64,000 bases of DNA from Paenibacillus sp. FSL H8-0548 (GTDB lineage Bacteria; Bacillota; Bacilli; Paenibacillales; Paenibacillaceae), in contig NZ_CP152049.1 of assembly GCF_038630985.1 (NCBI RefSeq), positions 4,111,501 to 4,175,500 of the forward strand, read 5' to 3'. A program made the translations under genes and the position numbers. Positions within the stretch are counted from its first letter, which is position 1. The number at the start of each line of letters is the position of its first letter. The notes beneath the pieces were generated by a model. It did not search any database and had not been told where the DNA came from. It saw only the letters and a program-made list of their open reading frames with translations. This document shows positions 1-64,000 of the stretch, in pieces.

Positions 1-546
1 TGATATATCATCATGAAGCTCTCGAGGAAGATAAGGATACACACCATACGCGTAATCTACCGTATCATTGAGAAGCAGCCAGCCTGTTGCCACCGCCAAT
101 GCAATCCAGCCAGCCTTCATAAACCGGAAAAAAAGGAGCGCTTCAAACGCCATTCCTAAATGAGAAGCCATAAGCATGTAGTCCTGCCAATTCAGCTCAC
201 CGCCCTGCCAAGCTCCCGCTACGATCATCGATACTGCCCAAATGCCATATTTAACCGAGCATACGACAGCTAATCCTTCAATCGCATATTGTAGAATTCT
301 CGAAATACCGTAAGAGCGCTGAAGCGGAAATAATAAATAAAGGAGGGCTACCGTAAAAAACAAGCTGGCCGTTGGAGAATCCGGCACAAAAACAAGCTGC
401 CAAAGCGCATGCTCATTAAAGGTTTCGATTAATTGACCTTCATACCATATGTATCCATAGATTGTTCCTCCAAGATTAACTAGAAAAAGCAGCCACAAAA
501 ACGAACGGCTGAGTAAAAATTCACGGCTCCAAAAAAAGGCGAGCAT
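1..546 (-). CDS. ypjA: DUF1405 membrane protein YpjA (partial, C-terminus off window)
   Basis: Polytopic membrane protein of unknown function, read on the minus strand and cut by the window edge. The N-terminal part contains LWLLFLVNLGGTIYGYIWY, a typical DUF1405 opening, followed by several hydrophobic helices. The family normally sits just downstream of qcrC, as here. The start is uncertain. The first in-frame ATG is at 585 but has no ribosome binding site and abuts a dispersed repeat. An ATG at 546 is preceded by AAGGAG about 12 bases upstream and gives a more family-like N-terminus. The terminator between qcrC and this gene suggests separate or read-through expression. Confidence 0.8.
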   Translation of the reverse strand, partial: MLAFFWSREFLLSRSFLWLLFLVNLGGTIYGYIWYEGQLIETFNEHALWQLVFVPDSPTASLFFTVALLYLLFPLQRSYGISRILQYAIEGLAVVCSVKYGIWAVSMIVAGAWQGGELNWQDYMLMASHLGMAFEALLFFRFMKAGWIALAVATGWLLLNDTVDYAYGVYPYLPRELHDDIS

Positions 547-589
547 GCTGAACCACTTCTCCTTCGAAAAACTTAAAATGTTCATGGTA

Positions 590-621
590 CAAGGTGAAAC
601 TTATTATTTTCCTATATTTCA
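590..621. repeat. Dispersed repeat, copy A (internally deleted)
   Basis: Shares the left end CAAGGTGAAAC and the right end TTTCCTATATTTC with the fuller copies at 13543-13645 and 23160-23259, but the roughly 70 bases between them are missing. It lies in the qcrC-ypjA gap, directly 5' of the longest possible ypjA start. It overlaps the run of A residues that forms the tail of the qcrC terminator. Confidence 0.6.
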
Positions 622-655
622 AAAAAAACCTGACCGTGTAATACGATCAGGTTTT
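621..655 (-). terminator. Intrinsic terminator after qcrC
   Basis: On the minus strand AACCTGA pairs with TCAGGTT across a 13-base loop and is followed by a run of eight T. It closes the qcrABC operon about 10 bases after the qcrC stop. Confidence 0.8.
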
Positions 656-665
656 TCTCGAATAG

Positions 666-1535
666 TTATTCCGAAACAGCTTTTTGCTTAGACAACCATG
701 TTGAAAGCTCATCGATTTCTTCAGCAGACAAAGAATCTTTAAATGGAGGCATGTTATTGCGGCCATTTGTAATTACATCAACAAGCTGTTCTTTCGATAG
801 TATATCGCCAACGCCAACCAAGCTAGGGTATGAAGCCTGACCCTTCAAATCAGCTGCGTGACAACTAATGCATTTTGCCTGAACAGCAATATCCATTGCT
901 GGATCATTGGCATCCACAAGTGAAGCTTCAACCGTTGGTTTCGTATAGTTTGGACGCTCTTGACCAGCTAATGCAGCCTCACGTGCTTTGTCAGCACGCT
1001 CATGATGCTCCGGTACTTGTCCGTTAATTTCCAACTGATGCTGGTAATGATCCCATGACACAACGGTCAAGTATATACAAGCAATAAGCGTTAGACCCAT
1101 TAATGATGATGCAATTGGACGGCGGTAGAAGCGACGCTCCTTACCAGTATCCAAAAACGGTGCAAGCAGCAATGCGCCGAACATTATACCCGGAATACCA
1201 ACCGTACCTAGCAAGATGTAGTCTTGTGAAACGTACGGATATTTCAAAAATTGATACAGGAACAAGAAGTACCAGTCCGGCATCGGTATGAAAGCAGCAT
1301 TCGTTGGATCTGCTGGATAACCAAGCGGTGCTGGCTCAGCAATAACCCATACTAGAAAACCGACCAACACAACACAGCCTACCATCCATTCCTTCAGTAG
1401 GAAGTTCGGAATAAACGCTTCCGATTTACCTGGGAAAGAAGTATAGTCTGGCGGGATGTTCGGATGGTTGCTTTTCTTAACACGCGAGTCGCCTACATAG
1501 ACAACCTTCTCGTTCGAATTATGACCATGCGCCAT
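666..1535 (-). CDS. qcrC: Menaquinol:cytochrome c reductase, cytochrome b/c subunit QcrC
   Basis: Third subunit of the Bacillus-type cytochrome bc complex, which passes electrons from menaquinol to cytochrome c at the plasma membrane. The N-terminal half (about residues 45-170) is a subunit-IV-like membrane domain containing PDWYFLFLYQFLKYP. The C-terminal part (about 215-285) is a c-type cytochrome with the heme motif CISCH and a distal Met in NNMPPF. This subunit IV/cytochrome c fusion is the Firmicutes arrangement. At 289 residues it is slightly longer than the B. subtilis protein. It is the last gene of qcrABC and is followed by a terminator. Confidence 0.95.
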   Translation of the reverse strand: MAHGHNSNEKVVYVGDSRVKKSNHPNIPPDYTSFPGKSEAFIPNFLLKEWMVGCVVLVGFLVWVIAEPAPLGYPADPTNAAFIPMPDWYFLFLYQFLKYPYVSQDYILLGTVGIPGIMFGALLLAPFLDTGKERRFYRRPIASSLMGLTLIACIYLTVVSWDHYQHQLEINGQVPEHHERADKAREAALAGQERPNYTKPTVEASLVDANDPAMDIAVQAKCISCHAADLKGQASYPSLVGVGDILSKEQLVDVITNGRNNMPPFKDSLSAEEIDELSTWLSKQKAVSE

Positions 1536-1553
1536 AAGTAAGCCTCCCTTCGC

Positions 1554-2225
1554 TTAAAGTGGTCCCGAAATACCTTGTTTCCGAATCATGATAAAGTGCG
1601 CAGCCAACATTGCAATCAGAGCGCCAGGCAAGAAGAACACATGGATCGCAAAGAAACGAGTCAGCGTTTGCGCGCCTACGATATCGCCCCCATAAAGGAA
1701 TGAAGCGATATATGGTCCGATTACCGGAACGGATTCAGCAATTTGGACACCAACTTTTGTTGCGTAGTATGCTTTGTTATCCCAAGGAAGCAGGTAGCCT
1801 GTGAAACCTAGGCCTAACATAATAAAGAAGATCAGCATTCCGACAACCCAGTTCATTTCCCTCGGTGCTTTGTAAGAACCAGTAAAAAACACTCGTAAGG
1901 TATGTAGGAACATCATTACAATAACTAAGCTTGCCCCAAAATGGTGCATGCCTCGAACAATTTGTCCGAATGCTACTTTGTGCTGCAGGTAATCAACGCT
2001 TGCATAAGCGTTAATAATGTCAGGAACATAATACATTGTCAGGAACATACCGGATAAGATTTGAATAACTGTGATAAAAAACGTCAAGCCGCCGAAACAA
2101 TAAACGAATGCAGAGAAATGGTGTGCCGGGTTAACGTGCTCAGGCACCTCGTGGTCAGCCACATCTCTCCATAGCGGCGTAATGTCAAGACGTTCGTCGA
2201 TCCAGTTGTATACACTTTTAAACAT
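1554..2225 (-). CDS. qcrB: Menaquinol:cytochrome c reductase, cytochrome b subunit QcrB
   Basis: Cytochrome b6-type membrane subunit that carries the b hemes and the quinol site. It starts MFKSVYNWIDERLDITPLWR, which matches the family, so the ATG at 2225 is preferred over the TTG two codons upstream; AAGGAGG lies 11 bases before it. Histidines expected to ligate the hemes are visible in the MHHFGA and FFAIHVFFLPG regions. Q-site signatures include GFTGYLLPWD. It lies between qcrA and qcrC in one operon. Confidence 0.95.
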   Translation of the reverse strand: MFKSVYNWIDERLDITPLWRDVADHEVPEHVNPAHHFSAFVYCFGGLTFFITVIQILSGMFLTMYYVPDIINAYASVDYLQHKVAFGQIVRGMHHFGASLVIVMMFLHTLRVFFTGSYKAPREMNWVVGMLIFFIMLGLGFTGYLLPWDNKAYYATKVGVQIAESVPVIGPYIASFLYGGDIVGAQTLTRFFAIHVFFLPGALIAMLAAHFIMIRKQGISGPL

Positions 2226-2241
2226 CTGCAATACGCCCTCC

Positions 2242-2775
2242 TTAACTCGTTCTTGTATTCGGCATTACTGGACCCAAGTATACGAATCCATCCTCAAGCT
2301 TCACTTCGTATTCATCCAATGGATTTGGGGAAACCGTTATGTTTTTCCCGTCTTTCGAGTAGCGCGCGTCATGACAAGGACAATCGTACTCGTTTTGGCC
2401 TTTCGTGTTCCAGCCAATGGTACAGCCCAAGTGCTTACAAATGGGTGAAAGCGCAAAAATATTACCGTTTGCATCCTTCGAAATCCAAGCTGCAAGCTCT
2501 GGATCACTCACGTACCAACCATCGATCTGATGAATTTTAAATTTAAATTCTTGCGGCTCGTTCGTAATTTTGCTCTCTTCCACAACTTTTACGTAAGTGC
2601 CCTCACCCTTCTTCACTAAGAGCGGGTCCACTGCGAAACGAACCATTGGCAATACCGCGCCACCCATCATAAATGCAGTTGTGCCACCAAGCGTATATGA
2701 CAAAAATTGACGCCGGGACATTTCTTTGCGCTGAACCGGTCGATGCGCGGTCTCGTGTTGTTCATGGTTACTCAT
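2242..2775 (-). CDS. qcrA: Menaquinol:cytochrome c reductase, Rieske iron-sulfur subunit QcrA
   Basis: Rieske 2Fe-2S protein of the bc complex. The cluster motifs CKHLGC (about residue 133) and CPCHDARYS (about 152) supply two Cys and two His ligands. The N-terminus, SRRQFLSYTLGG followed by a hydrophobic stretch, is a Tat-type signal anchor, as usual for exported pre-folded Rieske proteins. It is the first gene of qcrABC, with AAAGGGGG upstream of the ATG and a clear sigma-A promoter about 80 bases further up. Confidence 0.95.
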   Translation of the reverse strand: MSNHEQHETAHRPVQRKEMSRRQFLSYTLGGTTAFMMGGAVLPMVRFAVDPLLVKKGEGTYVKVVEESKITNEPQEFKFKIHQIDGWYVSDPELAAWISKDANGNIFALSPICKHLGCTIGWNTKGQNEYDCPCHDARYSKDGKNITVSPNPLDEYEVKLEDGFVYLGPVMPNTRTS

Positions 2776-2856
2776 CTTCTGTTCTAACCCCCTTTGCCAA
2801 CCATATCTCGCGTCTTGCCGCAGGGCAAAAACACATGACGAACTAGGACATAACTT

Positions 2857-2885
2857 ATAATAGCCTAGGTGCCTATGAGCGTCAA
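2857..2885 (-). promoter_or_regulatory. Sigma-A promoter of qcrABC
   Basis: On the minus strand TTGACG (2880-2885) and TATTAT (2857-2862) are separated by 17 bases. It is well placed about 80 bases before the qcrA start and separates qcr from the upstream DUF2487 gene. Confidence 0.7.
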
Positions 2886-3016
2886 GAATATGGCTTCATA
2901 TTTGCACGGTTATCAAAATCCCGTTCAATAATTTGTTATTATTTTGTCACATTTGACCTTGTCTGCCATTTGTTTTCCCCAAATTCTGATATTATTATAC
3001 GACAAATTCAAGAAAT

Positions 3017-3439
3017 TCATGTAGCTTGTCCGCTCCATAATGTGCGAATTCGTTCTGATACGACTGCTTGGAGCGGCAGCACGCCATCCTCATCAGGTTT
3101 AAACCACAAATCAATCGATGGACTTTCGAAAGTGAAATCCCCATTAGCTGTTACGACTATAATGTAACGAAAGCCTGATTGCTTCATTGAAGAGCACCAT
3201 CGTTCTACTTGCCCCGATATTTGTTCGGGCTTATCTACATAATGCCAAGCAGGATAGGTGACAACGCGTCCTTTGAACGGAATTTCTATTAAATCCATAA
3301 TATCTCGCAGCTGCTCCAGCCATTTCGTCGCCTCATAAGGCTCTATTGACTCTGTCATTCCTGTTACAGGCAGCAAGCAGGTGTCCAAATAGGGGCTAAG
3401 CTCCTCCCATTTTTCCTTCGAAATTTCACTAAACTTCAT
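3017..3439 (-). CDS. ypiF: DUF2487 family protein (YpiF-like)
   Basis: A 140-residue soluble protein of unknown function. Its opening, FSEISKEKWEELSPYLDTCL, and its position directly upstream of qcrA match the DUF2487/YpiF family of Bacillales. No catalytic motif, signal peptide or membrane segment is visible. The conserved synteny with qcr suggests, but does not show, a link with respiration. Confidence 0.75.
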   Translation of the reverse strand: MKFSEISKEKWEELSPYLDTCLLPVTGMTESIEPYEATKWLEQLRDIMDLIEIPFKGRVVTYPAWHYVDKPEQISGQVERWCSSMKQSGFRYIIVVTANGDFTFESPSIDLWFKPDEDGVLPLQAVVSERIRTLWSGQAT

Positions 3440-3532
3440 TCTCTTATCTTCACTCCTTAACTAAAACGCAGTACTTGCCAACATCGCTGCTTCTATGTTA
3501 ACTCCAAATTTGATAATTGCCAATTGTTATAA

Positions 3533-3597
3533 TAAGAAAAAAAGCTTCCCTATCCACAAAACGAACCTACTCGTCCGCCATTGTGAGGAAAGCTTTT
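3533..3597 (-). terminator. Probable terminator after the IDEAL-domain gene
   Basis: AAAGCTT/AAGCTTT outer arms and CACAA/TTGTG inner arms form a long bulged hairpin. On the minus strand it is followed by a run of T. Confidence 0.6.
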
Positions 3598-3633
3598 TGT
3601 GCCTAAGCATTGTATTATACTGATCAAGCTACT

Positions 3634-3816
3634 CTATTTTTTTAAGGCATTTAGCTGTTTCGCAAGACGGTAAAACGTATCCTCGTCACCTGCGGCCAGT
3701 GCTTTGTCAATTCCGTCGTAGATTCGAGAGGTTTGAAATTTTAATACCGCATCGTCCAGTACAAATTCTGCGGCTAAACCTAGCATCGCTTCATACGTTA
3801 CTTTCATTTTGTCCAT
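3634..3816 (-). CDS. IDEAL domain protein
   Basis: Small 60-residue protein made almost entirely of an IDEAL domain, with RIYDGIDKALAAGDEDTFYR near the C-terminus. In B. subtilis this domain occurs in YpiB, upstream of ypiF-qcrA, so the position is as expected, but this protein is much shorter than YpiB. GGAGG seven to eight bases before the ATG at 3816 sets the start; the longer frame beginning at 3831 lacks one. Molecular function is unknown. Confidence 0.75.
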   Translation of the reverse strand: MDKMKVTYEAMLGLAAEFVLDDAVLKFQTSRIYDGIDKALAAGDEDTFYRLAKQLNALKK

Positions 3817-3838
3817 AGGATACACCTCCAAACCGGCG

Positions 3839-4345
3839 TTAAGAGATCCTATATTCTACTCCCTTAGTCACATAGCTTTCCATCGTTTTTCTCATACGCA
3901 ATAAATCCTCATCTGTAAGCTCTCTTACGACTTTAGCAGGTGAACCGATAGATAGAGTATAGGATGGTATTTTTTTATTCTCTGTAACAATCGAACCGGC
4001 TCCTATTAAAGCATATTCACCAATGTCTGCGCCGTTAAGTACGATTGCCCCCATTCCAATTAATGTGCCTCTGCCTAGGGTACAGCCGTGTATAATTGCG
4101 GCATGCCCAATCGACACCTCATCAGCTAAAATTAAAGGCTGATTGCTATTCAAATGACCCACGACTCCATCTTGAACGTTACAGCTGTGTCCAATTTGTA
4201 TGGGAGCAAGATCGCCGCGCAAAACCGCATTAAACCACACGCTGCTTTTCTCAGCGATCGTTACATCGCCAATAATTTTTGCTCCCTCTGCTATGTAAAC
4301 ATCTTCGTGAATTTTGGGCATGACGCCCTTGTATGGAATCAACAA
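3839..4345 (-). CDS. Gamma-carbonic anhydrase family protein
   Basis: Left-handed beta-helix protein of hexapeptide repeats, 168 residues, a normal length for YrdA/PaaY-type gamma-carbonic anhydrases. The three expected metal-binding histidines appear to be in VGHLNSN and in SIGHAAIIHGC. The actual substrate is often untested in this family. The start is a TTG following GGGAGTGG. It lies 23 bases from the IDEAL gene and is probably cotranscribed with it. Confidence 0.85.
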   Translation of the reverse strand: MLIPYKGVMPKIHEDVYIAEGAKIIGDVTIAEKSSVWFNAVLRGDLAPIQIGHSCNVQDGVVGHLNSNQPLILADEVSIGHAAIIHGCTLGRGTLIGMGAIVLNGADIGEYALIGAGSIVTENKKIPSYTLSIGSPAKVVRELTDEDLLRMRKTMESYVTKGVEYRIS

Positions 4346-4449
4346 ATATTATCCACTCCCTCTGCTTGATTAAATGTAGTTAGAACACAATATAGTATCT
4401 TTATATCCTAACTTATATTTAATCTTACACCAAGAGCGGTGCAAAAAAG

Positions 4450-5625
4450 CTAATGCAGCGTTACCGTTCCCTGCTCTTCTATGTTGATGCCCGATACAAC
4501 GGCGGTTCCCGCTTTTGTCATCTTGACGACAGCTCCGTGAATCGGATGCTCGCCCAGCCGCAGCAATCCTAGATGTACCATCATCGTCATAATGCGCTGC
4601 TCTAAAATCGTATTTGCGTCGTCGTAATAATAGGGCTTTATGAAAGGAACCAGTACCGCTCTAAGCGATTCAACTGTAACCCACTCTACGGCGAGTGCAT
4701 TCATCCAATGAACGAGAGACAGCAGGTTCGTAACAGGACCCTTATAAAGCTTCAGCCAAAACCGATAAATCTGACCTGCTTCTCCGGATGGTCTAGCATG
4801 GATGCGCTCCTCGCCAGCTCCAGTTAAGGTCAGGATCGTTTGTGTCTCGATTATATATTTCGAATAGTAACAATAATCGTAGATAAACGACATTCGATCA
4901 GGATATTGGTTGAAATGTCGGCCATAGCCGAAGCGCCAAGCTCCTTTCGCAGGAAGCTCCTCTGGAACGCCAAACTGATCAAACAACTGCAGCATGAACC
5001 GTTTGTACATTGAGCCGTCGGCTGTCAGCTGAATTTCATTGTGATGGCAATAATGAAGGAGATGCGTGATGTCATCATGGATTAGCATTTGCTCATCTCG
5101 ATAAACCGGCGGCTCATCCGTATACTGCAGCTCAGCTGCAAATCTTCTTGCCAGTGTAGCACGAAAGCGTGCTTTCAAATCGTTCGGCACCTGGAACAAA
5201 TACCTGCTCGGTCCACTAAAGCCGTTGAACAACCAGCCATGATGCTTGAATTTGGCTATCATTTCACGAGGGGTAAGTGTTTTCTCGGCTTCATCTGATT
5301 TTTTTTTCGATTTTCTTTTCTTCTGGGGGGGATCCGGAACTTCTTTGACCGCTGCGTCCCCGAATCTGCTTTGCTGCACTCTGGCAAGCAAATCCTCCAA
5401 GCTAAAAGAGCTTTGAGATTCAAACAGAAGTGAGTTTAAAAACCGCAGGTCCTCCAGCTTCATGCTGCTAATTTGTGCTTCAAAGACATCATTTCGACTT
5501 ACGGTTGAGAGAATCGATTGAATCAAATCGTTTTTGGAATGTCCATTGCACTCGCAACGGTAAACGTCTGCAATTCTGCTAAGCTGTTGTATATCTGCGT
5601 AGCCGAGCATATCCGATAAATTCAT
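4450..5625 (-). CDS. Hypothetical protein, 391 aa
   Basis: I do not recognise a family with confidence. The N-terminal 100 residues are helical and leucine-rich, and include KLEDLRFLNSLLFESQSSF, which loosely recalls the N-terminal helical part of XPB/Ssl2-like bacterial proteins. A strongly basic stretch (PQKKRKSKKKSDEAEK, about residues 99-114) links to a longer C-terminal part rich in Tyr and Phe. No signal peptide, transmembrane helix or nucleotide-binding motif is visible. The basic linker suggests nucleic acid or membrane contact, which is inference only. It is a monocistron between the gamma-carbonic anhydrase and a phosphatase. Confidence 0.7.
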   Translation of the reverse strand: MNLSDMLGYADIQQLSRIADVYRCECNGHSKNDLIQSILSTVSRNDVFEAQISSMKLEDLRFLNSLLFESQSSFSLEDLLARVQQSRFGDAAVKEVPDPPQKKRKSKKKSDEAEKTLTPREMIAKFKHHGWLFNGFSGPSRYLFQVPNDLKARFRATLARRFAAELQYTDEPPVYRDEQMLIHDDITHLLHYCHHNEIQLTADGSMYKRFMLQLFDQFGVPEELPAKGAWRFGYGRHFNQYPDRMSFIYDYCYYSKYIIETQTILTLTGAGEERIHARPSGEAGQIYRFWLKLYKGPVTNLLSLVHWMNALAVEWVTVESLRAVLVPFIKPYYYDDANTILEQRIMTMMVHLGLLRLGEHPIHGAVVKMTKAGTAVVSGINIEEQGTVTLH

Positions 5626-5765
5626 AGTTCTCTCCCTTCTGCAGTGACCGCTTATAGCTGCTAAACGGTTCGCCTCGTAAGCTTGCTGTGCAATAGATGA
5701 GTGTCAGTTGTTATCATTATGGGAAGATCTTTGCTGTTTTATAACCTAAATTCAATCCATTTCCA

Positions 5766-5807
5766 TAAAAAAAAGAGCCTCCCTTCAGAAACGCGAAGGA
5801 TAGACTC
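5766..5807 (-). terminator. Intrinsic terminator after the histidine phosphatase gene
   Basis: On the minus strand GAGTCTATCCTTC pairs with GAAGGGAGGCTC, followed by a run of T. It ends the phosphatase transcript a few bases past its stop codon. Confidence 0.75.
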
Positions 5808-5819
5808 TCACAAGCATCT

Positions 5820-6398
5820 TTATATGCTCAAATGTTTGGTGCAGTTATATAGCTGCGGATGCCATTTCTCATCACGAAGCTCCAATATCGTGTAGGAGAG
5901 ATTTGCAATATGCTCATCCTGCAGCTGCATGCATATCTCATTGAGCAATTGTGCTAGAAAGCTGCCATGAGACACAACTAGCAAATTGCGTGATGGATAT
6001 TCATGCTGCCACTCTTGAAGTGCATTCAGACCTCTAGCTCTAACGTCCCCACTAGGCTCTACGCCCGCTGCAGACTCTTTCCATTCCTTGCCCCAGCGCT
6101 CGTGCCTCTCTTGCTCAGTAGTCCCTTCAACCTCGCCAAAGTACCGCTCTCGCAAACGAGAGTCACCGTCTAATAAGGTAATATTTAGCTTCTCTGCGAT
6201 AATGAGAGCCGTGGCATGAGCCCGTTTAAGATCACTTGATATTACAGCATCCCAAATAGGTGCTTCATTACTCAGCCGATTTGCTAATGCAATCGCTTGT
6301 TTTATTCCTTCTTCATTCAACGGGATATCGGTTTGTCCTTGAATTTTCCCTTCAGCGTTCCAATCTGTCTTTCCGTGTCTCACGAATCCAATCAACAA
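5820..6398 (-). CDS. Histidine phosphatase family protein
   Basis: Phosphoglycerate-mutase-like phosphatase, 192 residues. The catalytic RHGKTDWN motif is at residues 7-14. Asp and Arg of SSDLKRAHATA, the acid region of RLRERYFGEVEG and the second catalytic His in VVSHGSFL complete the usual set. The substrate cannot be told from sequence; relatives act on phosphosugars, phospho-amino acids or alpha-ribazole phosphate. The start is a TTG preceded by AAGGAGC. Terminators on both sides make it a monocistronic unit. Confidence 0.88.
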   Translation of the reverse strand: MLIGFVRHGKTDWNAEGKIQGQTDIPLNEEGIKQAIALANRLSNEAPIWDAVISSDLKRAHATALIIAEKLNITLLDGDSRLRERYFGEVEGTTEQERHERWGKEWKESAAGVEPSGDVRARGLNALQEWQHEYPSRNLLVVSHGSFLAQLLNEICMQLQDEHIANLSYTILELRDEKWHPQLYNCTKHLSI

Positions 6399-6433
6399 AC
6401 AACATCCAGCTCCTTTTTAATTAATGTAAACAA

Positions 6434-6454
6434 CAAAAGCTCCCTAAGGAGCTT
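6434..6454 (-). terminator. Terminator after the anti-sigma factor gene
   Basis: AAGCTCC/GGAGCTT short hairpin followed on the minus strand by TTTTGTTG, 16-36 bases after the anti-sigma stop codon. Confidence 0.65.
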
Positions 6455-6469
6455 AATTGAACAGCATTA

Positions 6470-7072
6470 TTAGCTCCTCGTTCTAGAGAGCCAGTTCAAA
6501 ATAAGTAGTGTCATAATCATACCAAGCAATGACAAAGCAACATAATACTGAGGAAATGCTGGCATTACCTTCAAAACGAAAGGATCACTAATGCTGGCAA
6601 CAGGAATCTCTGCAAAAAATCCAGCCGTTACAATTCCGTCTCCTGATGCATTTACTGTATCCATCAAACCGCTTAGCTCAGCAATTTCAGCCTTAGTAAC
6701 CCCACCCTGATGATCGAATACGAATACAAAAAACGCACTTGCAAACATGGCCATGCACGCTGCAACGATGATTGCAATATTACGGCGAAACGATTTGGAA
6801 AAATGATAGCTTTTGTTCGGAACAGGCATGAGCCAGGATTGTTCAGCATAGATGCGATCCATTACATTCCTGTTCACATGATCGGTTAGAGCTAAATTGT
6901 CGTCTTCCTCCGAAAGAAAACGAATCATATCCTCGCTCTCTTCCCACAGCTGGAATTGCTCCGCACACTCTGTGCATTCCAGCAAATGTTGATCAATAGC
7001 AGCCCGATCCTCATCAGTCTCAGATAAATCCCAATATTCGCCGAATTTTTCTTGCGCATCGTTGCAATTCAT
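6470..7072 (-). CDS. Zinc-finger anti-sigma factor, membrane-anchored
   Basis: Presumed anti-sigma factor for the ECF sigma gene directly upstream. The N-terminal cytoplasmic part carries the ZAS-type motif HLLECTEC (His-x3-Cys-x2-Cys, about residues 29-36). One membrane helix follows at about residues 95-117, an extracytoplasmic segment of about 55 residues comes next, and a second hydrophobic helix lies near the C-terminus. The start ATG overlaps the sigma factor stop by four bases, so the two are translationally coupled. The signal sensed is unknown. Confidence 0.82.
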   Translation of the reverse strand: MNCNDAQEKFGEYWDLSETDEDRAAIDQHLLECTECAEQFQLWEESEDMIRFLSEEDDNLALTDHVNRNVMDRIYAEQSWLMPVPNKSYHFSKSFRRNIAIIVAACMAMFASAFFVFVFDHQGGVTKAEIAELSGLMDTVNASGDGIVTAGFFAEIPVASISDPFVLKVMPAFPQYYVALSLLGMIMTLLILNWLSRTRS

Positions 7073-7665
7073 CTCGTATTCATCCCTTCGTATTCTTCCA
7101 TCAGCGGCGTTTGTCCGAAATATGGCTCCAGCTGCGTTTTAACGCTTGCTCTTGCTCGGAAAAGCAGTGATTTCACAGAACTGACCGTCTGTCCTAAAAT
7201 ATTCGCAATTTCTTGATAGTCCAGCTGGTCATATTCCCGAAGAATAAGCGCTGAGCGTTGTTTCTCTGGCAAATTGTTGATCGCCTCTCGAACCATTGCC
7301 ATTCTTTCCTTCCGGAGCACTTGCTGCTCTGGCACTGCATCTAGCGAAGCTACAGGCTCATAATCCGATTCATCGAGTGATATATGAGCTGATTTTTGCT
7401 TGCGAAGCTCACTAAGTACTGTATTCCGAGCAATGGTATATAGCCATGTTGAAAAAGAAGCATCCAGCTCCCGGAAAGAATGGAGGCTGCGGTATGCTTT
7501 ATAAAAGGTTTCGGAACACAAATCCTCAGCCATCAGCTCCAGCTTTGCGCTCTTTAACATATGATAGATAAATGCTAATATTTTTCTTTGATAGCGCCGC
7601 ATTAGCTCGGAGTAGAGCTCGACATTGCCATCCTTTATCTCACGTATTAATTGGGAATCAGTCAT
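7069..7665 (-). CDS. RNA polymerase ECF-type sigma factor
   Basis: Group IV sigma-70 factor, 198 residues. Region 2 is visible as the LCSETFYKAYRSLHSF and FSTWLYTIARNTVLSELRK segments (about residues 48-95). Region 4 is visible as LPEKQRSALILREYDQL and YQEIANILGQTVSSVKSLLF (about 133-170). GGTGGAGGAGG lies upstream of the ATG. It forms a two-gene operon with the anti-sigma factor. Regulon and stimulus cannot be inferred from this window. Confidence 0.92.
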   Translation of the reverse strand: MTDSQLIREIKDGNVELYSELMRRYQRKILAFIYHMLKSAKLELMAEDLCSETFYKAYRSLHSFRELDASFSTWLYTIARNTVLSELRKQKSAHISLDESDYEPVASLDAVPEQQVLRKERMAMVREAINNLPEKQRSALILREYDQLDYQEIANILGQTVSSVKSLLFRARASVKTQLEPYFGQTPLMEEYEGMNTR

Positions 7666-7870
7666 GACAGGCGAACCTCCTCCACCTGCGGATTATTCCC
7701 GGACGGTCATATTACATTGTACCGGTCGGGGAACGAAAAGTTGCGGTCTTTATCATAATAATTTCAAAAAATACGGATATACATATTATTCGTGCTGCAT
7801 ATTCAAATTCCTGCCTCTTTCGACAAAAGGATAAGATATGAAATTTTTACAATTGAAGAGTTCAAGAGCA

Positions 7871-7900
7871 TAAAAAACCAGTCTCGGTAACAACTGGCTT
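7871..7900 (-). terminator. Weak intrinsic terminator in the MCP-sigma gap
   Basis: AGCCAGT pairs with ACTGGTT (one G-T wobble) and is followed by six T on the minus strand. It lies downstream of the HD-GYP remnant and the MCP gene, so it may once have ended an MCP/HD-GYP transcript. Confidence 0.5.
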
Positions 7901-7943
7901 CACTATGTACATGACTTTAAGTTATATGAGCAAATGATAACGA

Positions 7944-8066
7944 CTATTCTATTCCTGATTCAAGCGATGATTTATTTTGCTGAAAAACATGGAGAAACGC
8001 TTCCACTACGCCGGGATCAAAGTGGAAACCTTTTTATCTTTTGATTTCTGCAATACTCATTATCAT
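7944..8066 (-). pseudogene. Remnant of an HD-GYP phosphodiesterase gene (C-terminal tail)
   Basis: Translation of the minus strand gives KGFHFDPGVVEAFLHVFQQ and then a short tail ending at a TAG (7944-7946). The HFDPxVVEAFL pattern is typical of the last helix of HD-GYP domains that degrade cyclic di-GMP. Just upstream in the same frame is AEIKR and then a TAA at 8034-8036. No HD or GYP core is seen further up. This looks like the eroded 3' end of a lost gene. It lies downstream of the MCP gene. Confidence 0.6.
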
Positions 8067-8126
8067 AATCCACAAGCTATTAATTTTCCAGCCTCAATAT
8101 ATCGACCGAATATCCGAACCCATTAG

Positions 8127-9647
8127 TTAGGCAGAAAATTGTTGTTGTAATAATGAAGTTAATTGATTTAATTGTTCGATTTCTTGATCAACCTTTTGAG
8201 AAGATTGAATTTGTGATTTAGAGATAACCATCAGCTGCTTCATCGATGCTATTCCTTGTTCAATGACAGCTGAGATTTGAACCATTTCCTTAGAAACCCC
8301 GTTGGAGTCTTCATTAATAGTCACAAGTAATTGATTCATGGCCAATATAAATTTTGACAGCTCATGAATCGTTAGCTTTACTTGATCAAATTCGTTTGCA
8401 AAAGCCTCCACATACTCCAATGATTGCTGCACGATCACTTGTTCATCTTCGATTTGACTTGCCGTTATCTCGCTCCCCGAGCCAATGGCTGACATTATCT
8501 CACGGATCTCTTTGGCAGCACTGCTTGTTTGATTTGCAAGCTTTCTTATCTCACCTGCTACGACTGCGAATCCTTTGCCATACTCACCTGCTCTTGCTGC
8601 TTCAATGGAAGCATTTAATGCGAGCAAATTAGTTTGATTAGCTACCTGCTCAATTTTCCCAACCATTTTCTCTGCCTGTTCGGAAGACCGCTTCAAATCA
8701 TACATCGTCTCCGCAACATTGCTTACAGAATGCGAAATTGCATGCATATATTGCTTTAATAAATCCAGCTTTAGATGGCTTGCAACGATGGACTGCTCTG
8801 TCACAACCGTGTTGCTGCTCATTGTTTCCGCATTTATATGTACGGTTTGAATAGCCGAGTTAATATTATGAAGCTTATCCTCCATCTGCTCCAATGAGAG
8901 CGCTTGGTCACCAAGACCTCCCGTTACTTCTTCAAATGCAAATCCCATTTCCTTGTTGCTCTGCACGTTTAGAACAGATGATCCAGAAACGACAGTAGAG
9001 GTAGTGAATATTTGATTAGTTAAGGACTCCACATCCACTAATACAGCCAGCAGCTGATCGTCTTTGCTCTTTTTTTCAGCTTCAAGCCGTTTCGTAATTT
9101 CCAGCTTAGATTTAATTTGCCATATCGTTGCAGTTGAGGTCAATATTAAAAAGCTTGCATGAATAACAACCATCCGGAACAAATAGCTGTCCGTACCGAA
9201 TACGAGTTCTGGAAAAAAGAAGTAACCGCCTAAATGCTGCACAGCAAATAATATCGTCATTAGAATAACCAACTGAATATTTTCATAATAAGCTATCACA
9301 GCGATAACCATAAATATAGAAAAATGAAATTCTACGCTTCCGCCGCTTCCGCTTATAATGGAGAAACTGGAAAAAGTTAAAGTCAGCGTGTTCAGCACTG
9401 GAATATTAACTTGCTCTTTATTTCTGAAATAGAAGATTGCAGCAACGGTCAGCGTTATTATCGGCAATAAGAACAGAACAATTTGTCCCACTTGAATTTG
9501 TCCGTTCATTTCGTACCCTATACCGTGCATCCCTGCTGCAGCATGATGAAACGGATCAATCGTCTTCGTTAATAAAAATATTACTGCATTTAATAAAACG
9601 GCCGCGGCGGAAAACAACAGCATTAATCTATTTTTCTTGTCCTGCAT
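8127..9647 (-). CDS. Methyl-accepting chemotaxis protein with integral-membrane sensor
   Basis: Chemoreceptor-like protein of about 506 residues. The first 170 residues form about six membrane helices with almost no extracytoplasmic domain. This part contains [20 protein letters not shown] and [15 protein letters not shown], a histidine-bearing pattern I associate with membrane sensors also found on some kinases and cyclases. The C-terminal 300 residues are the coiled-coil signalling domain, with the hairpin tip [20 protein letters not shown] (about residues 353-372) and following [11 protein letters not shown]. There is no HAMP domain. The ATG at 9647 is preferred over the TTG at 9668. The signal is unknown; redox or a small diffusible ligand is possible. 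Confidence 0.88.
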
Positions 9648-9940
9648 AAATAAATATTCATCCTCCAATGTCCTTGTAAAATATTCTCATCAAAAAACGT
9701 TCAATTCATTATATTTCAATGTTTTGAAATTTTTTTGAAATCCCTCAAAAATGATCTCCCCACCGAGTGCTGATGACCTATCCCGATTTGTAGCTTCAGC
9801 AGTTCTCATTTTGTTGCAAAGTTGGGGACTATTTGACGTTTGCTTTATATTTAACGATTTTAAATTAATAGGTATATATTGCGAATACCGAGACAATATA
9901 TACAAGTCAAATAACTCACAGAAAATTAGGAGGAATTACT

Positions 9941-10285
9941 ATGAACCAATTTCAACCAAACAATCAAATTCCACAGCAACTGGCACATGCGGAACAACTT
10001 ATACAACAATTGGTAAACCAAACGCAGCAAGCATCTGCTCAATACCAACAATTATTAAATCAGGAACTAAATAATGCTAAAGCTCTCGAACAAATTGCAC
10101 AACGCGAACAGCAAGCAGCACAAATCATTCAAACAGCTTTACAAGGCCATCAAACGGCGATTCAGCAGTTACAGCAAATCTCCGGGATATGCAATCAAAT
10201 TTCACATTCAGTTAACTCCCAAACCCAAGCATTCTCTAACATGAACAATCATCAATCACAAGGCTTTCAACCCTATTCTCATTAA
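9941..10285 (+). CDS. Glutamine-rich coiled-coil protein
   Basis: A 114-residue protein with 33 glutamines (about 29%), also rich in Asn and Ala, predicted to be a long helix or coiled coil between about residues 12 and 85. It has a strong ribosome binding site (AGGAGG) and no signal peptide. It lies 52 bases upstream of a manganese catalase on the same strand and is probably cotranscribed with it. The composition resembles small spore coat or spore-associated proteins of Bacillales, an analogy rather than a family match. Confidence 0.75.
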   Translation: MNQFQPNNQIPQQLAHAEQLIQQLVNQTQQASAQYQQLLNQELNNAKALEQIAQREQQAAQIIQTALQGHQTAIQQLQQISGICNQISHSVNSQTQAFSNMNNHQSQGFQPYSH

Positions 10286-10337
10286 GATTTGAATTTTTGG
10301 TATTTAAGTATAATGATTAAAGAAATGAGGTTAAGAC

Positions 10338-11192
10338 TTGTACTTCTATAAAGAAGATTTAATTAATAATATTGTAGTTGATAAGCCTGACCCCGGCGCA
10401 GCCAAAGTATTGCAAGAAACACTTGGTGGCCAATTTGGTGAAATGCGAACCATGATGCAATATTTTTTTCAGAGCAGCAATTTCCGTGGGAATGCAACGC
10501 AGTATCGCGATTTAATTCGTGGAGTATTTCTTGAAGAAATCAGTCATGTTGAGCTCGTTCAGCATACCATTAACCAATTGCTCAATGAAGCAGGTGGCAA
10601 TCAGCCTGGCAATTCTGGAATCGACTCCGCCCCTCTTGATGAAGCTATAAAGCATGCTAATCCGCATCATTTTATTATGGGTGCTAAAAGCTCGCTGCCA
10701 GTAGATGCTGGTGGCAATCCATGGTCAGGTAGTTATGTATATAGCCATGGAAACATAATTAGTGATTTACTTGATAACTTGGTACTAGAGTCAACGGGAG
10801 TACTTCAGAAGTCCCGAATTTATGAAATGAGTTCAAACAAAACATTTCGTGAAACTTTAGCCTTTCTCATCGTTCGTGACAATGCTCATCAAAATGCTTT
10901 CGCGAAAGCTCTTGAAACGCTTGGCGTAGAGTGGGGTAAACTATTTCCCGTACCGAATTATGATATTAACAAGTATCCAGAATGCCGCAAATATGTAGAC
11001 TTGGGTTTTCATAATGCTCAGTTTAACTTCCGCTTGGATGATACACGGATCGGAGAAATATTCAACGGTCAATCACCAAGCAGAAATAAGGGGAATTTAG
11101 AAGTAACTGCACCTCCGGAGGGGTTCCCGATACCCTATCTACCAGAGATGCCAAATGAGCATAGTCCCGGGTTCTATGATATGAACGCGTAA
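10338..11192 (+). CDS. Manganese catalase family protein
   Basis: Ferritin-like non-heme catalase that disproportionates hydrogen peroxide at a dimanganese centre. Candidate ligands are visible in order: Glu in GEMRTMMQY (about residue 34), Glu-His in FLEEISHVELVQH (about 63-75), Glu in LVLESTGVLQ (about 147) and His in RDNAHQNAFAKAL (about 180). It has 284 residues, close to the longer KatN/YdbD type rather than the shorter CotJC type. The start is a TTG after GAGG. It is the second gene of a plus-strand pair and ends at a strong hairpin. In spore formers such enzymes are often spore-associated. Confidence 0.9.
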   Translation: MYFYKEDLINNIVVDKPDPGAAKVLQETLGGQFGEMRTMMQYFFQSSNFRGNATQYRDLIRGVFLEEISHVELVQHTINQLLNEAGGNQPGNSGIDSAPLDEAIKHANPHHFIMGAKSSLPVDAGGNPWSGSYVYSHGNIISDLLDNLVLESTGVLQKSRIYEMSSNKTFRETLAFLIVRDNAHQNAFAKALETLGVEWGKLFPVPNYDINKYPECRKYVDLGFHNAQFNFRLDDTRIGEIFNGQSPSRNKGNLEVTAPPEGFPIPYLPEMPNEHSPGFYDMNA

Positions 11193-11235
11193 CACATAAA
11201 CTCTCCTTCTCCAAATACTAATATAGAGTTTACAA

Positions 11236-11266
11236 CTAAACCCTGCTGATTCAGCAGGGTTTAGTT
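11236..11266. terminator. Bidirectional terminator between catalase and radical SAM genes
   Basis: CTAAACCCTGCTGA faces TCAGCAGGGTTTAG with a minimal loop. The two flanking genes converge, so one hairpin can serve both. Confidence 0.7.
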
Positions 11267-11296
11267 TCTCCTACATAATTCACCTTATCATTCCTG

Positions 11297-12139
11297 TTAT
11301 TTCTTGAAATTAGGGAAAGCTTCAGACTTTGAAACATGTATCATCTCTTGTGAAAATTGAGCCTTAAAGTACTTTTCAACACGGGCATGGATATCTCTGC
11401 TGTACCATTCGGACAACCCATTTGTTTCAAATACCTGTGGCATCCCCAGTCGCTCTGATCGCTTCCCCATTGAACCATCCCCAATATTGAGCGTATCGAT
11501 CCAAATCCGATCTACAATACCTTTCAGTACATTGGGGAAATCACGAGTAAACGGAAGTACAGGTGAGATAGAAGCTTGTGTCGTTATTCCAGCTTCATGC
11601 AGCTCCCTTAATGCTTTTATCCGCAACTGGATTCCTGGTGCATACGGAGCAAATAACTGCTTCATATCCTCTCGATCCGTTTCGATCGTCATGGACACAA
11701 GCACTTCGCAATTTGTTTTCAGACGAACGAGCAGATCGAGATCCCTTGTAATGAGTGGGCTTCGTGTCTGAATTTGAAGCAGATCCGGCGGCCATTCGAT
11801 CATCGCTTCTAAAATCTGCCGCGTAATTTCTGCCTTCCGCTCTATCGGCTGGTAAGGGTCCGTTGCCGAGGACATGAAGATATTTACTGGTTTATTTTTA
11901 CGTCGGAGTTTAATCACTTCAGTCCTGTAGTTTTCCGCAGCGTTTGTTTTGATGTCCACCCATTCTCCCCAAGGTGTATCCTTGAATTTCTGAATCGGCA
12001 TTTCTCTTACATAGCAATAGCGGCACGAGAACGCGCAGCCGCTATACGGGTTCAAGGAATGGGTAAATCCCATATCTAAATAGCCTTTTGCTTCGCTGAG
12101 AATATTTTTGGATACGATGTCTCTTATTTCAATTGCCAT
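11297..12139 (-). CDS. SPL-family radical SAM protein
   Basis: Radical S-adenosylmethionine protein, 280 residues, with the 4Fe-4S motif CAFSCRYC at about residues 36-43, within SLNPYSGCAFSCRYCYVRE. The SLNPYxGC opening is typical of the SPL (spore photoproduct lyase-related) group also called Rv2578c-like. Later segments such as MSSATDPYQPIE are family features. Photoproduct lyase activity should not be assumed, since most members are uncharacterised. The ATG at 12139 follows GGAGGAG and is preferred over the longer frame starting at 12217. Confidence 0.85.
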   Translation of the reverse strand: MAIEIRDIVSKNILSEAKGYLDMGFTHSLNPYSGCAFSCRYCYVREMPIQKFKDTPWGEWVDIKTNAAENYRTEVIKLRRKNKPVNIFMSSATDPYQPIERKAEITRQILEAMIEWPPDLLQIQTRSPLITRDLDLLVRLKTNCEVLVSMTIETDREDMKQLFAPYAPGIQLRIKALRELHEAGITTQASISPVLPFTRDFPNVLKGIVDRIWIDTLNIGDGSMGKRSERLGMPQVFETNGLSEWYSRDIHARVEKYFKAQFSQEMIHVSKSEAFPNFKK

Positions 12140-12295
12140 TAAAAATGCTCCTCCTCCCTTGGAAATTAGGGATTGAAAACTTGACCTTCCACCAGAGCTA
12201 ATGAAGAAAACCATCATGACTCTTATGATTCCATCTCAATGCATTAAAATTCTTTTCTCTTCATTTTGATCGGAAGCAAGTGGAAGATAGGATCG

Positions 12296-12892
12296 TTATC
12301 CGTGAGGTTTTTGCTGAGGCTCCGCCAAGAGTGGAATATCAACGGAGTGATTTGAGCCACTCTTTATGTCCCGGGAATTTTCATTATACCACTTTCTAAG
12401 CAGATTAATATGAGCCTGATGATACCGGCTATGATCAGAGATATGCCATAATCCCCATCGAATGGTTGCTTGCTTTTCATTTTCATGACCAAATGTAACA
12501 ACTGTATCTAGATCAGCATCTTTTATTTGTATACATGTATCTTTCAACATATTTAACACAACTTCATAGTTAGACATCAGTGTGTTCAAAGACTTGCCAG
12601 TGACCATTGGCAGCCTATTATTTGCATCTATCATAGGTCCATATTGTTCTTTATAATAATGAGGAAGTGGCTGTCCTTTCATTCTATAAACCCAATTGAG
12701 ATCAACATACATGATATGTTTTATTAGCTGAGCGGTACTATTTAAGTTGTTATCGGGACCCTTATAATCTAATTCTTCTTGTGACATGCCTTCAGTGATT
12801 AATTGTAGTCGTTGACTATTTTCTTTCACAGCGGAAAACAAAATCCCCACAATTGGTGACATATTTTCTTCACCTTGTAAATCGTAAAACAT
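12296..12892 (-). CDS. DinB family protein
   Basis: Four-helix bundle protein of the DinB/YfiT type, 198 residues, presumed metal-dependent and sometimes a thiol transferase. Candidate metal-binding His residues are in LIKHIMYVDLNWVYR (about residue 59) and in WHISDHSRYHQAHINLL (about 149-165). The GGAGGAGG upstream favours the start at 12892; a second ATG lies ten codons in. It is next to a VOC-fold protein on the same strand. The natural substrate is unknown. Confidence 0.82.
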   Translation of the reverse strand: MFYDLQGEENMSPIVGILFSAVKENSQRLQLITEGMSQEELDYKGPDNNLNSTAQLIKHIMYVDLNWVYRMKGQPLPHYYKEQYGPMIDANNRLPMVTGKSLNTLMSNYEVVLNMLKDTCIQIKDADLDTVVTFGHENEKQATIRWGLWHISDHSRYHQAHINLLRKWYNENSRDIKSGSNHSVDIPLLAEPQQKPHG

Positions 12893-12917
12893 CCTTGCTA
12901 TTCCTCCTCCTTTTTTC

Positions 12918-13271
12918 TTATTCAGTTATATGCCAAAGAACTCCTGCTGGATCTATAAGATGAACTGCGCGCTTACCATACGATTGAATTTGAGGAGGCT
13001 TAGCTCTAATATTATACTTCCCAGCTACTTGGATATTTTGAATATGCTGCCACCACGCATCCAAGTCCTGCACACATAATTCCAACATAAAGTTATTTTG
13101 CAATTCTACATTTTGAAAGTTTTGCAGATGAAATTCAATTTCTTGCATCTTGAATATAGTAAGTTCATCACTGGTGAAGATTTTTTCAAATCCAAGATCT
13201 ACATAGAACTGCACAGCAAGTGGATAATCTGCACCAGACGGAATAAACGGACGTAATTTGAGTGCTTTCAT
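12918..13271 (-). CDS. VOC-fold protein (glyoxalase/bleomycin resistance-like)
   Basis: A 117-residue single VOC domain: FIPSGADYPLAVQFYVDLGF at the start, FHLQNF in the middle and HLIDPAGVLWHI at the end, the usual beta-alpha-beta-beta-beta module with His and Glu metal-site positions. Substrate cannot be told; it could be a resistance protein, an epimerase-like enzyme or a metal-free binding protein. Lies 26 bases upstream of the DinB gene and is likely cotranscribed with it. Confidence 0.8.
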   Translation of the reverse strand: MKALKLRPFIPSGADYPLAVQFYVDLGFEKIFTSDELTIFKMQEIEFHLQNFQNVELQNNFMLELCVQDLDAWWQHIQNIQVAGKYNIRAKPPQIQSYGKRAVHLIDPAGVLWHITE

Positions 13272-13542
13272 TATAGTTTTTCATCTCCTCAATAAATTAC
13301 TTTATGGGTGCCAAGCCAAGGCTACGCTGCAGTTTGTACAACGTAATCGACGTTACTTACCTGACTCGATACGTACACTGTACTTTGTGCAATAGATTGC
13401 CTAGTATAGGGTGATATTCGTTGGTTTGGAGCTCATTCTCCTGCATAATTACAATGTAGTCATCCGAAACTGCTCTCATGTAAGGTTTCTGTTGTACTAA
13501 GTGCAGTCTAAGTTGCTTCTCCTTAAACGATATAACTTGAAC

Positions 13543-13645
13543 CAAGGTGAAACGGCTGTCCCCGTCCTTTGGCGGCGCCAGCGCGTTTTATTCCGAGAAC
13601 TATAGAGAAAGTATGGCGAAATGATATCCTTTCCTATATTTTTTA
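13543..13645. repeat. Dispersed repeat, copy B (near full length)
   Basis: Begins CAAGGTGAAACGGCTGTC and ends TTTCCTATATT, about 103 bp. It aligns along its length with copy C at 23160-23259. The left third holds an imperfect dyad (GGCTG to CAGC around a GG/CC-rich centre). The right third carries GGCGAAATGATATCCTTTCC, shared almost exactly with copies C and D. Confidence 0.75.
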
Positions 13646-13661
13646 AAAAAATAAAGATTTA

Positions 13662-13795
13662 GCGAAGCGAGAAGATCGTTTCTCCAGAAACGAAGTGTTC
13701 ACCTTTACAGCCTTATTCTTACCTTTAAATGTCTTAGGAAATCAAAGAATCTGGCTGCAACAGCGATCCTTCAGAATGATCTTCTCGCGCATCGC
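13662..13795. repeat. Nested palindromic intergenic element
   Basis: Outer arms GCGAAGCGAGAAGATC (13662-13677) and GATCTTCTCGCGCATCGC (13778-13795) are inverted repeats with a small bulge. Inside them are a short perfect hairpin CGTTTCT-CC-AGAAACG and a longer one whose arms are CAGCC (13708) with ATTCTT, facing AAAGAAT with GGCTG (13753). The whole 134-bp stretch could fold as one multi-branched structure. It lies just downstream of a minus-strand membrane protein gene and next to dispersed repeat copy B. Confidence 0.6.
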
Positions 13796-13815
13796 CCAAA
13801 ACGTAAATGTTTAGT

Positions 13816-15690
13816 TCAACTTATATAGTCCATTACATTTATGGACAGCAGCCTGCCGTCTTCCTTAGATTCCATATAAGTAATTGGCAGCATTCCATTT
13901 GGGAATGGTATCTCGAGCCTATAAACGCTGTTCTGTTCATCGCTTTTATCCAATAGCTCATTGCCTTCATAACCCCCTTGAACACCAGCCTTACTCAGCA
14001 GCTCTAGAGTTATCTGCAAGCTGGCTCCTTTATAGCGGTCTTGTAAGTTTTCTGTCCACGTCAGATCATCCCAATCGGGAGCCTTCACGTTTACGCCAGC
14101 CTGACGCAACGTCTCTAGTAGATCGACGACCATGCGCCCATCTCCTTCCTGCATGGCACAAGCAAGCGCGAGGTAAGCTCGGTTAGTCGTCGAAATGTAA
14201 TTCAGTTTGTTTTTGGCGGCCAGCAATTCAAATAAATTCTCCGTATTCTGTTCTGATGTGAACCAATAAGCGTGGAAATCCATTGGATTCATTAGGCTTG
14301 TTCCTGGGATCAAATACCGCCCGTCATCTGAAACGCGAAATACCTGTGAGATATCAAAGCGCATTGGGTATTCCATTACAAATATATGACTGCCGTCCCC
14401 ACTAACCATGATTTGAATAGACAAAGGCTCATACGGTCTCTCCCCTCCAGGCAAAATCGAAGCAAAGCCTCTCCTACTTGAATAATAAAAACTGCCATCA
14501 TTAGCTGTCTCCCGGACAAGTCGATACATTAAGCGGCTCTTGTGCTTGATCGGTTGCCTATCAATATGGGTGGAGTTTCCATGTACAGTGTGAATTTCCT
14601 CATTCAGCTGCCACGTTATGTCGGCTATCCCTCGCAATTCGTCAGGCTTCCGCACGTCGGACAAGTCCGGAAGCCTTAGGGCAATGCTGTAATCTTTAGA
14701 TTGCCATTCATAAGCTGTATACTTCTGCTCTGACGCATAGAATACGTCGGAGAAACTCGTATTGTAGGAGAAACCATCGATACGCTTTTTACTACCGAAA
14801 TCAAACACACCTAAGTGCCATCCAGAAGCTACGAAAATCCCAGCCGAGACGAGTATCGGCACGAGCAGCACAACCATTGCATTTACCATTTTACTAGGGC
14901 GGACCTCTCCGTATGGCAGGTCTGGAGTATGTTTATCACCGTCTCGAGCTAATCTCACTGCCAGCTGACTCATAAACGTGCCGATCAGCAAAGTTCCAAT
15001 GCATGCGTAAGCGAGTAACGGCACTGCATATCCCCATGGGGGTGTCAGCGACTGAAATAGAGTGATAATTAGTGTGCAGAGCATTGCAAGCAGCGCAAGC
15101 GGTAGCAATGTGATGAAATAGCGCCGAAACATGCTTGGCGCTTTCTTTAACGCTTCACTAAAAGTGATATTTTGGAGGACAATCAAGTATGGCGTAAGCG
15201 AATAGAACATTAAAGCAATCATCAATATGATCCCAAACGGGAAAAAGACTGCAGCGAGGAAAACAATCAACCCGCCTAACACGTTTTGAAAAATTGACCA
15301 AGCTATCATATCGCCGAAATACCTGCGTCCACACGCGATCAGAGGAACTCTCTTACGATTTAGAACCCATCCTTTCAAACCGCCGAGGTACATGCCCCGG
15401 ACGAAACCTTGCAATCCCATTACAGCGACAGATACAAGAAATGACGCGATTCCCCATACCTGTGTTCCGGCTTGAAAGTAGGTGTATGGAATTTTCAGCT
15501 CCGTAAGTGACGGCATATATAATGGGATGGTTCCACTATACCTGACTGTCTGCACAGCAGCATCAGTTGTAGTTATCTCTGTCTGACTATGAGGAAATAT
15601 GGAAAATCCAAAATAAATGCCTAATCCTACTACTGCGGTTATAAATACTTCAAACAGCAACACCAAAACAATCAAACGTGTATAAGCCAT
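13816..15690 (-). CDS. Large membrane protein of unknown function, 624 aa
   Basis: I do not recognise a specific family. The N-terminal half (about residues 1-300) is an integral membrane region with a signal-anchor-like first helix and about six or seven further helices. It includes a patch resembling membrane proteins that line up several helices around FxEALKKAPSMFRRY. The C-terminal half (about 300-624) is largely soluble, with the segment FSYNTSFSDVFYASEQKYTA, and is predicted to lie outside or to be membrane-associated. No ABC or protease motif is seen. It is a single gene between palindromic elements. Confidence 0.75.
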   Translation of the reverse strand: MAYTRLIVLVLLFEVFITAVVGLGIYFGFSIFPHSQTEITTTDAAVQTVRYSGTIPLYMPSLTELKIPYTYFQAGTQVWGIASFLVSVAVMGLQGFVRGMYLGGLKGWVLNRKRVPLIACGRRYFGDMIAWSIFQNVLGGLIVFLAAVFFPFGIILMIALMFYSLTPYLIVLQNITFSEALKKAPSMFRRYFITLLPLALLAMLCTLIITLFQSLTPPWGYAVPLLAYACIGTLLIGTFMSQLAVRLARDGDKHTPDLPYGEVRPSKMVNAMVVLLVPILVSAGIFVASGWHLGVFDFGSKKRIDGFSYNTSFSDVFYASEQKYTAYEWQSKDYSIALRLPDLSDVRKPDELRGIADITWQLNEEIHTVHGNSTHIDRQPIKHKSRLMYRLVRETANDGSFYYSSRRGFASILPGGERPYEPLSIQIMVSGDGSHIFVMEYPMRFDISQVFRVSDDGRYLIPGTSLMNPMDFHAYWFTSEQNTENLFELLAAKNKLNYISTTNRAYLALACAMQEGDGRMVVDLLETLRQAGVNVKAPDWDDLTWTENLQDRYKGASLQITLELLSKAGVQGGYEGNELLDKSDEQNSVYRLEIPFPNGMLPITYMESKEDGRLLSINVMDYIS

Positions 15691-15835
15691 CTTTACCTCC
15701 TAACCTGATTAAATCCCATGTTCATTTCATTCACTTCTCCTAATATTTGACGTAATTGGAGTGCGTTTGTTGCGACTCCACTGAATCCGATTTTTCTCAT
15801 ACCGCCGTTTTTCGCAGACAAGTCAATTCATAAGT

Positions 15836-15870
15836 AAAAAAAAGCCACCCCGAAGGGTGGACTGTACTCG
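15836..15870 (-). terminator. Terminator after the MerR gene, same family as the sRNA-like elements
   Basis: On the minus strand CCACCC-TTCG-GGGTGG is followed by GC and eight T. This terminator and the adjacent GTACTC are almost identical to those of the sRNA candidate at 20681-20764, but the rest of that element is not present here. Confidence 0.8.
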
Positions 15871-15874
15871 ACAC

Positions 15875-16597
15875 TTAGCTCGACTCATCGGCAACGAAGG
15901 TGTTACCTGTTGAAATAACTTCAAAAAGGTTTTGCAAATATGCGATACCTCGCACTTGTTCAACTAATGCATAATCAATAAATTGAAGGGATTGATAAGC
16001 AATTTCTTTTGCCTGAGAAACATCGTTGTTGTCAAGGCCCAATAATACTTCTCGAACTATATCCAAGGAGTAGGCGACCCTTTGAACCGTTCGGATAATA
16101 AGCACCTTGCGAATATCAGTCCGAAAATAAATACGGAATCCACTTTCTTTTTGGCGATTAGGCTTTATTAAACCTTCTTTTTCCCAATGTCGAATGGAAG
16201 AAGCAGATACATTAGCTAATTTAGCTACCTCTCCAATCGTAAAAGCACTCTTGCTAAGATACTTTGGAAATTCTGCATTTTCTATTAAATCAATCATCTC
16301 AATTGCCCTTAGGACTGTTTCCTTCTCAGCATGGAGGTTCACTTGTGCTTTATTAATTTTCCATAAAATACCAAGTTTTTCTCTCTTTATGATAAGCGGC
16401 ATAATTGTTCGAACTAAATCCATGCCAAACCCAGGAATCAGAGCACGAATACATTGAAAATATGCCTCATGTTCCTTTGTGTAGATGCGATACCCATTTG
16501 AAGCTCTCTCAATTTCAGGAACAAGTCCCCACGATTCATAGTGTCTTAATGCACTTGTGCTTATATTCAATTTTTTCGCTATCTCAATACCCTTCAT
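15875..16597 (-). CDS. MerR-family regulator with two HTH domains
   Basis: Transcription regulator of 240 residues with two MerR-type DNA-binding modules in one chain. The first is at residues 1-70 (IAKKLNISTSALRHYESWGL, then RIYT). The second is at about 118-185 (TIGEVAKLANVSASSIRHWE, then FRIYFRTD). Most MerR proteins have one such module and dimerise, so a tandem form may bind as a monomer or bridge two sites. The C-terminal 55 residues contain no Cys cluster of the metal-sensing kind. It is transcribed divergently from a VOC-fold gene 164 bases away, which is its most likely target. Confidence 0.85.
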   Translation of the reverse strand: MKGIEIAKKLNISTSALRHYESWGLVPEIERASNGYRIYTKEHEAYFQCIRALIPGFGMDLVRTIMPLIIKREKLGILWKINKAQVNLHAEKETVLRAIEMIDLIENAEFPKYLSKSAFTIGEVAKLANVSASSIRHWEKEGLIKPNRQKESGFRIYFRTDIRKVLIIRTVQRVAYSLDIVREVLLGLDNNDVSQAKEIAYQSLQFIDYALVEQVRGIAYLQNLFEVISTGNTFVADESS

Positions 16598-16761
16598 CTC
16601 AATCCCATTCCTAACAACCTATAATTTATTATTAAAGCATACGACGGGTATTTGTATTTTTATAACTTTAACACATTAACAAATATACTTGAACCTTATC
16701 ATTTGCATTAATGTTGTACGATTGGACTGTAAGCTAAATTCCCGACAGGAGTTGAATACTA

Positions 16762-17478
16762 ATGAATAAAATCATACCTATTTTACCGTGCCAATCCATA
16801 AAGGAACAGGTTGCCTTTTATGAGTATTTGGGGTTTGAAATCATTCAAATTTCCAATCGTCCTAATCCATATGCCGTTGTAAGGTATGGTGCACTTGAGA
16901 TGCATTTTTATGGAAGCAAAAGAACATTGCCTAATGAAAATCCAACTATGTGCTATTTAGTTGTTGATGATGTAAGTCATGTATATGATAAGTTCACTTC
17001 AGGATTAAAAGAAAATATCGGAAAAATCCCCCGTTCTGGCATACCCAGAATATCAAAATTAAAAGATTTGGCAGATGATAGAAGATTCGTGGTAACCGAT
17101 TTGGGTGGAAATACGCTTTTTATTGGAACACCGAATGCTAAGGTGAACGAACCTTCTTTTTTTAGAACAATTGAAAGTATTGATTTTGCACAGAAATTTG
17201 AGATTCTCTACGACCTAATGTACTCCAAAGAAGATGTCCATTCAGCGTTCAATATGATGGTAAAGTTCTTTCCTGAAGATCTAATTTCAATCAACGTTGA
17301 ACATTTGGATTCAGCAAAGATATTACTAGTTGCATTAGATATCCTTTTGCAACGAAATAAAATAGTAAATCAAGAAATTAACGATAGGCTTAACGAGTTA
17401 TTTAACGGTTGTGATATGCAAAATCCTGATTGGAAAAAGATCCTGCAAAAGTATAACGACATTATTGACGGTGAATAA
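16762..17478 (+). CDS. VOC-fold protein with C-terminal extension
   Basis: The first 125 residues look like bleomycin resistance-type VOC proteins: PILPCQSIKEQVAFYEYLGF, then EMHFYGSK and VVTDLGGNTLFIGTP. About 110 further residues form a helical extension of no recognised family (DLMYSKEDVHSAFNMMVKFF and onwards). AGGAG precedes the ATG. Divergent from the tandem-HTH MerR regulator, which may control it. An antibiotic-sequestering role is possible from the family but not shown. Confidence 0.8.
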   Translation: MNKIIPILPCQSIKEQVAFYEYLGFEIIQISNRPNPYAVVRYGALEMHFYGSKRTLPNENPTMCYLVVDDVSHVYDKFTSGLKENIGKIPRSGIPRISKLKDLADDRRFVVTDLGGNTLFIGTPNAKVNEPSFFRTIESIDFAQKFEILYDLMYSKEDVHSAFNMMVKFFPEDLISINVEHLDSAKILLVALDILLQRNKIVNQEINDRLNELFNGCDMQNPDWKKILQKYNDIIDGE

Positions 17479-17490
17479 ATGCCTTCATAA

Positions 17491-17535
17491 ATAAAAACCG
17501 AGGAATTCAGGTATAGGCACCTGAATTTCACTCGG
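17491..17535. terminator. Terminator between VOC and GH43 genes
   Basis: CCGAG/CTCGG outer arms and ATTCAGGT/ACCTGAAT inner arms form a long hairpin. A T run follows on the minus strand, so it primarily ends the GH43 transcript, though it lies between convergent genes. Confidence 0.7.
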
Positions 17536-17634
17536 CTCATCGGCAAATATTATAGGATATCTGCATAGACTCTAACGTCTATATATTTAGCAATAACCTG
17601 CAATCACCTATCGATGCTTAAGTGATTTGCCCGT

Positions 17635-18621
17635 TTATTCTAGGTTGCTATAGGCAATTGCTTGTATCGTTCCATCCTCGTTATAATGCAGCTCCGTGTA
17701 TTTAACACAGCGTTTATGGTTAACGCCTCCCGACAGAGAGCTGTCGTGATAGAACAGATACCATCTATCTTCGAACTGAACAATGGAGTGATGAGTGGTC
17801 CAACCGATCACCGGCGTCAGAATCGTCCCCTTAAAGGTATATGGGCCCAATGGATTTTGACTGACGGCATAGACCAGCTTATGTGTCGTACCCGTCGAAT
17901 AAGACAGGTAGTACCAGCCGTTATGCTTATGCACCCATGGTCCTTCGAAATAGCGCCGTTCCTCATCACCAGCCATAAGGGGCTCACCATTCTCATCGAC
18001 GATTGAAATTTCCTGAGGAGCTCCTTGAATTGACAGCATATCCTCGCTCAACCGCGCAACCTGTGGACCAAGCGCGGGCGTTTCCGACTCCGGACCCGTT
18101 TCATCCGACTTGAAGGTGCCTGTCTGCCATTTTTCTAATTGGCCGCCCCATAGACCTCCGAAATAAATGAATGCCTGATCGTCATCATCCATGAAAACAG
18201 CAGGATCGATACTGAAGCTGCCCTCCATGTAAGTGGGCTCCGGGGTAAACGGACCTGCCGGAGATCCGCTTGTAGCAACACCGATTCTGAAAATCCCGTC
18301 ATGATCCCGTGCCGGGTAGTACAAGAAGTAAGTTTCGTTCTTATAGGCAGCATCTGGCGCCCAAAGCTGCTTGGAAGCCCACGGAATGTCTTTCAAATGC
18401 AGAACCTCACCATGATCAACGACTGGCGACTCGAAATTATCGATGGACAATACATGATAGTCCTCCATGGCATATTGATCACCATTGTCATTATCAGGGC
18501 CATCGTGGTCGAGATCGTGTGACGGATAAATATAAATTTTCCCCTCGAATACATGTGCGGAAGGATCCGCTGTATAAATATGAGTGACAAGAGGCTGATT
18601 TGGCGTTGGTTTGTTATTCAA
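17635..18621 (-). CDS. Glycoside hydrolase family 43 protein
   Basis: Five-bladed beta-propeller glycosidase, probably beta-xylosidase or alpha-L-arabinofuranosidase type, 328 residues. The N-terminal THIYTADPSAHVFEGKIYIY holds the catalytic base Asp. A mid-chain Asp in FSIDPAVFMDDDDQAFIYFG and the general acid Glu in RYFEGPWVHKHNGWYYLSYS complete the triad. No signal peptide, so it is likely intracellular, acting on imported oligosaccharides. The start is a TTG at 18621 behind AAGGAG; an upstream in-frame ATG at 18690 has no such site. It stands alone, with no transporter beside it. Confidence 0.9.
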   Translation of the reverse strand: MNNKPTPNQPLVTHIYTADPSAHVFEGKIYIYPSHDLDHDGPDNDNGDQYAMEDYHVLSIDNFESPVVDHGEVLHLKDIPWASKQLWAPDAAYKNETYFLYYPARDHDGIFRIGVATSGSPAGPFTPEPTYMEGSFSIDPAVFMDDDDQAFIYFGGLWGGQLEKWQTGTFKSDETGPESETPALGPQVARLSEDMLSIQGAPQEISIVDENGEPLMAGDEERRYFEGPWVHKHNGWYYLSYSTGTTHKLVYAVSQNPLGPYTFKGTILTPVIGWTTHHSIVQFEDRWYLFYHDSSLSGGVNHKRCVKYTELHYNEDGTIQAIAYSNLE

Positions 18622-18976
18622 TTGAATTCTCCTTTTTCTATAGAAGTTTACCAATAGATAAAGTGTAGTGCTTGCATCTAACGATGACAACCCATTAATT
18701 TAAGTAAAATACAGATAAACTATAGATTTAATTCTGTAGTGGTTTCCCTAAATTAAAGCTGTGAATGATCCTATTATTACACAATTCGCAAGTTCCATAC
18801 TAAATTGGCATCAAACAGCAGGTAAAACTGACGCAGCGGTCCAATTTACATACAATCATTCATTAAAACAGAAACGCTTGCTATCACTAAGCATATTAGT
18901 CTTCTCAATTGATGCTTTATGATAAACAAAATCACCCTTACGGATGATTCGAAATCGCGGTCGCGTCAGTTCACCC
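18622..18976. other. Intergenic region upstream of GH43
   Basis: Holds the GH43 5' region and no gene I can support. A 53-codon plus-strand frame from a GTG at 18761 lacks a ribosome binding site. No clear promoter motif pair or known riboswitch was recognised. Confidence 0.4.
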
Positions 18977-19163
18977 TTCTAACGGAAACCACAGACGCTA
19001 AATCGCCTTTATTTTTCGTTTCAAGATTCTAACGGAAATACGCGCCTCTATTTGTACCCTACATGCCCGATTTCGCTTCATTTCTGCGGAATAGCGTCTC
19101 CCTGTTCCGTTAAAATGTGACGCTAACCCAATATGCAACTTTAGCGTCTCTGGCTTCCGTTAG
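18977..19163. repeat. Cluster of four direct and inverted 23-27 bp units
   Basis: Two units read TTCTAACGGAA followed by about ten bases and GCGCCTCTA or ACGCTAAAT (18977-19003 and 19027-19053). Two further units are their inverse, TAGCGTCTC then TTCCGTTA (19091-19116 and 19141-19163). The outer pair is nearly complementary over its whole length. An extra GACGCTAAC fragment lies at 19118-19126. The layout is that of a small palindromic non-coding repeat element. Confidence 0.7.
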
Positions 19164-19240
19164 CTTTCGTTCTCTGCTCACTGGCTGCTGCCGCAGCATC
19201 ATGATCAACAGGTTCAGAGAATGCATAATTTCCTAAACAA

Positions 19241-19313
19241 AAAAAAAACCACCTAAAAAGGTGGCCTGCACTCACTTAGAGTGCAAAATTATAGCTAGGA
19301 GTGGAGAGTCTAC
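19241..19313 (-). ncRNA. sRNA-like two-hairpin element, 3' of the ankyrin gene
   Basis: On the minus strand CTCTCCACTCCTA (19296-19308) is followed by hairpin GCACTC/GAGTGC (19268-19284) and terminator CCACCT/AGGTGG plus ten T. The order and the 13-base box match the candidate at 20681-20764. Here it begins about 20 bases after the ankyrin gene stop and no own promoter is seen, so it may be a 3'UTR-derived RNA or only a conserved terminator region. Confidence 0.55.
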
Positions 19314-19328
19314 TTAACTTACCACGCT

Positions 19329-20192
19329 TCATGATTCAGGCTGTTCATGCAAGTATGACTTAAGTAGTTCTGCAATCGCATCAGCATTTTGTTGGTCTTC
19401 GGGGAAACTTTTCTTTTCTGCAATTTCTAAAGGTGTGCCACTCACAGACTCTATAGAAGGATCAGCACCGTGTTCTAATAAGTACTTGACTATTTCGTAT
19501 CTGCTGTATAATACCGCATTATGCAGTAGAGTTATTCCATTAAATTCTTCTCGGGCATTTACATTCATATCGTATTCTAAGAAGAATGCAACCATCTCAA
19601 GGTTATCTCCATAATAAGGAACAAAACTGTATATTGCTGGCCCTAACGGTCCTACCCCTACAGTTGGGTCAGCACCTTGTTGCAAATACTTTTCAGTTTC
19701 CGCTAAATCATTGCGCATGATTGCCTTATTTAACTGAACCTGTTTTGCTGAAAGTAACCAGGCATTATTACCGCCCTCTTCACCATAAACTTGTAATTCT
19801 CCACCGCTTGATTCGCTAATAAATCGTAAAGGAACAAAGGTAAAACCCTGTATTATAACGGGGGCTGCCGGCATGTCTACAAGCTTGCCATTAACGATTG
19901 CTTTTTTGGATCCAACAGTCAACGTAATTGTTAAATCAGAACTTTCCCCAATGATTTGTTTGCTCTCTGGTTTCCACTTCACATGCAGTCCTAGTCGTTC
20001 AAAAACCGGTCGAAACGGAGCAACTGTTGTTCCATTCAGTACAACTGGATGATTAGCCCGTGTAAACTCAACCTTCTTCCCATCTATCGACAGAGTGTAA
20101 GGGAAGATTTTGATGGCAGCAGAAGTGCGCGGAAGACCGATACTAGCACTTACAAGAAGAACCAGCAAGGAAACAAGAAGCCATCTCCTCAT
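19329..20192 (-). CDS. Exported protein with stalk domain and ankyrin repeats
   Basis: A 287-residue protein. A signal peptide spans residues 1-25. A copper amine oxidase N-terminal-like (stalk) domain covers about 30-135, with the recurrent VVLNGTTVAPFRPVFERLGL and GFTFVPLRFISESSGG pattern typical of Paenibacillus surface proteins. About 100 residues of ankyrin repeats follow, including ITLLHNAVLYSRYEIVKYLL and EHGADPSIESVSGTPLEIAE. It probably acts outside the membrane in protein-protein contact; the partner is unknown. The sRNA-like element 19241-19313 forms its 3' end. Confidence 0.85.
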   Translation of the reverse strand: MRRWLLVSLLVLLVSASIGLPRTSAAIKIFPYTLSIDGKKVEFTRANHPVVLNGTTVAPFRPVFERLGLHVKWKPESKQIIGESSDLTITLTVGSKKAIVNGKLVDMPAAPVIIQGFTFVPLRFISESSGGELQVYGEEGGNNAWLLSAKQVQLNKAIMRNDLAETEKYLQQGADPTVGVGPLGPAIYSFVPYYGDNLEMVAFFLEYDMNVNAREEFNGITLLHNAVLYSRYEIVKYLLEHGADPSIESVSGTPLEIAEKKSFPEDQQNADAIAELLKSYLHEQPES

Positions 20193-20296
20193 TCATTTCA
20201 CCTTCTTAATAGTTATTGTCTTACCAGAACTCCTTACCTTAGTCATTCCTATAAATTCAATCAAGAATTACGAATGGCCTGATGCGTGATAGGGTA

Positions 20297-20500
20297 TTAT
20301 TTGAAGCAATCTTCTTCAATATACACGACTTCTACTTGTTCATCGAAATGATATTTTGGTTCTTTAATTCTTTTAAAATCATTGAAATGTATCTTCAATT
20401 CAGTTCTACCATTTTTAATAATTAGATATTTATTATGTATTGACTTGCAGAGGTAGACTTTCGATTGATAAACACCCCATGAATTCAAAAAATTATCCAT
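20297..20500 (-). CDS. Hypothetical protein, 67 aa
   Basis: Small soluble protein with many Lys, Phe and Tyr and alternating beta-like segments (KVYLCKSIHNKYLIIKNG, QVEVVYIEEDCFK). No family is recognised. AGGGGAAG about five to seven bases before the ATG supports translation. It lies downstream of the sRNA candidate at 20681-20764 on the same strand, about 180 bases past its terminator. Confidence 0.55.
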   Translation of the reverse strand: MDNFLNSWGVYQSKVYLCKSIHNKYLIIKNGRTELKIHFNDFKRIKEPKYHFDEQVEVVYIEEDCFK

Positions 20501-20680
20501 GTTATCTTCCCCTCTTACATGTTTTCAGGGTATTTCAACCACTGTCTTAATTACGAACTTAGCGAACTTTCCATATTAAGGTATTCGCGAATGGATTAAA
20601 CTATCCTGCCCGTTCATATTACCATTTCACTAGATGTTTATTTGTAACTCAGACTTTATCAGAAAGATCTTTAAATGGAC

Positions 20681-20764
20681 AAAAAAAAGCCACCCCGAAG
20701 GGTGGTCCGTACTCATGATGAGCACTACAGGATTTGGATAGGAGTGGAGAGAAACCATACTGTA
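20681..20764 (-). ncRNA. Candidate small RNA gene (about 84 nt)
   Basis: A self-contained transcription unit. A perfect-consensus promoter lies at 20770-20798. The predicted start is near 20764. The RNA then has an unpaired CTCTCCACTCCTA box (20739-20751), hairpin GTGCTC/GAGTAC (20709-20725) and terminator CCACCC/GGGTGG (20690-20705) followed by eight T. The pyrimidine-rich box is complementary to Shine-Dalgarno-like GGAG sequences, which suggests a base-pairing regulator. That role is inference. It could instead be an attenuated leader of the 67-residue gene downstream. Confidence 0.65.
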
Positions 20765-20769
20765 CCTTT

Positions 20770-20798
20770 ATTATATGTATACGCTTCCATTTTGTCAA
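20770..20798 (-). promoter_or_regulatory. Perfect sigma-A promoter for the sRNA candidate
   Basis: Minus strand TTGACA (20793-20798) and TATAAT (20770-20775) with a 17-base spacer, the full consensus on all three counts. Confidence 0.85.
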
Positions 20799-20854
20799 TA
20801 AGCGTTTTCATTTTTATTTAAATTATTTTGTAAGCGCTTGTTCCTAATAAAACT

Positions 20855-20891
20855 CAAAAAAAAGACGCACACCCTGTTAAAGGTGAACGTC
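20855..20891 (-). terminator. Terminator of the aromatic supraoperon
   Basis: GACG/CGTC and CACC/GGTG arms form a hairpin that overlaps the last codons of tyrA and is followed by eight T on the minus strand. Confidence 0.8.
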
Positions 20892-21968
20892 ATAGCCTTT
20901 CGCTGTAAGCAGTACGACCGCTTGATCCAAGTACTCTTGGCTTCGGAAGGAAAGCCGGAGAATGCCAGGGATGTCTTCCCTGCTCTCACTAATATGAATA
21001 TTGCTGAGGTTAATCAGACTATTTCCGAGCTCGCTTGTGATTTTACCAATAATACCTGGATGATCCGGAATATCGACGTAGCAATCAAACGCAGAATGAA
21101 TCATGCCTTTGCGCCGCTCCGGCATTTTGCTGCGGAATTGACCTGCCGCATCAAAAGCTTCTGCTATTCCCTCTCCGTCTGAAGCTTCGAGCATCGTGAC
21201 GAACTTTTCCATTTCTTTACCCCAATCACGAAGCAGCTCTAGCAATACCTTGCGATTATTAATTAATATATCGCGCCAAATAATCGGATCGCCTGATGCA
21301 ATACGTGTAATATCGCGGAAGCCCCCTGCTGCTAATGATTCATAAAGCTCATTGGTTTCATTATAGCCTCGAACCTGATTAACTAGCGAGACAGCGATGA
21401 TATGGGGCAAATGGCTAATTGCACCTGCAATCTCATCATGCTCCTTAGACTCTACCTTGACAATATTCGCTTTCGTATGGCTCAGAAGCTCTATAAGCCG
21501 ATCTACAGCCTCCACTGGTGTATCCACTTCGGGTGTCAGAACGTAGAAAGCGTTCTCGTATAGGTGCGACGAAGCAGCCTCAACACCTGTCCGCTCTGAC
21601 CCAGCCATCGGATGACCGCCAATAAATGTAGCATGGCCAAAATCAAGCGTTCTTGCCCGCTCCATGACGGACGCCTTCGTACTTCCAGCATCAGTCACAA
21701 TACAGCCAGGCTTCAATTGAAAGCCGCTTAGCTTAACGAGATACTCTTCAAGATTACCAACGGGTACGCATATAAATATAAAATCGGCTTGCTCCGCCGC
21801 CTCCTGCATTGAGGTTGTTGCATAGTCAACAACACCTCGCTGCATATATTTCTCCACTTGAGAAGGACGATTCGAATGTCCGATAACTTTAATTCCAGGT
21901 TTTCCTTTAAAGCATAAGGCTAGTGAGCCGCCGATCAGCCCCACGCCAAAAATCGCTACAGTTGTCAT
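20877..21968 (-). CDS. tyrA: Prephenate dehydrogenase TyrA with ACT domain
   Basis: Oxidative decarboxylation of prephenate to 4-hydroxyphenylpyruvate, the tyrosine branch. The NAD-binding motif GVGLIGGS is at residues 8-15. A helical dimerisation domain follows, and the catalytic region includes GGHPMAGSERTGVEA and ISHLPHIIAVSL. The last 75 residues form an ACT domain (CYVDIPDHPGIIGKITSELG), the probable site of tyrosine feedback. The ATG at 21968 gives the normal 363-residue length. It is the last gene of the supraoperon, four bases after hisC. Confidence 0.95.
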   Translation of the reverse strand: MTTVAIFGVGLIGGSLALCFKGKPGIKVIGHSNRPSQVEKYMQRGVVDYATTSMQEAAEQADFIFICVPVGNLEEYLVKLSGFQLKPGCIVTDAGSTKASVMERARTLDFGHATFIGGHPMAGSERTGVEAASSHLYENAFYVLTPEVDTPVEAVDRLIELLSHTKANIVKVESKEHDEIAGAISHLPHIIAVSLVNQVRGYNETNELYESLAAGGFRDITRIASGDPIIWRDILINNRKVLLELLRDWGKEMEKFVTMLEASDGEGIAEAFDAAGQFRSKMPERRKGMIHSAFDCYVDIPDHPGIIGKITSELGNSLINLSNIHISESREDIPGILRLSFRSQEYLDQAVVLLTAKGYDVHL

Positions 21969-21972
21969 AACT

Positions 21973-23070
21973 TTATCCTTGCACCGCCGCTTCCTGCAAA
22001 GCCTGTTCCAACGCCGCAATAAACTTCTCATTTTGCTCGCGTGTTCCTACCGTTATCCGAATATGATTTGGATAATACGTCCAGCGCGGTCTCGATATAA
22101 TGCCTCTGCGCAGCAGTCCGTCAAAAACCTCCGGCGAAGAACGCTTTACATCGACCATTACGAAATTCCCGTTTGCAGGGAAATAGGACAATCCCAAGCG
22201 ATCAAATTGCTCGGACAAATAATTGATGCCTTGTTTATTTTGGTCACAGCAGTAGCTAATAAATGCTTTATCTGCTAATGCAGATTTTGCAGCTGCCTGT
22301 GCTATACGGGACGTATTAAAAGGCTCACGGACTTGATTCGTAAATCGAATAACATCCGGATGCCCAACGCCATAGCCGATTCGCAGTGCAGCGAGTCCAT
22401 ATATTTTCGAAAAAGTACGCAATACAATTAAATTGCGATGCTCGCGAAGCAGCTGTACTCCATCTGGGAATTGTGGATCATCCACGTATTCACCATAGGC
22501 TTCATCAAGAACTACAAGCACATGGCTAGGCACTTCCTTCAAGAAGGCAGTTAGCTCTGGAAGCGTCACAATGGTCCCTGTCGGATTGTTAGGATTGCAA
22601 ATCCATATGATCTTAGTCTTGCTGTTCACCTTTGCCAGCATGGCAGGCAAATCATGCTTGCCTTCTTTAAGCGGTACCTCCACGATGCTTGCATTCTCGA
22701 TTTCAGCATTATGCTTATATTGGGGGAATGTTTCATCCGCCATAATCGTTTCATCGCCCGGGACGATAAACGCTCTATTAATCATAAGTATAATTTCACT
22801 CGAGCCTGTGCCAAAAATAATCTGATTCGGTTCCACGCCAAGCTCTTCCGCTAAAGCTGCGGTTAGCTCTACGCTCGCTCCATCCGGATAAATATTAGAA
22901 TTTCCTATCTCTTCAATAATCGCTGCTTTAACATGCTCGGAGCAGCCAAATGGATTTTCATTAGATGCCAGTTTAATAACTTCTTGTAATCCTAGCTCCC
23001 TCTTAACATCCTCAACCGGCTTGCCTGGCTGATAGACGGGAAGGTGGACGATATTACTTTTGGGCTGCAT
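21973..23070 (-). CDS. hisC: Histidinol-phosphate/aromatic aminotransferase HisC
   Basis: PLP-dependent aminotransferase, 365 residues. In Bacillales the hisC product of this operon serves histidine synthesis and also transaminates phenylpyruvate and 4-hydroxyphenylpyruvate. Fold-type I features visible are NPNNPTGT (about residue 158), DEAYGEYV (about 185) and the PLP lysine in FSKIYGLAALRIGYG (about 217-231). It lies between trpA and tyrA. A trpA-hisC gap of 240 bases holds a dispersed repeat and a terminator, so it may be transcribed partly on its own. Confidence 0.95.
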   Translation of the reverse strand: MQPKSNIVHLPVYQPGKPVEDVKRELGLQEVIKLASNENPFGCSEHVKAAIIEEIGNSNIYPDGASVELTAALAEELGVEPNQIIFGTGSSEIILMINRAFIVPGDETIMADETFPQYKHNAEIENASIVEVPLKEGKHDLPAMLAKVNSKTKIIWICNPNNPTGTIVTLPELTAFLKEVPSHVLVVLDEAYGEYVDDPQFPDGVQLLREHRNLIVLRTFSKIYGLAALRIGYGVGHPDVIRFTNQVREPFNTSRIAQAAAKSALADKAFISYCCDQNKQGINYLSEQFDRLGLSYFPANGNFVMVDVKRSSPEVFDGLLRRGIISRPRWTYYPNHIRITVGTREQNEKFIAALEQALQEAAVQG

Positions 23071-23159
23071 GAGCCGTTCACCTCTTTTATAGTTAACTAT
23101 TCTAAACGCTTGTCTTTCATTGTCTCATATCTATTAAAGGTTTTAAAGTTTTTTTCGCG

Positions 23160-23259
23160 CAAGGTGAAACGGCTGTCGCCGTCCTTATGGCGGTGGCGCG
23201 TTTCATTCCGGAGAAATATAGAGATCGTATGGCGTAATGATATACTTTCCTATATTTCA
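23160..23259. repeat. Dispersed repeat, copy C (near full length)
   Basis: Starts CAAGGTGAAACGGCTGTCGC and ends TTTCCTATATTTC. About 100 bp, close to copy B base for base, including GCGCGTTTCATTCCG, then GAGAAATATAGAGA. It inserts between hisC and the trpA terminator. Confidence 0.75.
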
Positions 23260-23292
23260 AAAATAGCCTCTCGCGTAACGCAAGAGGCTATC
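23257..23292 (-). terminator. Terminator after trpA
   Basis: AGCCTCTTGCG pairs with CGCGAGAGGCT around a three-base loop (one mismatch), followed on the minus strand by a short A/T run leading into the dispersed repeat. It would separate trpA from hisC-tyrA unless read through. Confidence 0.7.
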
Positions 23293-23310
23293 CTTTCTAT
23301 GAAAATCGAA

Positions 23311-24123
23311 TTAACCTTTGAGCTGGGCAACAAAATCGCCAATTTTCTTAAGTCCTGCTTCACGACTATCGGCATCCTGAAGTAATGGAATAGCATCCTC
23401 AATCGTTCGCACGATCGCACTGCCTACGATGACACCATCACATTGCTTCTCGAAACGTGCCACCTGCTCACGATTAGAGATTCCAAAGCCTACCGCGATA
23501 GGCAGGTCAGTCGCTTCCCTAACCGTAGCGAGAAATTCATCAATGCCTGTATGGAAATCTGCTCTCACGCCCGTCACGCCAAGCGATGAGACGCAATAAA
23601 CAAAGCCCTTGGCTTTGCGTGCTATACGTGTCACTCGTTCCTTAGAGGTCGGAGCAACGAGTGGAATAAGATGAACATTAGCTGCCTCCGCAACCGCCCT
23701 AACCTCTTCATCCTCTTCCATAGGCAAATCCGGTATAATTAGACCGCTGATGCCCTTGCTTTCTACAAGCTTAAAGAAAGCTTCCAAACCATATTGAAAT
23801 ACTGGATTGTAGTAGGTGAACAAAATAAATGGAATTTTAACACCCGCTTCACGCGATTGCTCAGCAATAAGAATACAATCCTTTAATGTAATGCTGTTGT
23901 TAAGCAGGGCGCGCTCTGAAGCACGTTGAATAACAGGACCATCTGCAAGAGGATCGGAATAAGGCACACCAAGCTCGATCATATCCGCTCCAGCTTTCTC
24001 AAGCGTCTGGATAATAGCAACGGAGGTTGCCAGATCAGGATCACCCATCGTTACAAATGGAATGAGTGCTGTTTTCCCTTCTTCCTTCAGACGAGCAAAC
24101 GCTGTATCGATAAGATTACTCAT
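23311..24123 (-). CDS. trpA: Tryptophan synthase alpha chain
   Basis: Cleaves indole-3-glycerol phosphate to indole and glyceraldehyde 3-phosphate in complex with TrpB. TIM barrel of 270 residues. The catalytic Glu is in [17 protein letters not shown] (about residue 49) and the catalytic Asp in [10 protein letters not shown] (about 130). The phosphate-binding loop is VGFGISN. It overlaps the trpB stop by eight bases. Confidence 0.97.
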
Positions 24124-25315
24124 GCTTCTCTACCCCCAAATAACCCATAATCGCTTCCACGTCCTTGTCTCCACGTCCAGACAAGCTGACTACGACTACT
24201 TTATCTTTATCAAGCGTCGGTGCAAGCTTCATCGTCTGGGCAATCGCATGCGCAGATTCTAAAGCTGGAATAATGCCTTCCGTACGGGAGAGCAGCTGCA
24301 GCGCTTCAAGCGCTTCTGCGTCCGTAACAGGTACATATTCAGCACGTCCAGAATCCTTCAAATAAGCATGCTCCGGACCTATACCCGGATAATCGAGTCC
24401 AGCGGAAATAGAATGCGCTGGCTGAACCTGTCCATGCTCATCCTGCAGCACATAGCTCATTGACCCTTGGAATACACCGTGACGGCCCTTGGTCATAGTT
24501 GCTGCATGCTCAATGGTATCCACGCCTCGGCCAGCAGCTTCTACACCAAGAAGCTTTACGCTCTCATCGTTAATGAACGGATAGAAAATACCCATTGCAT
24601 TGCTTCCGCCTCCGACAGCTGCCACTACATAATCCGGCAATCTGCCTTCCTCTACTAAAATTTGCTGGCGTGCTTCATCCCCGATAATACGTTGGAAATC
24701 ACGAACCATCATCGGATACGGATGTGGACCCGTAACCGAGCCGAGAATATAATAAGTATCCTCTACATTGCTCACCCAGTAGCGAAGCGTTTCGTTGCAG
24801 GCATCCTTGAGTGTTCTCGTACCTGACAAGACAGGAACGACTTCAGAGCCAAGCAGCTGCATACGGAACACGTTAAGCTGTTGACGCTTCATGTCCTCCT
24901 CGCCCATAAATACCTTGCACTCCAGCCCAAGCAAAGCAGCAATCGTAGCAGATGCTACACCATGCTGTCCCGCACCGGTTTCAGCAATAATTTTTGATTT
25001 CCCCATACGCTTGGCAAGGACACCTTGTCCAATGGTATTGTTGATTTTATGCGCACCCGTGTGATTGAGATCCTCACGCTTTAGATAGATTTTAGCACCG
25101 CCAAGATGGTTGCTTAGCCGTTCTGCATAGTATAGGGAAGTCGGGCGTCCTGAATATTTATGCAATAGGTAATTAACCTCGTCTTTAAATGCTTGATCCT
25201 TGGAATAATGAGCGTAAGCCTCTTCAAGCTCTAGCAAAGCGGTCATTAGTGTTTCCGGAACATATCTTCCGCCAAATGCGCCATAGCGGCCATTTTCATC
25301 TGGTACTTGTTTCAT
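24116..25315 (-). CDS. trpB: Tryptophan synthase beta chain
   Basis: PLP enzyme that joins indole and serine to make tryptophan. 399 residues. The PLP lysine is in [14 protein letters not shown] (about residues 83-96). The phosphate-binding glycine loop is VGGGSNA (about 233) and the ammonium/indole tunnel signature [10 protein letters not shown] is at about 113. Overlaps trpF by four bases and trpA by eight, consistent with coupled translation of the two subunits. Confidence 0.98.
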
Positions 25316-25989
25316 GCTTCCATCACCCTTCTTACAAATAATTCGATTTTGTCGATATCCTTATGTCCATCCGTTTCTACTCCGCTGGATACATCAATAC
25401 CATTTGGAGCATATGTCCTCAGCAGCTCCTTAACATTGTCTTCATGCAAGCCGCCTGCTACATAAAGAGTCATGCCTAGCTTCTCAGCCGCTTTATTATA
25501 ATCCTCAATCGAATCCCAGTCGAAGGTTTTCCCGGTTCCGCCTCCAGGAGCGTCAATAAGCACCGCGTTAACTGCAGCAGCATACGGAGTTAATCGCTCT
25601 AATGCCGACTGCGGCTCAGTTCCCTCAGCATCCCGCTTGATCGAAAAAACTTTCCAAACGTCAACGTTAAGCTTTTCGCGTACGCCCTTGCAAAACTCAG
25701 CCGACTCATGACCGTGCAGCTGAACGACATCAAGCGGCGCTTCCGTTAATAACGTCTGCAAATTATCGAATGTTTCATTTACGAATACGCCTACTGTTCT
25801 CGGACGTTCACCGCCCGCTGCCTTCAACTCGCCAACTGCCTTAATCAACTGCGCCGCGGTCGCCTTGTCTACCTGCCTCTTGCTCGGTGCAAATACGAAA
25901 CCTATTTCATGAATCGGCAATCCGTCCATGGCCTGAATGGTTTGAACATCCTTCAGCCCGCATATTTTGATACGCGGCCGCTGCTTCAT
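25312..25989 (-). CDS. trpF: Phosphoribosylanthranilate isomerase
   Basis: Amadori isomerase of tryptophan synthesis, 225 residues, TIM barrel. The catalytic Cys is in KICGLKD at residues 8-14 and the catalytic Asp in [16 protein letters not shown] (about 140-155). The phosphate site is GIDVSSGVE near the C-terminus. ATGA overlaps connect it to trpC on one side and trpB on the other. Confidence 0.96.
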
Positions 25990-26786
25990 CGTGCGGTTAC
26001 CGCACTCATAAGATCATTTACCGCTTCGCTTACGTTATCATGCCGCATGAAATATTCACCGATTAACAGACCATGTGCGCCTGCACCTTGTAAAAACTCG
26101 ACATCCGGCTTGCCCGCGATTCCACTCTCGCTTATAATCGTCACGTTCTCCGGCATATGTCCAATTAAAGCTTCCGTTGTTTTCAAATCGGTAACGAAGG
26201 ATTTCAAATCACGATTATTAATGCCGATCAAGGTCGCTTTATCTAGCTCAAGCACAATTTCCAGCTCTTCTTGATTATGAACCTCCACAAGAACGTCCAT
26301 CCCAATTGATTTTGCAAGATCATGATACTCGCCGAGCTGCGCGGGTGTAAGAATAGCCGCTATAAGTAAAATCGCATCAGCACCAATTAAACGAGCCTCG
26401 TAAATTTGGCGGTGATCGATCGTGAAGTCCTTGCGCAGCAGCGGTAGTTTCACCGTATTTTTCACCGCAGTTAGAAACTCATTCGAGCCTTGAAAATAAT
26501 CCCGATCTGTCAAAACAGAAATGCAATCCGCACCAGCACTTTCATAGGCTGCAGCAAGTGCCCTAGGATCAAAGTCGCTGCGTATTAACCCTTTGGACGG
26601 AGAGGCCTTCTTGACCTCTGCGATCAGTCCCATGCCTCGGTTGCGGCCGGCAGGAGTCAATGCATGCTCAAAGCCTCTGCAAGCGTCAAGCGCAGCGATT
26701 TGCTTCTCGACCTGAGCAAGCTCGAAGCGTGCGGCCAGCTCTTCAACCTCTGTTTTTTTTGTTGCAACAATTTTATCTAGAAACAT
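25986..26786 (-). CDS. trpC: Indole-3-glycerol phosphate synthase
   Basis: Ring closure of CdRP to indole-3-glycerol phosphate. Catalytic Lys and Glu are visible in LIAEVKKASPSKG, LLRKDFTI and VLVEVHNQEELE; the phosphate loop is IISESGIAG. The ATG at 26786, giving 266 residues, is preferred over the longer frame starting at 26840. It overlaps the trpD end by 14 bases. Confidence 0.96.
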   Translation of the reverse strand: MFLDKIVATKKTEVEELAARFELAQVEKQIAALDACRGFEHALTPAGRNRGMGLIAEVKKASPSKGLIRSDFDPRALAAAYESAGADCISVLTDRDYFQGSNEFLTAVKNTVKLPLLRKDFTIDHRQIYEARLIGADAILLIAAILTPAQLGEYHDLAKSIGMDVLVEVHNQEELEIVLELDKATLIGINNRDLKSFVTDLKTTEALIGHMPENVTIISESGIAGKPDVEFLQGAGAHGLLIGEYFMRHDNVSEAVNDLMSAVTAR

Positions 26787-27825
26787 GTGCCAACTCTCCT
26801 GTCGTTTGAATAAGACTAACGAGCTTTTGCTGTGCTTCACCTGAATCGATAACTTTATCTGCTATAGCCGCTCCCTCACGGATCGTAGCGGCCAAACCGC
26901 CTACATAAATGCATGCGCCTGCATTGGCAAGGACGATATCACGGTAAGCCCCCTGCTCCTCACCTGAAAAAATAGCTCGAATAAGTGCAGCATTGACTTC
27001 CGGTTCACCGCCCATCACTTCTGCAATTGGCCAGCGAGCAAGCCCAAGCTCCTCAGGTGTTATATCGTAGGTGGTGACTACGCCATTTAGCAATTCGGAA
27101 ATTTGAGTAGGAGCGGAAATACTAATTTCATCTAGTCCATCATGGCTGCTAACGACCATCGCTCGTTTCAAGCCCAAATCACCCAGTACTTCAGCGACTG
27201 TTGAGGTGCGTGCTCTGTCATATAAGCCTAAAAGCTGTCGATCAGCGCCTGCTGGATTCGTAAGTGGCCCAAGCATGTTGAAAATCGTCCGAATTCCGAG
27301 CTCACGCCGTGGGACTGCCGCATAGCGGAGTGAAGGGTGATATAGCTGTGCAAACATAAAGCATATGCCAATGTCCTTCAAGCACAATGCAGCTTGCTCT
27401 GGCGAAAGTGTAATTTGTACGCCCAAAGCCTCCAGCACATCGGCGCTGCCTGCTTTTCCCGACATCGCACGGTTGCCATGCTTAGCCACACGAATTCCTG
27501 CTGCTGCTGCGATAATGGATGAAGCCGTTGAAATATTGAATTTATGAATGCCTGAGCCGCCGGTTCCGCAAGTGTCGAGTAAGCCCTCCTGCTCCGTAAT
27601 GAGGTGGCTTGAATGAGCCCGCATCGCCTCAGCAAAGCCCGTAATCTCGTCCTTAGTCTCACCCTTCATTCGAAGCGCAGTTACCACGCCAGCGATTTGT
27701 GCGGCTGTTGCCTCATCGCTCATGATGATGTTCATAACCTCGCTTGCTTGCTCTCTCGTTAGATCAGAACCGCCAATAAGCTGGTTTAATGCTTTCTGCA
27801 TCGTAATTTTTTCAGCAATCTGCAT
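26773..27825 (-). CDS. trpD: Anthranilate phosphoribosyltransferase
   Basis: Transfers phosphoribosyl from PRPP to anthranilate. 350 residues. PRPP-binding GTGGSGIHKFNIST (about residues 85-98), then KHGNRAMSGKAGSADVLEAL and a conserved Asp-Glu pair in SHDGLDEISI. The start codon overlaps the trpE stop as TAATG, the classical coupling arrangement. Confidence 0.97.
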   Translation of the reverse strand: MQIAEKITMQKALNQLIGGSDLTREQASEVMNIIMSDEATAAQIAGVVTALRMKGETKDEITGFAEAMRAHSSHLITEQEGLLDTCGTGGSGIHKFNISTASSIIAAAAGIRVAKHGNRAMSGKAGSADVLEALGVQITLSPEQAALCLKDIGICFMFAQLYHPSLRYAAVPRRELGIRTIFNMLGPLTNPAGADRQLLGLYDRARTSTVAEVLGDLGLKRAMVVSSHDGLDEISISAPTQISELLNGVVTTYDITPEELGLARWPIAEVMGGEPEVNAALIRAIFSGEEQGAYRDIVLANAGACIYVGGLAATIREGAAIADKVIDSGEAQQKLVSLIQTTGELAHVSR

Positions 27826-29396
27826 TATTGACCAAGCCCCTCTCCTGCATGAACGTAATAATCCATATTGATCGGATTGAAACGCTCAGACGAGTTTTTA
27901 GGCTGTGCAAAGATAGCTTCTGCAGTACGGATCGCTTTCAGACTGCCTTTTGCTTTATTAACTGTCTCTAAGTATTCACTCTCTGGTACTGAGTCCCATA
28001 CAATACCCGCGCCTGCTTGCACATAGGCTTTGCCATTTTTGAAAATAATGGTCCGGATCGTAATACAGGTATCCATCGTTCCTCCGAAGCCTAAGTATCC
28101 GATAGCCCCTGCATACGCGCCGCGAGCTTCATTCTCTAGCTCTGCGATAATTTCCATCGCTCTCAGCTTAGGTGCGCCTGAGACTGTACCCGCCGGCAAA
28201 CAGGACACAAAGGCATCAAAGAAATCCTTATCCTTATGAAGCGTACCTGACACATTTGATACAATGTGCATGACATGCGAATATCTCTCAATCTCCATAA
28301 ATGTATCACATTTAACAGTTCCAAACTCAGACACGCGTCCAATATCATTCCGGCCAAGATCCACGAGCATGAGATGCTCTGCCCGTTCCTTCTCGTCTGC
28401 AAGCAGTTCAAGCTCCAGCGCCTGATCCTCTTCCTCCGTTTTACCGCGCGGCCTTGTACCTGCAATTGGCCTTGTCTCCACGCGATCACCATCAACCTTA
28501 ACAAGCGCCTCTGGCGAAGCTCCGACGATAACCTCCTCGCCCATCTTCAAATAAAACATATAAGGAGAAGGATTCATCGTACGAAGCACACGATATACAT
28601 GCAGCGGATCAATGTCGGTTTCAATGCTGAAACGCTGTGACAGCACCACTTGAAAAATATCACCAGAACGAATGTATTGCTTCGCTTGTTCAATATTCGA
28701 AATAAACTGCTCCTTCGTCACATTGGATTGAACATCACCAAGCTCATAATCTACTTCAGTGGAAGCTCCAGTCATCAGCGGTATGGTAACCGGCTGCTGC
28801 AATCGTTCAATTGTTGCTTCAATCTTCGCTACCGCCGCAGCGTAGCTTGTTGCGATTTCAGCGTCTGTTGCCCCTTCAGAAATATGAACATTGCCGACAA
28901 TTTGCAGCTTTTGCTTAAAATGATCAAATACGATCACTTGATCACAAAACATAAATTGCATATCATTCATGCTCAAATCATCAATGCGATGAGCCGGCAG
29001 CTTCTCGTAATATTGAAGCAGATCATAGCCAAAAAATCCGATTGCACCGCCGGTGAATGGAGGCAGCTCTGGAAGTGACGGGCTGCGGAATGAACGCAAA
29101 TGAGCCTTTAGAAGCTCAATGGGCTTATCATTAAGCACCTGCTTCTCTCCTCTATGCTCCAGCACCATCTCGCCGTTTTTACCATATAGCATCATAAAGG
29201 GGTCTGTTCCGATAAACGAATAACGCGCCCATTTCGATCCGCCCTCCACACTCTCAAGAAGAAAAGCATAATTCTCCTTTGCAAAATGCTGAAACAGACG
29301 AATTGGCGTTTCTGTATCCGCCATCATGTATCGTACGATTGGAATTAGATTATACTGCCCGGCTAGACGTGTAACATGCTGTAGCTCATTTGACAT
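27825..29396 (-). CDS. trpE: Anthranilate synthase component I
   Basis: Makes anthranilate from chorismate with ammonia from a glutaminase partner (TrpG/PabA), which is not in this window; in B. subtilis that subunit is shared and lies in the folate operon. 523 residues. The N-terminal half carries the tryptophan feedback motif LLES (in FLLESVEGGSKWARYSF). The C-terminal chorismate-binding domain shows PSPYMFYLK, RPIAGTRPRGKTEEED and the Mg-binding SGAPKLRAMEI. GGGAGG precedes the ATG at 29396. Expression should be set by the TRAP leader directly upstream. Confidence 0.96.
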   Translation of the reverse strand: MSNELQHVTRLAGQYNLIPIVRYMMADTETPIRLFQHFAKENYAFLLESVEGGSKWARYSFIGTDPFMMLYGKNGEMVLEHRGEKQVLNDKPIELLKAHLRSFRSPSLPELPPFTGGAIGFFGYDLLQYYEKLPAHRIDDLSMNDMQFMFCDQVIVFDHFKQKLQIVGNVHISEGATDAEIATSYAAAVAKIEATIERLQQPVTIPLMTGASTEVDYELGDVQSNVTKEQFISNIEQAKQYIRSGDIFQVVLSQRFSIETDIDPLHVYRVLRTMNPSPYMFYLKMGEEVIVGASPEALVKVDGDRVETRPIAGTRPRGKTEEEDQALELELLADEKERAEHLMLVDLGRNDIGRVSEFGTVKCDTFMEIERYSHVMHIVSNVSGTLHKDKDFFDAFVSCLPAGTVSGAPKLRAMEIIAELENEARGAYAGAIGYLGFGGTMDTCITIRTIIFKNGKAYVQAGAGIVWDSVPESEYLETVNKAKGSLKAIRTAEAIFAQPKNSSERFNPINMDYYVHAGEGLGQ

Positions 29397-29440
29397 TCCG
29401 AACAACCTCCCAGTTTGTTTATATTTCTGTTTATAGAAAC

Positions 29441-29467
29441 AAAAAAAGCTCCTGCATGAGCAGGAGC
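29441..29467 (-). terminator. trp leader attenuator terminator
   Basis: GCTCCTGC-TCAT-GCAGGAGC on the minus strand, an 8-bp perfect stem followed by seven T, ending 45 bases before trpE. The terminator's CTGCTC could alternatively pair with GAGCAG inside the TRAP triplet array, which would give an antiterminator. Binding of TRAP to the array would then favour this terminator. Confidence 0.85.
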
Positions 29468-29587
29468 GTTGGTTTAGATGATGACGGAAGTGTGTAAGCG
29501 GAAAAAACATAATGGTAGGTAGGAGGAAAAAGCACTTTTACAACCCCAGCGCCTATGCACATAAGATCGTTCAGCTGTTTCATACAA

Positions 29588-29669
29588 CTCCATACTACAA
29601 TCTGCTCTACTCTGCTTCTCTCAACTAATCTCGGCTCATCTCAACTCATAACTCTGCTCTGCTACTCTC
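29588..29669 (-). promoter_or_regulatory. TRAP-binding site (GAG/TAG triplet array) of the trp leader
   Basis: Read on the minus strand, GAG or TAG triplets occur mostly every five bases. Their plus-strand coordinates start at 29667, 29662, 29657, 29652, 29645, 29640, 29635, 29630, 29625, 29620, 29610, 29605 and 29595; AAG at 29615 and GAT at 29600 are imperfect members. A final GAG lies at 29588. Eleven repeats with two-base spacers is the known TRAP target. The transcript is predicted to start just before the first triplet. Confidence 0.92.
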
Positions 29670-29682
29670 ACTTACGTTATTA

Positions 29683-29712
29683 AATATACAACAACGAACG
29701 GCCGTGCGTCAA
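29683..29712 (-). promoter_or_regulatory. Internal trp promoter
   Basis: Minus strand TTGACG (29707-29712) and TATATT (29683-29688), 18 bases apart, placed between aroH and the TRAP array. It allows trpEDCFBA to be transcribed independently of the aro genes. Confidence 0.75.
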
Positions 29713-29740
29713 CAAAGGTTATTCGAGCTTATATAGTCCC

Positions 29741-30109
29741 TTAGGCTTTGGACAAATCTGGACGAAGCGCCTTCGCGCCATTTAAATAAACATGGTTAAT
29801 TTCTGCTTGTGTCTTATCCGTGTTTATTAAAACCATCAGTCTAATGCAGCGTTCAAGACTGCCCTTAACCGGTACCTCAAGCGCACACATAAGCGGAACA
29901 AGCTCCCATCCCTGCATTTGGCGAATAGCACGTGCCGGGAATGTCTCATCAAGATCATTCGTAACCGTCACAAATACGCTGCAAATGTCATCGGGTACGA
30001 TCTCATTGTCTGCTACGATCGCATTTAGCATTTCAATCGTTGCATCCAGAATCGGAAGTTCTTCATTCGTATTAACGGTAATTGCACCGCGGATTCCTCT
30101 AACGCTCAT
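29741..30109 (-). CDS. aroH: Chorismate mutase (AroH type)
   Basis: Converts chorismate to prephenate. 122 residues, the trimeric alpha/beta-barrel AroH class, not the helical AroQ class. Visible features: VRGIRGAITV start, Arg-7 and Glu-77 equivalents in RGAITVN and MCALEVPVKGSLERCIR. Adjacent to aroB (one base gap). Confidence 0.95.
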   Translation of the reverse strand: MSVRGIRGAITVNTNEELPILDATIEMLNAIVADNEIVPDDICSVFVTVTNDLDETFPARAIRQMQGWELVPLMCALEVPVKGSLERCIRLMVLINTDKTQAEINHVYLNGAKALRPDLSKA

Positions 30110-30110
30110 C

Positions 30111-31208
30111 CTACTCTACCTCCAGCTTCAATTGCTCTACAATTTCTCGTACCCATTGTACGGAAACATCCGATTTGATTTCGACTTTCCCAATTTCCGT
30201 CGGTACAACAAATACCATCGTACCCTCTGAAAACTTCTTGTCGTGCATCATGGCTTCCATAATCTTATCTACGTCAAAATGCGCAGGAAGACGTACGGGA
30301 AGTCCGCATTTCGCAAGCACTCGCTTCGTTACGGTATAGACCTCTTCAGGCGCACCATAACGGAGTCCAAGCTTCGCTGAGCCTATCATCCCGATCGATA
30401 TGGCTTCCCCATGCAGCAGCTCTCCATAGCCTGCAACAGCCTCTAGCGCGTGCCCAATGGTATGACCTAAATTCAAGATCGCTCTAAGATCATTTTCCCG
30501 CTCATCCTTAGATACGACAGCCGCTTTTACACTGCAGCCTTTGTACAACGCATAGCCAAGTGCATCCGCATCAAGCGCAAGCAGCTTCTCCGCATTTTCC
30601 TCGCACCAGTCCGTAAAGGCTTCATCCCAAATCAGTCCGTGCTTAACTACCTCAGAGAGGCCAGCGCTTACTTCCCTTGGAGGCAGCGTCTGAAGTGTAT
30701 GTAAATCATACAAAACCAGCTCTGGCTGATGGAACGCACCGATTATGTTTTTTGCAAGCGGATGATTGACGGCAACCTTCCCGCCAACACTGCTGTCATG
30801 TGCCAAAATAGTCGTCGGTACTTGAACGAATTTAATGCCGCGCATATAGGACGCTGCCACAAAACCTGCAAGATCACCAACAACTCCGCCGCCTAGCGCA
30901 ACGATAGCAGATTTACGATCAAGTCCGGCTTCGAGCGCCTTCGTAACAAGTGATTCCAGCATAGACAGCGATTTCGAGCTCTCTCCCGAAGGGACTACTA
31001 CACTTGCAGTCATAAAGCCAGCAGCAGCAAGCCCAGATTCAAAAGCCTCTAAATGAAATTTCGCAACACAGCTGTCCGTAATAATAAGAAGAGGTGATTT
31101 CTTGCTAATGCCATGTTTAGTAAAATAGGATGATGCCTCTTTGAGAAGCCCTTCGCCAATGTATATAGGATAAGAACGGTCGCCTAGCTCTACTGTTAGC
31201 TCACGCAT
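30111..31208 (-). CDS. aroB: 3-dehydroquinate synthase
   Basis: Second step of the shikimate pathway (DAHP to 3-dehydroquinate), NAD- and metal-dependent. 365 residues. NAD site GGGVVGDLAGFVAASYMRGI (about residues 106-125), Lys in SSVGGKVAVNHPLAKN, and metal ligands in LSEVVKHGLIWD and LGHTIGHALEA. It starts two bases after aroC. Confidence 0.97.
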   Translation of the reverse strand: MRELTVELGDRSYPIYIGEGLLKEASSYFTKHGISKKSPLLIITDSCVAKFHLEAFESGLAAAGFMTASVVVPSGESSKSLSMLESLVTKALEAGLDRKSAIVALGGGVVGDLAGFVAASYMRGIKFVQVPTTILAHDSSVGGKVAVNHPLAKNIIGAFHQPELVLYDLHTLQTLPPREVSAGLSEVVKHGLIWDEAFTDWCEENAEKLLALDADALGYALYKGCSVKAAVVSKDERENDLRAILNLGHTIGHALEAVAGYGELLHGEAISIGMIGSAKLGLRYGAPEEVYTVTKRVLAKCGLPVRLPAHFDVDKIMEAMMHDKKFSEGTMVFVVPTEIGKVEIKSDVSVQWVREIVEQLKLEVE

Positions 31209-31210
31209 AC

Positions 31211-32380
31211 CTAGTACCGTCCTAGCTGCTCTTGGTAATTGTTAAGATTCGCACGAATTTCCTCGATGGAATCGCCGCCGAATTTCTCAAGAAATGCTTT
31301 GGCAACCTCCCAAGCGACTACATGCTCCATAACAACGCTCGCAGCAGGCACTGCACAGCTGTCAGAACGCTCTACTTGTGCAGTGAACGGTTCTTTGGTG
31401 TCGATATCCACACTACGAAGCGGTTTATACAATGTCGGGATCGGTTTCATTACCCCGCGCACGACAATCTGCTCACCATTCGTCATCCCGCCTTCGAAGC
31501 CGCCTAGACGATTCGTTGCACGGTGATAGCCGCGCTCTGCTTCGTACATAATTTCATCATGCACCTGCGAGCCGCGAAGCTTTGCCGCTTCAAAGCCAAT
31601 ACCAATCTCACAGCCCTTGAAGGCATTGATCGATACGACCGCTTGTGCAATTCGTCCGTCCAGCTTCCGATCATATTGCACATGACTGCCAAGTCCGATT
31701 GGCACACCCTCGATAATACATTCCACAATTCCGCCAATGGAATCGCCTTCTGCTTTTATCTGATCGATATAATCCGTCATCTTCTGCTCGGTTTCCTTGT
31801 CTACAACACGAACCGAGGATTCCTCGGTCAACCTGATCAGCTCGTCCACAGGAAGCTGATTAGCAGGAGCTTCAATCTCACCAATGCGTATCACTTGTCC
31901 AGCTACTTTTATTCCGAATTCCGCCAAAAATTGTCTCGCTACCGCGCCGACTGCTACACGTGCTGCCGTCTCGCGAGCACTGGAGCGCTCAAGTACGTTG
32001 CGCAAATCCTTAAGATCATATTTTAATCCACCGTTCAAATCAGCATGACCAGGGCGCGGACGATGAACACGGCGCTTCTCCTCATCACTGCCTTCAATAG
32101 GCTCGATATTCATCACAGAGGTCCAATGCTTCCAATCATTGTTAGCTACAATAAGTGCTACTGGAGCACCTGTTGTTCTGCCATGACGTACGCCTCCGAC
32201 AATATTAGCTGTATCCTTCTCGATCTGCATACGACGTCCACGACCATGACCCTTCTGGCGTCTCTGCAGTTGAAAGTTCAATTCTTCAAAGTCAATGTTC
32301 AAATTGCTTGGCAATCCTTCGATAATAGCTGTTAACTGGGGACCATGTGTTTCCCCCGCTGTCAAATATCTTAAACTCAA
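31211..32380 (-). CDS. aroC: Chorismate synthase
   Basis: Last common step of aromatic synthesis, EPSP to chorismate, FMN-dependent. 389 residues. Signatures: [20 protein letters not shown] at the N-terminus, [12 protein letters not shown], and [14 protein letters not shown]. The TTG at 32380, eight bases after AAGGAGG, gives the family N-terminus. This is the first gene of the aromatic supraoperon here, right after a strong terminator. It corresponds to the gene called aroF in B. subtilis. Confidence 0.96.
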
Positions 32381-32512
32381 TCCGAGCTCCTCCTTCAAGG
32401 CAAGCCTACCTACGCCTGCTGTGCTTTAGTGCACTAAACATCTTTGCTCATTATAGTACAGCCCCACCATTTTGACAACAATTTAGCGTGATGATAACCG
32501 CCAGCTGCACAT

Positions 32513-32562
32513 AAAAACAGGCTGACGGAAATGTCTACTTGAACGACATTTCCGTCAGCCTG
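32513..32562 (-). terminator. Strong terminator ahead of aroC
   Basis: CAGGCTGACGGAAATGTC is perfectly complementary to GACATTTCCGTCAGCCTG (18 bp, nine-base loop), followed by five T on the minus strand. It separates the cheR/prenyl block from the aromatic genes. Confidence 0.85.
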
Positions 32563-32577
32563 CGCAGCATGCTGCTA

Positions 32578-32745
32578 TTAACTATTCACCGATTTTTTCC
32601 CGAGCAGCACTGTTCCATCATTCATGAGCAGCGGATCATTCACAAGTCTAGTCATTTGCCCGCTGTCTACTCCAATAATCTGTGCGCATTCTTGAATCGA
32701 AATAAAACCGCGCCTGTAGGCGGCTATTACTTTACGCTTATCCAT
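32578..32745 (-). CDS. Small HTH-like protein, 55 aa
   Basis: Begins MDKRKVIAAYRRGFISIQEC and continues with AQIIGVDSGQMTRLVND, which looks like a helix-turn-helix of the kind used by small DNA-binding proteins. GGAGG lies about 12 bases before the ATG at 32745; an earlier in-frame ATG at 32757 is too close to it. Not present at this position in B. subtilis to my knowledge. It follows cheR and is closed by the terminator. Confidence 0.6.
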   Translation of the reverse strand: MDKRKVIAAYRRGFISIQECAQIIGVDSGQMTRLVNDPLLMNDGTVLLGKKSVNS

Positions 32746-32819
32746 CGGTTTCTTCATCCTCCAAGTCATGTAGCTAATAACTAGTATAGGAGAAGATGGA
32801 AATCGATATACATGGGCGC

Positions 32820-33599
32820 CTAGGTCCGACGGTAAAAGAAGGTATCTGCCGTTTCAAATCCGTACTGTGCAGGTGAAAAAATTTGCTCTGTGCTGCCAAC
32901 AAATAACAATCCACCCGGCTTAAGCGCTTTGGAGAACTTGTGGTAGAGCAGGTGCTTAGCTTCCTCCGTAAAATAAATCATAACATTACGACATACAATA
33001 AGATCAAACGAACTGTCAAAATGATCATGCAGCAGGTTTTGTTGTTTAAATTGAATAAATTTTTTCAAGGAATCCGAAATCAGATAAGCGCCATCCGCTT
33101 GCTTAAAATACTTTTGCCTGCAATCCTGAGGCACATCTCTTAAGGATCGCTCTAAATAGCTTCCTTCCATTGCCTTCTGCAGCACATTGGTATCAAGGTC
33201 TGTAGCGAGCAAAGTGGCGCGCTCCAAAGCACCAAGCTCAGATAGGATCATGGCAAGCGTATAGGGCTCCTCGCCCGTAGAGCAAGCTGCGCTCCATACT
33301 TTGAGCCGATTTGTTGTTTTAAGCATCTCTGGAAAAAACCGCGTCTGTAAAATTTCCCACCGCGAAGGGTTTCTCCAAAACTCCGACACATTAATCGTCA
33401 TTCGATCCAAAAATTCATTAAGCAAGCTGCGATTTTGTTCAATCGCCTTCCAATATTCCTCAAACGTCTGAAAGCCATGCTTCATTCTAAGCGTGGTCAG
33501 CCTTCGTTTCATTTGAGCTTCTTTATATTGCGACAGATCGATATCGGTCTTTTGCTTTATTCTAACAATAAACTGCGTAAAATCACGGTCCTCAAGCAT
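32820..33599 (-). CDS. cheR: Chemotaxis protein methyltransferase CheR
   Basis: SAM-dependent glutamate methyltransferase that modifies chemoreceptors. 259 residues. N-terminal helical domain, then the SAM fold with KVWSAACSTGEEPYTLAMIL (about residues 99-118), LATDLDTNVLQKA and VCRNVMIYF. GGAGG five bases before the ATG at 33599 sets the start. Position between ndk and aroC is conserved in Bacillales. An MCP gene lies elsewhere in the window (8127). Confidence 0.94.
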   Translation of the reverse strand: MLEDRDFTQFIVRIKQKTDIDLSQYKEAQMKRRLTTLRMKHGFQTFEEYWKAIEQNRSLLNEFLDRMTINVSEFWRNPSRWEILQTRFFPEMLKTTNRLKVWSAACSTGEEPYTLAMILSELGALERATLLATDLDTNVLQKAMEGSYLERSLRDVPQDCRQKYFKQADGAYLISDSLKKFIQFKQQNLLHDHFDSSFDLIVCRNVMIYFTEEAKHLLYHKFSKALKPGGLLFVGSTEQIFSPAQYGFETADTFFYRRT

Positions 33600-33632
33600 A
33601 GGCTCCTCCATCGATATTATAATGATGAAAAA

Positions 33633-34076
33633 TTAAATCCACCGTTGAATGGTATGCTCATAATCAACAAGCTCGGATTCCGCGAAGAAGATGCCAATCT
33701 CTCTTTCTGCATTTTCCGCTGAATCAGAGCCGTGTATGAGGTTAAAATTCGTATGTACTGCTAAGTCGGAACGAATGGTGCCTGGCAGCGCATCAATAGC
33801 ATCTGTCTTGCCGATAAGCGCGCGCGTTAATGCAATAACGTTATCACCTTGCCACACCATTGCAAATACAGGACCGGATGCAATAAACTCAAGCAGCGGC
33901 TCATAGAAGCCCTTGCCCTTATGCTCCTCATAATGACGCTCCGCAAGCTCACGGCTAACGACCATAAATTTGGCCGCTGACAGCTGTAGTCCCTTCTTTT
34001 CAAACCTCGAAACGATTTCACCAATCAAGCCCCGTTGAACTCCATCCGGTTTAATCATTAGAAAAGTTCTTTCCAT
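33633..34076 (-). CDS. ndk: Nucleoside diphosphate kinase
   Basis: Transfers the terminal phosphate between nucleoside triphosphates and diphosphates. 147 residues. [20 protein letters not shown] at the start and the phosphohistidine in [18 protein letters not shown] (His about 115). Complete and of normal length. Confidence 0.97.
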
Positions 34077-34105
34077 CCACGATCATTCCTTTCTAAATCT
34101 ATTTT

Positions 34106-35080
34106 TTAATAGTTGCGTTTCCCAACAAAATGAGCAATATCCAATAAATTCTTTTTCGCTGCGACATTCGGCAATCCCTCTAAAGCAAGCGCAGCTTTTT
34201 TTATATATTGATTGGCAAGCTGGTCGGCAAGATCACCGCCGCTGCTTTTACGAATTAATTCTATTGCACGAGCAGCATCTCTTTTCCCGCCGTGCTCATG
34301 GATGATGGAAATTTCTTTTAAAAGCGGTTCTCGTATGTTCGAATCCTGCAAAGCAAGAATAACTGGCAACGTTATGTTTCCTTGTCGCATATCGGAACCC
34401 GGCGGCTTGCCGATCTGCTTTTCTGTTCCATAAAGATCAAGTAAATCGTCACGTATTTGAAAAGCCATGCCAACGTTATAGCCATAACGGTATAGACGAT
34501 TGGAGGTTAAGCGATCGGTATTGGAAGCTACAGCTCCAAGCTGACAGCTAATTGCAATGAGCAAAGCGGTCTTGCGTCGTATTCTCAGCAAATAGTTTCG
34601 CAACGTTTGCTCCGTGTTAAAGAAATCTCTAATTTGCTCCATTTCACCAATACACATCTGAACCAGTGCGGAGGATAAAATCTGATGAATCTCTGGATTT
34701 GGAAGCTGGGCCGCAATGGACAATGCTTTGCCATGTATAAAATCACCCGTGTACATCGCAATGCGATTATCCCACTTGGATTTAACCGTCAACTGTCCGC
34801 GCCGAGTTTCCGCATCGTCAATAACATCATCATGTACGAGAGAAGCCATGTGGATAAGCTCCAGAGGGACAGCGATTCGTTTCATAACATCCAGCCGATA
34901 GTCGCCAAACTTACCAGCCAGCAGGACGAACACGGGTCTAATGCGCTTCCCTCCTGCTTTGAGCAAGTGCAAGGAAGCCTCGCTGAGCAGCATATGCTCA
35001 TCCGTCACGCTTCGCTCAAGCTCTTGCTCGATCTGATTCAGATCGCCTTTCATCTTTGCATACAAGTCTAGTAGTTTCAT
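34106..35080 (-). CDS. hepT: Heptaprenyl diphosphate synthase component II
   Basis: Catalytic large subunit of the two-component synthase that builds the menaquinone side chain. 324 residues. First Asp-rich motif LVHDDVIDDAETRRG (about residues 81-95), second QIRDDLLDLYG (about 209-219), with GGKRIRPVFVLL near residue 43. Its partner component I is the gene at 38165. In B. subtilis menG alone separates the two; here four genes do. Confidence 0.94.
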   Translation of the reverse strand: MKLLDLYAKMKGDLNQIEQELERSVTDEHMLLSEASLHLLKAGGKRIRPVFVLLAGKFGDYRLDVMKRIAVPLELIHMASLVHDDVIDDAETRRGQLTVKSKWDNRIAMYTGDFIHGKALSIAAQLPNPEIHQILSSALVQMCIGEMEQIRDFFNTEQTLRNYLLRIRRKTALLIAISCQLGAVASNTDRLTSNRLYRYGYNVGMAFQIRDDLLDLYGTEKQIGKPPGSDMRQGNITLPVILALQDSNIREPLLKEISIIHEHGGKRDAARAIELIRKSSGGDLADQLANQYIKKAALALEGLPNVAAKKNLLDIAHFVGKRNY

Positions 35081-35088
35081 TCTTTCAC

Positions 35089-35937
35089 CTATTGGGCAGA
35101 TTGGTCTTCAAAAAAAGTAAGCTTAACGTCATTCGACAGCAGCCCAAGCTGCTTAGAATAATCGAAATATAACTTAAGTCCCTCTTGCAGCTTGCTCCCA
35201 AAATCAAATTGAAGCGAATGAAAGTACATTTCCCAGTATGTTGATACTCCCCCAAGCTGCAAGCAAGCTTGATCAATAAGTGGACCAAGATTCACCTTAT
35301 TATACTCTTTGCTCGCTTTTAACGCCTTATATACCTTATTTACAGATTCTGGATCTATTAAAGCAACTTCTCTTCGTGCCGCAACTACAGCATAAGTCAT
35401 GCCAAGGCCTGTCCATGCGTTCCAGAGCTGACCCAAATCAAGGACATAAAGTCCTTGATCTTGCCATGAGGCTTGAATGGCAGGATCACCAATAATGAGC
35501 GCTGCATCGGAGGTCTCCAACATTTTGCCTAGATCAGGCGCAGCGGGCACATACTCTGGATTACACTCAAAATGCAAGGTCATCATTATTTTCAATAAAT
35601 TCACAGAGGTGGCTGACGTAGTCGTAACAGCAATCGTCTCCGGCCGCTTACGCGCAATCGGCTCCTTCATAAATAAAAGAATGGAATTCACATTTCCGAC
35701 TGAGCCTACAGATAATTCTGGCAGCAGTACATAATCATTCGCATTCTGTCCGTAAGAGAAGGACGAAATGGCTGATAGATCTAATTCACCAGTCTGAAGC
35801 AATCGGTTTAGCTCTGACGGTACGCGCTTTATGACCTCAAAGCCATTCCTATCTAGTCGTTCTTCTAACTGATGGAACAGCGGCCATGCGTTCGCATAGT
35901 CAATTCTACCGATGGTGATCGGGCTATTCAGGCCCAT
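35089..35937 (-). CDS. mqnA: Chorismate dehydratase MqnA (futalosine pathway)
   Basis: First enzyme of the futalosine menaquinone route, making 3-enolpyruvylbenzoate from chorismate. 282 residues, periplasmic-binding-protein-like fold. ITIGRIDYANAWPLFHQLE at the start, LDLSAISSFSYG, then the SVGSVGNVNSILLF segment and IIGDPAI match the MqnA/MqnD superfamily, with MqnA as the best fit. The ATG at 35937 follows GGGGAG and overlaps the ubiX-like gene by 14 bases. Neighbours for prenylation and methylation support the assignment. Confidence 0.85.
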   Translation of the reverse strand: MGLNSPITIGRIDYANAWPLFHQLEERLDRNGFEVIKRVPSELNRLLQTGELDLSAISSFSYGQNANDYVLLPELSVGSVGNVNSILLFMKEPIARKRPETIAVTTTSATSVNLLKIMMTLHFECNPEYVPAAPDLGKMLETSDAALIIGDPAIQASWQDQGLYVLDLGQLWNAWTGLGMTYAVVAARREVALIDPESVNKVYKALKASKEYNKVNLGPLIDQACLQLGGVSTYWEMYFHSLQFDFGSKLQEGLKLYFDYSKQLGLLSNDVKLTFFEDQSAQ

Positions 35938-36574
35938 TCTGCTCATCTCCCCATCTTCTGTACAAATCATGATCAATTTCCATACTATCAAGTATTTTAC
36001 CTACTAAAAAGTTAATCATTTCATCCATGGATTGCGGTTTATTATAAAAAGCAGGCATTGCTGGAATGATCCTTACGCCAAGTCGTGCCAGCGTCAGCAT
36101 ATTCTCAAGATGAATAGCATGCAAAGGCGTTTCTCTAGGCACGATAAGAAGCTTCCTATTTTCCTTTATCATGACATCAGCTGCTCTAGTCATCAAATCA
36201 TCGGAAATGCCGTGCGAGATCGACGCAAGCGTCCCCATCGAGCACGGCACAATGACCATTCCTTGAACGCGGTAGGAGCCGCTGGCTATGCTTGCGCCGA
36301 TATCCGCATTCGGATGAAAAATAAGCTTGCTAGCAGCAAGCGCATCACCAAAGTGCTGCTCTAATGCAGCTGCACGACGTGTCGCAACAAAGCCAAGCTC
36401 TTCCTTGAGTACTCTCCAGCCTGCTTCTGTAATGACGAGATGAACCTCATAATCCATCTCAAGCAGCGATTCAATGAGCCGGATACCATAAATGGAACCG
36501 CTAGCTCCTGTTATCCCTACCACCCATCGTTTCTTCCAGCTTGGCCTATTTTCTTCCTTTAGATCCCTTACCAT
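35924..36574 (-). CDS. Flavin prenyltransferase, UbiX family
   Basis: Makes prenyl-FMN, the cofactor of UbiD-type decarboxylases. 216 residues. FMN-binding VVGITGASGSIYGIRLIESL (about residues 18-37), NADIGASIASGSYRVQGMVI and PRETPLHAIHLENML are family signatures. In futalosine-pathway genomes a UbiX/UbiD-type pair acts late in menaquinone synthesis; no UbiD-like gene is in the window. Overlaps ubiA-like by 7 bases and mqnA by 14. Confidence 0.9.
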   Translation of the reverse strand: MVRDLKEENRPSWKKRWVVGITGASGSIYGIRLIESLLEMDYEVHLVITEAGWRVLKEELGFVATRRAAALEQHFGDALAASKLIFHPNADIGASIASGSYRVQGMVIVPCSMGTLASISHGISDDLMTRAADVMIKENRKLLIVPRETPLHAIHLENMLTLARLGVRIIPAMPAFYNKPQSMDEMINFLVGKILDSMEIDHDLYRRWGDEQNGPE

Positions 36575-37443
36575 TGGCGAATCACAAGCAGATCAACGAT
36601 TGTAAATAAGAAAAGCACAACGCTAAGCGTACCGTTCATACCAAAAAATGCGGTTTGCACCCTAGATAAATCATTCGGACGAACAAGCCAATGCTGATAA
36701 AACAATAAACAAATAGAAATGACCGTACCGAGCAAATAAATCCAGCTTAAATCTGTCAGCCAAAATAATGTAATGAACCCGACTGCCGTTATGATGTGTA
36801 AAATACGAGCAAACCATAATGCGCCTGCAATCCCAAATCGAGCAGGTATGGAATGCAAACCGACATTTCGGTCATACTCAAAGTCCTGAGTTGCATAAAT
36901 AATATCAAAGCCGGCAATCCATAAAGCTACCGTAATATAAAGAATCCAAGCAGAGAGATTAAATCCCCCCGTAATCGCAACCCAGCCGCCAAGCGGTGAC
37001 AGTGCGATCGTAAAACCTAGCACTAGATGGCACAGCCAAGTAAAGCGTTTCGTATAGGAATAAAGAACAAGCAATACAATGGCAATCGGCATAAGCTTAA
37101 GAGCGATTGGCGCCAAGTTTGCCGTAGCGACAAAGAGCAGAGCAAAGGATACGATAATAAACAAAATAACCTCTGCCGACTTAAGCAAGCCCGCTGGAAG
37201 AGCTCTCTTCTCTGTCCGCGGATTGCGAAGGTCAATCGCTTTGTCAATGACCCGGTTCAAGCTCATAGCAGCGCTGCGCGCGCCAAACATCGCGAGTGTA
37301 ATCCATCCAATTTCGGCCCAGGATGGCAGCCGCTGCTCCATCATAACTGCGCCTAGTATCGCTCCCATGAAAGCGAACGGCAGTGCAAAAACGGTATGTT
37401 CAAACTTAATCATTTCTAAAATAATACGTAATTTGCGAATCAT
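36568..37443 (-). CDS. UbiA-family prenyltransferase (menaquinone type)
   Basis: Integral membrane prenyltransferase that attaches the isoprenoid tail to an aromatic acid. 291 residues with about eight or nine membrane helices. First Asp motif SLNRVIDKAIDLRNPRTEKR (about residues 61-80), second ATQDFEYDRNVGLHSIP (about 183-199). In this context the acceptor is probably the futalosine-pathway naphthoate (MqnP role), not 4-hydroxybenzoate for ubiquinone, as inferred from the neighbours mqnA, menG and hepS/hepT. Confidence 0.9.
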   Translation of the reverse strand: MIRKLRIILEMIKFEHTVFALPFAFMGAILGAVMMEQRLPSWAEIGWITLAMFGARSAAMSLNRVIDKAIDLRNPRTEKRALPAGLLKSAEVILFIIVSFALLFVATANLAPIALKLMPIAIVLLVLYSYTKRFTWLCHLVLGFTIALSPLGGWVAITGGFNLSAWILYITVALWIAGFDIIYATQDFEYDRNVGLHSIPARFGIAGALWFARILHIITAVGFITLFWLTDLSWIYLLGTVISICLLFYQHWLVRPNDLSRVQTAFFGMNGTLSVVLFLFTIVDLLVIRQW

Positions 37444-37445
37444 TG

Positions 37446-38156
37446 CTATTTCTTCTCCTTTGTCCCCATATGCAGCGCAGCAACTCCGCCGGTCAGAGGA
37501 TACGCCTTCACTTGATGAAGACCCGCTTCTTCAAACAGCTCAGCTAGCTGCTGTCGACCGGGGAACATTTTTAGCGATTCTGGGAGCCATTTGTATTCTT
37601 GAAAGCTCTTTGCTATCAGCTTGCCCATCAATGGCAAAATACGCTCGAAATACAAGTTGTACATCGCTTTGAAAGGCTGCCAAGTCGGCTTTGAGACCTC
37701 TAAGCATACAACTTGTCCACCTGGCTTAACGACGCGTCTCATTTCCTTTAATACTTGCAAATAATCCGGCACATTGCGCAAGCCAAAGCCGATCGTCACA
37801 AAATCAAAGGAATTATCCTCGAAAGGAAGACTCATCGCATTGCCCTGAACCAAAGTAATTTGTTTATTCAAGCCTAACTTCTCCACCTTAATTGCTCCTA
37901 TATCGAGCATATTTTGGCTGAAATCAAGTCCAATGATCTCTCCAGTGGCACTTGCATCTGCCAGTGAGATCGTCCAGTCGCATGTGCCGCAGCAAAGATC
38001 AAGAGCGGTTTGTCCTGGTCTAACATTCATTTTCCTCATCGTAAACTTCCGCCATGCCTTATGACGGCGAAAGCTGATGAGATCGTTCATTAAATCATAT
38101 TTAGGCGCGATTTTTTCAAACACACCATGCACATGGCTTTTTGAGTTCGTATCCAT
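37446..38156 (-). CDS. menG: Demethylmenaquinone methyltransferase
   Basis: SAM-dependent C-methyltransferase of the last menaquinone step. 236 residues. Motif [19 protein letters not shown] (about residues 51-68), [11 protein letters not shown], then [20 protein letters not shown] and the final GGVAALHMG. Adjacent to hepS and the ubiA-like gene; spacing of two and eight bases indicates one operon. Confidence 0.95.
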
Positions 38157-38164
38157 CGTTCATG

Positions 38165-39034
38165 TCACCTCGTCTCGTTGAGTGCAGGCGTGCAACCGGT
38201 CTGTTTGTTTAGCAAAGCATCGACGATAGAAGTTAATTCACCGAGCAATTCATCCGATTCCAGCTTGCCAGCCAATGCGATTACAGCATCAGCTGTTTGC
38301 TTCAGCTTCTTAGCCAGCTGAAGATTCACATTGTATTTTTGGACTACATTACTCACAAAGTTAGGCTCATATTGTCGTTGAACCAGCTGCTGCCGCTCAT
38401 CCTCTGTTCCCACCTGCATAACATGCCAGTAGGCCCAGCTCCTATCGAAGGCAGCAGAGCTCTTGCTTCGAGCTATTTCATCCAGCATAACCTCGCATGA
38501 GCTAATACCGCTGAGCAGCTCTGGCCAGATCCGAGAATGCTCTCCTTCGAGCACATCAGAAAAAATAAGAAACATTGTGCTTCTTAGCTCTCTCATCATG
38601 ATCAAATATTCATCCGCGGTCATTTTGAGCTGTCTCATCCGAACGTACAGCGTTACTTTCAGCCTATTAACCTCGCTGACCGCACTGCTTATTTTTGAGA
38701 TCATTTCAATTTGACCGGCTTGCGCGAGCAGCTGATAAAATGTAGCACTAAAATAATCTCCTGCAAGTATTCTAATCTGTCTCGAGCGCATCTCCGGCTC
38801 ATTTAGCTGCTCATCATTTGTATCAATCAAATCATGCGTATCCATCCCTAGCTGGACGAGTGATACAGCAAGCGTGTACAGCTCGCTGACCCCCTTTAAA
38901 GACGGCTGCTGACTAAGAAAGGCATAAAGCAAGCGAAGTCTTGCATTTGCTAAATCTGGAAGCGTCGTATGCGCTTGAATCATGTCATAGCCTATATACT
39001 TCTGAGCTATTTCAGGTATTCGGTATGTTTTCAT
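38165..39034 (-). CDS. hepS: Heptaprenyl diphosphate synthase component I
   Basis: Small regulatory subunit of the two-component synthase, partner of the gene at 34106. 289 residues. No Asp-rich motif, as expected for component I. Recognisable by the YRIPEIAQKYIGYDMIQAHT opening, LVQLGMDTHDLID and AGDYFSATFYQLLA. GGAGG precedes the ATG at 39034; the frame extends to 39061 without a better start. Confidence 0.85.
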   Translation of the reverse strand: MKTYRIPEIAQKYIGYDMIQAHTTLPDLANARLRLLYAFLSQQPSLKGVSELYTLAVSLVQLGMDTHDLIDTNDEQLNEPEMRSRQIRILAGDYFSATFYQLLAQAGQIEMISKISSAVSEVNRLKVTLYVRMRQLKMTADEYLIMMRELRSTMFLIFSDVLEGEHSRIWPELLSGISSCEVMLDEIARSKSSAAFDRSWAYWHVMQVGTEDERQQLVQRQYEPNFVSNVVQKYNVNLQLAKKLKQTADAVIALAGKLESDELLGELTSIVDALLNKQTGCTPALNETR

Positions 39035-39158
39035 TGGGGAAGCCTCCGAACAGAGAAGCACAAATCGCCGCTCAATAATCTAAACTATTATAGCACAACT
39101 TTTTCTAAAGAACATATGAATCAGCTTCCTCGTTCAACAAATTGCCTTATACATCTGA

Positions 39159-39734
39159 TTACTGATGTGAAAAAGAAGCTGGCTTTGCAGAAAAACCAGT
39201 CGCTTTTCCAAATTTTTCTTCCCACGCAGTGGTGAAGCTGACCCTTAATCTGCCTCTCCATAGCTCATCATGCACGGGATCTGCGCCAGAGAGACGGCCA
39301 ATTTCCGATATAAGCCATTCATCCGTTTTTCTCACATCGACAGCAGCCAGCAGTACCTCTCCATCAGGACGCATCTCCACAAAACGTATAAGCACTCGCT
39401 TCACGTTTTCTAATTGCAAGAAGGAAACGCGAACAAGCTTTTCTATATCCTCGAACATGGCAGTCGGTCTCCCCTTGATTGTGCTGACACGCATGTCTAC
39501 CGATAAGATTCCGCTGCTCCACTCCACTTTATTAAGACGCTCATTTAGTTTGACGGATACCAGCACATCAACTAAATTACTATTCGTAAGCCTGACAGCT
39601 GGAATCGCATGAAAGACAGCTACATTGTTATGCGCTGCTGTACGCTGCCATGCTGCATGAGGCAGCCAAATCATTAATAAAGTAATTGCTAAGGCGAACA
39701 TGCCAGCAGTTAACAGCGGTTTTCCGATTTTCAC
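39159..39734 (-). CDS. Hypothetical exported protein, 191 aa
   Basis: One N-terminal membrane helix (about residues 7-25) followed by a soluble domain of about 160 residues with alternating beta and alpha segments; no recognised family. It lies between the mtrB terminator and hepS, on the same strand. No counterpart is known to me at this B. subtilis position. Confidence 0.65.
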   Translation of the reverse strand: MKIGKPLLTAGMFALAITLLMIWLPHAAWQRTAAHNNVAVFHAIPAVRLTNSNLVDVLVSVKLNERLNKVEWSSGILSVDMRVSTIKGRPTAMFEDIEKLVRVSFLQLENVKRVLIRFVEMRPDGEVLLAAVDVRKTDEWLISEIGRLSGADPVHDELWRGRLRVSFTTAWEEKFGKATGFSAKPASFSHQ

Positions 39735-39811
39735 TTTGCACCTCCAACAAAAAAGAACTCATACATCATTGTACGAGCGTTGAAGGTTGATTATTCGGAA
39801 CCTAAGCAGAC

Positions 39812-39836
39812 AAAAAAAAAGCAGGCTTCGCCTGCC
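39812..39836 (-). terminator. Terminator after mtrB
   Basis: GCAGGC-GAA-GCCTGC on the minus strand followed by nine T. It isolates mtrB from the downstream prenyl genes. Confidence 0.85.
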
Positions 39837-39948
39837 ATGCTCAATATATAGGATTTATAAGTTTTGACTTATAAATCAGCTTATATATCATTGCGAAACG
39901 GGCTTTTTGCCGCCAATAGACGGCTTTAGCCGTTTACACTCATTTTTG

Positions 39949-40170
39949 TTATTGATCAGTTTCCATCGTACCGTATTTCGTCATTACGACCGCTTTACCC
40001 CGAATTTTGATCGCTGAGGTATGATCTGTAAATTGGCAAATTAAGATTTCGTTTTTGTCCAATTTTTCCGTGTGATGAAATTTTGTGTCATGCCCGCGTG
40101 TTAAACCGATGACCTGTACGCCCTGATCCTTTGCTTTTACGACAATATACTCGCCATGTGTAGGCTCCAT
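39949..40170 (-). CDS. mtrB: trp RNA-binding attenuation protein TRAP
   Basis: Tryptophan-activated 11-mer ring that binds GAG/TAG triplets in trp leaders. 73 residues, normal length. EYIVVKAKDQGVQVIGLTRG and SAIKIRGKAVVM hold the expected RNA-contacting Lys and Arg positions, and the Thr/Ser tryptophan pocket is in GLTRGHDTKFHH. The ATG follows GGAGGG. Its target, the array at 29588-29669, lies 10 kb away in the same window. The usual upstream partner folE (mtrA) is absent. Confidence 0.95.
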   Translation of the reverse strand: MEPTHGEYIVVKAKDQGVQVIGLTRGHDTKFHHTEKLDKNEILICQFTDHTSAIKIRGKAVVMTKYGTMETDQ

Positions 40171-40253
40171 CGTGATCCCTCCGCATCCGAAATTCCAATC
40201 TATCCATGTGAATTATAGAGGATGTATGACTTTTGTGCAATCTATTCGCTCTA

Positions 40254-40286
40254 GCATGGCGAAATGATATACTTTCCTATATTTTG
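40254..40286. repeat. Dispersed repeat, copy D (3' part only)
   Basis: GCATGGCGAAATGATATACT and then TTCCTATATTTT match the right third of copies B and C. The left two thirds are replaced by unrelated DNA. Located in the hbs-mtrB gap where folE stands in B. subtilis. Confidence 0.6.
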
Positions 40287-40289
40287 AAT

Positions 40290-40327
40290 AAACAGAAGAC
40301 GCTCGAACGGCTATCCGTCCGAGCGTC
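40290..40327 (-). terminator. Hairpin terminator after hbs
   Basis: GACGCTCG pairs with CGAGCGTC and GACGG with CCGTT across a short loop; a modest T-rich tail (TTCTGTTT) follows on the minus strand. Confidence 0.7.
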
Positions 40328-40382
40328 AAATTTCTCATAAGTTAAGCATAAGCTCTACTGAATCCTAGCAAACTGCTTATAC

Positions 40383-40658
40383 TTAATTGGATACAAGATC
40401 CTTAAGTGATTTCCCTGGTTTAAAAGCAGGCGTTTTGCTTGCAGCGATATCGATTGGATCTCCAGTTTGCGGGTTGCGGCCTTTACGGGCTTGACGCTCG
40501 CGAACTTCAAAATTCCCAAATCCAACTAGCTGTACTTTATCTCCGCTTTGCAGTGCATCGGAAATAGCATCAAAAACCGCATCTACAGCTTTTGTTGCAT
40601 CTTTCTTAGAAAGATCAGTCAATTCAGCCACTTTCGTAATCAAATCTGTTTTGTTCAT
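40383..40658 (-). CDS. hbs: DNA-binding protein HU
   Basis: Histone-like nucleoid protein, 91 residues. [20 protein letters not shown] at the start and [20 protein letters not shown] in the arm are the classical HU sequence. Very strong ribosome binding site (GGAGGAGG). Position next to spoIVA is conserved. Confidence 0.97.
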
Positions 40659-40815
40659 TGTTTCACCTCCTCCAAAGAGCGTTATATGGCAATATTGTCG
40701 TAATAAGCGTATAAACTCTCATCATATCCCTCTTATTAACGGAAAACTTCAAAAATATACCTTTTAACCGAACAAACCTATAGTAATACAGCCGTTTGCC
40801 AATTTCAAGTGCTAA

Positions 40816-40855
40816 ACGAATAAAACCGCTCCCTTTTTGGCAGCGGCTTATTCGT
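40816..40855 (-). terminator. Terminator after spoIVA
   Basis: ACGAATAA/TTATTCGT outer and CCGCT/AGCGG inner arms form a hairpin 18 bases past the spoIVA stop. Confidence 0.65.
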
Positions 40856-40872
40856 ATATTGAGTTCCATCAG

Positions 40873-42351
40873 TTAAAGAATGATTGCAATTAACCCGCCT
40901 GAGCCCTCATTGATAATTCGGCCGAGTGTTTCCTGCAGCTTGTAGCGTGCATTATCCGGCATCATGGCAATTTTGCCTTGAATGCCCTCACGTACGATGG
41001 AATGCAGGGAGCGCCCGAATATATCAGACTCCCAGATTTTGATCGGATCATTCTCAAAGTCTTGCATTAAGTATCTGACCAGCTCTTCACTCTGCTTCTC
41101 CGTGCCGATAATTGGAGCGAACTCCGATTCTACATCTACACGGATCATATGGATAGACGGTGCTGTCGCCTTTAATCTAACGCCAAAGCGTGAGCCTTGT
41201 CGTATGAGCTCAGGCTCATCGAGTGCCATTTCCGCAAGGCTAGGAGCCGCAATGCCGTATCCCGTTGTTTTGACCATTTCAAGTGCTTCTGCGAAACGGT
41301 CATATTCCCTTTTGGCATGAGAGAACTCCTGCATAAGCTGCAGCAGATGATCCTTGCCTCGGATTTCGACGCCGACAACCTCCATCAAAATGCGGTCGTA
41401 AAGCTCATCAGGCGCATACAGATCGATTTCTGCGACACCCTGCCCCATATTCATTCCGCTTAGACCCGCGCGGGCAATGAAATCATATTCCATGAACTGT
41501 GTAACAACGCGGTCCACATCCCGCAGACGGCGAATGTCCTTTACCGTATCTCTAACAGAGCTTTCGTAGTTGCTGCGCAGCCAGTGTCTCTCGTTAAGTA
41601 CCATAACCCAGCTAGGAAGATTAACATTTACCTCATGAACAGGGAACTCGTAGAGCACTTCACGCAGTACCGAAATGACCTCTTCTTCACCCATCGTCGC
41701 CACGCTGAGCGTCATGACTGGAATATCGTATTTGGCTTGAAGCTCACTGCGAAGCTGCAGTGCTTCCTCACTCTTTGGACGAGTGGAGTTAATGACAAGC
41801 ACGAATGGTTTTCCGACTTCCTTCAGCTCATTGATGACGCGTTCTTCTGCAACAACATAAGAGCTGCGTGGAATTTCCGCAATGGTTCCATCTGTTGTAA
41901 CAACAACACCTAGTGTGGAATGCTCTTGAATAACTTTTCTAGTGCCGATCTCAGCAGCCTCTTGAAACGGGATCGGCTCATCAAACCACGGAGTCGTGAT
42001 CATTCGCGGACCATTTTCATCCTCATAGCCCTTCGCGCCCTCAACTGCATAACCAACACAATCGACAAGTCTCACGTTTACCTCAAGTCCATCGGTAACC
42101 CTGAGCTGTACCGCTTGATTTGGAACAAATTTAGGCTCTGTTGTCATAATCGTTTTGCCTGCGGCGCTTTGAGGAAGTTCGTCCACGGCTCTCACACGGT
42201 CTGACTCGTTAGCAATGTTCGGAAGTACAATCGTCTCCATAAACCGCTTGATAAACGTTGATTTGCCCGTCCGGACCGCTCCTACAACCCCGAGGTAAAT
42301 ATCCCCGCCGGTTCTTTCGGCTATGTCCTTGAAAATATCTACTTTCTCCAC
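40873..42351 (-). CDS. spoIVA: Stage IV sporulation protein A
   Basis: ATPase that polymerises on the forespore surface to form the coat basement layer. The P-loop GVVGAVRTGKSTFIKRFMET (about residues 20-39) is intact and SGMNMGQG and the C-terminal region are present. The GTG at 42351 behind GGGAGGGG gives 492 residues, the same as the B. subtilis protein; the ATG at 42396 adds 15 residues with no site. Expected to be expressed in the mother cell during sporulation. Strong evidence that the organism forms spores. Confidence 0.96.
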   Translation of the reverse strand: MEKVDIFKDIAERTGGDIYLGVVGAVRTGKSTFIKRFMETIVLPNIANESDRVRAVDELPQSAAGKTIMTTEPKFVPNQAVQLRVTDGLEVNVRLVDCVGYAVEGAKGYEDENGPRMITTPWFDEPIPFQEAAEIGTRKVIQEHSTLGVVVTTDGTIAEIPRSSYVVAEERVINELKEVGKPFVLVINSTRPKSEEALQLRSELQAKYDIPVMTLSVATMGEEEVISVLREVLYEFPVHEVNVNLPSWVMVLNERHWLRSNYESSVRDTVKDIRRLRDVDRVVTQFMEYDFIARAGLSGMNMGQGVAEIDLYAPDELYDRILMEVVGVEIRGKDHLLQLMQEFSHAKREYDRFAEALEMVKTTGYGIAAPSLAEMALDEPELIRQGSRFGVRLKATAPSIHMIRVDVESEFAPIIGTEKQSEELVRYLMQDFENDPIKIWESDIFGRSLHSIVREGIQGKIAMMPDNARYKLQETLGRIINEGSGGLIAIIL

Positions 42352-42577
42352 TGAATATCCCCTCCCAATTGATTTTTCCGGTTCGCCGCCATCCACCGGT
42401 CAATAGGGCAGGCCAGCGACGCAACTCGTACATGCTTTTTGGACTAGTAACATCTTATGTTCAAGCTTTCCGATTATGACGATTCCTTCTACGAAATCTT
42501 TTTTTGCCACGTTTGCGAGCTTCCCTTCCAAGATTGAAATATATGAGAAAAAACACATATCTATGACCTCATTAAAT

Positions 42578-42614
42578 AAAAAAAAACCTCCCAAGACATT
42601 TGTCTTGAAGAGGC
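42578..42614 (-). terminator. Terminator after the YphF-like gene
   Basis: CAAGACA/TGTCTTG with outer CCTC/GAGG arms, followed by eight or more T on the minus strand. Confidence 0.75.
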
Positions 42615-42648
42615 TTTCAATGTAGGCTCGCAAAATAGACCAGCTGCA

Positions 42649-43410
42649 TCAAGGCTGTACCGCCTGAGGCTCCTCGTTCACCAATCGATAGAGGGGCGCT
42701 TTTACCGGAACATAATCGGATTTATCCACTAATAGGCTTCGCAAATCCGTCTCGGCATCAATCGCAATATTCTCATTCTTCTGCACGAATTGCATAATAT
42801 CAATGCCGTAATCTGTGTACACTACACCGTTCTCATCAACGATAGCTTGAAGCGTTTGACCGGAAAAGACGCTTCGAATAACGGGTGCAGTCTTATTCAT
42901 GCTTTTGTAATCAATTTGATAAAAACCAGGGTACATTTCCTCTCCCTTTGGAAGAACACTGTTCGTTTGAATATATGCCCTTACCCAGCCTTGAATATCG
43001 TTGATTTTTTGGAAAGTAATAATGTCGAGCAGCTTAACTGTAGGCTTAGTCTCCTCATCAATGACAAGATAGCTGTAGTTGCCTCCATTTTCAAATGCGG
43101 AGGTAGGTATATCCGTTAAATAGCCTGTCCGACTGAGCTTCGCAAAATCGATGTAAAACTTTTCATACTTCGGTGTCTCTGCCGTGCTGTTTTTGATTGG
43201 CAGCATGCTGGTTTCTTCCTGATATTGATCAATGGCTGCCTGCACGTTGCGTATAGCATCCTTTGGCGCGACCTGATTCTGCTTCAATTGATCCTTCGGA
43301 TACATACAGCCAGATAGTGTCAGCATCATGACAAATAAAGCAACAAGCGCCGCCGAAGAGCTTAAATACCGGCGCTGTCCCCCCGCCCGCAATCGAAATA
43401 AATTTTTCAT
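42649..43410 (-). CDS. Lipoprotein, YphF-like
   Basis: A 253-residue lipoprotein. Signal peptide with lipobox LSGC (Cys at about residue 35), then a soluble domain of about 215 residues outside the membrane. By position (between spoIVA and the ferredoxins/DUF2768 gene) it corresponds to B. subtilis YphF; sequence similarity could not be tested. GAGGAG precedes the ATG. Three 39-bp tandem repeats make up its 5' untranslated region. Confidence 0.75.
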   Translation of the reverse strand: MKNLFRLRAGGQRRYLSSSAALVALFVMMLTLSGCMYPKDQLKQNQVAPKDAIRNVQAAIDQYQEETSMLPIKNSTAETPKYEKFYIDFAKLSRTGYLTDIPTSAFENGGNYSYLVIDEETKPTVKLLDIITFQKINDIQGWVRAYIQTNSVLPKGEEMYPGFYQIDYKSMNKTAPVIRSVFSGQTLQAIVDENGVVYTDYGIDIMQFVQKNENIAIDAETDLRSLLVDKSDYVPVKAPLYRLVNEEPQAVQP

Positions 43411-43424
43411 TTTTTCACTCCTCT

Positions 43425-43541
43425 AAGGTTTGTGAAGCAAACCTACTTCGTAAGCGTAAGCTCAAGGTTTGTGAAGCAAACCTACTTCGTAAGCGTAAGC
43501 TCAAGGTTTGTGAAGCAAACCTACTTCGTAAGCGTATGCTT
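43425..43541. repeat. Three tandem 39-bp repeats
   Basis: Units start at 43425, 43464 and 43503; the first two are identical and the third differs only at its end. Each holds a 7-bp hairpin AGGTTTG-TGAAG-CAAACCT. They fill the gap between the ferredoxin stop and the yphF-like gene. Contiguous, with no spacers, so not a CRISPR. Confidence 0.85.
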
Positions 43542-43887
43542 ACCATAAATCGTCGTTTTCCTCTGCTTGCCGAGCCAGCTGACGCTCCACAGCTGCACGC
43601 AGCGGATCAAGTGGAATATCGACAATAACCTTCCCTGCTACTCTTGCTTGACAGGATAAGCGAATATGATCGCCTTCTAGTCCTGACAGCTTCCGTCTTT
43701 CATTTTCACCTATCGGCTGCAGCTCGCTCCCAGGCCTCACACTGACCTTGCACATGAAGCAGGCAGCTTTACCCCCGCAGCGCGTCCGGATTGGCAAATT
43801 AGCGCGTCTGGCGGCGTCTAGCAGCGTAGTTCCTTGCTTCACCTTAATCGATTTTCCCGATGGCCAAAAGGTTACCTCACCGTCCAC
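43540..43887 (-). CDS. 2Fe-2S ferredoxin
   Basis: Small (115 residues) plant/mammal-type ferredoxin domain. Cluster ligands in RTRCGGKAACFMCKVSV (Cys-x5-Cys-x2-Cys, about residues 35-43) and a fourth Cys in LSCQARVAG. Partner unknown. Starts three bases after the nucleotidyltransferase-like gene and forms one transcript with it. Confidence 0.85.
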   Translation of the reverse strand: MDGEVTFWPSGKSIKVKQGTTLLDAARRANLPIRTRCGGKAACFMCKVSVRPGSELQPIGENERRKLSGLEGDHIRLSCQARVAGKVIVDIPLDPLRAAVERQLARQAEENDDLW

Positions 43888-43889
43888 GA

Positions 43890-44489
43890 TTAACCACCAA
43901 CCTTTTTGGCTGAAATCAGTTGATGAAGACTGCCCTTCGTATCGTCCGCAAGCGTATTGCTCGCTTCAATCGCATGCAGAGCATCCACATGCTTAGAGAA
44001 TAAATTCGCAAAGGCTTCAACGATGAGCTCAACTCTATCCTTACGGTCGCGAAGGTAGTTAAACCAGAGCTCGTGAGCAAGCGGCACAAGAGCTGCTGTT
44101 AAACCTGAGCCCGCTAAACTCACTGACTCCGAATAAGGGATCAGAAGCTCACGCACCATCGTCCTATAGCTGCTTCCTCCTGCGCTGACTTGAAACCCGC
44201 CAACGAGCTCGACCTGTACATTTTCAATTTGAAAATGGCAAAGTCTAGAGCGGTATATATCCGTAACACTGAATTCAGGCTCATCTATGGCAAAAGGTTT
44301 CAATGCCTCATACAGAGCATACATATCTTCATCATCGCAGTAAATGTCCAAATCCCGCGGCTCTGAGGCTAAATCGAGTCCTCGCAGCATTAAGCTGGCG
44401 CTTCCTCCAAGTATCCATTTGGCAGAGCTCGCTTCCGTTGCTTTTATTATTGCAGCCAGCGCTTTATGAATGCGTTGCTGTTCGGTCAT
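43890..44489 (-). CDS. Nucleotidyltransferase-fold protein
   Basis: A 199-residue protein whose start, ILGGSASLMLRGLDLASEPR followed by DLDIYCDDEDMYAL, has the glycine-serine and double-Asp pattern of the minimal nucleotidyltransferase fold (about residues 26-60). The rest is helical. No antitoxin gene of the AbiE kind is adjacent. It lies between two ferredoxin genes. The ATG at 44489 follows AGGAAG; the TTG at 44513 lacks a site. Confidence 0.75.
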   Translation of the reverse strand: MTEQQRIHKALAAIIKATEASSAKWILGGSASLMLRGLDLASEPRDLDIYCDDEDMYALYEALKPFAIDEPEFSVTDIYRSRLCHFQIENVQVELVGGFQVSAGGSSYRTMVRELLIPYSESVSLAGSGLTAALVPLAHELWFNYLRDRKDRVELIVEAFANLFSKHVDALHAIEASNTLADDTKGSLHQLISAKKVGG

Positions 44490-44541
44490 CGCTGGCACTT
44501 CCTTTATTGTCAATGATTTAAGTTTTCAACTTTATAGTCTC

Positions 44542-44838
44542 TCAAAAATACGGCTTGTTTGCAGCGGATATTTTGGCATCAGAATGCTTTACAATAGCCT
44601 GACAGCCAAGTCGATAACCTTCCTCAAATTCCTCTGGCTCTAAACGATCCCATTCTTCATCCGTAATCCCCTCAAGCTGATCGAGCCCTTCCGTTACTAA
44701 GCAGCGACAGCGAGCACAGGTTCCCCTTGCGCAAGAAAAGCTCCAATCCACTTCATGCTTCATCGCAAGATCCAGCAGCGACAGGCCTGCTTCCGCTTGT
44801 ACTACAGCTGTTTTCGTTCTCCCCTTTAATTCAATCAT
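44542..44838 (-). CDS. 2Fe-2S ferredoxin
   Basis: 98-residue 2Fe-2S ferredoxin with SCARGTCARCRCLV (Cys-x4-Cys-x2-Cys) at about residues 35-48 and a fourth Cys in RLGCQAIV. A different subtype from the ferredoxin at 43540. A paired arrangement upstream of the yphF-spoIVA region; electron partners cannot be inferred. Confidence 0.88.
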   Translation of the reverse strand: MIELKGRTKTAVVQAEAGLSLLDLAMKHEVDWSFSCARGTCARCRCLVTEGLDQLEGITDEEWDRLEPEEFEEGYRLGCQAIVKHSDAKISAANKPYF

Positions 44839-44894
44839 TGTATGTCAAAATACCCCTTTCTGATCTTTATTGCTGGTACCTTATGTACGTTGAT

Positions 44895-45074
44895 CTAAAT
44901 AATAGAAAGCAAGCCACAAATAAATCCAATAATCAAAACAACGAAAGCAATTAACGATAATACAAATTTGACGACGCCCTTTGTTTTCATCCGAGCGAAC
45001 GTAATAATCAAAGCCGCTATCGCCATCATTCCGATACCGAATAATGAGACCCACATTTTAGTCATTGCATCCAT
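44895..45074 (-). CDS. DUF2768 small membrane protein (YphE-like)
   Basis: A 59-residue protein I translated directly: two membrane helices, VSLFGIGMMAIAALIITF and FVLSLIAFVVLIIGFICG, joined by a short basic loop. Length, topology and location between gpsA/spoVIF and the yphF region match DUF2768/YphE of Bacillales. Function unknown; presumably sporulation-linked by neighbourhood. ATG at 45074 has no strong ribosome binding site. Confidence 0.75.
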   Translation of the reverse strand: MDAMTKMWVSLFGIGMMAIAALIITFARMKTKGVVKFVLSLIAFVVLIIGFICGLLSII

Positions 45075-45133
45075 AGTAATTCCATTCTCCTAATCTATAT
45101 CATAATGAATTCTCACTCATTATAACATCGCAC

Positions 45134-45203
45134 AAAAAAAAGGACAAAAGCTGACAGAGTGCAGCACCGAATGACGATATTCGGAACTGCACAGCCGCTT
45201 TTG
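45134..45203 (-). terminator. Long hairpin terminator after spoVIF
   Basis: Three stacked stems, AAAAGC/GCTTTT, GTGCAG/CTGCAC and CCGAAT/ATTCGG, with internal loops, followed by a T run on the minus strand. Confidence 0.65.
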
Positions 45204-45213
45204 CCGTTATGCT

Positions 45214-45489
45214 TTATTTTTTTATCATCATTTTCATGAGACTTTCCATATTGCTAGCGCTCATGCCACTCGCTTTGACAGCCTTTACGATGTCATTAAC
45301 TGTCGACTCTGCAACTTTCACCTTAGCCATTTCCGACACTTGCTTAATGAGCTTGCGCAGCTCAGCTTCATCTGTCATCGTTTCCGCTGTAACGCCGCTC
45401 GCAAGTTTCTTAACCGAGTTTTCAGAAATGCTTTTGCCGGTTTTTTTATTAATTGAATTGAGAATGTCTTTGGAAAAATCCTTCGCCAA
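45214..45489 (-). CDS. spoVIF: Stage VI sporulation protein F
   Basis: Small (91 residues) helical protein needed for proper coat assembly in Bacilli. KDILNSINKKTGKSISENSV and LRKLIKQVSEMAKVKVAEST are typical of SpoVIF/YjcC. The GGAGG upstream supports the start. Confidence 0.85.
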   Translation of the reverse strand: MAKDFSKDILNSINKKTGKSISENSVKKLASGVTAETMTDEAELRKLIKQVSEMAKVKVAESTVNDIVKAVKASGMSASNMESLMKMMIKK

Positions 45490-45570
45490 ATCCTACACCT
45501 CCAGGATGTGCATTTGTCTTACTCCATGCATCATATGAGGAGGAATATTATTTGGTGTAGGCGCTGGTCC

Positions 45571-46605
45571 TTAGCCTAATTCTTCAATTTCATGCGTACG
45601 AAGACGTCCCATCAGCTGCTCAACAGCAGCACGAGGAGCTTTGCCTTCAAACAAAACCTCATAAAGCTGAAACGTAATCGGCATTTCTACATCGTATTGC
45701 TTGGCTAAGACATAGGCAGCACGAGTAGTACGAACACCTTCTACAACCATTCCCATCCGCTCCAGCACCTCTGCAAGCGGTGTTCCATCGGCAAGCATAT
45801 AGCCTGCACGCCAGTTGCGGCTGTGCTTGCTCGTACAGGTAACGACAAGATCACCTACGCCGGCTAGGCCTGCAAAGGTCAACGGATTAGCCCCCATTGC
45901 CGCACCGAGCCTGCCGATCTCAGCTAGACCTCGAGTGAGCAATGCAGCCTTGGCATTATCGCCATACTGCAGGCCATCGGTCAACCCCGCACCTAAAGCA
46001 ATAATATTTTTTATTGCACCAGCTACTTCTACGCCTACGACATCAGGATTCGTATATACACGAAAATGTGTATTCATAAGTGCATCCTGCGCCTGTTCTG
46101 CAGCTCGGATATTAGCAGAAGCAACGACTACGGTCGTCGGCTGCTCGCGAATAACCTCCTCTGCATGACTAGGCCCTGAAAGCACAACGAGCTCTTCGCC
46201 TGATCGGCCGAGCTCCTCAGACAGAACCGTTGTCATCCTCTTTAGCGTATCCGTTTCAAAGCCCTTAGTAGCGTGTACAACAAGTGTACTGTTAGCTAGA
46301 AATGGCGCTGCTTGCTTAGCTACCTCACGCATAGCTCCTGACGGTGCCACAAACAAGGCAAGCTCAGCATCCTGCAGCGCGTGCTTCATATCCGTTGTAG
46401 CATGCAAAAGAACTGGCAGCTGAACACCTGGCAAAAACCTGCTGTTCTCATGATCTCGGTTAATGCCCTCTGCTTGTTCCTCGCTGCGCGTCCAAAGCAT
46501 CACATGATACCCGTTTTTCGCAAGCACAGAAGCAAGGGCGGTTCCCCAGCTCCCTGCTACTAATACGGCTGCTTTTTTCGTCGTTGATGGGTTTACCTCT
46601 GTCAT
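45571..46605 (-). CDS. gpsA: Glycerol-3-phosphate dehydrogenase [NAD(P)+]
   Basis: Reduces dihydroxyacetone phosphate to glycerol-3-phosphate for phospholipid synthesis. 344 residues from the ATG at 46605. The NAD motif reads VLVAGSWGTALASVL: the first glycine of the usual GxGxWG is Val here. The catalytic Lys is in GAIKNIIALGAG (about residue 204) and the substrate site in ALLTRGLAEI. Starts ten bases after plsY; the two steps of phosphatidic acid synthesis are therefore linked. Confidence 0.96.
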   Translation of the reverse strand: MTEVNPSTTKKAAVLVAGSWGTALASVLAKNGYHVMLWTRSEEQAEGINRDHENSRFLPGVQLPVLLHATTDMKHALQDAELALFVAPSGAMREVAKQAAPFLANSTLVVHATKGFETDTLKRMTTVLSEELGRSGEELVVLSGPSHAEEVIREQPTTVVVASANIRAAEQAQDALMNTHFRVYTNPDVVGVEVAGAIKNIIALGAGLTDGLQYGDNAKAALLTRGLAEIGRLGAAMGANPLTFAGLAGVGDLVVTCTSKHSRNWRAGYMLADGTPLAEVLERMGMVVEGVRTTRAAYVLAKQYDVEMPITFQLYEVLFEGKAPRAAVEQLMGRLRTHEIEELG

Positions 46606-46615
46606 GCAGTCGTCA

Positions 46616-47212
46616 CTATCCTTTCTTTGCACCCAGCTTGTTTTCTGTGCCTTGGAGCAGCTTTACGATATTCGACCGATGGCGTACAAAAGCAAATATA
46701 CAGATCAGAAGACTTGCACAAAGTAAAGGTACAGAAAAATAAAAGATACAAATGAATAATGGCGTTAAAGCAGCAAACAATAATGAGCCCAAAGAAACGT
46801 ATCTGGTTAAAGCGATCGTCGCAATAGCAACAGCTCCTGCAAGAAGGGCGGGAATAAAGGCAAGTGTCGCAATGACACCTACAGTCGTAGCAATTCCTTT
46901 TCCACCCTTGAATCGAAACCAAATAGGCCAGTTATGACCGATAATAGCGGCAAGACCGCATATAACTGGAATCCAATCGTTTTCACCAAGAGCATGTCCT
47001 ATCCACACCGCCGCAACCCCCTTGGCAATGTCAAGCAGAAACACCAGTAAGCCCGGCCCTTTGCCGAGCACTCTGAGTGTATTCGTAGCCCCTGCATTGC
47101 CACTGCCATGCTGACGGATATCAATACCCTTTACCCATTTGGCAATAACTATACTAAATGAAACTGAACCTAATAAATAGCTTAAAGCAATCGCGATTAC
47201 TCCATATAACAA
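46616..47212 (-). CDS. plsY: Glycerol-3-phosphate acyltransferase PlsY
   Basis: Membrane enzyme that transfers acyl from acyl phosphate to glycerol-3-phosphate. 198 residues, about five membrane helices. Conserved loops GSGNAGATNTLRVLGKGPGL (about residues 37-56) and GGKGIATTVGV (about 103-113) are the catalytic signatures. Operon with der and gpsA. Confidence 0.96.
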   Translation of the reverse strand: MLYGVIAIALSYLLGSVSFSIVIAKWVKGIDIRQHGSGNAGATNTLRVLGKGPGLLVFLLDIAKGVAAVWIGHALGENDWIPVICGLAAIIGHNWPIWFRFKGGKGIATTVGVIATLAFIPALLAGAVAIATIALTRYVSLGSLLFAALTPLFICIFYFSVPLLCASLLICIFAFVRHRSNIVKLLQGTENKLGAKKG

Positions 47213-47224
47213 GCTACTTCTCCC

Positions 47225-48547
47225 CTAATCTTCTTCGGACTTACGACGTGAGAATATTCGTATTGGCGTCCCTTCAAAATTAAATGCTGCACGAATTTTA
47301 TTTTCCAAATAGCGTTCATACGAGAAATGCATAATTTCCGGATCATTAACGAAAACAACGATCGTTGGCGGCTTGATAGCCACCTGCGTAACGTAGTTGA
47401 TGCGCAGACGTTTCCCTTTATCTGACGGCGGCGGATTAATAGCTACAGCATCTGATACCACATCATTAAGCAAATGTGTTTGAATACGCATCGAGTGCTG
47501 ATCAGATACATGCTTAACGACAGGAAGCAGCTTTTGTAAGCGCTGTTTCGTCAGTGCAGATAGATAAACGATTGGTGCATAGGACATAAACAAGAAGTGA
47601 TCACGAATATTTTGCGAGAAGTTTTGCATCGTTTTCTCGTCTTTATCGACGACATCCCACTTGTTTACAACGAAGATCGATGCTTTGCCCGCTTCATGAG
47701 CATAACCAGCAATATGCTTGTCCTGCTCAATAATGCCTTCTTCGCCATTGATCAGCACAAGAACAACGTCAGCACGCTCGATTGCTTTCATTGCACGCAT
47801 TACGCTATATTTCTCCGTAGACTCATACACCTTGCCGCGTTTACGCATACCAGCAGTATCGATAAGCACATACCGTTGTCCATCACGCTCAAACGGTGTA
47901 TCAATAGCATCACGCGTCGTACCCGCCACATTGCTGACGATTACACGATCTTCACCGAGCAGCGCATTGACCAAGGAGGATTTCCCAACGTTAGGACGTC
48001 CGATTAACGCTACTCGAATAACATCCTCGTCATACTCATCGTCAATTAGCTCAGGCAATAGTGCAACTGTAGCATCAAGCAGATCACCTATCCCGAGACC
48101 ATGGGAACCAGAAATAGCGAGCGGCTCTCCAAAGCCTAGGCCATAAAACTCGTAAACCTCATCCATACGTCCTTGATTATCTACTTTATTTACTGCCAGT
48201 ACAACGGGCTTGCCCGAACGAAAAAGCATTTGAGCTACTTCATCATCCGCATGCGTCAAGCCTGATTTTGCATCGGCCATAAAGATAATTACATCTGCTT
48301 CTTCAATTGCGAGCTCTGCCTGCATACGTACAGATTTCATAATTTCATCTTCGCCATCAATTTCAATACCGCCAGTATCAATAATACTGAACGCTTTGCC
48401 ATTCCACTCTCCGGTGCCGTACAATCTGTCACGTGTGACTCCCGGTTTATCCTCAACAATTGCTAGACGGTCGCCGATTACCCGATTAAAAATCGTGGAT
48501 TTACCCACATTCGGACGGCCAACGATAGCGATAACGGGTCTTGCCAT
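47225..48547 (-). CDS. der: GTPase Der (EngA)
   Basis: Double GTPase for 50S ribosome assembly, 440 residues. First G domain: [16 protein letters not shown] (residues 10-25), DTGG, NKVD. Second: [16 protein letters not shown] (about 183-198), DTAG and NKWD. C-terminal KH-like domain. Essential in B. subtilis. Complete. Confidence 0.98.
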
Positions 48548-48625
48548 AGTTTTTTTTCCACTCCTTCAAAAATACTCACGTTATCCATCATAGCAAAAAA
48601 GTGCGTTCTTGGCTAACTTTTCATA

Positions 48626-48805
48626 TTATTGATGGTTAACCAGTATGATTGTACCGTTCTTCAAATCATGTGCGCTTGCATCTAATATCTTCTCGAGAAG
48701 AAACGAGGTTTGCTCAAGCATAGCTTCATTTTCCGCAATAAAAATAGGAGCGCCGCCCCGTACGGAATCAGGCTTTATAGACACAACCGCAACAATTTCA
48801 GCCAT
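48626..48805 (-). CDS. Capping complex subunit for YIEGIA
   Basis: A 59-residue protein translated directly, MAEIVAVVSIKPDSVRGGAP at the start and ending LKNGTIILVNHQ. It is the small partner that accompanies the YIEGIA membrane protein in spore formers. Its start at 48805 overlaps the end of the YIEGIA gene by eight bases, so the two are coupled. A role in the forespore or capping complex is from family naming. Confidence 0.8.
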   Translation of the reverse strand: MAEIVAVVSIKPDSVRGGAPIFIAENEAMLEQTSFLLEKILDASAHDLKNGTIILVNHQ

Positions 48806-49715
48806 GCTCGCCTGCCCCTTCCTTGTTAACCGATGCTTCAGTAGGCATCCGAACTGCAGACTCTAATATCGGCACTCGCAAAATAACTTCCTTCCCTTTG
48901 CTTGAATCAAGCTCCTGCGGCAAAATAAATACAGCAAGCCGTCCATCCTTCATATCAAGCTTAGCCATTGGGATTAATGCTGGTTCCCCGTCATCGCGAT
49001 ATACTCCAAGAATGGTCGCCACATCATACAAAATCGCTTGCCTCTGCCCAAGATTGCTTAACGTGACCTTTCCATTCGCATTATAAGGCGTTAATATAAA
49101 GCCCATGCCGCGTTCCGCGATGATTTCTTGATTGGCCTTCAAGCCCACATTCATAATATAAACGTTATCAACGAACAGATCAGGTCCATCAACTCGCACC
49201 TCGGCAGCCTGCACTGCAGCAATATGTGATATAGCTTTGCCTGATTTAAGCTTCTCCACAATAACAAGAGATATTATTCCAGCTAATATCCCCACCCATA
49301 TATTCACTAATATGCCAAACATGCTCGTTAACAAAGCGCTCATAATAACCAAATAGTTTCTTCCCTCAAAAACCATAGCAATGCCTTCAATATAGGTCGA
49401 GCCGCGTCCAACCAGCTCCATGCTGTCAATTTTGGTCAACGTCTCCCTCTCCATCTTCCGAACATCTCTAAATTGCTGAGCAGCCAAAGTTAAAAACGTA
49501 ATCGCTGTATAGTCTTTGTTATATAAAGCAGGTACGAAAACGGAGCCAAGCGCAGCTGCAATGACTCCTAAAGCGATATGAATGATACGACCGTGCGGAT
49601 ATGTCGGATACTGTCGATAATCGGTTCTTAGCATTAGCAAACGCGAAATAATACCAAAGACGATACCGAGAAGCACGCCTGCCAAAAGTTTATTTTGGAT
49701 GAGAAATTCGTGCAT
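48798..49715 (-). CDS. YIEGIA family membrane protein
   Basis: The family name motif YIEGIA is visible in STYIEGIAMVFEGRN (about residue 103). 305 residues: membrane helices at the N-terminus and around 128-155, and a C-terminal soluble domain. Conserved in endospore formers near der; the B. subtilis locus has yphB (seaA) at this site. One base overlaps with the YphA-like gene upstream. Confidence 0.85.
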   Translation of the reverse strand: MHEFLIQNKLLAGVLLGIVFGIISRLLMLRTDYRQYPTYPHGRIIHIALGVIAAALGSVFVPALYNKDYTAITFLTLAAQQFRDVRKMERETLTKIDSMELVGRGSTYIEGIAMVFEGRNYLVIMSALLTSMFGILVNIWVGILAGIISLVIVEKLKSGKAISHIAAVQAAEVRVDGPDLFVDNVYIMNVGLKANQEIIAERGMGFILTPYNANGKVTLSNLGQRQAILYDVATILGVYRDDGEPALIPMAKLDMKDGRLAVFILPQELDSSKGKEVILRVPILESAVRMPTEASVNKEGAGEHG

Positions 49716-50362
49716 TATGAAGATCGTCCCCCTCTTATGTGAAGAAGCATATGGTTTAGCTTAGATATGCTTAGCCTTATCGTCTTAAACAGCAAACTGA
49801 ATATTCGCGCTGCTGCGATTGCTATCCAGAAGCTGTCCCACCAAGCTAACGATCCGATGTGCGCCAGATAGCCGCCTGCTTGCAGCGCTGAATTAAATGC
49901 CTCCCCAAGAACCGCTCCCCAAATGAGCAGACCGCACTGCTGCTTAAACTGGGCAGTAAACGCTCCACAAAACATACCCGCAAGCAAAGGGGCATCCCAG
50001 CTTGGATCCATTAAATAAAAAACAGGATCATAGCTGTAAATTTTCCTTGTAAAGCCCCAGATAGCTGCAATCATTAAAGTACAAAGCATCAGATACCCTA
50101 TGTAGGCAAAGTCCTTAGTAGCCTTGAATGCAGGGATGCTGACCAGAAGCAGCAAGCCAATCGTTGCATGAAGCATGACTTGAACATGACCAGTAGAAGG
50201 CGACCACCAAAGCGGTATATTAAGCAACGCAAGCATTCCAATTCCAATTAACACCTTCAAAAACCAAGAGCTAAGATCAGGAGCAATATAGGGCTTCCAG
50301 CCCGTCGCGATCAATATAAACAAAATTGACATAATCCAAAATGACATATAGCCAGCATTCAC
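49715..50362 (-). CDS. Membrane protein, YphA-like
   Basis: A 215-residue polytopic membrane protein with about six helices, no recognised motif. Position between ypfD and the YIEGIA/seaA slot is that of B. subtilis yphA. The gap to ypfD holds a strong terminator, so it begins a new unit with the YIEGIA pair. Confidence 0.7.
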   Translation of the reverse strand: MNAGYMSFWIMSILFILIATGWKPYIAPDLSSWFLKVLIGIGMLALLNIPLWWSPSTGHVQVMLHATIGLLLLVSIPAFKATKDFAYIGYLMLCTLMIAAIWGFTRKIYSYDPVFYLMDPSWDAPLLAGMFCGAFTAQFKQQCGLLIWGAVLGEAFNSALQAGGYLAHIGSLAWWDSFWIAIAAARIFSLLFKTIRLSISKLNHMLLHIRGGRSS

Positions 50363-50396
50363 ATGATTTCACCTCTTGTACCCCCTATTATGCACC

Positions 50397-50446
50397 AAAA
50401 AAAAGGAGCTATTCCTGCGATAATTCGCAGAAATAGCTCCTTTTGT
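50397..50446 (-). terminator. Terminator after ypfD
   Basis: GGAGCTATT/AATAGCTCC plus CTGCGA/TCGCAG arms form a long near-perfect hairpin with a T run on the minus strand, directly past the ypfD stop. Confidence 0.85.
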
Positions 50447-50458
50447 ATAAAGACTGGT

Positions 50459-51694
50459 TTATTTAAGGTTTTTAAGCTTGTCGCCGAAACGCTCTGCAAG
50501 TGAGTAGCTCATGCTCTCATTGCTCAAGCTTACGTTCGGATTATCGATTTTCTCGATTTTCGGCGAACGTGGACCACGATCAGGTCTAGCGCTAGGAGCG
50601 GCTTGCTCTGGCGCTTCTTCTGTTTCTTTAATGCTTAGGCTAACGCGTTTTTCAGCTGGGTTGAAGTCAAGAACTTTCGCTTGTACTTCTTGGCCTTCTT
50701 GAAGAACCTCGTTAGGCGTTGCAATATGACGGTGAGCGATTTGGGAAATGTGAACAAGTCCCTCAACGCCAGGTGCGATTTCAACGAATGCTCCAAATGG
50801 AACAAGACGGCGAACAGTACCTGTTACGATATCACCAATTGCAAATTGGCTGCCTGCAGAATCCCAAGGACCTGGTTGTGCAGCTTTCAAGCTAAGGCTG
50901 ATTTTACCAGCAGCTGGATCAACTTTAAGTACTTTCACACGAACCGCTTGGCCTTCAGATACAACATCCTTCGGATGTGCAACATGCTGCCAAGAAAGCT
51001 CAGAAACGTGTACTAGGCCGTCAATTCCGCCGATATCAACGAAAGCGCCGAATGGCGTAAGACGTTGTACTGTTCCTTCAAGCTCTTGACCGACTTCAAG
51101 CGCAGAGATTACTTGCTTCTTGCTTTGCTCGAATTCAGCGTCAAGCACTTCTTTTTGAGACAAGATAACTTTGTTGTTTTCACGGTCGATTTCTTTAACC
51201 TTTACGCGAAGCGTACGGCCTTTGTAATCACTGAAATCTTCAACAAAGTGGCGCTCTACCATAGATGCTGGAATGAATCCACGGATACCTACATCCGCAA
51301 CAAGTCCGCCTTTAACAACGTCTGCAACAGCAACTTCAAATACTTCACCATTGTCAAAACGCTCTTGAAGAACATCCCAAGCTTTCTCGCCGTCAACTTG
51401 ACGTTTCGAAAGAACAAGCTTTTCTTTCTCATCGTCGATGCTTACAACTTTAAGCTCAACTTCTTGACCGACTTGCACTGCTTCGCCAGCGTTCTCGATT
51501 TGTACTGCAGAAAGCTCACGAATCGGAATGACACCGTCATATTTATATCCAAGGCTTACATAAGCTTGGTTATCTTCGATTTTGACGATCGTACCTTTAA
51601 CGGAATCGCCTTTTTTCAAAGACACGAAATTATCCAAAGCATCTTGGCTTACTTCTTCCGCCGCGGATTGTTGCACATTAGTTTCTTCTGACAT
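50459..51694 (-). CDS. ypfD: S1-domain RNA-binding protein YpfD (30S S1 homologue)
   Basis: 411 residues, four S1 repeats at about 30-100, 115-185, 200-270 and 285-355, seen as GDSVKGTIVKIEDNQAYVSL, GLVADVGIRGFIP, FGAFVDIGGIDGLVHVSELS and FGAFVEIAPGVEGLVHIS. The C-terminal tail is disordered and charged. Bacillus YpfD is not an essential ribosomal S1; here too it is likely an RNA-binding accessory factor. Follows cmk and plsC as in B. subtilis. Confidence 0.92.
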   Translation of the reverse strand: MSEETNVQQSAAEEVSQDALDNFVSLKKGDSVKGTIVKIEDNQAYVSLGYKYDGVIPIRELSAVQIENAGEAVQVGQEVELKVVSIDDEKEKLVLSKRQVDGEKAWDVLQERFDNGEVFEVAVADVVKGGLVADVGIRGFIPASMVERHFVEDFSDYKGRTLRVKVKEIDRENNKVILSQKEVLDAEFEQSKKQVISALEVGQELEGTVQRLTPFGAFVDIGGIDGLVHVSELSWQHVAHPKDVVSEGQAVRVKVLKVDPAAGKISLSLKAAQPGPWDSAGSQFAIGDIVTGTVRRLVPFGAFVEIAPGVEGLVHISQIAHRHIATPNEVLQEGQEVQAKVLDFNPAEKRVSLSIKETEEAPEQAAPSARPDRGPRSPKIEKIDNPNVSLSNESMSYSLAERFGDKLKNLK

Positions 51695-51775
51695 TGAAAT
51701 AACCTCCTCAGTTCATACCCCAACTTTATTTAAATCCGCTAGCGCCTAGAGCGAAAGCAGCATTTAAAACATTAA

Positions 51776-52354
51776 TCAACGATTGTTTGCAGCAAGCTCG
51801 CGAATACGAACCATAATTGCATCTGTTACTTTCTCAAGCATATCTGGTGATGATTCCTCAATAATTGCAGTAAGATCAATAGGCTTGCCATAACAAACAA
51901 CAATTTTGCTGAATGGTCTATACTTGCCAACAATTGCAACAGGTACTACTGCAGCACCGCTTCTAACAGCGATCATCGCAGCACCCTTCTTGGCTGCTCC
52001 AGATTGATTATGACGTGAGCCCTCTGGGAAAATGCCAAGTACGTTGCCTTCTTTAAGCATCGTAATTGCAGATTTGATAGCATCCTTGCTCACGCCGCCT
52101 CGTTTAACGGGAAATGCACCAAACGCGCGAATGAGAGGACCGAATACAGGAACCTTAAACAATTCCTCCTTCGCCATAAAATGCACCTTGCGCTTTACTT
52201 TTACACCGACCGTAGGCGGGTCAAAGTTGCTTAGATGGTTTGAGGCGAGTACGACAGGGCCGTCGGCTGGAATGTTTTCCGTGCCTCTTGCCTCCAATCG
52301 AAATAACAGCGTGTATAGGACACGCAGGAGAAATCTAAAAATAAGATATAACAT
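51776..52354 (-). CDS. plsC: 1-acyl-sn-glycerol-3-phosphate acyltransferase
   Basis: Second acylation in phosphatidic acid synthesis. 192 residues. Motif I NHLSNFDP (His-x4-Asp, about residues 39-46) and the glycerol-phosphate motif FPEGSRH (about 113-119) are present; one N-terminal membrane segment. Three bases after cmk. Confidence 0.93.
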   Translation of the reverse strand: MLYLIFRFLLRVLYTLLFRLEARGTENIPADGPVVLASNHLSNFDPPTVGVKVKRKVHFMAKEELFKVPVFGPLIRAFGAFPVKRGGVSKDAIKSAITMLKEGNVLGIFPEGSRHNQSGAAKKGAAMIAVRSGAAVVPVAIVGKYRPFSKIVVCYGKPIDLTAIIEESSPDMLEKVTDAIMVRIRELAANNR

Positions 52355-52357
52355 AGT

Positions 52358-53026
52358 TTACTTCGCCTCCGCCATTTTGGTTCGGCTTAATTTCACAATT
52401 GCATTAATTACTTCGTCAATTGTCATGGCGGTGCTGTCGAGTACAATAGCATCAGAAGCGCATACTAAGGGCGAAATGTCTCGTTGCTCGTCCAAACGAT
52501 CACGATCTGCAATTTCTGTTTCCAGCTGTTCAAGTGTAATGTTTTGGCTGTCCGCTATTTCACGATAACGGCGAAGTGCACGTTCCTTAACCGATGCAGT
52601 TAGAAAAACCTTCAATTCCGCATCCGGCAGCACGTGAGAACCAATATCCCGGCCATCCATAACGACACCCTTGCGCTTTGCAAGCCTGCGCTGCATGATT
52701 CCAAGAACTTCACGAACCGTTTCATTCGCGGCAACATGCGACACTTGAAGAGTCACCTCGCGCGTGCGAATTAATGCGGTAACATTTTCACCATTTACGA
52801 ACACGGATTGACCTGTCTCGCCAGGCTCAAGCTCAATCTCTAAAGATTTTACTAGATCAGCTAGTTTGGTATTTTGATTCGTAGCAACATTGGCACGTTG
52901 AGCACATAAAGTAACCGCTCGATACATAGCACCGGTATCAATATACACATAACCTAGCTGTTCGGCGACCTTCCGTGCAACCGTGCTCTTGCCGGCGCCT
53001 GCTGGCCCGTCAATCGCAATATTCAT
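52358..53026 (-). CDS. cmk: Cytidylate kinase
   Basis: Phosphorylates CMP and dCMP. 222 residues from the ATG at 53026 behind GAGGG; the longer frame (53056) has no clear site. P-loop MNIAIDGPAGAGKSTVARKV (residues 1-20), MDGRDIGSHVLPDAELKVFL and the LID DSQNITLEQLE region. Confidence 0.96.
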   Translation of the reverse strand: MNIAIDGPAGAGKSTVARKVAEQLGYVYIDTGAMYRAVTLCAQRANVATNQNTKLADLVKSLEIELEPGETGQSVFVNGENVTALIRTREVTLQVSHVAANETVREVLGIMQRRLAKRKGVVMDGRDIGSHVLPDAELKVFLTASVKERALRRYREIADSQNITLEQLETEIADRDRLDEQRDISPLVCASDAIVLDSTAMTIDEVINAIVKLSRTKMAEAK

Positions 53027-53125
53027 CCGGTCACTGTCACCCTCGTGATGCACCACTACAGGTCAACCCCCTTTTAGTAGAGACGGCTGGCTGTATGCAT
53101 GAAAGAATGCGAAGCAAACCTCTCA

Positions 53126-53149
53126 AGAAAAAAGCAGGCTTTGCCTGCG
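53126..53149 (-). terminator. Terminator between ypfB and cmk
   Basis: GCAGGC-AAA-GCCTGC on the minus strand followed by six T, ends the ypfB transcript. Confidence 0.75.
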
Positions 53150-53197
53150 AACGTAAAAATTATATCACACTATACACACAGATGCAAAAGCACGGCG

Positions 53198-53386
53198 TCA
53201 GTTCAAGCGGGTGCCTTCCCACTGATCTACGCCTGTAAGCCATAACCTAACTGAATTATTTTGTAATGCTGCCTGTGAGCAGACTAATAAAATAACTAAT
53301 GTAATAATAATTTTCTTAATAATAGAGCTTATTTCATCAGTCCATTTAATTAAACGCTTGCGGTTATTATATTTGTTTAATGACAA
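53198..53386 (-). CDS. ypfB: DUF5359/YpfB-like small membrane protein
   Basis: 62 residues from the TTG at 53386 (seven bases after GGGAG). One membrane helix, KKIIITLVILLVCSQAAL, and a conserved-looking C-terminal NNSVRLWLTGVDQWEG. Location between ypfA and cmk is that of B. subtilis ypfB. Function unknown. Confidence 0.7.
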   Translation of the reverse strand: MSLNKYNNRKRLIKWTDEISSIIKKIIITLVILLVCSQAALQNNSVRLWLTGVDQWEGTRLN

Positions 53387-53441
53387 ATGGAAACTCCCTT
53401 TCATCTTTTTTGGGTAGTTTTCCAATTGCCATAAATATTAT

Positions 53442-54095
53442 TCATCGATTCCGATATTCCAGCTGTTTCTCAAAACAATAGCGTATTATCTTTTGACGTT
53501 CAGAGTCATTTATAGTTGCATATTTGATCATCGCTTGCTTCCTGCCAGTCTCAAGCTCCACAATTCGAACGATTTCCGCTTGAAAATAGGTATGATCGAT
53601 CGTTCCGTTCTTAAAGGGAACAAGCATCCAGCATTCCAGCAGCATTTCAGGTACGAGAGGCCATTTGCCATCAGCAATAAAAGAAATTCCGCCTCCGCCA
53701 ACATCATCGGTCGTACATACAAATCTCACCTGATTTGGCATTTTCACTGCAATTTCCAATTCAGAAGGGACACGCAAAAAACTGCGGCGTTGAATCTTCG
53801 TAATGCGATCCGGATCCGGCTTTCGGATTTTAATTAATTTGACCCCATCTTCCTTGAAGCCGAGCACATGAGAATCAAAATAATTTTTAATCCCATCCTC
53901 TGACACAAAAAAAACAGACAGCTCATCTCCAAGAAACAAACGTTTAATGCGTCCTGTTTTCTCACTGATCGGAAACTCTATTAGCAAGCCGTCGTCCTGC
54001 TCATCCGCAATCCGGGACTTGTAATCTATTAATGCTTCCACCTCATCTGAAGAGGCGATTTGAAAATGCAACATTTGATTTACTTTAGGCAACAA
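53442..54095 (-). CDS. ypfA: PilZ-domain flagellar brake protein (YpfA/MotI-like)
   Basis: Cyclic di-GMP receptor of the YcgR type; B. subtilis YpfA (MotI) stops flagellar rotation by binding MotA. 217 residues. N-terminal YcgR domain, then the PilZ motif QRRSFLRVPSEL (about residues 103-114) and DDVGGGGISF (about 130-139), a slightly divergent version of D/NxSxxG. Start uncertain: the TTG at 54095 fits GGGGGGAG best. A degraded HD-GYP gene elsewhere (7944) is consistent with c-di-GMP signalling in this organism. Confidence 0.88.
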   Translation of the reverse strand: MLPKVNQMLHFQIASSDEVEALIDYKSRIADEQDDGLLIEFPISEKTGRIKRLFLGDELSVFFVSEDGIKNYFDSHVLGFKEDGVKLIKIRKPDPDRITKIQRRSFLRVPSELEIAVKMPNQVRFVCTTDDVGGGGISFIADGKWPLVPEMLLECWMLVPFKNGTIDHTYFQAEIVRIVELETGRKQAMIKYATINDSERQKIIRYCFEKQLEYRNR

Positions 54096-54152
54096 ATTGG
54101 CTCCCCCCATTTACATGCATTATAACACGTCAAATTAAGGGGAGCCATATCG

Positions 54153-55508
54153 TTATTTGTCAGAAGCTGCCTTGGAATCACTAGGAGACATTTCCTCAAT
54201 TGATTCTTCTAGTCCCGACTCTGAATTTATATACACGCGGTATAGGGAGCCATTAATTTTACCCGTAAATTCATAACACAGCACTTCTTCTCCCAAATCA
54301 TTATTAATCAGCGCTAATTGCTCTGACTGAACCTTCATTTCGGGATTAAGTGCCTTGCGCGCATCGGCCTGTGTGACAATTGGATTCGGCAGCTCGCGCT
54401 TGTGGTGCTCAAAGATATAATCATTCGCTTGCAAGCCGACCGTCTCGCCTTTATCCAATGCAACCTTAACTGTCAGCTTGTCAGGGTAGATGAGTACACC
54501 GCTTTGCAAGCCTACATAAGTGAGAGAACCCGTATTCCCGTGCATATCATAGCTAACCGCCTTCATTTCATTAAAACCATGCTTGTCCAAAAACTTGTCC
54601 GCTGAAGCTTTGGCTTTCTCTAGATCGACGGTTTTCTCACCAATATCACGTGGATTCATGAACGAAATTAGCTGTCCGCCCTGCTTTGTAAAATCCATTT
54701 GCAGCTTGTTTTTCTTCCCATCAATAACCGTTGCTGAATATGTTGCATATTCCGTGCCCTTCGCGTTCTCAACTACACGAATTTCAGCATTTGCTGCATC
54801 TAAAAATTTAGCCGCATGCTTCTTGATTTCGTCTTCGGTTACCATTTTCCCGCCAAGCATTTTCACTGTGCGTTTCTGGTACATGCTGCTTACAGATGGT
54901 CCCCAATTAATCTCAGGATACTGGCTTACCTTCTTATCAACGGTTTTAAAGCCATCAATAATAATATTCGGATTGTCCGACTTGGCTGAGGCAAGTGCAA
55001 TCTCCACATCCATCCAGCGCAGGCGGTTAGACAACACTTTCTCCTGCATGGCAGCCAAATCTTTTGATATTTGTTCTGAATTTGCGTAAAGGGTCTTCAT
55101 TGTCTTAAACTCATCAGGTGTAAGCGGCTGCTTGCTGAGATCGCGAACTGAGGTTTTGTAAGCGAAATTGGCAATTCGCGACAAGAACTCTCCAGCATCA
55201 TTGAAAGGAAGCAGCGTTAGCGGCAGTTGGTTAATCTCGTTCTGCGCTTCGCTCGTTAAACGCCATACGTTGACTAGTCCCTTCCGATGATAGGCTTGCG
55301 ACGTCGAGTTCACGGCAAGCGTATTGCCTAGCTGCTGATGCAGCTGCTCTACATGATAGGTTAAGTCGTGAAATGCCCGTTGATACTGATTTTCTGCTTT
55401 AATCAATATCGAGTTTTTTTCTTGATGTTCTTGATAACCCCAGTAAACGGCTCCAATAAGCAGCACGGTCATAATGGGGAAGAAAATTGAACTGAGTCGA
55501 CGGTACAT
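54153..55508 (-). CDS. ypeB: Germination protein YpeB
   Basis: Partner of the cortex-lytic enzyme SleB in the spore; YpeB stabilises and localises SleB. 451 residues: N-terminal signal-anchor (IFFPIMTVLLIGAVYWGY), a helical region and two C-terminal PepSY-like modules. In B. subtilis sleB lies directly upstream; here that position holds a 55-codon gene and then prsW, and sleB is not in the window. Confidence 0.92.
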   Translation of the reverse strand: MYRRLSSIFFPIMTVLLIGAVYWGYQEHQEKNSILIKAENQYQRAFHDLTYHVEQLHQQLGNTLAVNSTSQAYHRKGLVNVWRLTSEAQNEINQLPLTLLPFNDAGEFLSRIANFAYKTSVRDLSKQPLTPDEFKTMKTLYANSEQISKDLAAMQEKVLSNRLRWMDVEIALASAKSDNPNIIIDGFKTVDKKVSQYPEINWGPSVSSMYQKRTVKMLGGKMVTEDEIKKHAAKFLDAANAEIRVVENAKGTEYATYSATVIDGKKNKLQMDFTKQGGQLISFMNPRDIGEKTVDLEKAKASADKFLDKHGFNEMKAVSYDMHGNTGSLTYVGLQSGVLIYPDKLTVKVALDKGETVGLQANDYIFEHHKRELPNPIVTQADARKALNPEMKVQSEQLALINNDLGEEVLCYEFTGKINGSLYRVYINSESGLEESIEEMSPSDSKAASDK

Positions 55509-55613
55509 AATACAAAAGCTCCTTTCTTTTGCAAAACCTGGTTTTAGTTTGGTTTGCTAAAGGGAGCTTTATGCATCCATCTATTTAATTGTGCTAGCTT
55601 AATTCTTTTTTCA

Positions 55614-55781
55614 TCAAAAAACATTATGCTCTTCAATTTCCAGATCATTTACATTGTTGCAAATACATTGCTTAAAGCCGGTATCTATCGAGTTCTTTTC
55701 TCTTCGTCCTCGCAGCACGAACTTTTCTCCGCACATATTGCACCGGATCGTTACTTTAACCCTTGCAGCAGCAGCCTCCAT
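55614..55781 (-). CDS. Small zinc-ribbon-like protein, 55 aa
   Basis: Short protein with CNMCGEKF and, 20 residues later, CICNN: four Cys in two pairs, suggesting a zinc knuckle. GGAGGAGGAGC precedes the ATG at 55781; the frame from 55799 lacks a better site. No family recognised. Confidence 0.6.
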   Translation of the reverse strand: MEAAAARVKVTIRCNMCGEKFVLRGRREKNSIDTGFKQCICNNVNDLEIEEHNVF

Positions 55782-55855
55782 ATGCTCCTCCTCCGCCATT
55801 ATTCGAACGCCGTAATTTCAGGCATTTCAATATAATGTAAGTATAGACGGAACAG

Positions 55856-56551
55856 TTACAATTTAACCTCGTCCTCTCGGACAAGAAAACGGAAGGGTGA
55901 ACGGGAGGTTGCATGTGCCATTTTGCGAAGGCCCCATATCCAGAGCCCGATCATAAACGGAATAATAACCCACATCCAGTTCGTGCGAACCGTAATCATG
56001 ATCCAGTCGTAGGTGCCGTGCAGCAAAATAGGAAGCAGCAAGGATATGCCCAAAAAATAAGCGCTTTTGTTCTTTGGAGCAAATTTTGCTTTCCCTAAGT
56101 AATAGCCCATCATTATCCCAAATAAAGCATGACCAGATACAGGAAGCAGCGCCCTTACAAGCAGCGTCCCAAACGTTGCCGGCGAGTAAAAAGCGTATAG
56201 CACATTTTCCAATGTTGCAAAGCCAAGCGAAATTGACGATGCATATACGATGCCGTCATATGGCTCATCAAATTCAGTATGGTTGTAAATGACGTGATAC
56301 AGAACAAACCATTTCACAAATTCTTCAACGCCTGCGGACTCCCCAAAAGCAAACCAAACTGCATGATCGCCAAGCCAAAGCTGCAAGCCGCGCTGAATAA
56401 CCATGATCGGCACAACGACGAGCATACCCAGCACAAACATTCTAGCGACCATATGAATCGGCTCTGCTTCGTAGCGATCCCTTAAATACAAATAAGTAAG
56501 CAGCGAAACGCCTGGCGCAATAGCAGCAGTCAAAACGGAAAGCAACAGCAT
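55856..56551 (-). CDS. prsW: PrsW family glutamic-type intramembrane protease
   Basis: Membrane metalloprotease-like family; B. subtilis PrsW starts cleavage of anti-sigma RsiW. 231 residues, about eight helices. Conserved EEFVKWFVLYHV (Glu-Glu pair, about residue 75), SGHALFG and HGTYDWIM segments. An anti-sigma factor with membrane helices is encoded at 6470; whether it is a substrate is unknown. Confidence 0.9.
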   Translation of the reverse strand: MLLLSVLTAAIAPGVSLLTYLYLRDRYEAEPIHMVARMFVLGMLVVVPIMVIQRGLQLWLGDHAVWFAFGESAGVEEFVKWFVLYHVIYNHTEFDEPYDGIVYASSISLGFATLENVLYAFYSPATFGTLLVRALLPVSGHALFGIMMGYYLGKAKFAPKNKSAYFLGISLLLPILLHGTYDWIMITVRTNWMWVIIPFMIGLWIWGLRKMAHATSRSPFRFLVREDEVKL

Positions 56552-56566
56552 TTGGTCCCTACTTTC

Positions 56567-57817
56567 TTACACCCAGCCTCGAAAACGAGCGGCCTCCGCC
56601 ATTTTGCGAACACCAGCCATATAAGCGGCAAGCCGCATATCGACCTTGCGGGTGCGATGTATTTCGTATACATGGTTAAAGCCTCGGATCATCATAAGCT
56701 TCAGCTTATCATCCACCTCTTGCTCCTCCCAGTAATAGCCTTGATTATTCTGCACCCACTCGAAATAGGATACAATTACGCCACCAGCGCTTGCGAGCAC
56801 ATCTGGAATGATAAGCACGCCGCGATCGGACAGAATTTGAGTAGCCTCCAGCGTAGTTGGACCATTCGCAGCCTCGACTACAATGGATGCTTGTACACGG
56901 CCTGCGTTTTGATCTGTTATTTGGTTCTCAATTGCAGCTGGAACGAGAACATCGCATTCCAGCTCAAGCAGCTCTGAATTCGTAATGGTTTGTGAGAACA
57001 AATTCGTTACATTGCCAAAGGAATCTCGTCGATCGAGCAAATATTCAATATCGAGTCCCTCTTTATTATACAACGCTCCGCCCACATCGGAAATACCTAT
57101 TACTTTCGCACCTGCCTCATGCATAAATTTGGCAAGGTAGCTTCCCGCATTTCCGAAGCCTTGAATGACGATTCGCGCACCCTTAATTTCAATTCCTTTC
57201 ATTTGCAGCGCTTGCTCAATCATAATAACGACGCCGCGTGCTGTAGCTGTCTCTCTCCCCTTAGAACCGCCAAGAACAAGCGGTTTGCCTGTAATGAAGC
57301 CTGGAGAATCAAATTCACGAATCCGGCTGTACTCGTCCATCATCCAAGCCATAATCTGAGAATTCGTCATGACATCCGGCGCAGGTATGTCTTTGGTTGG
57401 ACCTACAATTTGGCTGACAGCACGAACATAACCGCGACTCAGTCTCTCCAGCTCACGGAAAGACATCGTCCTTGGATCGCAAATCACGCCGCCTTTGCCT
57501 CCTCCATAGGGTAAATCCGCAATTCCGCATTTCAAGCTCATCCAGATTGATAATGCTTTAACTTCATTTTCCGACACGGCCGGGTGAAAACGCACTCCAC
57601 CCTTTGTCGGGCCTACAGCGTCATTATGCTGTGCCCTGTAGCCTGTAAATACTTTTGTCTTCCCATCATCCATTCGAACTGGAATACGTACGGTTAGCAG
57701 CCGAAGCGGCTCCTTCAATAGGTCAACCATATCCTGATCATAGCCAAGTCTTCGCAGCGCTTGCTCGATTACGATTTGAGTAGAATGCAACACATCATTT
57801 GCTTCTTTTTCACTCAT
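56567..57817 (-). CDS. gudB: NAD-specific glutamate dehydrogenase
   Basis: Glutamate to 2-oxoglutarate and ammonia. 416 residues. Substrate Lys in KGGVRFHP and MSLKCGIADLPYGGGKGG, NAD-binding VIQGFGNAGSYLAKF. The three-residue VKA duplication that inactivates the cryptic gudB allele of B. subtilis 168 is absent, so an active enzyme is expected. The ATG at 57817 follows GGCGGTGG. Confidence 0.92.
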   Translation of the reverse strand: MSEKEANDVLHSTQIVIEQALRRLGYDQDMVDLLKEPLRLLTVRIPVRMDDGKTKVFTGYRAQHNDAVGPTKGGVRFHPAVSENEVKALSIWMSLKCGIADLPYGGGKGGVICDPRTMSFRELERLSRGYVRAVSQIVGPTKDIPAPDVMTNSQIMAWMMDEYSRIREFDSPGFITGKPLVLGGSKGRETATARGVVIMIEQALQMKGIEIKGARIVIQGFGNAGSYLAKFMHEAGAKVIGISDVGGALYNKEGLDIEYLLDRRDSFGNVTNLFSQTITNSELLELECDVLVPAAIENQITDQNAGRVQASIVVEAANGPTTLEATQILSDRGVLIIPDVLASAGGVIVSYFEWVQNNQGYYWEEQEVDDKLKLMMIRGFNHVYEIHRTRKVDMRLAAYMAGVRKMAEAARFRGWV

Positions 57818-57898
57818 GTCATCCACCGCCTTTGTCTACATCTAATATGAACGCCTTTCCCTTACTGTATTCCAATTTATATTACTCATACATGCAAT

Positions 57899-57940
57899 AA
57901 GAGCATCATGCAGACAACACAAAGTCTGCATGATGCTCTT
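57899..57940. terminator. Perfect 17-bp hairpin between mecA and gudB
   Basis: AAGAGCATCATGCAGAC faces GTCTGCATGATGCTCTT with an eight-base loop and only a weak T-tract on the minus strand. It probably ends the mecA transcript. Confidence 0.7.
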
Positions 57941-57956
57941 GGCATGCTCGATTGCT

Positions 57957-58571
57957 TTAAAATTTAAAATGATTACATATTTCCTGAACAGCGGATTCAG
58001 GCATAATCACCTTTCCATACTCTTCAAGCATTGCGTACGTAACTGAAGTCGCTTCTCCATACTCAGCAAGTAAAGCAATAACAGCGTTATGCCTCGAAGC
58101 CTCAATAAGGGCAGGTTCCAACGCCAATATATATTTGCCATTATAAAAGTATAGTCGTCCATCTTCAGTCAGCGTGGCGGCTTGTAATTGCTTACATACT
58201 GAGATAACATCCTCAAATTCGCGGAAGGAGTACATCACGACATCGCTATGTTCAAGCGTTACTTCCATTTCGTATATTTCGTCTTCCGTGTCGTCATCTT
58301 CGGCTGCACGTTCTCCTACATGACTGTTCATTTTGCCACGGGTGACAATCACTACCATACCTTGAGCGGGGAGGGCAAACACTTCGACCGCTAATGGGCC
58401 GCTGGCGTCGAATCCAAGTTCACTATATGCTTGATCCATCATTTCACTGAATAGTTCGTGTACTTTTGGAATTTCGCGCCACATGTCGTCCTTCTGGATC
58501 CCCCGTTCCAGCAGGTCGTCGAACGTCAGGAAAATCCGTATCTTATCCTGGCTCAGTCGTTCGATTTTCAT
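57957..58571 (-). CDS. Adaptor protein MecA (or its paralogue MecB/YpbH)
   Basis: ClpC adaptor that targets proteins for degradation. 204 residues, the ATG at 58571 behind GAGGAGGATCC. N-terminal domain MKIERLSQDKIRIFLTFDDL and a C-terminal domain with YSFREFEDVISVC. Location near gudB and the ypb genes matches ypbH (mecB) of B. subtilis; sequence reading alone cannot separate MecA from MecB. Confidence 0.85.
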   Translation of the reverse strand: MKIERLSQDKIRIFLTFDDLLERGIQKDDMWREIPKVHELFSEMMDQAYSELGFDASGPLAVEVFALPAQGMVVIVTRGKMNSHVGERAAEDDDTEDEIYEMEVTLEHSDVVMYSFREFEDVISVCKQLQAATLTEDGRLYFYNGKYILALEPALIEASRHNAVIALLAEYGEATSVTYAMLEEYGKVIMPESAVQEICNHFKF

Positions 58572-58702
58572 GACAGGATCCTCCTCTGCAGCATCTGTTG
58601 TAATAGCGTATGAATAAATTAGAAAGATGTGATCATTTTTAATCAAATCATACTATGTAACTACTTTATCATTTCTTTTCATCGAATGCACTAATATTGA
58701 AC

Positions 58703-58756
58703 GAAAAAAAGAATCGCTTGGCCGCATAGCATTTCTGCTCAGCGGCCAAGCGATTC
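58703..58756 (-). terminator. Terminator after the YtxH-like gene
   Basis: GAATCGCTTGGCCGC/GCGGCCAAGCGATTC, a perfect 15-bp stem, then seven T on the minus strand. Confidence 0.85.
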
Positions 58757-58775
58757 ATTAAACCTCTTATCCTAT

Positions 58776-59099
58776 TTAATGCGCAAGTACTGACGATTCC
58801 GCTTTGATCTTATCCGCTTCCCGCTTTACTTCAGGATCACTATTTACTATTGCTTCAATTTGCCCCCAAGCGGCTTCTGATTTTACGGCAGTATCGTCTG
58901 AATGCTTTGGGGCGGCATTGGAAGCCTCATTCACTATTGATTTGCCCATCATTTTCGAAACGGATTTGCGTGCTACAGACTTGCTGACATCAGATAGCGC
59001 GCTTGCAGCCCAAGACACAGCTCCAGGCCGCTTTCTCGAGACATACATCGTAGCAGCTGCGCCAATTATTCCTCCAACTAAAAACCCGCTTAACTTCAT
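58776..59099 (-). CDS. YtxH-like small membrane protein
   Basis: 107 residues. One N-terminal membrane helix (GFLVGGIIGAAATMYVSRKR), then a charged and alanine/serine-rich helical tail. The pattern resembles YtxH-domain proteins, a loose match. Start ATG at 59099 follows GAGGTGA; divergent from the polysaccharide deacetylase gene. Confidence 0.65.
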   Translation of the reverse strand: MKLSGFLVGGIIGAAATMYVSRKRPGAVSWAASALSDVSKSVARKSVSKMMGKSIVNEASNAAPKHSDDTAVKSEAAWGQIEAIVNSDPEVKREADKIKAESSVLAH

Positions 59100-59281
59100 T
59101 ATGAAGGTCACCTCTTTTCCTCTTTGGTCATCATCGTATGCATGAGTTAGTTTGACCTTATGACTTGCCCCTCATCCTATATAAAATAAGGAAACCCTTC
59201 TTAAGCAGCCGCATAGTTAAATATGTTACAATAGGTTCGATTTGCAGGCTAACCAATTTAGCTTATGGAGGTTTCCGTACA

Positions 59282-60142
59282 ATGAAGCAAAATATAAAAT
59301 TAGCAGTTCTTTTACTTTTAGGAGCCATACTGTCAGCTTGCACGGCTGAACAGCAGCAAACAAATCATCTTCCCACTAATGAAAGTACAGCAGCAGAATA
59401 CGACCAGCGCATTTCTCCAGCTCCAACTGCTGGTATACATACAGACGCTCCTGTAGAGGACACTTTGTCTGAAGCTACACCTGTATTAGAGGAAGCGGTA
59501 CTGACTCAACCTCTTTATAGGATGAACAAATCCTACCGCTTCGAGCCAATAGATGCTTCTGTTCAAAATAAGGTCGTATTGCTCACCTTCGATGATGGTC
59601 CCAAGGATGAAGCTGTGCTCACCAGCATACTGGACACATTGGATAAACATCATGCTAAAGCCATTTTTTTCGTAAATGGTTATCGGGTCAAACAAAACCC
59701 TGAGCTGCTAAAGCTCATTGATGCGCGAGGACAGACAGTAGGCAACCATTCCTTCGATCATATCAATCTCAAGAACGAACCAAATGAGGTTGTTGAACAA
59801 CAGATCGGCGATGTTCAGAATGAGATTGAAGAATTGATCGGTAAAAAACCATTGTTTTTCCGTCCTCCTTACGGTTCTGGCGGCGACATAGTGAAAGAGG
59901 CAGCAAAAAACCACGGCATGCTGTACATGACGTGGTCCAATGGATCTTTAGATTGGGATAAATCTGCCAAGGATAAGCCCGACGAAGTCATTCGAAATGT
60001 ACTGGAGCAGCTTCATCCCGGTGCCAATATTTTAATGCATGAGCTGAAATGGACGGCAGATGCCCTTGATGAACTGCTTGCCACACTCGAATCCAAAGGG
60101 TATGGATTTATAGATCCTGCCTCTATAGAAATTAATTTGTAA
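59282..60142 (+). CDS. Polysaccharide deacetylase lipoprotein
   Basis: NodB-type carbohydrate esterase (CE4), 286 residues, the ATG at 59282 behind GGAGG. Lipoprotein signal with lipobox LSAC (Cys at about residue 20), a linker, then the catalytic domain: TFDDGPKDE (catalytic Asp pair), GNHSFDH (metal His), RPPYGSGG and ILMHEL. Likely acts on peptidoglycan or exopolysaccharide. Its 3' end overlaps the convergent gene at 60132 by 11 bases. Confidence 0.93.
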   Translation: MKQNIKLAVLLLLGAILSACTAEQQQTNHLPTNESTAAEYDQRISPAPTAGIHTDAPVEDTLSEATPVLEEAVLTQPLYRMNKSYRFEPIDASVQNKVVLLTFDDGPKDEAVLTSILDTLDKHHAKAIFFVNGYRVKQNPELLKLIDARGQTVGNHSFDHINLKNEPNEVVEQQIGDVQNEIEELIGKKPLFFRPPYGSGGDIVKEAAKNHGMLYMTWSNGSLDWDKSAKDKPDEVIRNVLEQLHPGANILMHELKWTADALDELLATLESKGYGFIDPASIEINL

Positions 60143-60365
60143 ATTTATTTCCGTACCAGAACAACCCAGCCACTAAGCAGACGAACAACAGGAATAACAA
60201 ATTATAGTACCATCTTGTTAATTTATAATTGCTCGAAGGATGTTTTTTCCGCCTAGGCGGCATAGCTGCTCCCTCATTGGAATTCGTTCCGATGTCAGAC
60301 GGAGATGCCGCCTTTTCATGTTGTCTTGAAGACCTCGAACTTCCAAATTTCTCTTTCCTGCTCAT
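60132..60365 (-). CDS. Small membrane protein, 77 aa
   Basis: Charged N-terminal half, basic PPRRKKHP, then one C-terminal membrane helix YYNLLFLLFVCLVAGLFWYG. Coupled to the CPBP gene by a four-base overlap, so it may be an accessory of that membrane protein. No family recognised. Confidence 0.6.
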   Translation of the reverse strand: MSRKEKFGSSRSSRQHEKAASPSDIGTNSNEGAAMPPRRKKHPSSNYKLTRWYYNLLFLLFVCLVAGLFWYGNKFTN

Positions 60366-60955
60366 GACTCCCTCCTGAATCGTATAATCAACCCCATTAT
60401 AAAATCAATTAGGAAATGTGCAATGATTGGTGCAATAATCGAACCTGATTGCAAGTATATCCATCCTAATCCGTAGCTAATGGAGAAAACAAGTCCTGTA
60501 GGTATCCAGTGCTTTAGATACCTTACATGAATAGTAGCAAAAATAATGCTCGTCCAATAGGGTCCAATGGCATGCTGCAGAGCCCCGCGGAATAAAAGCT
60601 CCTCGCAAATCGCAACTACGAGTGAGATTACCGCAATATGCCAAATGGGACGTGTACTAAAAATCCGATCATTCACGCCTCCATCATCGCCAGCCTCCTC
60701 AGGCACAAAACGAGAAATAAGAAGGTCGACAACGATGACTGCAGCAGCCAAACCAACGCCCCAATAAAGGAAACTGAGCTCTTTTGGCGGAGTAAATAAT
60801 TTGATTACATTTTGATGCTGAAATAAAACCCATATTAAACCGATAATAAAAGTAATGCCTTGTGTTGCGTACAAATTGATTAACAGCATACGGTCATCCA
60901 GATCATCGACGGATACCTTGCGAATGCGAATATTTCGAATATCAAACTTTTTCAT
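60362..60955 (-). CDS. CPBP-family intramembrane metalloprotease
   Basis: 197 residues from an ATG at 60955 (upstream in-frame ATGs at 60982 and 61027 cannot be excluded). Motif 1 EELLFRGALQHAI (EExxxR), motif 2 FATIHVRYLKH (FxxxH), motif 3 HFLIDFIMG (HxxxD/N). Corresponds in position to B. subtilis ypbD. Substrate unknown. Confidence 0.88.
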   Translation of the reverse strand: MKKFDIRNIRIRKVSVDDLDDRMLLINLYATQGITFIIGLIWVLFQHQNVIKLFTPPKELSFLYWGVGLAAAVIVVDLLISRFVPEEAGDDGGVNDRIFSTRPIWHIAVISLVVAICEELLFRGALQHAIGPYWTSIIFATIHVRYLKHWIPTGLVFSISYGLGWIYLQSGSIIAPIIAHFLIDFIMGLIIRFRRES

Positions 60956-61067
60956 AGCTTCCCGCCTGTCTGAAACGTTCATATTTTCTTTTATTATCTT
61001 TTCACCTATACTGATAGAACAATTCACCAGCTTATATTTTAGTGCATAAAAGGAGATAGAGACAGAG

Positions 61068-61979
61068 ATGGAAAAAAGATTAACGACATCAGCAATGTTA
61101 TTTAGTATCGGCTTTATATTCTTGCTTATTTGTACTGTAGGCGCTTTTTTTTACGGAATACAGATCGGTTCGGATAAAACAGAGGCAAAATACAAAACCG
61201 ATGAAACCTCAGCTAGCTCCGCCGCTTCCGTAAGTCCCTACCAGCAACAGGATTTGGTCTCTTTCTATCATACCGTATTTCTACCTTATCGTGAATTTCA
61301 AAACGAATGGTTCTCGGCCATGAATAAATTATCGCAAGGAAAAACCAACGAAGCAACTTCGATGTTTAAGGATCTTGCAAAGCTAGCTGAAGATAAAGAG
61401 AAAGAAGCAAGCTCCGTAGATATGCAAAGGTCGCCACTGCTTGGTGAATCGCAGGTAAGCTACATACGCAGTCTCAAGCTATTCAACGAAGCCGCAATGA
61501 AAGCTGCAACAAGTGCAAAAACATTATCCTTCGCAGAGCTAAAGAAAAATGTAGAGCAGGAAAAAACGTATCGTTCTGCTTCGCAGTTTGCACTGAATGC
61601 TCAGCAAGCTTATTACTCGGCTATGCTGAAATGGGCAGCAACCGTTGATACCGACATCCCATCCGAGTACACGTCGCCAGCTATATTAGAGCTCTCACAA
61701 TGGAAGAACTTTCAAATTACAGTTAAAAATAAACTAATGGCCGATCAGCTTATGGCTCGCAATAAGCTAACCGTTTATTATCCGCAAGATTTAACAAGCC
61801 GCGTTGATGATTTTATTCAATCGGGTCAGGCATCTAATATGAAGCTGCATACTTTGACATCTGTTGTAGATCTGCTCATTAATACTGAAGCAGTACGCGC
61901 AGGAGATTTTAGTTTAAGCATGTCTCGGCTATATCATCAGGCACTACTTCCGCAGTTGCCGTTCTTCTCAGCTGAATGA
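61068..61979 (+). CDS. Hypothetical membrane-anchored protein, 303 aa
   Basis: N-terminal single membrane helix (FSIGFIFLLICTVGAFFYGI), then a helical extracytoplasmic domain; no family recognised. Ribosome binding site AGGAG. Divergent from the CPBP gene. Confidence 0.7.
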   Translation: MEKRLTTSAMLFSIGFIFLLICTVGAFFYGIQIGSDKTEAKYKTDETSASSAASVSPYQQQDLVSFYHTVFLPYREFQNEWFSAMNKLSQGKTNEATSMFKDLAKLAEDKEKEASSVDMQRSPLLGESQVSYIRSLKLFNEAAMKAATSAKTLSFAELKKNVEQEKTYRSASQFALNAQQAYYSAMLKWAATVDTDIPSEYTSPAILELSQWKNFQITVKNKLMADQLMARNKLTVYYPQDLTSRVDDFIQSGQASNMKLHTLTSVVDLLINTEAVRAGDFSLSMSRLYHQALLPQLPFFSAE

Positions 61980-62005
61980 AATTGATTCACTGCCGAAGAT
62001 AATGA

Positions 62006-62332
62006 TCAATCATATTGAAATCCTTTTAACGAGGCTATAGCTGCCATTCCGCCAGTAACATTGTGGAGGCTGCTATAGCCTTGTTCTTCTAAGTATTGGC
62101 ATACGGCTGCACTTCTGACGCCATGAGCGCACACGATGTATATCGGTTTAGAATCATCTATTTCACCTAAACGAGTGGGTATCGTATTCATCGGGATTAA
62201 AATTGAAGCATCCATATGATAAAAATCCCATTCAAAAGCTTCTCTTACATCGATCACTTGATTTCCATCAATTTCGCCATTCTCTATATGTTCAAGCAAT
62301 GCTTCCGGTGTCATTTCCTGCCAGTTATTCAT
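62006..62332 (-). CDS. Rhodanese-like domain protein
   Basis: 108-residue single rhodanese domain. VIDVREAFEWDFYHMD early and the active-site loop VCAHGVRSAAVCQYLEEQG with catalytic Cys followed by a six-residue loop, as in GlpE-type proteins. Probably sulfur transfer, or a phosphatase-like or binding role. Confidence 0.88.
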   Translation of the reverse strand: MNNWQEMTPEALLEHIENGEIDGNQVIDVREAFEWDFYHMDASILIPMNTIPTRLGEIDDSKPIYIVCAHGVRSAAVCQYLEEQGYSSLHNVTGGMAAIASLKGFQYD

Positions 62333-62415
62333 GAATAAATACCTCCCTTGTCGGATTTTGAAGCCTATGATGCTTGAATCATAACGAAATTTTCACAATT
62401 CAGCAAGTTTGAGGA

Positions 62416-62445
62416 TTGCTTTTGTCTATCTTCTTGCATTAAAAT
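62416..62445 (+). promoter_or_regulatory. Possible sigma-A promoter of serA
   Basis: TTGCTT (62416-62421) and TAAAAT (62440-62445) with 18 bases between them. Imperfect but well placed, about 127 bases before serA. Confidence 0.4.
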
Positions 62446-62473
62446 AGAAAAGTCTACGATCGATGATCAAACT

Positions 62474-62515
62474 CTCGTCCCGCTGCTGAACATCGGTACC
62501 GGACGAGGGTTTTTC
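62474..62515 (+). terminator. Leader hairpin upstream of serA (attenuator candidate)
   Basis: CTCGTCC/GGACGAG with an additional CG pair, loop of about 20 bases, followed by GGTTTTT. Lies between the putative promoter and serA. No T-box AGGGTGGNACCGCG motif is seen. A second small hairpin GCGAAGC/GCTTCGC (62528-62547) sits just before the ribosome binding site. Confidence 0.5.
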
Positions 62516-62571
62516 TGTTCATATTAAGCGAAGCTATCATGCTTCGCCCCATTTTAGGAGGCATACTTCAC

Positions 62572-64000
62572 ATGTTTAAAGTGTTAGTTTCCGATCCAAT
62601 TAGCGATTTGGGCATTCAGCAGCTTGTTGATGCGTCAGATGTCGCAGTCGACAAAAAGCCTGGATTAAGCGAAGACGAATTAGTTGCTATTATTGGTGAG
62701 TACGATGCATTGCTTGTTCGCAGCCAAACACGTGTAACACCAAGGATTATGGAAGCTGGTAAACAGCTTAAAGTCGTTGGCCGTGCTGGCGTAGGTGTCG
62801 ATAATATCGACCTGGAAGCCGCTACGCAGCGTGGTATTATCGTAATTAATGCGCCCGATGGCAATACGATTACAACTTGTGAGCACACATTTGCCATGAT
62901 GATGGCAGTTGCACGCCACATCCCGCAAGCGTACATGAAAACTGTAAATGGTACATGGGATCGTAAATCCTTCCTCGGAGTTGAGCTTCGCGGCAAAACA
63001 CTTGGCGTACTTGGTATGGGCCGTATCGGCAGCGAGGTTGCAAAACGCGCTAAAGCCTTCGGTATGAATATTATGGGTTATGACCCGTTCATGACAGAGG
63101 AAAGAGCAGAGAAAGCTGGCGTGAAGCTAGCTAGTGTAGATGAAATTGTTCGCAATGCAGATTTCATGACTGTGCATACGCCTCTGACTCCAGAAACTCG
63201 TCATATGATCGGCAAAGCTCAATTTGAAGTAATGAAGCCAGGCATGCGTATCGTTAACTGTGCGCGTGGTGGGATCATCGACGAAATCGCGTTAATCAAT
63301 GCCATCAATGAAGGTATCGTAGCTGGTGCCGCATTTGACGTATTTGAAGTGGAGCCTCCTGCTGAGGATCATCCTTTCTTATCACATCCGAAAGTTATCG
63401 TTACACCGCATCTTGGCGCTTCAACTGTAGAAGCACAAGAGAACGTTGCGATTGACGTTTCAGAGCAAGTGCTTCATATTCTTCGCAACGAGCCATTTAT
63501 TAATGCCGTAAATATGCCGCCGATTCCTGAGAATCTGCAAAAAATTCTTCAGCCATACTTTACACTTGGCGAGAAGCTAGGCAGCTTTATTGCTCAAGCC
63601 ACAGAAGGCGCTGTTACGGAAATCGTAGTTGGCTACTCCGGTGAGCTGGCAGAGGTTGATACCCAGCCGCTAACTCGTCATATCGTTCGCGGTGTGCTTG
63701 CGCATCATTTAGGCTCAGAGCAAGTTAATGTCGTGAACTCGCTTCATCTTGCTAAGGTTCGCGACGTAAATATTGTGGTTCAAAAATCACATGCTTCGAA
63801 AGATTTCACGAATCTCGTTACAGTCTCCCTTCGCACGAAGACTGAAGAGCATGTCGTTTCCGGTACTTTGCTGACGGGCTATGGTCCTCGTATTGTACAC
63901 ATTGATAAGTACCCTGTTGACGTTACGCCAGAGGGCAATCTTATTCTAATCTCGCACAACGATAAGCCTGGTATTATCGGACGCGTAGGAACGCTGCTTG
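62572..64000 (+). CDS. serA: D-3-phosphoglycerate dehydrogenase (partial, 3' end off window)
   Basis: First step of serine synthesis. ATG at 62572 follows TAGGAGG. NAD motif LGVLGMGRIGSEVAKRAKAF (about residues 145-164), catalytic Arg in VNCARGGIIDE, and the Glu and His in FDVFEVEPP and VTPHLGASTVEAQENVA. The intervening ASB domain follows and the window ends in the ACT domain (ISHNDKPGIIGRVGTL). Confidence 0.96.
   Translation, partial: MFKVLVSDPISDLGIQQLVDASDVAVDKKPGLSEDELVAIIGEYDALLVRSQTRVTPRIMEAGKQLKVVGRAGVGVDNIDLEAATQRGIIVINAPDGNTITTCEHTFAMMMAVARHIPQAYMKTVNGTWDRKSFLGVELRGKTLGVLGMGRIGSEVAKRAKAFGMNIMGYDPFMTEERAEKAGVKLASVDEIVRNADFMTVHTPLTPETRHMIGKAQFEVMKPGMRIVNCARGGIIDEIALINAINEGIVAGAAFDVFEVEPPAEDHPFLSHPKVIVTPHLGASTVEAQENVAIDVSEQVLHILRNEPFINAVNMPPIPENLQKILQPYFTLGEKLGSFIAQATEGAVTEIVVGYSGELAEVDTQPLTRHIVRGVLAHHLGSEQVNVVNSLHLAKVRDVNIVVQKSHASKDFTNLVTVSLRTKTEEHVVSGTLLTGYGPRIVHIDKYPVDVTPEGNLILISHNDKPGIIGRVGTLL

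Follow-up and report, generated by a model that had tools for sequence, protein, structure and literature searches.

A conserved small RNA gene of Bacilli with probable CcpA repression and a probable second role as a serine-integrase attachment site

On its minus strand, the window (the whole 64,000-nucleotide stretch of Paenibacillus sp. FSL H8-0548 DNA that was analysed) carries a consensus promoter and a terminator at 20681–20798, which raises the question of whether they enclose a small RNA (sRNA) gene of their own or merely the terminated leader of a 67-residue gene downstream. The comparisons described here point to a C/U-rich trans-acting sRNA that would be repressed by CcpA, from a gene that also serves in relatives as the attachment site (attB) of serine-integrase prophages; taken as a whole, we consider this explanation probable.

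The gene, its transcript and its predicted fold

The promoter, TTGACA-N17-TATAAT (20770..20798, minus strand), matches the sigma-A consensus at 12 of 12 positions, in agreement with the original prediction, and is the sole 12/12 match among those listed for 19000–23000. Transcription would start near 20764, giving an RNA of around 84 nt (20681..20764, minus strand; 103.7 bits with model R1). The terminator noted beforehand is also present in the sequence: this intrinsic terminator (20681..20705, minus strand) consists of a stem at 20705–20690 followed by C and eight T. The RNA from 20764 to 20681 is predicted to fold at -24.1 kcal/mol (z -2.7), a value equalled by one of 200 shuffled sequences. 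The hairpin GTGCTC/GAGTAC that had been proposed between box and terminator exists, but contains one wobble pair (GUGCUC/GAGUAC).

Homologues were compared in alignment A1, which comprises 56 distinct transcripts and omits L098 and duplicates. In their MFE folds the middle hairpin, P2 (20708..20726, minus strand), is variable in sequence and appears in all 56, and the terminator in 53; both show compensatory changes. In alignment A2 (29 sequences) 94.4% of the cells pair, and changes on both sides of a pair occur in 41 cells, compared with 11.3 in shuffled alignments and 3–8 when the partners were slid; one measure of five, further pair types, did not rise above the shuffles (237 of 500). Alignment A3, with 50 model-aligned matches, has double changes in 16 of 16 pairs (187 cells versus 43.9), although it was fitted to the model, leans towards it and includes two partial copies. 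The test proposed beforehand, a covariance-model search with compensatory changes and a conserved box, was run and passed.

A 5' core of 28 nucleotides, ACAGTATGGTTTCTCTCCACTCCTATCC (20736..20763, minus strand), is identical in all 56 transcripts, and every one of 66 loci, taken from 62 genomes within the family, has an exact copy of the 5' part. Because it is invariant, this part lies beyond the reach of covariation. It contains the C/U-rich segment UUUCUCUCCACUCCUAU (20738..20754, minus strand), presumably the seed, which forms a 17-nt loop in the fold of the window's own RNA. The original prediction took this box to be unpaired. It is mostly free, but not wholly so: over the 56 homologue folds, the mean unpaired probability per base is 0.60–0.99 at transcript positions 11–27 and 0.55 at positions 28–29. 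A GG/CC pairing closes the C/U loop in 25 of the MFE folds, the window's among them, a UGG-CCA pairing forms inside the box in 21, and seven have other arrangements; in three (L014, L071 and L093) the box pairs with the 3' arm of the terminator. The predicted fold of the 5' part thus varies among homologues.

An ATG at +7 opens a frame, MVSLHSYP, that stays open across the invariant core in 17 homologues inspected, and the conserved segment might accordingly be a leaderless micro-ORF, making the RNA a tiny mRNA or a dual-function RNA. The frame, however, varies from 8 to 57 aa among these homologues without a common end, its third codon positions show no more variation than the first two, and there is too little space ahead of +7 for a ribosome-binding site; a coding role is accordingly quite unlikely. 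The stretch is almost certainly an sRNA gene, as had been proposed. As expected of a bacterial trans-acting sRNA, it has its own promoter and terminator, independent of the flanking genes, and a conserved secondary structure with covariation in both hairpin and terminator. Comparison of the sequences establishes the predicted stand-alone gene as a consensus promoter holding a cre (CcpA) site, a C/U-rich 5' part with 28 invariant nucleotides, and a pair of hairpins that covary, the second being the terminator.

Distribution, neighbouring genes and cre sites

BLASTN with positions 20670–20800 found the element in all 51 genomes of the genus, which is beyond chance, and in all 394 genomes of the family, representing 19 of 19 genera. 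With a covariance model trained on 29 sequences, the sRNA was recovered from 293 of the 296 genomes searched in the order, covering 47 of 48 genera. Across the class Bacilli, the model matched 121 of 299 genomes at E<=1e-3, 27 belonging to the same family and 94 to other orders; the remaining 178 of the 299 gave no match. The 20-mer GGTTTCTCTCCACTCCTATC stands behind a promoter-like stretch in all 20 loci fetched from 19 of these 94 genomes, loci that were picked by hand and biased towards higher scores. An exact scan of named genomes for the same 20-mer gave at least 118 stretches, and the matches listed include Paenibacillus, Cohnella, Brevibacillus, Aneurinibacillus, Shouchella, Halalkalibacter, Fictibacillus and Thermoactinomyces.

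No family in Rfam 15 matched the sRNA at its curated (gathering) threshold. The candidates obtained at low thresholds all scored below gathering and were rejected, the top one, PrrB_RsmZ, lying on the opposite strand. The plasmids searched contained no copy, and the phage sequences searched gave only 11 weak, partial matches (E>=4e-3). In literature outside subscription papers we found no sRNA of this sequence described, so that an earlier description is possible. An invariant core that spans several orders of Bacilli and matches no Rfam family is unusual.

Gene context was surveyed in 100 loci, namely the 20 loci from other orders and 80 of the at least 118 exact 20-mer stretches; they are not independent, and include near-duplicates. 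With six query proteins only, 2.5 kb upstream and 3.5 kb downstream, and some loci cut by contig or locus ends, the nearest recognised gene upstream was tyrA in 45, aroA in 32, hisC in 4, ypiA in 5, ECF sigma in 4 and none in 10, and downstream ECF sigma in 48, ypiA in 15, ypiB in 4, aroA in 6, tyrA in 5 and none in 22. Thus 81 of the 100 loci have tyrA, hisC or aroA as an upstream neighbour in the same orientation, and these tallies also suggest a reversed gene order in about ten. The putative sRNA gene hence recurs beside aromatic amino-acid genes in several orders of Bacilli. In two relatives (G013 and G028) it is found only a few hundred bases ahead of the ECF sigma gene, with no insert, while in the window some 13 kb of other genes separate the two.

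These neighbourhoods bear on the suggestion that the RNA is a terminated cis-acting leader (attenuator) of the gene downstream. Such a leader would end at a terminator with a same-strand gene beyond it, as this one does, and across the orders ECF sigma, ypiA or ypiB is frequently the first gene recognised beyond it (67 of 100). However, the downstream genes vary between genomes and, next to the integrase described below, run in the opposite direction, whereas the unit from promoter to terminator is kept whatever lies downstream. The particular case put forward at the outset, a leader of the 67-residue gene, gained no support: among the fetched loci searched (ids <200 and >300) that protein occurs only in three loci of its own genome, and the sRNA persists elsewhere with other genes downstream. 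We consider a leader very unlikely, and an independent sRNA gene remains the preferred reading.

Between the -35 and -10 elements lies ATGGAAGCGTATACATA (20774..20790, minus strand), a perfect match to WTGNAARCGNWWWCAWW, which we take to be the cre consensus, and the sole perfect match within the 64-kb window. A second cre-like sequence, TGAAAACGCTTATT (20797..20810, minus strand), overlaps the -35 element, and the same 12/14 sequence lies upstream in several relatives. The cre in the promoter spacer is perfect in 53 of 66 homologous loci, and the remaining 13 fit a relaxed form. In the set of 100 loci, a cre of at least 12/14 was found within 70 nt upstream in 61 and within 90 nt after the core in 39, together covering 86 loci compared with 66 of 500 shuffled sequences; 14 loci had none at 12/14 within these limits. 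By eye, many of the downstream sites lie inside the terminator stem-loop, in lineages without a promoter cre. A cre thus lies either within the promoter or in transcribed sequence, as in members of the CcpA regulon, and because it is perfect in the window and in 53 of 66 loci, and present at 12/14 or better in 86 of 100, CcpA control of the sRNA is likely. Its persistence, though its place differs between lineages, suggests a link to carbon control.

Some details of these regulatory regions were also recorded. Cre-like palindromes at the terminator stem-loop, instead of or besides the promoter, were seen in L203–L205, L207, L208, L211, L217–L219, L226, L238, L246–L249 and others, as if the predicted CcpA site had moved. 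In L207 (G557) and L218 (G572) the spacer of the sRNA promoter contains GGAGTGGAGAG, the reverse complement of the box, and L232 (Caldalkalibacillus mannanilyticus) has the near match GCAGTGGAGAG; the result is an inverted repeat spanning promoter and transcript in all three.

Serine integrases and the surrounding copies

In one relative (G026) an intact serine recombinase of 503 aa, followed by an S24-type repressor gene, has a stop codon that overlaps the T-tract of the sRNA. With this protein as the query (E<=1e-60), a large serine recombinase (LSR) homologue was found in four of 295 genomes of the family, namely G026 itself and three from two other genera at 54–55% identity; all four contain Resolvase, Recombinase and Zn_ribbon domains, and all four genes abut the sRNA. 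The G346 locus has the main sRNA at one end and a promoterless copy of its 3' part at the other, corresponding to attL and attR; between them lie 46 kb of DNA with genes for terminase, portal, head, sheath, baseplate and amidase. The same two ends lie 46 kb apart in G344, gene content having been read in G346 only. At the empty site of G341 the right side matches attR of G346 and the left side matches attL. Four genomes therefore have an intact LSR beside attL, and two have attL and attR around a prophage where a relative is empty, and on these comparisons the sRNA gene is very probably the attB of serine integrases in relatives. The corresponding attB-like region of the window, defined by attL and attR of the G346 and G344 prophages, is 20725..20764 (minus strand), and the crossover dinucleotide would be TC at 20748/20747 (minus strand).

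The sequence TCTCCACTCCTATCC is common to attB and attP of G346. The reconstructed attP is palindromic over 32–40 positions, a level never reached in 2000 base shuffles each, and its arms are exactly 34 bp apart in all four genomes, matching at 9/9 positions in G346, 9/9 in G344, 10/10 in G026 and 7/8 in G315; the left half of attP was taken for G026 from a copy elsewhere in the genome and for G315 from a copy on a different contig. In each of the four attP the left CAG motif stands 17 bp away from the centre, compared with 12 bp in attB, and by eye no such motif is seen in the right half of attB. Serine integrases, as exemplified by a Listeria phage integrase, have been described with an inverted-repeat attP and an attB motif shifted 5 bp toward the centre (excerpts of PMC3783163). 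The present sites resemble these in the inverted-repeat attP and, for the left half of attB only, in the 5-bp shift, and differ in that attP' additionally encodes an sRNA-like hairpin and terminator.

Since the crossover falls inside the box, the sRNA of a lysogen would receive a hairpin and terminator supplied by the phage. In the G346 lysogen this hairpin is GGACGTTC..GAACGTC, its first arm doubling as an attP arm, and attR keeps the host-like hairpin; the 3' half is replaced by a phage version in three genera. In these reconstructed sites, recombination in the box keeps promoter, cre and the core with the presumed seed and swaps hairpin and terminator for those of attP'; the original 3' half ends up beyond the other end of the prophage, where it has no promoter. 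Prophages in sRNA genes are as such already known. The pneumococcal genes csRNA3/ccnC and csRNA2/ccnB serve as prophage attB, and sRNA genes flank 17% of Salmonella enterica prophages, according to partial texts of PMC8637289 and PMC5502288, respectively. The likeness to those cases is that an sRNA gene is used as attB; the differences are a serine integrase, a crossover inside an invariant core and replacement of the 3' half of the sRNA.

A search of about 72 kb around the G026 integrase gave no attR, and in G315 the attR-like copy is on another contig. The viral contigs searched held no matching LSR. As a free phage source, the closest record, Paenibacillus phage Pd_22F (L121, MZ092003.1), was rejected: it matches residues 1–213 only, and no box was found within the 16.6 kb read. 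Its recombinase was probably cut by an assembly fault, because a poly-C run and adapter-like sequence come just after the truncated gene.

Promoterless partial copies that start at the box are numerous. In G029 they extend over about 123 kb and in G031 over about 219 kb, in each case on a single strand; in other relatives such as G026 they lie on both strands and several contigs. A left flank, TCAGGAYAGGA (up to two mismatches), precedes the box at 40 sites, spread over 10 of the 51 genus genomes, compared with none for the reversed pattern, and at this setting is absent from the window's own genome. Six of the fetched loci have an integrase remnant next to a box copy (L034, L037, L038, L051, L054 and L060); others, in L033, L036 and a second one in L054, are away from any box seen. 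We read the arrays without an integrase as decayed or non-autonomous elements.

The window itself holds what may be a small relic of this process. At 19240..19321 (minus strand) lies a promoterless, attR-like copy with box, hairpin and terminator (R1 56.8 bits, E 5.6e-12), and at 15836..15873 (minus strand) a weaker one, a hairpin remnant with terminator (94% over 34 nt to the sRNA; R1 16.2 bits, E 0.038). Just beyond the sRNA, 20601..20676 (minus strand) aligns with a cassette end of G033 at a score of 32 (maximum 19 in shuffles, 0 of 500 reaching it) and appears to be the degenerate left end of an integrated cassette. Given this end and the relic at 19240–19321, the 67-aa ORF (20297..20500, minus strand; no Pfam match) and a gene for a protein with Cu_amine_oxidN1 and ankyrin domains (19329..20192, minus strand) are read as its cargo. 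Repeated integration and decay would have built the accessory-gene arrays, and the phage site could explain the large accessory islands at the sRNA locus. Group II introns and integron-type cassettes had been considered because genes alternate with hairpin-terminator copies, and were dropped when serine integrases and their remnants turned up beside the copies.

So many promoterless copies might suggest that phages have simply spread a mobile attachment site, and that the conserved sequence is no host gene at all. Against this, the main copy occupies one syntenic place across orders, insert-free in G013 and G028, and has promoter, cre and covarying hairpins; a mere mobile attachment site is hardly credible, and the sequence is better read as a host sRNA gene that phages use.

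Several further observations concern the copies and their surroundings. At L047:10367 (G026:C26) a promoterless B half, TACAGTATGGTTT, is followed by the box and begins at the inferred edge of attB. The islands between box copies in L033–L035 (G033) and L036–L038 (G029) hold spore germination genes (GerA/B/C-like), rhodanese/sulfur genes, transporters and two-component genes, the ORFs being judged by eye. In the window, 24-nt inverted repeats (18979–19163; 92% complementary, 137 nt apart) lie beside the relic copy and are possibly REP-like, and similar GCCGATGAGYCGAG sequences at 15892 and 17544 on the minus strand perhaps mark another cassette boundary.

Possible function of the RNA

While good carbon sources are abundant, CcpA bound to the cre would block the promoter; once they are exhausted, the sRNA would be made, and its C/U stretch could pair with G-rich ribosome-binding regions of several mRNAs and lower their translation. 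Whether the RNA acts against Shine-Dalgarno sequences in this manner, as was first guessed from the box, we regard as evenly balanced. In the window's own genome AGGAGTGGA-N(2,9)-ATG occurs 18 times, versus four for the reversed pattern, an excess that could stem from ordinary Shine-Dalgarno bias. Ten of the 18 ORFs that follow were scanned and showed no common theme, so that no target gains support from this set.

The invariant segment might instead be a decoy (sponge) that binds a protein or other sRNAs. Its 28-nt invariance exceeds that of many seeds, the occurrence of GGAGTGGAGAG in the L207 and L218 spacers, with the near match in L232, looks as if the box sequence itself were recognised, and a CcpA-controlled sponge, RosA, is known. 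However, RosA and RsaI bind C-rich sRNAs through G-rich regions, according to parts of the same source as for RosA (PMC8216469), whereas the segment here is C/U-rich. A decoy is thus a minor possibility, and pairing of the C/U-rich segment with mRNAs remains the reading we follow.

Among known sRNAs, the closest in kind is RsaI (RsaOG) of Staphylococcus aureus, an independently transcribed sRNA under CcpA repression, which pairs with Shine-Dalgarno regions (excerpts of PMC9266662) and uses for its mRNA targets a C-rich region comparable with the C/U-rich core described here (PMC8216469, in part). In the same extracts RsaI is conserved in Staphylococcus and not in Bacilli, and no Rfam family matches the present sRNA at threshold. 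RosA of Bacillus subtilis is likewise a CcpA-regulated sRNA of Bacilli, but is there portrayed as a G-rich sponge without C-rich regions, unlike the C/U-rich core here. As to breadth, RsaE was named in 2015 as the only known trans-acting sRNA besides 6S RNA that is conserved between S. aureus and B. subtilis (abstract of PMC4409812); the range given here for the present sRNA leaves both species aside.

A functional analogue also exists in enterobacteria, and the case for a wider parallel is speculative. Spot 42 is a catabolite-repressed sRNA acting on carbon-use genes; it belongs to an unrelated lineage, responds to CRP rather than CcpA and depends on Hfq. It is conceivable, though we think it doubtful, that the present RNA is a general catabolite-controlled sRNA of Bacilli, a Gram-positive counterpart of Spot 42, with a core that is both seed for carbon-use mRNAs and phage landing site, so that lysogeny, by swapping hairpin and terminator, may retune the level or stability of the regulator. 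Because integration at the phage site exchanges the 3' half in nature, what hairpin and terminator contribute to sRNA function could be read from any lysogen.

A possible target was noted in the window, where AGGAGTGGAAAA precedes der at 48547. Among the matches listed, a similar site lies 27–28 kb upstream of the sRNA in G003, G004, G006 and G008.
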